This document shows, in pieces, positions 1 through 21,359 of a DNA stretch of 21,359 nucleotides. Position 1 is the first letter of the stretch. Every line of letters starts with the position of its first letter. The position numbers were made by a program, and so were the translations under genes. The DNA comes from an archaeon (GTDB taxonomy: Archaea > EX4484-52 > WAPT01): positions 1-21,359 of the forward strand of contig JAPDKB010000020.1 of the NCBI GenBank assembly GCA_029258795.1. The letters run 5' to 3'. The notes beneath the pieces were generated by a model that did not search any database, was not told where the DNA came from, and worked only from the letters and a program-made list of their open reading frames with translations.

Positions 1-2299
1 CCTTACCCTGGAGCTTGGCCTGCCATTCCTCGAATGTCGGTGTCTTGCCTGCCTGTGCAAGCTCTGCCACGAGCTGGTTGGCTGCCGGACCACCAACCAG
101 TATTATGTTCTTTGCACCCTTGTACTGTCCTGCCTCTGTATCGAGAGCTGCTATTCCAGTTCCAGCCAGTGCTGGGAATGTCATCTCGGCAGCTCCGGTG
201 CTCACAGTTCCACCGAACTGTGGATCAGGTCCTATAGCGACAGTGTAGTACACCTGCTCATCTGGGTATGTTATTGTTACCTTACCCTGATCATTGACCA
301 GTTTCTCCACATAGGTACCCCATCTTGTCAGAGAGGTGTATTTGTCGTCGTTGCTACCCCACTGTTCGAAGCCCATGTCGTAGAGGCCTACACCCGGTAC
401 ATATCCATACACTACGACGTTATCGACAGTTATATATTCGTTGCTTGTATCCCAACCCGCATAAACAATCGTTGCGCCCTGGTGGTCGTCGTCATCCTTT
501 TCTTCTATTATCAAAACTGCTGGCTTTGTTGTATCTTTCAGGGTTATTTCGACATTTGATCCTTGTGCAGTGAAGTTGTATAGCGAGCAGAGTTCATCCG
601 AACTTGAAATTCCTGATGTGGTGGTTACTGTACCCTCACATCCAGGTAGTTTAACCAAGGTGTTATTTTCTACTGTAACAGGTGCCACGAACGCTAGCTC
701 TTCACCTTTTCTGAGTTTCATTACTGGGAACACCACTGTTTCGGTTCCTGCATCATTATAACTGGCGCCGTCTCCCCATGTCACAGTAACGTCCGTGCCA
801 TCGGTAGAGAAGTAATACGTGTATCCGTCGATCACCTTACTTCCCTGTCCAGTACCGTTTAAGTTGACTTTGTATGTTGTGCCCGTGATCACATCCTCAA
901 GTTCTATCTCGTTGTCGCTATCACCAGAGCTGTATTTTATGTCCTTGACTTTCAGAATGTGTGCAAAATCTCCATCTTTTGAAATCACCAAGTACCCTTT
1001 CTCGGGTATTCCCTGCCCTTCATACGTCATTACTGGTTGTTTGTCGTCGTTATCAAGATATAAATTGCCGGAGTCATCTGCATATGCAAACGTCACGGTC
1101 TTCGTGTTTCCTCTCTTGTCGGTGAATTTCACTGTTGCATAGTCATCTCCAGATGTGCTGACCACAATCTGGTCAGCTGTTGGTAATACCTCTGCGGTGT
1201 TGTCCTTGAACTTGACTTTGAAGCCGAATACAGGATCCACAAACTCGCCACCGAGTGGTATGAAGTCGCTGTCGGAATCTTGTGCTGCAACTTTTATTTC
1301 AATGGTGGAAACTCCCTCACTTCCAGTAGTAATGGAAACAGTAGTACCGTCTACAGTATCTTCGTCTTTTCCTATTTTAACGGATTGCCCATTTTCTAGG
1401 ACAACTTTCTTGCTTCCCACTGTTAGCACAACATTACCGGTCTTCTCTGGTACTTCGTAAAGGTTAATTTCTTTTACATGGAATACTGTATCTCCTATAG
1501 TTACGTCATCTCCCTCGCTTTTTGTGTAGCTCTTGCCATTAATCACAATAGTTGCTGATGTTCCATCCGAACCTATACCTGCCACACTTACCGTGTACTC
1601 GTTTCCGTCAATTGTTACTGTTGTTTCCTGTCCAGCTGCAACTGTTATTTCCTGAGAAGCTTCGTACAGGATGATTTTCTGGTCGGTAGAATCTTGACCT
1701 ATTGTAAATTCCTTACCAAACAACTCTATTGTATTGCCCTGAACATCGGAGTTTGAGAAGTTAAGCTCATCGTTGAAAACGACCTTTAGGGTGTATAGTG
1801 GGTCGTTATAGTCAGTTCCTACATCTACATACACGATTGGGTCATCCAGATCACCGGGCTTACCTGCCTTTACTTGTTTATTTCCAATGTAAATGTACTG
1901 GTCATAGTCATACTCCTCTCCAGTGTCATCTGTTACTGTTCCGCTTGCGAGCAGGTTCGGCAGGTCATCACTTGTCAATGCCTGCTTTGCCTTATCAATT
2001 GTGTCGAGCAGATACACCTTCTCGCTCTCGGTTTCGAGAGCGACACCGTTTGTAACTTTTGTCACTTCTCCTCCTCCAGTCACTGTTGCCTCAGCTCCGT
2101 GCCTTGCCAGAGCTGCTGCAACGTTTATTGCACCAACAACGTCTGCTGTCTTTGCGTTTGCTCCCACCACAACCACTGTATCTGCTGTCGTCATGTCTTT
2201 GAATGCAGACAGGTCTGCAGCCAGAGCTCCAGCCAGCACAGCAGAGCTGGCCATCAAGGAGCCGACCAATGTAGCTCCTATTCTCTTCAGCTTCTGCAT
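1..2299 (-). CDS. S-layer protein, partial (C-terminus beyond left edge)
   Basis: An uninterrupted frame of 766 codons runs from ATG at 2299 to the window edge without a stop. The N-terminus is a signal peptide: Lys/Arg at residues 3-6, a hydrophobic stretch at 7-24, and a likely cut after Ala-Leu-Ala at 25-27. The mature chain is rich in Thr, Val, Gly, Asp and Glu, with many short beta-strand-like segments, an Asp-rich stretch, and one Cys pair (C554, C571) that could form a disulfide. Near the edge a hydrophobic IILVGGPAANQLV motif (about 733-745) resembles the late part of S-layer proteins of DPANN archaea and Thermococcales. The expected role is the paracrystalline cell-surface coat. The start is set by an AGGTGA ribosome site at 2307-2312, 7 nt upstream. 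The family is recognised by style rather than alignment, so the class is fairly sure and the exact subfamily is not. Confidence 0.85.
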   Translation of the reverse strand, partial: MQKLKRIGATLVGSLMASSAVLAGALAADLSAFKDMTTADTVVVVGANAKTADVVGAINVAAALARHGAEATVTGGGEVTKVTNGVALETESEKVYLLDTIDKAKQALTSDDLPNLLASGTVTDDTGEEYDYDQYIYIGNKQVKAGKPGDLDDPIVYVDVGTDYNDPLYTLKVVFNDELNFSNSDVQGNTIELFGKEFTIGQDSTDQKIILYEASQEITVAAGQETTVTIDGNEYTVSVAGIGSDGTSATIVINGKSYTKSEGDDVTIGDTVFHVKEINLYEVPEKTGNVVLTVGSKKVVLENGQSVKIGKDEDTVDGTTVSITTGSEGVSTIEIKVAAQDSDSDFIPLGGEFVDPVFGFKVKFKDNTAEVLPTADQIVVSTSGDDYATVKFTDKRGNTKTVTFAYADDSGNLYLDNDDKQPVMTYEGQGIPEKGYLVISKDGDFAHILKVKDIKYSSGDSDNEIELEDVITGTTYKVNLNGTGQGSKVIDGYTYYFSTDGTDVTVTWGDGASYNDAGTETVVFPVMKLRKGEELAFVAPVTVENNTLVKLPGCEGTVTTTSGISSSDELCSLYNFTAQGSNVEITLKDTTKPAVLIIEEKDDDDHQGATIVYAGWDTSNEYITVDNVVVYGYVPGVGLYDMGFEQWGSNDDKYTSLTRWGTYVEKLVNDQGKVTITYPDEQVYYTVAIGPDPQFGGTVSTGAAEMTFPALAGTGIAALDTEAGQYKGAKNIILVGGPAANQLVAELAQAGKTPTFEEWQAKLQGK

Positions 2300-2306
2300 A
2301 TTTCAC

Positions 2307-2312
2307 TCACCT
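2307..2312 (-). promoter_or_regulatory. Ribosome binding site of S-layer gene
   Basis: AGGTGA on the minus strand, 7 nt before ATG 2299. The S-layer gene is leader-containing, unlike the ATPase genes beside it. Confidence 0.75.
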
Positions 2313-2331
2313 TTTTCGTTGTTTTTCTTCA

Positions 2332-2359
2332 TAGGACTCGCTCATAAGGGCGAGTCCTA
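2332..2359 (-). promoter_or_regulatory. 5'-terminal stem-loop in S-layer leader
   Basis: A perfect 10-bp inverted repeat (2332-2341 with 2350-2359) and an 8-nt loop lie in the S-layer leader. The start site predicted from the TATA box (about 2357) is at the outer edge of the stem, so the mRNA would begin with this hairpin. A role in stability or translation of an abundant mRNA is inferred. Confidence 0.6.
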
Positions 2360-2377
2360 CACATAAATTGCACGCCC

Positions 2378-2392
2378 TTTATATATATTTTT
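2378..2392 (-). promoter_or_regulatory. TATA box of S-layer gene
   Basis: On the minus strand an A-rich BRE-like stretch runs into AAATATATATAAAG, a strong archaeal TATA element. It places the start of transcription near 2357 and gives a leader of about 58 nt. Confidence 0.7.
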
Positions 2393-2396
2393 AACT

Positions 2397-2409
2397 TGAA
2401 ACTGTTTCA
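2397..2409. promoter_or_regulatory. Dyad TGAAAC-T-GTTTCA upstream of S-layer TATA box
   Basis: Two 6-bp arms with a 1-bp centre sit about 40-52 bp upstream of the inferred S-layer start, just beyond the TATA/BRE. Further half-sites occur at 2477-2482 (GTTTCA) and 2547-2554 (TGTGAAAC). The position suits an activator or regulator site. The assignment is inferred and the region is AT-rich. Confidence 0.35.
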
Positions 2410-2670
2410 CACGAAAAATGATGTTCGCAATGCAATATTTTTTTCATCGATTTCTATGCTTTTCTTTAAGATAATTGTTTCAAACTTCAATTTTTCTTTT
2501 ATTTTTCTAAAACATTCAAAATTCTTTGATTTTGATTTTTGCAGTTTGTGAAACCACCATCATGCCATAGTTCAGCTTGATCTTGAATCATCCAAGATGT
2601 GAAAGTAACAACGAGAGGTGGATAAGCTTTCCATCATTCTCACGAAATTTTTAATGATATACTGCCTCAT
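2410..2670. other. Gene-free intergenic stretch
   Basis: AT-rich DNA between the divergent S-layer and first ATPase genes. I see no credible reading frame, RNA gene or long repeat here, only the TGAAAC-type half-sites noted for the S-layer promoter. Confidence 0.5.
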
Positions 2671-2712
2671 GGTACAAAATTATAAAAATACGTACTACAT
2701 ATAATACAAGTC
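2671..2712 (+). promoter_or_regulatory. Promoter of ATPase 1 with repeated TACAA motif
   Basis: A TATA element (ATTATAAAAAT, 2679-2689) lies about 29 bp before ATG 2713, as for a leaderless transcript, and there is no ribosome site. GTACAA at 2672-2677 and ATACAA at 2704-2709 flank it with starts 32 bp apart; the second copy abuts the start codon. Candidate operator. Confidence 0.5.
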
Positions 2713-4017
2713 ATGAGACGATATCTTATAGATAAAAAGGAAGATATAAAAGAATTGGAAGTAAAAGAAAGGGAGATTGGTTTCTTTGAAACACGATCTG
2801 TGGCTCAAACCATAATTGGGCCCAGAAGAGCTGGAAAGAGTTTCTCGCTCTTCTTTTGGATAAAGAAAAAAAAGCTAAGAGATGAGGATTATATCTTTGT
2901 GAACTTTGAAGATGATGAAATCAAAAACATGAAACGTGATGAAAAGGTTAGGTGTATTGAAGCACACCTTGAAATATACGGTAAGGAACCGAAATATCTG
3001 TTCTTTGACGAAATTCAGGAGCTTGAAAGATGGGAATCCTTTCTTTACAGTTTGGTGGAGAAAAGAAGATACGCTATTTTCGTAACGGGCTCAACCTCGA
3101 AAATCTCTAGCAAAGAAATAGCTTCAGAGCTTCGCGGTAGGTGTATAACAAAAGTTGTATTCCCTCTCAATTTTAGAGAATACATTAAAATAATGAGTGA
3201 GTATCACACCGCACCTCTTTCGAGTAGAAAGGAAAACATAATAAAACACAGACTTAAAACTTATCTGAACAGTAGTGGTTTTCCACAGATAGTGATAGAT
3301 GGTCTACCCCCAAAACTCTTCATTCGGGAGTATATTTCTACAGTCGTTTTTAGAGACCTTGTGGAGAAGTATCACATAGACAGCTTGTCAAATGCCCGTT
3401 ATTTTTTGGGTCGTGTTGTTGCAGCTTACGGAAATAGATTTTCAATTAACAAGGTTTATAATGAAATGAAGTCTTCAGGAATGAAGGTGGGTAAAGGTGT
3501 TCTCTACAATTATCTTGCTTATCTGGAGGATCTGTTGATAGCATTTTCATTAAGAAAATTCAGTTACTCAGAGAGAGAATCACAAGTATCCATCCCTAAG
3601 GTATTTCTGTGTGATCATGGGCTAGCCAATTACTTCATGACGACAAGATTTTCCGAAAATATTGGTAGGAATATGGAGAATGTGGTGTTCATCGAACTGA
3701 AGAAAGAATCATTCGAGAAAGATATTGAAATATTCTATTATCATGATCCGTTACAGCAGTACGAGGTTGATTTCGTTGTGAAGGAGGGAATGGAGGTGAA
3801 GCAGCTGATACAGGTCTGCTATGCTTCAAACTTTGATGAGGTGGAGCACAGGGAGCTCAGAGCATTGCTGAGAGCGAAGGATGTGCTGAACTGCAGGAAT
3901 TTGCTTGTCATAACATGGGATTATGAGGACACAAGAGAAATCAGGTGGTTTGGGAGAACTGGAAAAATAAGGTTTGTGCCTTTGTGGAAGTGGTTGCTCA
4001 ACCTCGCTAAAGCGTAA
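2713..4017 (+). CDS. AAA_14/DUF4143-type ATPase, paralog 1
   Basis: 434-residue P-loop ATPase of the predicted-ATPase family COG1373 (AAA_14 plus DUF4143). Walker A GPRRAGKS is at 36-43, Walker B YLFFDE at 95-100, a sensor-like TGSTS at 125-129 and an LRGR arginine-finger candidate at 140-143. The middle (about 230-285) looks like a winged helix. The C-terminus carries a PD-(D/E)XK-like core (E351, D353) followed by LIQV where an active nuclease would usually have an E-x-K. The last ~85 codons (from about 3753) are nearly identical in DNA to paralog 4, while the rest is far more diverged. Cellular function is unknown. The family is often guessed to be DNA-associated or part of conflict systems, which this sequence does not prove. 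Start at 2713 fits the leaderless promoter. Confidence 0.85.
   Translation: MRRYLIDKKEDIKELEVKEREIGFFETRSVAQTIIGPRRAGKSFSLFFWIKKKKLRDEDYIFVNFEDDEIKNMKRDEKVRCIEAHLEIYGKEPKYLFFDEIQELERWESFLYSLVEKRRYAIFVTGSTSKISSKEIASELRGRCITKVVFPLNFREYIKIMSEYHTAPLSSRKENIIKHRLKTYLNSSGFPQIVIDGLPPKLFIREYISTVVFRDLVEKYHIDSLSNARYFLGRVVAAYGNRFSINKVYNEMKSSGMKVGKGVLYNYLAYLEDLLIAFSLRKFSYSERESQVSIPKVFLCDHGLANYFMTTRFSENIGRNMENVVFIELKKESFEKDIEIFYYHDPLQQYEVDFVVKEGMEVKQLIQVCYASNFDEVEHRELRALLRAKDVLNCRNLLVITWDYEDTREIRWFGRTGKIRFVPLWKWLLNLAKA
3753..4001 (+). repeat. C-terminal module of ATPase 1, near-copy of 7863-8111
   Basis: By eye about 11 mismatches in 249 bp to the same part of ATPase 4, with an abrupt left border. It indicates recent gene conversion or recombination within the array. 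Confidence 0.8.
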
Positions 4018-4108
4018 TCCTCAGGGCGTCAGATTTTCAACAGCACTCCTAGGATCCTGTGCTTTCGCCATCCTCTAAAATTAGTGACTTATGGAAACGG
4101 TTATAAGA
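4018..4108. other. Spacer after ATPase 1, no gene
   Basis: No reading frame is seen. An AGCAC/GTGCT 5-bp inverted repeat encloses CCTAGG and AGGATCCT palindromes near 4043-4064. It might be a terminator or recombination scar, but support is weak. Confidence 0.25.
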
Positions 4109-4180
4109 TTGTACAAAATTAATTAAAATGAATCCCATTGGGATTAAATTTTATATATTTTTGAATCCCACTTATACCAT
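4109..4180 (+). promoter_or_regulatory. Promoter of ATPase 2 with GAATCCCA operator-like repeats
   Basis: A TATA element (TTTTATATATTTTT, 4149-4162) lies about 26 bp before ATG 4181, leaderless-type. GAATCCCA occurs at 4130-4137 and 4163-4170, 33 bp apart around the TATA box. The first copy is half of the dyad AATCCCA-T-TGGGATT (4131-4145). Further upstream, TTGTACAA (4109-4116) and the bases after it resemble the ATPase 1 promoter. Confidence 0.55.
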
Positions 4181-5434
4181 ATGCTCAGGGATTATCTAAT
4201 AGAAATAAAAAGGGACATCTCGGAGCTGAGAGTGTATCCCCGAGATATAGATGTAAATGTGAATTATCCTCTTGCAATAGTTGGTCCTAGAAGAGCCGGA
4301 AAAAGTTTTTTTCTGTTTCATCTTATAAAAACGCTAAACCTTAATGAAGAGGACTACCTGTACGTCAACTTCGAGGACTATGAAGTAAAGACGACAGACC
4401 CGTCCCAGCTGTTACCGACGCATTTTGAAATATACAGGCGAGAACCAAAATACCTTTTTTTGGACGAGGTTCAGAGCATAAAGAACTGGAGCCATTTTGT
4501 GTACTCTTTGGTGGAGCGAAAGAAATACAGAGTCATCCTGAGCGGTTCTTCATCAAAGCTTTTATCAAAAGAGGTGGCATCTTTCTTGAGGGGTAGATTC
4601 CTGTCAAAGCTCTTGCTTCCTCTCTCGTTCAGCGAGTTTCTGACGTTCAGGAACGTGATGCTGGATGAAATTCTGAGCAGGAAGGACATATCGATAGTAA
4701 GAGGTTACTTAATGGAGTACCTGAAAAACGGAGGATTTCCTGAAATAGTTCTCGGGATCATAAGAAAAAAAGACTTTGTGAGGCAGTATCTGGATGTGGT
4801 GCTTTATAGAGATTTTGTTGAGAGATTTAATATAGAAAATCCGGAGGCAGCCAAATTCATTCTTTATTCTCTGATCCAGTCGAACGCCTCGAAAATCTCA
4901 TCAAACAAAATCTATAATCAGCTCAGACAGATAACAAAAGTGAGCAACAAAACGGTGAGGAAATATCTGTCTCTCTTTCAGGACACTTTGGTGATATTTT
5001 TCACAAAGAAATTCCATTACTCTGCGAAAAAAACACATCTGTCGCAACCCAAAATTTATTTATGCGACCTCTCCCTAGAGCTTGAGGAAGATGGTACGGG
5101 AAGAAAGATGGAAAATGTGGTGTTCTTGAATTTAATAAGGAGGGATCAAGAACCGTTCTACTTTGAAACCCATGAAGGCTATGAAGTGGATTTTCTGATT
5201 AAAAACGGCTTCCGGATCAAACAACTTATCCAAGTGACTTATGCCAGTTCCTTTGACGAGATAGAGCACAGAGAAATAAGGGCGTTGCTGCATGCTTATG
5301 ATGTGCTGAAGGAACACAAACCGGAACTGCTTGTGATAACATGGGATTATGAGGACACAAGGGAGATCAGGTGGTTCGGAAAGAGCGGGAAAATAAGGTT
5401 TGTGCCTTTGTGGAAGTGGTTGTTGAAAATTTAA
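4181..5434 (+). CDS. AAA_14/DUF4143-type ATPase, paralog 2
   Basis: 417 residues, the shortest of the five. Walker A GPRRAGKS is at 35-42, Walker B YLFLDE at 91-96, SGSSS at 121-125 and LRGR at 136-139. A helix-turn-helix-like segment (around 230-275) precedes the C-terminal core with EVDFLIKNG and LIQVTYAS. The region between helix-turn-helix and nuclease core is shortened: the 'RFSE' loop found in paralogs 1, 3, 4 and 5 is missing. The C-terminal segment has the HAYDVLKEHKPE version shared with paralogs 3 and 5. Stop is 52 bp before paralog 3. The start is fixed by the TATA spacing and the lack of a ribosome site. Confidence 0.85.
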   Translation: MLRDYLIEIKRDISELRVYPRDIDVNVNYPLAIVGPRRAGKSFFLFHLIKTLNLNEEDYLYVNFEDYEVKTTDPSQLLPTHFEIYRREPKYLFLDEVQSIKNWSHFVYSLVERKKYRVILSGSSSKLLSKEVASFLRGRFLSKLLLPLSFSEFLTFRNVMLDEILSRKDISIVRGYLMEYLKNGGFPEIVLGIIRKKDFVRQYLDVVLYRDFVERFNIENPEAAKFILYSLIQSNASKISSNKIYNQLRQITKVSNKTVRKYLSLFQDTLVIFFTKKFHYSAKKTHLSQPKIYLCDLSLELEEDGTGRKMENVVFLNLIRRDQEPFYFETHEGYEVDFLIKNGFRIKQLIQVTYASSFDEIEHREIRALLHAYDVLKEHKPELLVITWDYEDTREIRWFGKSGKIRFVPLWKWLLKI

Positions 5435-5440
5435 TAATAA

Positions 5441-5486
5441 CCATAATACAAAAATTTATAAAAATTGTATACCCATTATACAAATC
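5441..5486 (+). promoter_or_regulatory. Promoter of ATPase 3 with three ATACAA half-sites
   Basis: A TATA element (AATTTATAAAAA, 5452-5463) lies about 29 bp before ATG 5487. ATACAA at 5446-5451 and TTGTAT at 5465-5470 form an inverted pair across it. A second direct ATACAA at 5478-5483 abuts the start with the same spacing (32 bp) and the same ATACAA-RTC-ATG junction as ATPase 1. Confidence 0.5.
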
Positions 5487-6779
5487 ATGGTATTCAACGA
5501 CAGCCTTGTTTTGGAGTTCTTTGAAAGTATGGAGCGGAGATTGAAAACAGAGGATATAATTGAGAGAGATCTAAAAACAAAACCCGTCCGTGATAAGGTT
5601 GTAGTGATAATCGGTCCGAGAAGAGCTGGGAAAACTTACTATTTATTCCACAAGAAAAGAGAGCATGGTGGCGTCTACATCGATTTTGAGGGCATAGAGT
5701 TCAGCAAACTTGAGGGTGAAGATGTGATCAAAATAGTGAAATTGTATGAAAATTACTACAGCAGGAAGGTCGATGTGATCTATTTGGATGAGGTACAGAG
5801 TTTAAAAAACTGGGAAAGAGTTGTGAGATCGCTTTTGAATCTCAATTACAAGGTGTACGTCACAGGATCATCCTCTAAGCTTTTGAGCAAGGAAATCGCT
5901 TCTCTTTTAAGGGGCAGATCTCTCTCCTACCTCCTCCTGCCGTTCTCATTCGAGGAATTTCTGAAGGTAAAGCAACTTACCAAAAAAGAAACGTATTCTA
6001 TTTCAGAGGTCACCCGCATAAAGAATTATTTGAGAGATTACCTCGATATTGGTGGTTTTCCCGAAGTGGTTCTTAAAGAGGAAAAAGAAAAAATTCTGAG
6101 GGAATACGTTGACTTGGCTTTTTTCAAGGATTTCGTCGAGAGACACGAAATAAAGAGCATGGAAGTGGCCAGAATAATCTTTGAATACATTTTGCAGAAC
6201 TTCTCAAAGGAAATATCAATAACAAAAATTCAGAACTTCATAGAAAAAACAATCGGAGTGAAAACAAAGACCACAATCTACGATTATCTAGAGAAACTGC
6301 AAGACACCATGTTTTTCTTTTTTGTAGAGAGATATGAACCCAGTGTTTACAAGAGAAAAAAGTATCCAAAAAAAGCATATCTATGTGATGTGGGCCTGAC
6401 GAAAATTTTCAGATTTTCTGAGGATTCTGGCAAAAAGATGGAGAACGTTGTATTTCTAGAGATTTTAAGAAAAACTAATGAGAAAGCAATGGAAATCTAT
6501 TATCTGAGGACACGTGAGGGTTATGAGGTTGATTTCTTAGTGAAAGATGGTGAGAGAGTCACACAGCTTATACAGGTCACGCGTGCATCAGCTTTCGATG
6601 AAATAAATCACAGAGAAATAAGGGCGTTGCTGCACGCTTATAATATCCTAAAAGAACACAAACCGGAGCTGCTTGTGATAACATGGGATTATGAGGACAC
6701 AAGGGAGATCAGGTGGTTCGGAAAAAGCGGAAAGATTAAATTCTTACCCCTCTGGAAGTGGTTGTTGGATATCAAATAA
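5487..6779 (+). CDS. AAA_14/DUF4143-type ATPase, paralog 3
   Basis: 430 residues. Walker A GPRRAGKT is at 43-50, Walker B VIYLDE at 97-102, TGSSS at 126-130 and LRGR at 141-144. A winged-helix-like region (about 240-290) precedes EVDFLVKDG and LIQVTRAS in the C-terminal core. In DNA the segment from about 6568 matches paralog 5 closely, then drifts to its own version in the last ~45 bp (KFLPLWKWLL rather than RFVPLWKWLL). The N-terminal IIERDLK is shared with paralog 4 and in looser form with paralog 5. It lies between two independent promoters, so it is probably monocistronic. Confidence 0.85.
   Translation: MVFNDSLVLEFFESMERRLKTEDIIERDLKTKPVRDKVVVIIGPRRAGKTYYLFHKKREHGGVYIDFEGIEFSKLEGEDVIKIVKLYENYYSRKVDVIYLDEVQSLKNWERVVRSLLNLNYKVYVTGSSSKLLSKEIASLLRGRSLSYLLLPFSFEEFLKVKQLTKKETYSISEVTRIKNYLRDYLDIGGFPEVVLKEEKEKILREYVDLAFFKDFVERHEIKSMEVARIIFEYILQNFSKEISITKIQNFIEKTIGVKTKTTIYDYLEKLQDTMFFFFVERYEPSVYKRKKYPKKAYLCDVGLTKIFRFSEDSGKKMENVVFLEILRKTNEKAMEIYYLRTREGYEVDFLVKDGERVTQLIQVTRASAFDEINHREIRALLHAYNILKEHKPELLVITWDYEDTREIRWFGKSGKIKFLPLWKWLLDIK
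6568..6675 (+). repeat. Module of ATPase 3 shared with ATPase 5
   Basis: About 100 bp encoding LIQVTRASAFDEINHREIRALLHAY and the following residues are nearly identical to 9244-9351 in ATPase 5. Part of it is also shared with ATPase 2 near 5267-5335. Confidence 0.7.
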
Positions 6780-6793
6780 TTGAAAACTTCCTC

Positions 6794-6837
6794 ATAATAA
6801 GGAAAAATTTTTAAAAAATTAGTTCTATAATAAGGAC
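6794..6837 (+). promoter_or_regulatory. Promoter of ATPase 4 with ATAATAAGGA direct repeats
   Basis: A 10-bp direct repeat ATAATAAGGA at 6794-6803 and 6827-6836, starts 33 bp apart, brackets the TATA-like AATTTTTAAAAAATT (6806-6820). The second copy ends 1 bp before ATG 6838, where it could also act as an operator over the start. Confidence 0.55.
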
Positions 6838-8127
6838 ATGCTTCGAAAAGATGTAGTGGATTTTCTAAAAGAGTACGAAGAATTCAGGCCAGAAATAATC
6901 GAGCGGGATTTAGAAATAACACCAAGCATCAAATTTATAACCTCGATAATCGGTCCGAGAAGGGCCGGGAAAACTTACTATCTTCTTCATCTTAGAGAAA
7001 AATTCAAAAAACCCCTGTATCTCAACTTTGAAGACACGAGACTAATGGACACAAAGGGAAAAGAGCTCAGAGAGATCATAAGAATATTCATGGAAATATA
7101 TGGTGCTTCTCCAGATGTGCTGCTTTTAGATGAGGTTCAAAATCTCCCTGAATGGGAAGGAGTGCTCAGAGAGCTTCACGACCTGAAGAAATATCCAATA
7201 GTAGTGACGGGCTCTTCATCCCGTCTTCTTGCAAGAGAGATAGCAACACAGCTGAGGGGGAGAACGCTAACGTACATTCTTTTACCTTTTTCCTTCACTG
7301 AATTTTGTAAAGCAAAGAAAATAATCGTTAATGACTTGCTCTCCAGAGATGAAGAAGCGAAATTTATTGCCCTTCTAAGAGAATATCTCCAATTCGGTGG
7401 GTTCCCGGATGTTGTTTTGAGCGAGGATAAACTGAAGATCTTAAAAGAATATTCAGATCTTATTCTGTTCCGGGATTTCATTGAAAGACACGAAATCAGA
7501 AATCTGAGCCTAGCAAGACATATATTTTCGTTCATCACGCAGAATTTTTCAAAGGAGATATCGGTAAACTCCCTATACAATCGCTTCCGTTCCAGCGGTC
7601 TGAGAGTTTCCAAGGACACCATCTACGAATATCTGGAAAAGCTTGAGGACACGCTTTTTGTTTTCTTCCTGCAGAAATATTCTCTGAAAGTGCACATGAG
7701 AGAATCATATCCAAAAAAAGTATATGTGTGCGACACGGGAATAACACGAGTTACGAGATTTAGCGAGGATTTGGGCAAGCTCATGGAAAATGCTGTTTTT
7801 CTGGAGCTCAGGAGGAGGGAGAACGCGAACCCGTTGCAGGAAATCTACTATTTCAAGGATGCACAGCAGTACGAGGTTGATTTCGTTGTGAAGGAGGGAA
7901 CGGAGGTGAAGCAGCTGATACAGGTTTGCTATGCTTCAAGCTTTGATGAGGTGGAGCACAGGGAGCTCAGAGCATTGCTGAGAGCGAAGGATGTGCTGAA
8001 CTGCAGGAATTTGATTGTGATAACATGGGACTATGAGGGCACAAGGGAGATCAGGTGGTTCGGGAGAACTGGAAAAATAAGGTTTGTGCCTTTGTGGAAG
8101 TGGTTGCTGAACATCAACTTTCCGTAA
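6838..8127 (+). CDS. AAA_14/DUF4143-type ATPase, paralog 4
   Basis: 429 residues. Walker A GPRRAGKT is at 39-46, Walker B VLLLDE at 94-99, TGSSS at 124-128 and LRGR at 139-142. A winged-helix-like segment (around 238-285) is followed by EVDFVVKEG and LIQVCYAS. From 7863 onward the DNA is about 95% identical to ATPase 1 (roughly 11 differences in 249 bp by eye). Just upstream the proteins differ widely, so the C-terminal module has been copied between them. The last third of the block carries synonymous variants of paralogs 2 and 3 instead. Function unknown as for the others. Confidence 0.85.
   Translation: MLRKDVVDFLKEYEEFRPEIIERDLEITPSIKFITSIIGPRRAGKTYYLLHLREKFKKPLYLNFEDTRLMDTKGKELREIIRIFMEIYGASPDVLLLDEVQNLPEWEGVLRELHDLKKYPIVVTGSSSRLLAREIATQLRGRTLTYILLPFSFTEFCKAKKIIVNDLLSRDEEAKFIALLREYLQFGGFPDVVLSEDKLKILKEYSDLILFRDFIERHEIRNLSLARHIFSFITQNFSKEISVNSLYNRFRSSGLRVSKDTIYEYLEKLEDTLFVFFLQKYSLKVHMRESYPKKVYVCDTGITRVTRFSEDLGKLMENAVFLELRRRENANPLQEIYYFKDAQQYEVDFVVKEGTEVKQLIQVCYASSFDEVEHRELRALLRAKDVLNCRNLIVITWDYEGTREIRWFGRTGKIRFVPLWKWLLNINFP
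7863..8111 (+). repeat. C-terminal module of ATPase 4, near-copy of 3753-4001
   Basis: Partner of the block in ATPase 1. Sequence to the left of 7863 diverges sharply, while the coding frame and end of the protein are kept. Confidence 0.8.
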
Positions 8128-8129
8128 TG

Positions 8130-8161
8130 AAATGCACAAAAATTTAAATTTTTGTGCATTT
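8130..8161. promoter_or_regulatory. Perfect 32-bp palindrome at ATPase 5 promoter
   Basis: Sixteen bases are exactly mirrored on the other strand, with TGCACAA/TTGTGCA arms around a central AATTTAAATT. The centre serves as a TATA element about 26 bp before ATG 8172. Such an element is likely an operator for a dimeric repressor. It also begins 3 bp after the stop of ATPase 4, so a transcribed hairpin or terminator is an alternative. Confidence 0.6.
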
Positions 8162-8171
8162 AATGTTGATC

Positions 8172-9455
8172 ATGTTGGAGATTCATGAAAGACTCCTTCG
8201 ACAGAAGAGAGAAGTTGAAAACATACTCGCTGAAAGGTTCGTAGAGAGGGATCTGCTCCGGAAAATGAAAAGATGGCTGAACTCAGATATTATAAAAATT
8301 GTGTCTGGAGTCAGACGCTCCGGAAAGTCGTTCCTTGCCATTCATTCTGTCAAGAACGTTCCTTTCGCATACGTGAACTTCGATGATGAGATGTTATGCG
8401 AAGCAAAGTTTGATGAGATTCTGAAACATCTCCGTGCAATTCACGGAGATTTCAAACTCTTGATTCTTGATGAAATTCAGAATGTGGATAGATGGGAACT
8501 TGTGGTAAACAGGTTGAAAAGGGAAGGGTACAACCTCGTGATCACAGGCTCAAACGCCAACCTGCTCAGTAAGGAACTCGCAACACACCTAACCGGCAGA
8601 TATGTTGAATTCACACTCTACCCCTTCAGCTTTCTGGAATACCTGAGAGCAAGGAACGTGAAACTGAATGTTGAGGTTGCCGAAGATGTGGGTGATCTTC
8701 TTCATCATCTGGAAGATTACATGAAGAGTGGCGGGTTCCCGGAAGTTGTAATTAAAAATTATGATCCACAGGAGTACCTGAACACCCTGCTGAAGGCGAT
8801 ACTGCTAAAAGATATTGTAAACAGATACAGACCAAAGTATCCATCGCATATTTCAAATTTAGCATATTACCTCCTCTCGAACATAAGTCACAGAGTATCG
8901 TTTTCCCGGCTCAAAAACATTCTTAATGTTGGAAGCGTCCACACAGTGGAGAAATACTGCAATTATCTACAGGAAGCTTTTATTTTCTTTTTCCTGAGAC
9001 CGTTCTCCTATAAAATAAGTGAACAATTAAAATCTCCCCGCAAAGTTTATTGTGTAGATACAGGATTTATTCGCTCCTCTGGTTTTCGCTTCTCTGAGAA
9101 TTTCGGAAAATTCATGGAAAACATAGTTTTTCTGGAACTTGTAAAAAAATTCAGATGCAACCTCGAGCTGTTTTATTATCATGACGTTGCTCGACAATAT
9201 GAAATTGATTTTCTCGTAAAGAGCGATCTGAGAGTTAGGCAGCTCATACAGGTCACGCGTGCATCAGCTTTCGATGAAATAAATCACAGAGAAATAAGAG
9301 CTTTGCTGCACGCTTATGATGTCCTAAAAGAACACAAGCCGGAGCTGCTTGTCATAACGTGGGACTATGAGGACACAAGAGAAATCAGGTGGTTTGGGAG
9401 GAGTGGGAAAATAAGGTTTGTGCCTTTGTGGAAGTGGTTGCTGGGGATCGGTTAG
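8172..9455 (+). CDS. AAA_14/DUF4143-type ATPase, paralog 5 (most diverged)
   Basis: 427 residues from ATG 8172. In-frame GTG 8154 and ATG 8163 are possible, but 8154 lies inside the promoter palindrome and 8172 fits the TATA spacing. Walker A is GVRRSGKS (46-53), not GPRRAGKS. Walker B LLILDE is at 96-101, TGSNAN at 125-130 and LTGR at 140-143, so it differs at several signature sites. The C-terminus has EIDFLVKSD and LIQVTRAS, with a tail nearly identical in DNA to paralog 3 and then to paralog 1. It ends 2 nt before the stop of the convergent tmcA. It may be an older branch whose tail was homogenised with the array. Confidence 0.83.
   Translation: MLEIHERLLRQKREVENILAERFVERDLLRKMKRWLNSDIIKIVSGVRRSGKSFLAIHSVKNVPFAYVNFDDEMLCEAKFDEILKHLRAIHGDFKLLILDEIQNVDRWELVVNRLKREGYNLVITGSNANLLSKELATHLTGRYVEFTLYPFSFLEYLRARNVKLNVEVAEDVGDLLHHLEDYMKSGGFPEVVIKNYDPQEYLNTLLKAILLKDIVNRYRPKYPSHISNLAYYLLSNISHRVSFSRLKNILNVGSVHTVEKYCNYLQEAFIFFFLRPFSYKISEQLKSPRKVYCVDTGFIRSSGFRFSENFGKFMENIVFLELVKKFRCNLELFYYHDVARQYEIDFLVKSDLRVRQLIQVTRASAFDEINHREIRALLHAYDVLKEHKPELLVITWDYEDTREIRWFGRSGKIRFVPLWKWLLGIG
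9244..9351 (+). repeat. Module of ATPase 5 shared with ATPase 3
   Basis: Counterpart of 6568-6675. ATPase 5 is otherwise the most diverged paralog, so the match points to local transfer between them. Confidence 0.7.
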
Positions 9456-9457
9456 CA

Positions 9458-11833
9458 TCAGCTCTCACTGAGCTTTGACCTCATTTTCTCGAACATCTTC
9501 GCGAGCTTCTTTATCTCCGTCTTGCTCACCTTACCCTTTCCGTAAAATTCCAGCAGCTTTTTCGCAACATCCTTCAACTCTATCATCCAGTAAATGGAAC
9601 CCTTACCAAGCTCTTCCTTAACCTCCTCCCAGCTCTTGCCCTGCAAAACCTTGGTGATTATGAGCATTTTGTGCACCTCATCAAGCTCCGGCTTTCTGTC
9701 AGCAAGAAACGCTGCTCTGCACACCTCAAACATGCAATCTCGCACACTCTCAAACGTTAAAATGCTGTAAGCATAGCACGCCAGCCTTTTCCACTGCACC
9801 TCCGTCAGATCAGGCCTGAATCTTCTGAAAGCCCCACCCCCACCCATCACCTCAAGAATCAGTTCAGCTGGCACCTCATCGAACGGCTCTGGCAGCGAGT
9901 TCACGAGCTTTATAAGGAATTCCTCTCTTGCCATTGCAAAAAGCTGCTTTGCCTTCTCACTTATGGGCTTGACAACGATGGTCGAGAACTCTCCCGTTGA
10001 TGGGTTTGGAGCCGGGGCCATGTGTAATGGTGTGTAGTTGTTCTTCTTCCAGAAGTTGAGTAGCTTGGCGGTAGCACCGAAACTTGCGCCAACCCAGTCG
10101 TAGCCGGCTTTGCTGGCTTCCTCTTCCAGCTTGGAGAGCATATAGCTTCCAATACCCCTGCCCATTAGCTCGGGGTGTACTGCTATCCTCACAACCCTCA
10201 ACCCCTCCATCCTGCCGAACTCGGCATTTCTGTAGTGTTTTATCATCCTGTCCGGAATCAGATGCCCGGGCGGCATATCTCCGTAGTACATGTCATAAGC
10301 TTCTTTTTCCAGCCCGCCTTCCTTCGCTATCTGCAAAGCACAGACCACCTTGCCGTTGAATGTGAGCGCTCTTATTACGTGGTGGGGTGCATCACACATC
10401 ATACCGAAATCGTTCGGATTGTTTCTGTAGTGAGCTGTGACAAAAATTCCGAAAAGCTCGCGCAGCTTTTTCTCATCTGAAAACGGCAGAGTTTCCATAT
10501 CCACCTTTTCGTACTTCAACTTCTCCCTGCTGATGCTTTCTTTTTCCTCCTCACTTAATTCCGGTGGCTCAGCATCCAGCAAAAGAACATCGAACAGCCA
10601 CCTCTCTACGGGGTCATTCTCCCCATACCTGATCGGTTGAATCATCTCGTGCTTTACATGTTTCATGGAAGCTTCGTCCAAGCTCCGCAGGAATATTATG
10701 TTAAAGCTTCTGCCAGAACCCTCATAGCCGTGAATGGTTGTTGAGTAAACAACTTTTTTGGCGTGCTTCATCGCTTCAAAAAGAATGTTGACTGGGATGG
10801 ACGCTGCCTCATCCACCACGAGCAGATCAGCTTTAACCTTCTTTATCTTGTAAGGCGGAAAATATCTGATCTTCGAGCCCGTCTTCTTTATTATTATATC
10901 CTCCATGCTCTCGTAATGTTCCATAACCCTCGCGTTTATCTTTGCCTTCCTTAATCCGGCATCCAGAAACTTGTAAAGTTCCTTCACATTCGACCTTTCG
11001 GGCGCGCTTACAACAACATTGACCTTTTCCTTTATCACCAGCGCGGCTATAAACAATCCAAGCAAGCTCGACTTACCCCTACCTCTATGAGACGTCAAAA
11101 TGAATATGTTCTCCCCGCCCTCCCTAAAAAACCTCCACAGCTTCTCAAGCCCTTCAAGCTGGTCCTGCGTTGCGCAGAGTTTCAGAATCTTCCTCTTTAT
11201 CTCGCTTTTATCCGGAATTTCAACCTCTTTTTGCTTCGATCTTCTCTTTCGAATCTTCGCCATTTTTACAGGCACACCATCCTCAATTATGGTTATTCCC
11301 TCATGCTCCATCAGCTTCTTCACGAACCACCTGTTGAAAACACGCCTTACATGCTCCTCGCTATAAGGAGGAACGAGAGCCATCCTGTGGAACCTAGTGA
11401 AAATATTCCTATACTTCTCCAATCTCGGCATGAGAAAAATCAGAATGCCTCCTCCCCTAACCACACCCACAATTTTTCCCAGATCGTTCGGAGCAATCCC
11501 TTCATTGAGGTCAAGGATCAAGCCATCATAATTTGTGCCAAGCAAAGCGTCAACCTCCTTGAACCTGAAAAAATCGTAATTTATGTTCTCCTTTTCCAGC
11601 AGTTTTTTTATCTCAACGCTCATCTCCTCCTCCAGATCCCTGCCCACCCAGAGAAAAACCATATCCTTGATCTTCTTCCTTTTTCCATTCTCAACAACTT
11701 CCTTGTAAGCCCTTATTATGTGTTCCACACCCCTTACCTTGGTTTTGAACTTGCCCGCTACAACGAACACTCTCCTCTCATTGAGATTTATTGCATTTTC
11801 CATCACTTTCTGCGCTTGCTTAACCCACTCCAT
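9458..11833 (-). CDS. tmcA: tRNA(Met)/RNA cytidine acetyltransferase TmcA
   Basis: 791 residues, normal for archaeal TmcA/Nat10-type enzymes, which use acetyl-CoA and ATP to make N4-acetylcytidine (ac4C) in RNA: wobble C34 of tRNA-Met in bacteria, and many rRNA and other sites in hyperthermophilic archaea. Domains in order: an N-terminal DUF1726-like domain (1-190); a helicase-like ATPase with Walker A SHRGRGKSS (248-256), Walker B LLVVDEAASIP (337-347) and STTIHGYEGSGRSF (364-377); a GNAT domain (about 460-625) with acetyl-CoA motif LMGRGIGS (556-563); and a basic C-terminal RNA-binding part. No key motif is missing. It is divergent from the ASCH gene across 40 bp and probably leaderless. 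Family assignment is secure; the RNA targets here are unknown. Confidence 0.95.
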   Translation of the reverse strand: MEWVKQAQKVMENAINLNERRVFVVAGKFKTKVRGVEHIIRAYKEVVENGKRKKIKDMVFLWVGRDLEEEMSVEIKKLLEKENINYDFFRFKEVDALLGTNYDGLILDLNEGIAPNDLGKIVGVVRGGGILIFLMPRLEKYRNIFTRFHRMALVPPYSEEHVRRVFNRWFVKKLMEHEGITIIEDGVPVKMAKIRKRRSKQKEVEIPDKSEIKRKILKLCATQDQLEGLEKLWRFFREGGENIFILTSHRGRGKSSLLGLFIAALVIKEKVNVVVSAPERSNVKELYKFLDAGLRKAKINARVMEHYESMEDIIIKKTGSKIRYFPPYKIKKVKADLLVVDEAASIPVNILFEAMKHAKKVVYSTTIHGYEGSGRSFNIIFLRSLDEASMKHVKHEMIQPIRYGENDPVERWLFDVLLLDAEPPELSEEEKESISREKLKYEKVDMETLPFSDEKKLRELFGIFVTAHYRNNPNDFGMMCDAPHHVIRALTFNGKVVCALQIAKEGGLEKEAYDMYYGDMPPGHLIPDRMIKHYRNAEFGRMEGLRVVRIAVHPELMGRGIGSYMLSKLEEEASKAGYDWVGASFGATAKLLNFWKKNNYTPLHMAPAPNPSTGEFSTIVVKPISEKAKQLFAMAREEFLIKLVNSLPEPFDEVPAELILEVMGGGGAFRRFRPDLTEVQWKRLACYAYSILTFESVRDCMFEVCRAAFLADRKPELDEVHKMLIITKVLQGKSWEEVKEELGKGSIYWMIELKDVAKKLLEFYGKGKVSKTEIKKLAKMFEKMRSKLSES

Positions 11834-11873
11834 GAAAAATCCTTAAAACATTAAGTTTAAATGAAGTTTAGTT
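11834..11873. promoter_or_regulatory. 40-bp divergent promoter between tmcA and ASCH gene
   Basis: Only 40 bp separate the two starts. On the minus strand CATTTAAACTT (about 11853-11863) lies 25 bp before the tmcA ATG. On the plus strand TTAAAACATTAA (11843-11854) lies about 25 bp before the ASCH ATG. Both transcripts would be leaderless. The boxes are interleaved, so the genes may compete or be co-regulated. Confidence 0.45.
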
Positions 11874-12236
11874 ATGCCCCACAATAATGATGAAAGCACG
11901 GAAGAACCAAAAAAGAAGAAGCTGAAATTTCTGCAGGATTACAAGGGACTTATTCTTTCTGGAGCGAAAACCTCCACCATAAGGAAAGGCCACAAATCCA
12001 AGTATCAGGAAGGGGATGTGGTCGATATTGTTGCTGGAGATGAGGTGATAGGAGAAGCTGTAATAAAAGCTGTCAGGCACACAACCTTCAAGGAGCTAAC
12101 ACCAAAAGACGCAAGAAAGGATGGTTTCTCAAGCAAGTCAAAGCTGAAGAAAGCTCTCAAGGAAATCTATGGTGAGTTCAAGAGCGATGACCCGATAACC
12201 CAGATAGAGTTCGAGATGGTAAAGAGAAAAAGGTGA
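11874..12236 (+). CDS. ASCH-domain protein, possible ac4C amidohydrolase or RNA-binding protein
   Basis: 120 residues. A charged, disordered N-terminus is followed by an ASCH fold: ILSGAKTSTIRKG (27-39) with the family motif G-x-K-T-x-T-I-R, then Y-x-x-GD (44-48), and ELTPKDARKDGF followed by a Lys-rich helix. E. coli YqfB, an ASCH protein of similar size, hydrolyses N4-acetylcytidine; as I recall its catalytic residues are K21, T24 and E74. K32 and T35 here align with the first two, but the glutamate position appears to be D83. Next to tmcA, a role in ac4C or acetylcytidine turnover is attractive but unproven. Its stop is 4 nt from the convergent FlaJ-like gene. Confidence 0.8.
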   Translation: MPHNNDESTEEPKKKKLKFLQDYKGLILSGAKTSTIRKGHKSKYQEGDVVDIVAGDEVIGEAVIKAVRHTTFKELTPKDARKDGFSSKSKLKKALKEIYGEFKSDDPITQIEFEMVKRKR

Positions 12237-12240
12237 GCAG

Positions 12241-14334
12241 TTACACTGTTACTGTTGAGATTATAGGACCAAATATTGCCATGATAAGCGCGTAAATTAG
12301 CAGATACATGGGCAGGCCCACCAGTAACAACTTCCATATTGTGTCGTGTTCATAAACCTTATCATCTCCTGCTTCTATCCTTGCTATGAACATGCCGGAA
12401 ATGATCAGCACTTCCACCACATAAATACCCACCACCAGCTGAAGAAGTTCTGAAGGTATTGCACCACCTCCGAGTCGGGGTAGGTTGCTTTCAGGCAGAC
12501 CTTCAACACCCCCGCCGATATCCAGCGTGCTCATCTGTTGCATTATCTTTTCCAGTATGTTGAGTATGAGTTTCGCTATACCCACAACCACTCCAGAAAT
12601 AACTGGCACGAGCACGTAGGCCTGGAATTTTAAGCTCGAAACCACGGTGGAAAGCAGATCCTCTATCTTCTCCTGAGTTGTGCGTATGTTGCGCAAATAC
12701 CTGCCTATTGTTAGCATGACTACAGCAGCTGACCTCGAGCCGTGCTGGATTGCGTCGGCTATAGCTTTCATTATGGCGGAAATCATGGCTGAAGGATAGT
12801 AGCGTAAAGCTCCGAACTGCTTGTTGAAGATAGCTTCCTTGAAGGTCATGTTGAGCTGTGTCATGTTCTTTATTATAATCCTTAGAAAATCCGCTATCTT
12901 CATTTCTTTGATGTCCTGCTCCGCTTTTACAAGCGCCGTCTCGACCGGCAGCTCATCCATCAGCCGGTTACCCAAGGCAAAAAGCACTTCCTCGTACTCC
13001 TTTTCCATCTCTATTATTTCCTGTCTCAATTTTCTCTTCTGAAAACAGCTGAGGTAAAAGTAGAGAGCTGCACTCATGCCAAGCAAAACAACAAAACCCA
13101 TACTGACAAGCATTGTATGGCTAATGCTCTCAACCTTGGTTGTAAAAAAGTTGGTTAAAATCATGATTTTGAGGAGAGGTGCAGAAAGAGTGAGGAAAAG
13201 TGCTGATGCTGGCAAAATGGCTGGAATGATGATGCGTTTACCTATAATATCTATCTTGAACTTTCCTGGAGGTATATAATCAGGATGCTTGCTTATCTCA
13301 ACGGTGGTGTGTGTTGGAGGTCTTTTCATAAATATCTGGTTTAGTAGTATGAACACGAATAGAGGTAAAACTACATCATAACCAACGAAGAGTGTCTTTC
13401 CTATATTTGGCCCGATCTCCTGCATGAACACACCCACGAGAGGGAAAACTATCATACCCATAACAGGCAATAGTATGCCCAAACCGTGCAACACCATGAC
13501 AGGTGTTTCCAGCTCCCTCACATACCTCTTCATCTGCTCATCCATTTCAAGGAGAACCAAATCGATTGCTTTGTTCAGCATCATGTCTTTTCTTTCTGGA
13601 GATGGTTCGAGCATGCTCTGCCTTATGAGGTGGATTGCCTCCACCAGCTCTTTATTGTAGCGCCTCCATACCTTCAAATAGTCAAGAAGAGCATCCTCAA
13701 CCGTTGTGAACTGTCCTATTTCAACTTTCCACAGAACTTCTTTTAAGTCCTGGGCAAGCTTCCCTTCCAGATTGGAGGCAGCAAATCTTACAGCTCCTTC
13801 AAAATTAGGGTTGGTCTTCATGTATACTATCATGTAAAGCACAGCCAGCAAAAGCTCCTTTCCAGTCCTTATCCTCATCCAAGCAGCTTTGTGGAGGGGA
13901 TAGTAAATGATGAGATAAGCTATGATAATGGGTACGAGTAAAAGTCCTATCTTTATGTAAGCTGAAATGGGGAAGTAAAAAGTGGGAATAAGGAATATGA
14001 GAGAAATTATTGCCATAAGTACGCCAGTGGATATGACTTCCGTGGGCTTGACTTTCAATCCTGCAAAATTTATTGCGGCTTCCAGTTCATTCATGAAATC
14101 ATCAGAAAACTTTATATTGAGGTTGGGTGCTGATTTACAAAGTTTTTCATAATAGGTTAGCATTTTCGCTTTCAGCTCTTCCTCTTTGAAAAGCTTGTAC
14201 TCTAGTGAGATCGCTTCCTCTCCTTCCTTTTTTTTCTCTTCAGGAACTATAATATTGTATCTTTTAACTATTTCCTTCATCAACCTCTCTTTTTCCATTT
14301 TTTCTTCCAGCTTTTCCTTTTCCTTGGATGCCAT
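12241..14334 (-). CDS. FlaJ/TadC-like integral membrane platform (T2SS F family)
   Basis: 697 residues from ATG 14334; GTG 14343 would add three. A charged N-terminal segment is followed by two membrane-helix clusters (about 105-155 and 275-345), a large cytoplasmic region, and a second half with helices near 370-440, 570-600 and the C-terminal 60 residues. This resembles two T2SSF units, as in archaellum FlaJ. Such proteins anchor the secretion ATPase in the cytoplasmic membrane and drive filament assembly. Its start lies 11 nt after the stop of the FlaI-like gene, and GTGAG ahead of the ATG can act as the ribosome site, so the two are translated from one message. At about 700 residues it is longer than typical FlaJ. 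Whether it serves an archaellum, pilus or other secretion device cannot be told. Confidence 0.88.
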   Translation of the reverse strand: MASKEKEKLEEKMEKERLMKEIVKRYNIIVPEEKKKEGEEAISLEYKLFKEEELKAKMLTYYEKLCKSAPNLNIKFSDDFMNELEAAINFAGLKVKPTEVISTGVLMAIISLIFLIPTFYFPISAYIKIGLLLVPIIIAYLIIYYPLHKAAWMRIRTGKELLLAVLYMIVYMKTNPNFEGAVRFAASNLEGKLAQDLKEVLWKVEIGQFTTVEDALLDYLKVWRRYNKELVEAIHLIRQSMLEPSPERKDMMLNKAIDLVLLEMDEQMKRYVRELETPVMVLHGLGILLPVMGMIVFPLVGVFMQEIGPNIGKTLFVGYDVVLPLFVFILLNQIFMKRPPTHTTVEISKHPDYIPPGKFKIDIIGKRIIIPAILPASALFLTLSAPLLKIMILTNFFTTKVESISHTMLVSMGFVVLLGMSAALYFYLSCFQKRKLRQEIIEMEKEYEEVLFALGNRLMDELPVETALVKAEQDIKEMKIADFLRIIIKNMTQLNMTFKEAIFNKQFGALRYYPSAMISAIMKAIADAIQHGSRSAAVVMLTIGRYLRNIRTTQEKIEDLLSTVVSSLKFQAYVLVPVISGVVVGIAKLILNILEKIMQQMSTLDIGGGVEGLPESNLPRLGGGAIPSELLQLVVGIYVVEVLIISGMFIARIEAGDDKVYEHDTIWKLLLVGLPMYLLIYALIMAIFGPIISTVTV

Positions 14335-14345
14335 CCCGCTCACTT

Positions 14346-16619
14346 TCAGAGTTTTTTAACCTCACTCCTCAACCAGCTCCTCCATAAGTTAAATGCTCGC
14401 TCATTATCGAGAGTCCCGTATTCTTCTATAACACGCTCGGAGATGATGTGGAAAGCCACATTGGCCCTCACGTAAAAATCAGCTTCCATAATCGCGAGGT
14501 TTCCTGTCTGTCTCGCCACATTGACCAGTTCCTCTTTCATTTTAGCTCTTATTTCTATGTTGTTCCATACCGCCTCCCAGTCATCGCGCCATTCCTTCAC
14601 ACGTTTGGCAATTTCGTTCAATATCAAGCTCTCTCCATTTAGCAGCGTTTCGGTTGGAACAAGTTCATCCTTTTTAGCATCATAAACCATGAGCGGAACG
14701 AAAGCCCCTTCCTTGACAGGATCCTCACTCCAGTCCTTCCTGACCTCTGTAATTTCCACCACTCTCCTGAAGGTGTGCAGACCATCGGCAGACCTCAATC
14801 TGTTCGCTATGACTATGATGTCCGTCGCCTTGAAGCTTGTGGGCGGCACTTCCAGATCGTTCACCACCCTATCAAACACACCGTAAGGAGAATCTCCGTG
14901 GATTGTGCCCGCCACAACGTTGGCTAAGGCGCCTATACGCATGGCTTCATAAAGAGCTCTTGCTTCCACACTCCTAACCTCTCCTAGAATCAAGCATGAA
15001 TCACCAAGCCTTAAGGAAACGCGCAGCGCTTCATCCGTCGGAAGCTCGCTCTCCACATGCGTGATTATGGAACGGGATTTTAAGCGGGCTATGTTGTAGC
15101 CCAGCCGCCTTAGATACTCCACCGGGAGCTCAAGCGTATCTTCCACAGTCACTATTCTGTAGCGCGGTAATATTTCGGTTAAGGTAGAACCAAGCAATGA
15201 TGTTTTACCAGCACTTCTAGTCCCCGCGTAAAGGATGGTGCGAGCTCCATCTATTATGAAAGAGATAAGTCCAGCAGCCAATGGGTTAAGCATCCTGTTA
15301 TGGATGAACAGTGGCATTGTCCACGGCTTATCTCTATGCCTTCTGAACGCAAAGGCATAGCCATCTGGGCTTAAGCTTCTGGTTATGGCTGCAACTCTGA
15401 CCCTTGCATAGGGGGTTATCATCTCCGTGTCAAGCACAGGATTTGATTCATCCAGAGGTCTTCCACTCTCTATTCTGAAGCGTGTGGCCCATGCTTCGGC
15501 ATCCTCCTGCGTTGGAATTATGTTGGTTATGCACTCCTCGTAATCAGAATGGAAGAGAAAGATAGGGGTTGTGCCGATGGGAGCGTTTATGTAGAGGTCC
15601 TGCACTTTTTCATCAGCCATCAGCACTTCAAGAATTCCATAGCCAGCAGTATACCTCGCCAAAATATTTGCCAGCTTGTTTATACTCTCTGTGCTGATTT
15701 CCAGCCTCATGTGTTCGGCAAGCTCGAGCAATAGATCCTTACCTATGTTAAAAAATATTTCTCTCGCTCTCTCCGGCTCAGCAAATTCTGCTCTTGTGGG
15801 CTTGTGCGCACCAAGGTACTGGCGTGCGGCATCAAGCAGAACGTATTCATCCTCGCTCAGCGCGAGTTCAGGAGGGATTATGTGATATTGATATTCTGGC
15901 CTTGTTGTGAGTTTGAATATCTGCACCTTTATGTCCTTACCCACAGTATAGCTGTCAATCTCCTTTCCATCAGATGGTGGGAGAAGCATGAAGCGTGTGA
16001 ACATGAAATTGGGCCTTATTATGGGGTGGAATATCTCGCGATAAATGCTTCTATCCCCCACCCTATACTCATCAAGTCGGGATTTCACAAGGTTTATGAG
16101 CTGCGTGTTTTCAAGCGCGGCTTTTAGGGGGAGAAGAGCATTTTGGAGGTAGTGGTTGATCGATTGCTGTGTTCTACCTCTGGCAACCTTTGCTCGGAGA
16201 GTTTCCTTCTTAATCTCTTTGAGGAGTGTTATATAAGCACCTATCGGGTCGCGCTTCATAATGTTAAGCAGGAGGTTCTGAATAAACGCTATTCTTGCTG
16301 GAGCCTCTGGATCGTTTGGGAATGGAGTTACCGCCCTTATAGATATGAGTTTGTTTTCGGTTGTGTAGTACTTTATGGTGGACGCTATCTCCTGAAGCAT
16401 CGAGGTCTGGGGGTAATCATATTCGAAATCCCTTGTTTGGGAGAGAACAACGCTTTGCACACCCTTTATCTGCATTAGCTTGTCTATGACTCTCGACATG
16501 CACTCCTCAAAATCCTCTATGCTCGCTCCGTACATGCAACCCAGACAGTTTATTTTGAGGCGGTGGAGCTTTCTGTCATATTCGTAGCTGCAGGGCTTTG
16601 GCATTTCCATCTGGGGCAT
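14346..16619 (-). CDS. FlaI/GspE-type secretion ATPase
   Basis: 757 residues, long for the family. The C-terminal RecA-like domain has Walker A GTRSAGKT (466-473), an Asp box VTVEDTLELPV (490-500), an atypical Walker B CLILGEVRS (542-550) and a His box GTIHGDSPYG (571-580). All are as expected for the hexameric ATPases that power archaella and type IV pili, though the P-loop reads TRSA instead of the common PTGS. The extra N-terminal part has Cys at 10, 25, 28 and 40 (C-x14-C-x2-C-x11-C), a possible metal site. It is the first gene of a two-gene unit with the FlaJ-like protein. ATG 16619 is preceded by GGTG and a TATA box in the divergent promoter. Confidence 0.92.
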   Translation of the reverse strand: MPQMEMPKPCSYEYDRKLHRLKINCLGCMYGASIEDFEECMSRVIDKLMQIKGVQSVVLSQTRDFEYDYPQTSMLQEIASTIKYYTTENKLISIRAVTPFPNDPEAPARIAFIQNLLLNIMKRDPIGAYITLLKEIKKETLRAKVARGRTQQSINHYLQNALLPLKAALENTQLINLVKSRLDEYRVGDRSIYREIFHPIIRPNFMFTRFMLLPPSDGKEIDSYTVGKDIKVQIFKLTTRPEYQYHIIPPELALSEDEYVLLDAARQYLGAHKPTRAEFAEPERAREIFFNIGKDLLLELAEHMRLEISTESINKLANILARYTAGYGILEVLMADEKVQDLYINAPIGTTPIFLFHSDYEECITNIIPTQEDAEAWATRFRIESGRPLDESNPVLDTEMITPYARVRVAAITRSLSPDGYAFAFRRHRDKPWTMPLFIHNRMLNPLAAGLISFIIDGARTILYAGTRSAGKTSLLGSTLTEILPRYRIVTVEDTLELPVEYLRRLGYNIARLKSRSIITHVESELPTDEALRVSLRLGDSCLILGEVRSVEARALYEAMRIGALANVVAGTIHGDSPYGVFDRVVNDLEVPPTSFKATDIIVIANRLRSADGLHTFRRVVEITEVRKDWSEDPVKEGAFVPLMVYDAKKDELVPTETLLNGESLILNEIAKRVKEWRDDWEAVWNNIEIRAKMKEELVNVARQTGNLAIMEADFYVRANVAFHIISERVIEEYGTLDNERAFNLWRSWLRSEVKKL

Positions 16620-16658
16620 AAAGTGACACCTTTTGGTTGTGGTGGTGTGGCTAACTTA

Positions 16659-16691
16659 TATATTAATGTTTGGTCACCACATATTAATATA
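16659..16691. promoter_or_regulatory. Dyad-symmetric bidirectional promoter
   Basis: TATATTAAT (16659-16667) and ATTAATATA (16683-16691) are exact mirror images around base 16675, which is also the centre of the 9-bp near-palindrome TGGTCACCA (16671-16679). Each arm is a TATA box for one direction: leftward for the FlaI/FlaJ pair (leader about 17 nt) and rightward for the coiled-coil genes (about 10 nt). A regulator on the central dyad would act on both operons. Confidence 0.6.
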
Positions 16692-16723
16692 GTTGCATAA
16701 AATGCGAGCTTAAAGGTGTGGAG

Positions 16724-17137
16724 ATGAGAGGTTCTGATATCAACACGATGGTCAACGAACTGTTGAGAAGAGTAAACGATAATATGAGAAGGATAAGGTT
16801 GATTGAGGAGCGCTTGAGAAATGTAGAGGTGAGGTTGAACGCTTTCGAGCGGGATTTGATCTCTTTTGAGAAGGAGATGAACAAAAAGAGTGGGGATATT
16901 GATCATGCAATAAAGCTGATTGAGGACAAAATGATAAATATAGAGACTGACATAATAGAGTTGAGGAAGGAAATAAAGAAGCTCGCGAAAGTTAGCGATA
17001 TTGAGGAGATGAAGCGTTACATAGAGTTGATATCTCCCGTCACAACCAGATATGTGACAAAAAAGGAAGTGGAGGAGATGATAAAAGAAAAGATTGAGGA
17101 ATTGCTGGAGGAGGAGCAAGGTGGGCTTGTTAGATAA
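16724..17137 (+). CDS. Coiled-coil protein, possible FlaC/FlaD-like accessory factor
   Basis: 137 residues, almost entirely charged alpha-helix with heptad-like spacing (about 10-100) and no membrane segment. A short RYVTKKEVEEMIKEKIEELL segment forms a C-terminal helix. It resembles the cytoplasmic coiled-coil factors that accompany FlaI/FlaJ in archaeal motility and pilus loci, but I see no diagnostic FlaC/E domain. ATG 16724 is chosen over GTG 16718 because GGTG at 16715-16718 is a good ribosome site for it. It overlaps the next gene by 17 bp, so the two are translationally coupled. Confidence 0.75.
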   Translation: MRGSDINTMVNELLRRVNDNMRRIRLIEERLRNVEVRLNAFERDLISFEKEMNKKSGDIDHAIKLIEDKMINIETDIIELRKEIKKLAKVSDIEEMKRYIELISPVTTRYVTKKEVEEMIKEKIEELLEEEQGGLVR

Positions 17138-17951
17138 TCTCTTTGGGAAGAAGGGTAAGAGCAGTGCATCAAAAGCTGGTAGTATTACTCCTTCCCCCTC
17201 TCCACAAAAATTACCACCCATGCAACCTGCTCCTCCAATCCCTTCTCCAATATCTGCTGCTCCCCAACCATCTTATGGGCTCGCTGATGAAACCAGATGG
17301 GTTAATTATGCCATGTCTCTCTTCTCGCAGGGGTATGGTGAAGCTGAGGTCAGGTCTGCTTTGTTATCCAACGGACTGGATGCTAATGAAATAGACAGAA
17401 TAATGACCAAAGTTATGAGGCAGGTTGTCACTTCCAGAGATAGCTATTCTCCTGCAGAATACTCAGCACCGCAGCCATTTTCGGGAGAAGACGAGGGTGT
17501 GTTTGATCTAACCCCGATGAGAAGCGGGAATGAAGAAAATGTGAGTGGTGGAAGTGAGTATTATGAGGATTATGATGAGGATTTGAGTTTCATGGAAGAA
17601 GTTTCCTCGTTAATAGAAAGCACCATAAATGAGAAGTTGGAAGTTGTGAATGACAGAATGGAAGAGATTATGAGCAGGCTTGAAAATTTAGAGAGGAATT
17701 TGAACGCGCTTTCATCAAAGTTTGAGGAGACGGTAAAAACGCTGGAAGAAAAGGACAGGGAAATTGAAAATGAGTTGAATGATCTCAAGGACAAGCTGGC
17801 AAAGTTTGACCCCAGAGTGAAAAGCTTGGAAGACGCGTTTAAAGACATAGTGCCCAACTTGGTTGATAACGTCAGAGAGGTTAGAGAGCTTGTCATGGAA
17901 ATTAAGCACAAAGAAGAAGTTAAAAAGCACAGGAAATTAAGAGAAATCTAA
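17121..17951 (+). CDS. Coiled-coil protein with Pro-rich linker
   Basis: 276 residues from GTG 17121, with a GGAGGAGG ribosome site just ahead (17108-17115) inside the previous gene. An earlier in-frame TTG (17094) is less likely. Order: a basic amphipathic tip GLLDNLFGKK (2-11); a Pro/Ser-rich linker (about 15-50); a small helical domain (58-98) with W-x6-LF-x-QG and E-V-R-x2-L-x3-GL repeats, like a short tri-helical binding module; an acidic stretch (about 125-155); and a long coiled coil (160-270). There is no signal or membrane segment. Convergent with the next gene, 3 nt between stops. Likely a cytoplasmic partner of the FlaI/FlaJ-like machine, by promoter sharing only. Confidence 0.75.
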   Translation: MGLLDNLFGKKGKSSASKAGSITPSPSPQKLPPMQPAPPIPSPISAAPQPSYGLADETRWVNYAMSLFSQGYGEAEVRSALLSNGLDANEIDRIMTKVMRQVVTSRDSYSPAEYSAPQPFSGEDEGVFDLTPMRSGNEENVSGGSEYYEDYDEDLSFMEEVSSLIESTINEKLEVVNDRMEEIMSRLENLERNLNALSSKFEETVKTLEEKDREIENELNDLKDKLAKFDPRVKSLEDAFKDIVPNLVDNVREVRELVMEIKHKEEVKKHRKLREI

Positions 17952-17954
17952 AGG

Positions 17955-18416
17955 TTATTTCTTAGCTATCAAATACACAGCCCCAAAAGTCACTAAAAGA
18001 ACTATGATCGTCATGACTGTTTCTGAACTGATTGAAGCTGTGGTGCCACTTGCAAGCATGTATGCAATGGCAACTATTATTACTGCGCCTATTCCGGCTA
18101 TGTATTTGGTATCGCCTCCAAAAACCTCTTCCGGCTTGACGCCGAAAAGAGCCAAGAAAATTATCAGAATTACTATAGCGGCTATTATCGTTCCCGCTAT
18201 CCCGAAAATCTGGGTGAAGAAAACACCCCTCAATGTGTACGTTGCCAGGAAAGCTATGGCTATTGCTATTGCACCATTCACCGAAACTTCCTCACTTATC
18301 GTTTTTTTGTTCTGAAGGATTCCAAAGACCACTGCAAGGATAAGAACGAATGGCATGAAAAAGTCGTAAAATCCGAGCTGTGCCAGGTTATCAAGCACAC
18401 TCTGAATCAAAGACAT
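17955..18416 (-). CDS. Small multi-helix membrane protein A
   Basis: 153 residues. About five hydrophobic segments (near 19-38, 46-64, 69-92, 104-122, 130-151) with few charges between. The start QSVLDNLAQLGFYDFFMPFVLILAVVFG matches the N-termini of the two following proteins, so all three are paralogs. ATG 18416 has an AGGTGAG ribosome site. It lies 28 nt downstream of protein B, in the same unit. No known family is recognised. Function unknown; the location suggests a membrane component next to the secretion-type genes. Confidence 0.8.
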   Translation of the reverse strand: MSLIQSVLDNLAQLGFYDFFMPFVLILAVVFGILQNKKTISEEVSVNGAIAIAIAFLATYTLRGVFFTQIFGIAGTIIAAIVILIIFLALFGVKPEEVFGGDTKYIAGIGAVIIVAIAYMLASGTTASISSETVMTIIVLLVTFGAVYLIAKK

Positions 18417-18444
18417 TCGCGCTCACCTATAGGATGATTCACTT

Positions 18445-18936
18445 TCATCCTCTCATCGCTATCCAGATGACCAGCAGGATGAATCCAAATACGAACAGCA
18501 CGGTCATAGTTTCCTGCGAGATACCAGCTGAAAGTCCTCCGCCGTAAGCGTTATTGTAAACTATCCATGCAAGAATGACCAAAGCTGCAACCACAATGTA
18601 TTTTATTTTGTCTTCTTGGAATATTCCGCCTTTCCCACCTCCAATCTCGAAGCCCATTATCGCAACAAAAAGCACCAAAACTAAAAGCGCTGACAGTATC
18701 ATGGACATGCCGCCGAAGAGTCTGGAGTAATAAGCGGCTATACCTCCAACAGGAGTGTAGTTCACAACAAAGAATGCTATGGCTGCTGAGATTATTGCGA
18801 TTATACCTCTATCCTCTCCAAAAATTCCAGTCCTCTGGAGCAATCCAAAAACTATGCCGAAGAAGAGGAGCCAGGGTAAAACAAAATCATAAAAGCCGAC
18901 CTGATTCAAAATGCCTATGACATCAAGGAAGTTCAT
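18445..18936 (-). CDS. Small multi-helix membrane protein B
   Basis: 163 residues, with the same five-segment pattern as protein C and the N-terminus MNFLDVIGILNQVGFYDF. The start is ATG 18936: it matches the paralog's start and has an AGGTGAG ribosome site about 6 nt upstream. An upstream ATG at 18957 would overlap the stop of protein C. The last helix (LLVIWIAM) is identical to that of protein C, with 33 identical bases in DNA (18452-18484 versus 18997-19029). Function unknown. Confidence 0.8.
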   Translation of the reverse strand: MNFLDVIGILNQVGFYDFVLPWLLFFGIVFGLLQRTGIFGEDRGIIAIISAAIAFFVVNYTPVGGIAAYYSRLFGGMSMILSALLVLVLFVAIMGFEIGGGKGGIFQEDKIKYIVVAALVILAWIVYNNAYGGGLSAGISQETMTVLFVFGFILLVIWIAMRG

Positions 18937-18956
18937 TTGACTCACCTTTTCAACCA

Positions 18957-19481
18957 TTATTTTTCTTGTTGATTTCCTCCACCGCCTTTCCCACCGCTCA
19001 TCGCTATCCAGATGACCAGCAGGATGAATGCAAGTGTGAGTATCACCACAAGCGTGTCGTTTGAAAGCCCTGCCCTTCCGTATCCACCAAGAGCGTTGGT
19101 GTATGCTAGATAAGCAAAGATGACAAGCATTATCACGACAGCGTATTTTATCGGAGGTTGTTTATCTCCACCCTCCTTGAACACATTCTCCACACCCATG
19201 ATAGCTGCGAACAGCATTAACACGAGTAAAGCTCCTATAATCATTCCAGCCCCTCCAAACAGTGTGGAGAAAAACTGAGCAAGAGTTGTGCCAGCGGGAG
19301 TGAAAGCAACTATGAAAAACGCTATGGCTGCTGATATTATTGCGTTTATGCCTCGCTCTTCAGTTATTATTTTCTTGTTTTGTAACAATCCAAAAATTAT
19401 GCCGAAAAACAGAAGCCACGGTACGACCACATCATAAAAGCCAACCTGATTGAGCACGTTCAGCACGTCAAGGAAGTTCAT
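18957..19481 (-). CDS. Small multi-helix membrane protein C
   Basis: 174 residues with about five membrane segments and a short Gly/Lys-rich tail (GGKGGGGNQQEK). It is a close paralog of protein B: FLDVLNVLNQVGFYDVVVPW in place of FLDVIGILNQVGFYDFVLPW. The leader has GGTGAT a few bases before ATG 19481, and a TATA box (19534-19546) lies upstream. It is the first gene of the C-B-A unit. Product not recognised. Confidence 0.8.
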   Translation of the reverse strand: MNFLDVLNVLNQVGFYDVVVPWLLFFGIIFGLLQNKKIITEERGINAIISAAIAFFIVAFTPAGTTLAQFFSTLFGGAGMIIGALLVLMLFAAIMGVENVFKEGGDKQPPIKYAVVIMLVIFAYLAYTNALGGYGRAGLSNDTLVVILTLAFILLVIWIAMSGGKGGGGNQQEK

Positions 19482-19533
19482 ACTGGCATCACCACCATTT
19501 CATGGTTCTTAGTTTGATTAAGGTATTGAAGGC

Positions 19534-19546
19534 ATATATAAATTTT
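19534..19546 (-). promoter_or_regulatory. TATA box for membrane protein C-B-A unit
   Basis: ATTTATATATG on the minus strand, overlapping the stop codon of the upstream gene, places a start near 19512 and a leader of about 30 nt. Confidence 0.5.
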
Positions 19547-20030
19547 ATCCATTCTCAGTTCCCGAATGTTTAGTTCCGAGCAGCAGGATCATTACCACTA
19601 TGAAAATACCAATACCCCACACCACATTTTCTTCCATGCTCGGACTTATGAATGACAGCATTCCTCCTTGGTAAAAGATGTAGAGCAGCAAGAGAAGGAA
19701 AAAAAGAACTATCACACTTATCATTGTGTCCCTAGAAGGGGATTGAGAATCTTTATCCTTACCAATTCCCAGATTGTTCTTGATCAGAATGAAAAGGAAC
19801 AGAAAAACTAGAATTACGGCGGCGTAAGGCATTATCTGCCAGATGAACATAACGACGCTCTGGTTGAGAGAGGCAAAAAGCGCTATAGCCACGGAAACGA
19901 GAGTGGCAGCTGACTTGTCTTTACCAAGGTTTGTGAGCTTGACCGTGCCAAAAACTATTGCAAAAATTAGCAAGAATGCTCCTGCAAACTGAATCAATGG
20001 GTCATTTGCCATGAAGTATGGGGAGAGCAT
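19545..20030 (-). CDS. Small multi-helix membrane protein D
   Basis: 161 residues with four to five hydrophobic segments (about 13-28, 40-60, 65-85, 100-122, 132-152). It shares the overall size and pattern of proteins A-C, including the first-helix 'IFAIVFG' theme, but has diverged and carries a charged loop with many Lys/Asp at about 83-97. ATG 20030 is preferred, with GTGA 5 nt upstream; GTG 20039 and ATG 20012 are alternatives. It lies 32 nt after the larger membrane gene. Function unknown. Confidence 0.7.
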   Translation of the reverse strand: MLSPYFMANDPLIQFAGAFLLIFAIVFGTVKLTNLGKDKSAATLVSVAIALFASLNQSVVMFIWQIMPYAAVILVFLFLFILIKNNLGIGKDKDSQSPSRDTMISVIVLFFLLLLLYIFYQGGMLSFISPSMEENVVWGIGIFIVVMILLLGTKHSGTENG

Positions 20031-20062
20031 GGGGGTCACTCGCTTTAGTTTTTCAGGAACTT

Positions 20063-20857
20063 TTAAACTATTGAAGGGTCACGATTTACATCTTTTTCCG
20101 CATTTCTAGTAATTTTTTCAGCTTCTTTATCCTTTATACCTCCGCTTTCTATTGTTGCTTCTGTGTCTTTTTCTACAATCTCTTTTATTTTTTTTCCGTA
20201 TCTTTTCATATACTCTTTTTTTATCTTTTCCCAATCTTCGTTAGTTATTCCTAATTTTATTCTTGTGTTTTCATTTTCTCTGAGCTTGTATTCTACATCA
20301 GCAAGCCGTTTGTGTAACTCTTGGATAACGTACGCCCACCCTTCTCCTTTCAATTCATGTTTTGACTCTATTCTCTCTATTGCTTTTCTGAGTACTTCCC
20401 TTTCATATTCTAATCTCACGGTTTCTCCGACTAGTTGAAACAAAAATGTCTTGTCGTACCTTTTGTATTTTTTGTAGAACCATTCTCCGAGTTTTCCCAT
20501 ACCCTTTGCTCCCAGTTTTAGAAGTCCTGCTTCCGTTTCTTTGCTCATTATCATTCGTTTGAAGGTTTTGAATGTGCCTAACACAAGAGCGATTATAAAG
20601 ATAGGGACAAATAGATGAGCTATCACTGGATACCATCCGTTAACTATTATGACAGCAAGTGCTCCAATAGTTATCAAATTTTTTACTTTTGTATGACCGC
20701 CAGCAAAAGTTGAGGAGAAGACATTTAGAATTATATACAAACCTATAACTGGAAGGAGTATCCCATATACTATATCATGAGTAAACTCTCCAGTTAGAAA
20801 TGGGTCAGCAGGATCAAATCTAAGGAGGGAATAAAACAGCATGTCGTATATGTCCAT
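20063..20857 (-). CDS. Membrane protein with long charged cytoplasmic tail
   Basis: 264 residues. An N-terminal part with three hydrophobic helices (about 28-48, 58-75, 78-98) is followed by about 160 residues of highly charged, largely helical, coiled-coil-prone sequence rich in Lys and Glu. That is a topology for an anchor holding a cytoplasmic partner. The start has the perfect ribosome site GGAGGTGA (20864-20871), 6 nt from ATG 20857. It is first in a unit with protein D and shows no recognisable domain. Confidence 0.8.
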   Translation of the reverse strand: MDIYDMLFYSLLRFDPADPFLTGEFTHDIVYGILLPVIGLYIILNVFSSTFAGGHTKVKNLITIGALAVIIVNGWYPVIAHLFVPIFIIALVLGTFKTFKRMIMSKETEAGLLKLGAKGMGKLGEWFYKKYKRYDKTFLFQLVGETVRLEYEREVLRKAIERIESKHELKGEGWAYVIQELHKRLADVEYKLRENENTRIKLGITNEDWEKIKKEYMKRYGKKIKEIVEKDTEATIESGGIKDKEAEKITRNAEKDVNRDPSIV

Positions 20858-20863
20858 ATGGTT

Positions 20864-20871
20864 TCACCTCC
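20864..20871 (-). promoter_or_regulatory. Full-length Shine-Dalgarno GGAGGTGA
   Basis: An exact 8-base match to the anti-SD consensus decides the start at 20857. It is the strongest ribosome site in the window. Confidence 0.8.
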
Positions 20872-20895
20872 ATTACCGAAATTTTCATTTTCTTT

Positions 20896-20906
20896 CAATA
20901 TAAAAA
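20896..20906 (-). promoter_or_regulatory. TATA box upstream of charged-tail membrane gene
   Basis: TTTTTATATTG on the minus strand lies just after the stop of the upstream gene, about 25 bp before a probable start near 20876. This is the same arrangement as at 19534-19546. Confidence 0.45.
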
Positions 20907-20907
20907 T

Positions 20908-21359
20908 TTACTTCCCTTTCCGATTATATCTTTTTTTCCCATACTCATAAATAGCCGCTTGAATGATGTTTATCTTATCCTCAAGCTTTTCCAAACTTTC
21001 TCCAGCGGATGTTATTGCTTTATAAATCACATCGTAAAGGCCTTCGTCGACCTCCCTAACCTCGTTCAACATTCCTAAAAGCTCAGTGAGCAATTGCTGG
21101 TGTTCCTCATATTTCTGTCTTGCCCATTCCTCAAAATCACTTTTCTCCACTTTACCATATTCCTCTCTACTCTCTCGAACCACCCCTTTATTCTATCAAA
21201 TATCGCTGAAGGATCTCCGTAGATTAAGGATGCGACTCCTAGATCATCGTTACTAGTTATTTCTGGTTTGCCTTCTTTATTTTCTTTATAAAAGAGTTGG
21301 AATCCTAGTGGTTCGTACTCCTCTTTCATTGGAATCCTATCAGTTTGATTGTTTTCTTC
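20908..21359 (-). pseudogene. Helical charged protein, apparently frameshifted, 5' end beyond right edge
   Basis: Two overlapping minus-strand frames together read as one protein of about 150 residues. The upstream frame is open to the right edge and includes MKEEYEPLGFQLFYKENKEG and DPSAIFDRIKGWFERVE. The downstream frame resumes with EEYGKVEKSDFEEWARQKY and continues to a Lys/Glu-rich helical end at 20908. The switch falls in a CT-rich run at 21161-21176 (GAGAGTAGAGAGG on the coding strand). The downstream frame has only a poor GTG start (21183) and no ribosome site, so an indel or sequence error is likelier than two genes. No domain is recognised. Confidence 0.5.

Follow-up and report, generated by a model that had tools for sequence, protein, structure and literature searches.

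Background

MalT and the mycobacterial IniR are STAND transcription factors, in which an AAA+/STAND ATPase controls transcription. IniR is a STAND-like ATPase whose target is another operon and which has a separate DNA-binding domain at its C-terminus (PMC5760070). Control of a protein's own promoter has been described for the AbiEi and Rv2827c antitoxins, which repress it via two sets of inverted repeats (PMC7319586). On the structural side, SSO1545 (2fna) and PABY2304 (2qen) of the PF01637 family combine an AAA+ module with a winged helix, and McrC, Can2 and Hjc are PD-(D/E)XK nucleases. For the AAA_14-DUF4143 ATPase family, our literature search found no paper on function or promoters, and self-operators are not described there.

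We analyzed a stretch of 21,359 nucleotides from an archaeal contig, which we refer to in its entirety as the window. It carries five tandem AAA_14-DUF4143 ATPase genes (2713-9455), together with BRE/TATA promoters, a tmcA gene and an S-layer-like gene. The likeness to MalT and IniR lies in an AAA+/STAND ATPase with a predicted role in transcription; unlike in IniR, the likely reader of DNA is a winged helix (wHTH) inside the ATPase, and the predicted target is its own gene. With AbiEi and Rv2827c the array shares a putative DNA-binding protein with an operator in its own promoter. However, specificity appears to differ in every copy, and there is no toxin-like partner in the array, the interval between the S-layer-like gene and tmcA holding the five ATPase genes only. 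The PF01637 proteins are alike in their AAA+ module and winged helix, whereas the PF01637 genes of relatives lack the promoter repeats described below, and the C-terminal domain shares the fold of the PD-(D/E)XK nucleases without their (D/E)xK signature. The parts are therefore of known kinds: a STAND-like ATPase, a winged helix and an operator in the gene's own promoter. What is new, as far as our literature search shows, is that about half of the family's genes have a private operator of fixed geometry that covaries with the recognition helix.

Results

Promoter repeats in the array

All five ATPases match Pfam PF13173 (AAA_14) and PF13635 (DUF4143) well above the curated/gathering cut-offs (Table 1). 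A first-pass annotation of this DNA had listed four of them but had missed ATPase 5. It had also described a repeat around the TATA box of ATPases 1 to 4, and all eight repeat coordinates are correct: TACAA at 2673/2705 (ATPase 1), (T)GAATCCCA at 4130/4163, 9 bp with the T (ATPase 2), ATACAA(A) at 5446/5478 (ATPase 3) and ATAATAAGGA at 6794/6827 (ATPase 4).

We asked how often dinucleotide shuffles of each 63-bp promoter give a repeat at 32-33 bp that is at least as long. The repeats of ATPases 2 and 4 are significant on their own (P = 0.0018 and 0.00025), that of ATPase 3 is borderline (P = 0.049), and the exact 5-bp repeat of ATPase 1 is by itself at chance level (P = 0.13). On exact matches alone, the repeats of ATPases 1 and 3 would not convince. 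When mismatches are allowed, the arms of both look better (Table 1), with 13 of 15 positions identical in ATPase 3. The ATPase 5 promoter contains a perfect 32-bp palindrome, AAATGCACAAAAATTTAAATTTTTGTGCATTT.

Table 1. Positions in the window of the ATPase genes and of the elements in their promoters
Feature	Position	Strand	Sequence	Remark
ATPase 1 operator, upstream copy	2660..2677	+	TACTGCCTCATGGTACAA	
ATPase 1 TATA box	2680..2688	+		centre ~29 bp before ATG
ATPase 1 operator, downstream copy	2693..2709	+	TACTACATATAATACAA	
ATPase 1 (AAA_14 + wHTH + DUF4143)	2713..4017	+		
ATPase 2 operator, upstream copy	4129..4145	+	TGAATCCCATTGGGATT	palindromic
ATPase 2 operator, downstream copy	4162..4170	+	TGAATCCCA	33 bp from first
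ATPase 2 (AAA_14 + wHTH + DUF4143)	4181..5434	+		
ATPase 3 operator, upstream copy	5438..5452	+	TAACCATAATACAAA	
ATPase 3 operator, downstream copy	5470..5484	+	TACCCATTATACAAA	32 bp from first
ATPase 3 (AAA_14 + wHTH + DUF4143)	5487..6779	+		
ATPase 4 operator, upstream copy	6788..6804	+	TTCCTCATAATAAGGAA	
ATPase 4 operator, downstream copy	6821..6836	+	AGTTCTATAATAAGGA	33 bp from first
ATPase 4 (AAA_14 + wHTH + DUF4143)	6838..8127	+		
ATPase 5 operator, 32-bp palindrome	8130..8161	+		centred on TATA box
ATPase 5 (AAA_14 + wHTH + DUF4143)	8172..9455	+		family's TATA-to-ATG distance used for start

Three operators were searched against the genome. That of ATPase 5 is unique, that of ATPase 4 has one other site, with 2 mismatches, and that of ATPase 2 has no other match within 2 mismatches, barring the same site on the opposite strand. 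Since none of the three has an equal elsewhere in the genome, they do not appear to define a regulon. The suggestion of a motif common to ATPases 1 and 3 was not supported: TACAA is all they have in common, and their operators are less similar (5.8) than the family background (6.23). Cross-regulation between the two is likewise unsupported, their wHTH regions being 27% identical.

The spacing recurs in homologues

Homologues were gathered from public genomes in a first set of 121, a non-redundant set of 216 and a separate set of 108; their start codons were assigned mechanically, and some must be incorrect. As controls, we used 424 neighboring genes at the homologue loci and 23 genes of the sister family PF01637 from relatives. 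Exact direct repeats of at least 8 bp occur 27 times at 33 bp, 10 times at 34 bp and 6 times at 32 bp among the 216 homologues, versus at most 3 at any other spacing. The independent set of 108 genes replicates the peak at 33-34 bp (12 at 33 bp and 9 at 34 bp). In the 121-gene set, 17 repeats of at least 8 bp were seen at 33 bp against about 0.25 in shuffles; with the threshold at 7 bp, the count is 22 of 121, against a shuffle mean of 0.8 and a maximum of 4 in 100. Of the 424 neighboring genes, one reaches the 7-bp threshold at 33 bp and none the 8-bp threshold at 32-34 bp, and promoter repeats at 32-34 bp are absent from all 23 PF01637 genes. Shuffled sequence thus does not give such pairs as often, and the constant geometry with a changing motif, first proposed from four promoters, is borne out by the 33-bp peak in the 216 and 108 homologues.

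Many genes were poorly described by a strict dyad model with four half-sites, and we used TATA-anchored tests for direct and inverted forms instead. The direct-repeat signal falls in columns -22..-15 and +11..+18 relative to the TATA box (z = 12.4). When each gene's own upstream arm is compared with its own downstream arm in a swap test, the match has z = 18.1 for the direct and 16.0 for the inverted form, and it is destroyed when upstream arms are paired with the downstream arms of other genes. By these tests, 48% of homologues are in the top 5% for the direct or inverted form, where about 10% would be expected, and about half have no clear repeat. The TATA box is centred mostly 24-30 bp before the start codon in the 216 genes, the distance expected of leaderless genes, so that the messages are probably leaderless. 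Where present, the repeated site overlaps the gene's own promoter elements, as a self-operator would.

The winged-helix region best predicts the motif

If the ATPase itself binds these sites through its winged helix, motif similarity should follow the wHTH. We therefore identified the nearest neighbor of each protein by 30-residue segment and compared the operators of the two, capping identity at 0.6, 0.5 or 0.45. Segment 241-270 ranks first at caps 0.5 and 0.45 and second at 0.6 (0.787 versus 0.807 for the overlapping segment 231-260). Against permuted operators it reaches z = 10.0, 7.3 and 6.3 at caps 0.6, 0.5 and 0.45, where nominal P values overstate the significance since the sequences are related, which identity caps and representative sets remedy only partly. 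It also exceeds the mean of the segments outside the region in all 5000 bootstraps. Segments 231-260 and 201-230 are nearly as predictive at cap 0.6, and the C-terminal region is the worst predictor. The winged-helix region (~231-270) best predicts the motif even for proteins less than 45% identical; when segment identity is simply correlated with operator similarity pair by pair, only weak peaks appear. That the motif follows the wHTH region among homologues favors the first-pass proposal that each ATPase has its own specificity through its winged helix.

At the level of residues, Y263, K259 and D260 are among the top positions in mean coupling. Among representatives below 45% identity, the strongest association with CC in both arms is that of K259 (853 tests), and K260 is associated with CC at P = 0.03 on one representative set. 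With relatedness removed, residue-level coupling is weak (region test P = 0.03-0.04). Mutual information per residue, which supports the region weakly at this level, gave spurious peaks at invariant residues when restricted to columns where both arms agree, and was kept as a pointer only.

Homologues with similar wHTH regions carry similar motifs, in keeping with the conservation in related promoters that the earlier proposal predicts. The wHTH-nearest homologues of ATPase 1 carry its motif TATGTACT, one of them (L139) having TATGTACTGC...AATACAA in the same place. ATPase 2 combines K260 with the motif ATCCC, as do the homologues nearest to it in the wHTH; the corresponding homologues of ATPase 5 have ATGCA in common, and several of those of ATPase 4 have the related TTGTCC...AAGGA.

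Protein structure and the C-terminal domain

The AlphaFold model of ATPase 4 (mean pLDDT 95) has wHTH helices at 223-235, 243-252 and 259-271 and a strand (wing) at 275-278. The model puts the recognition helix at 259-271 (ATPase 4 numbering), where the coupled residues lie. Its best structural matches are SSO1545 and PABY2304 (Z = 14.7 over 262-266 residues); the AAA+ core followed by the winged helix aligns over residues 15-308 with an rmsd of 4.5, a match of fold only. G39, G44 and K45 are invariant.

The C-terminal domain has the PD-(D/E)XK fold (McrC, E = 4e-5, TM 0.52; Z up to 9.2) and retains E317 and D348 (ATPase 4 numbering). The (D/E)xK catalytic signature is missing: the second acid is Q362 in 192/216 members, and the lysine position (residue 364) is T, C or S in 192/216. 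This domain is probably a pseudo-nuclease conserved for another reason. The TBP inhibitor Tk-TIP26 (2czr) is one of the weaker matches to its fold (Z = 7.1), at a level that many nucleases share, and by analogy the pseudo-nuclease may act on the promoter machinery itself.

Evolution and distribution of the array

In two sister species (L258 and L260), the tmcA and S-layer genes are neighbors, with about 320 bp and no ATPases between them; the ATPase block was therefore either gained here or lost in the sister species. We saw no target-site duplication at the block. The five-gene segment absent from both sister species corresponds to 2570-9455 of the window.

The C-terminal tails of tandem copies are much more alike than expected (excess identity 0.26 ± 0.03); in winged helix and operator, tandem copies resemble one another no more than unrelated genes do. 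In a stretch of about 80 codons, ATPases 1 and 4 have 94-97% DNA identity; across most of the remaining sequence, the figure is 38-52%. The homogenized tails lie at 3750-4014, at 7850-8124 and at the 3' ends of the other ATPase genes; ATPases 2, 3 and 5 share another tail version, and tail homogenization is seen in other tandem arrays too. There is no sign beyond chance that tandem copies avoid one another's motif.

The family is present in many archaeal genomes, with at least 16 matches in one genome among the matches listed, and one relative was found in viral contigs. We examined plasmid relatives in six records (five bacterial and one archaeal), some of which have repeats, too few for inference. 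The Calditerrivibrio relative has an inverted repeat, GGATAAAA, the Moraxella relative has TTATTTTCCA 40 bp apart, and the Methanomethylovorans relative has repeats 32 bp apart but further upstream. The bacterial plasmid relatives in Sulfuricurvum and Sulfurimonas (L262 and L265) adjoin integrase genes.

Discussion

Comparison of these sequences makes it probable that each ATPase binds a private two-site operator over the BRE/TATA region and its own leaderless gene start, and so represses itself. The operator would consist of two gene-specific, roughly palindromic copies at a distance of about three helical turns (33 bp). The first covers the BRE and the sequence immediately before it, and the second falls in the interval that separates the TATA box from the start codon. 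The winged helix of the ATPase encoded by that gene, an AAA+/STAND-like protein whose PD-(D/E)XK domain is degenerate, would bind these copies and keep TBP/TFB and RNA polymerase off. The ATPases very probably bind their own genes and most likely switch them off; since the sites take in the BRE/TATA region along with the predicted leaderless start, repression by exclusion is probably the sign of control. Dimers may occupy the palindromes, and the state of the ATPase might make binding looser or tighter. With a different specificity in each copy, tandem paralogues would be insulated from each other. More speculatively, the arrays could be banks of mutually insulated self-regulators, in which DNA-binding heads and operators diverge freely while gene conversion keeps the tail common, each copy being a separately controlled reader that feeds one shared output; we regard this extension as possible, though doubtful.

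STAND regulators such as MalT are activators, and activator sites usually lie upstream of the BRE. The ATPases might bind their own promoters to activate them, or to switch between activation and repression, and the STAND-like IniR is indeed needed to induce its target operon (PMC5760070). We consider this unlikely for genes whose sites lie over the BRE/TATA and start region, where a bound protein is expected to block TFB and polymerase. Given that we infer the binding of ATPase to operator, the sites could also belong to transcription factors that are unrelated to the ATPases and encoded elsewhere, each ATPase gene having its own. Such a scheme would need as many dedicated regulators as there are ATPase genes, and it strikes us as improbable when the motif varies most closely with the winged helix of the ATPase itself and the three operators searched give no regulon.

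The repeats might instead be substrates by which the ATPase genes recombine or move, serving as ends, targets or repair sites, a reading that would fit the absence of the array between the same two neighbors in two sister species, the nuclease fold of the C-terminal domain and the integrase genes beside some plasmid relatives. It is nevertheless very improbable, as the sites flank each gene's TATA box and not the array ends, their position is fixed relative to promoter elements, and nearly all members have lost the (D/E)xK lysine. Chance, in promoters this rich in A and T, would be a sufficient account of the repeat of ATPase 1 alone and come close for that of ATPase 3 (P = 0.05), but for the family the 33-bp peak in two gene sets, the swap test (z = 18) and the control genes (0/424 neighbors, 0/23 sister-family genes) refute it, and we give it almost no weight.

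Private operators at many of its genes provide a first testable biochemical activity for this ATPase family, and a way to read the DNA specificity of each ATPase from sequence alone. The homologues offer many naturally occurring pairs of winged helix and site as material for learning a recognition code, and they might supply thermophilic archaea with regulators that are insulated from one another.

Other features of the window

Positions 12241-20039 contain two large minus-strand genes, encoding a 757-aa protein that resembles a secretion-type ATPase and a 700-aa membrane protein with no Pfam match, along with a series of small proteins with transmembrane stretches; these may encode an archaeal pilus or a secretion apparatus. 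The region at 2299-2570, which lies upstream of the gene for the S-layer-like protein, has GTTTCA/TGAAAC elements (AACTTGAAACNGTTTCA, TTGTTTCAAAC and GTGAAAC), which are also kept in the two sister species and are possible regulatory sites.
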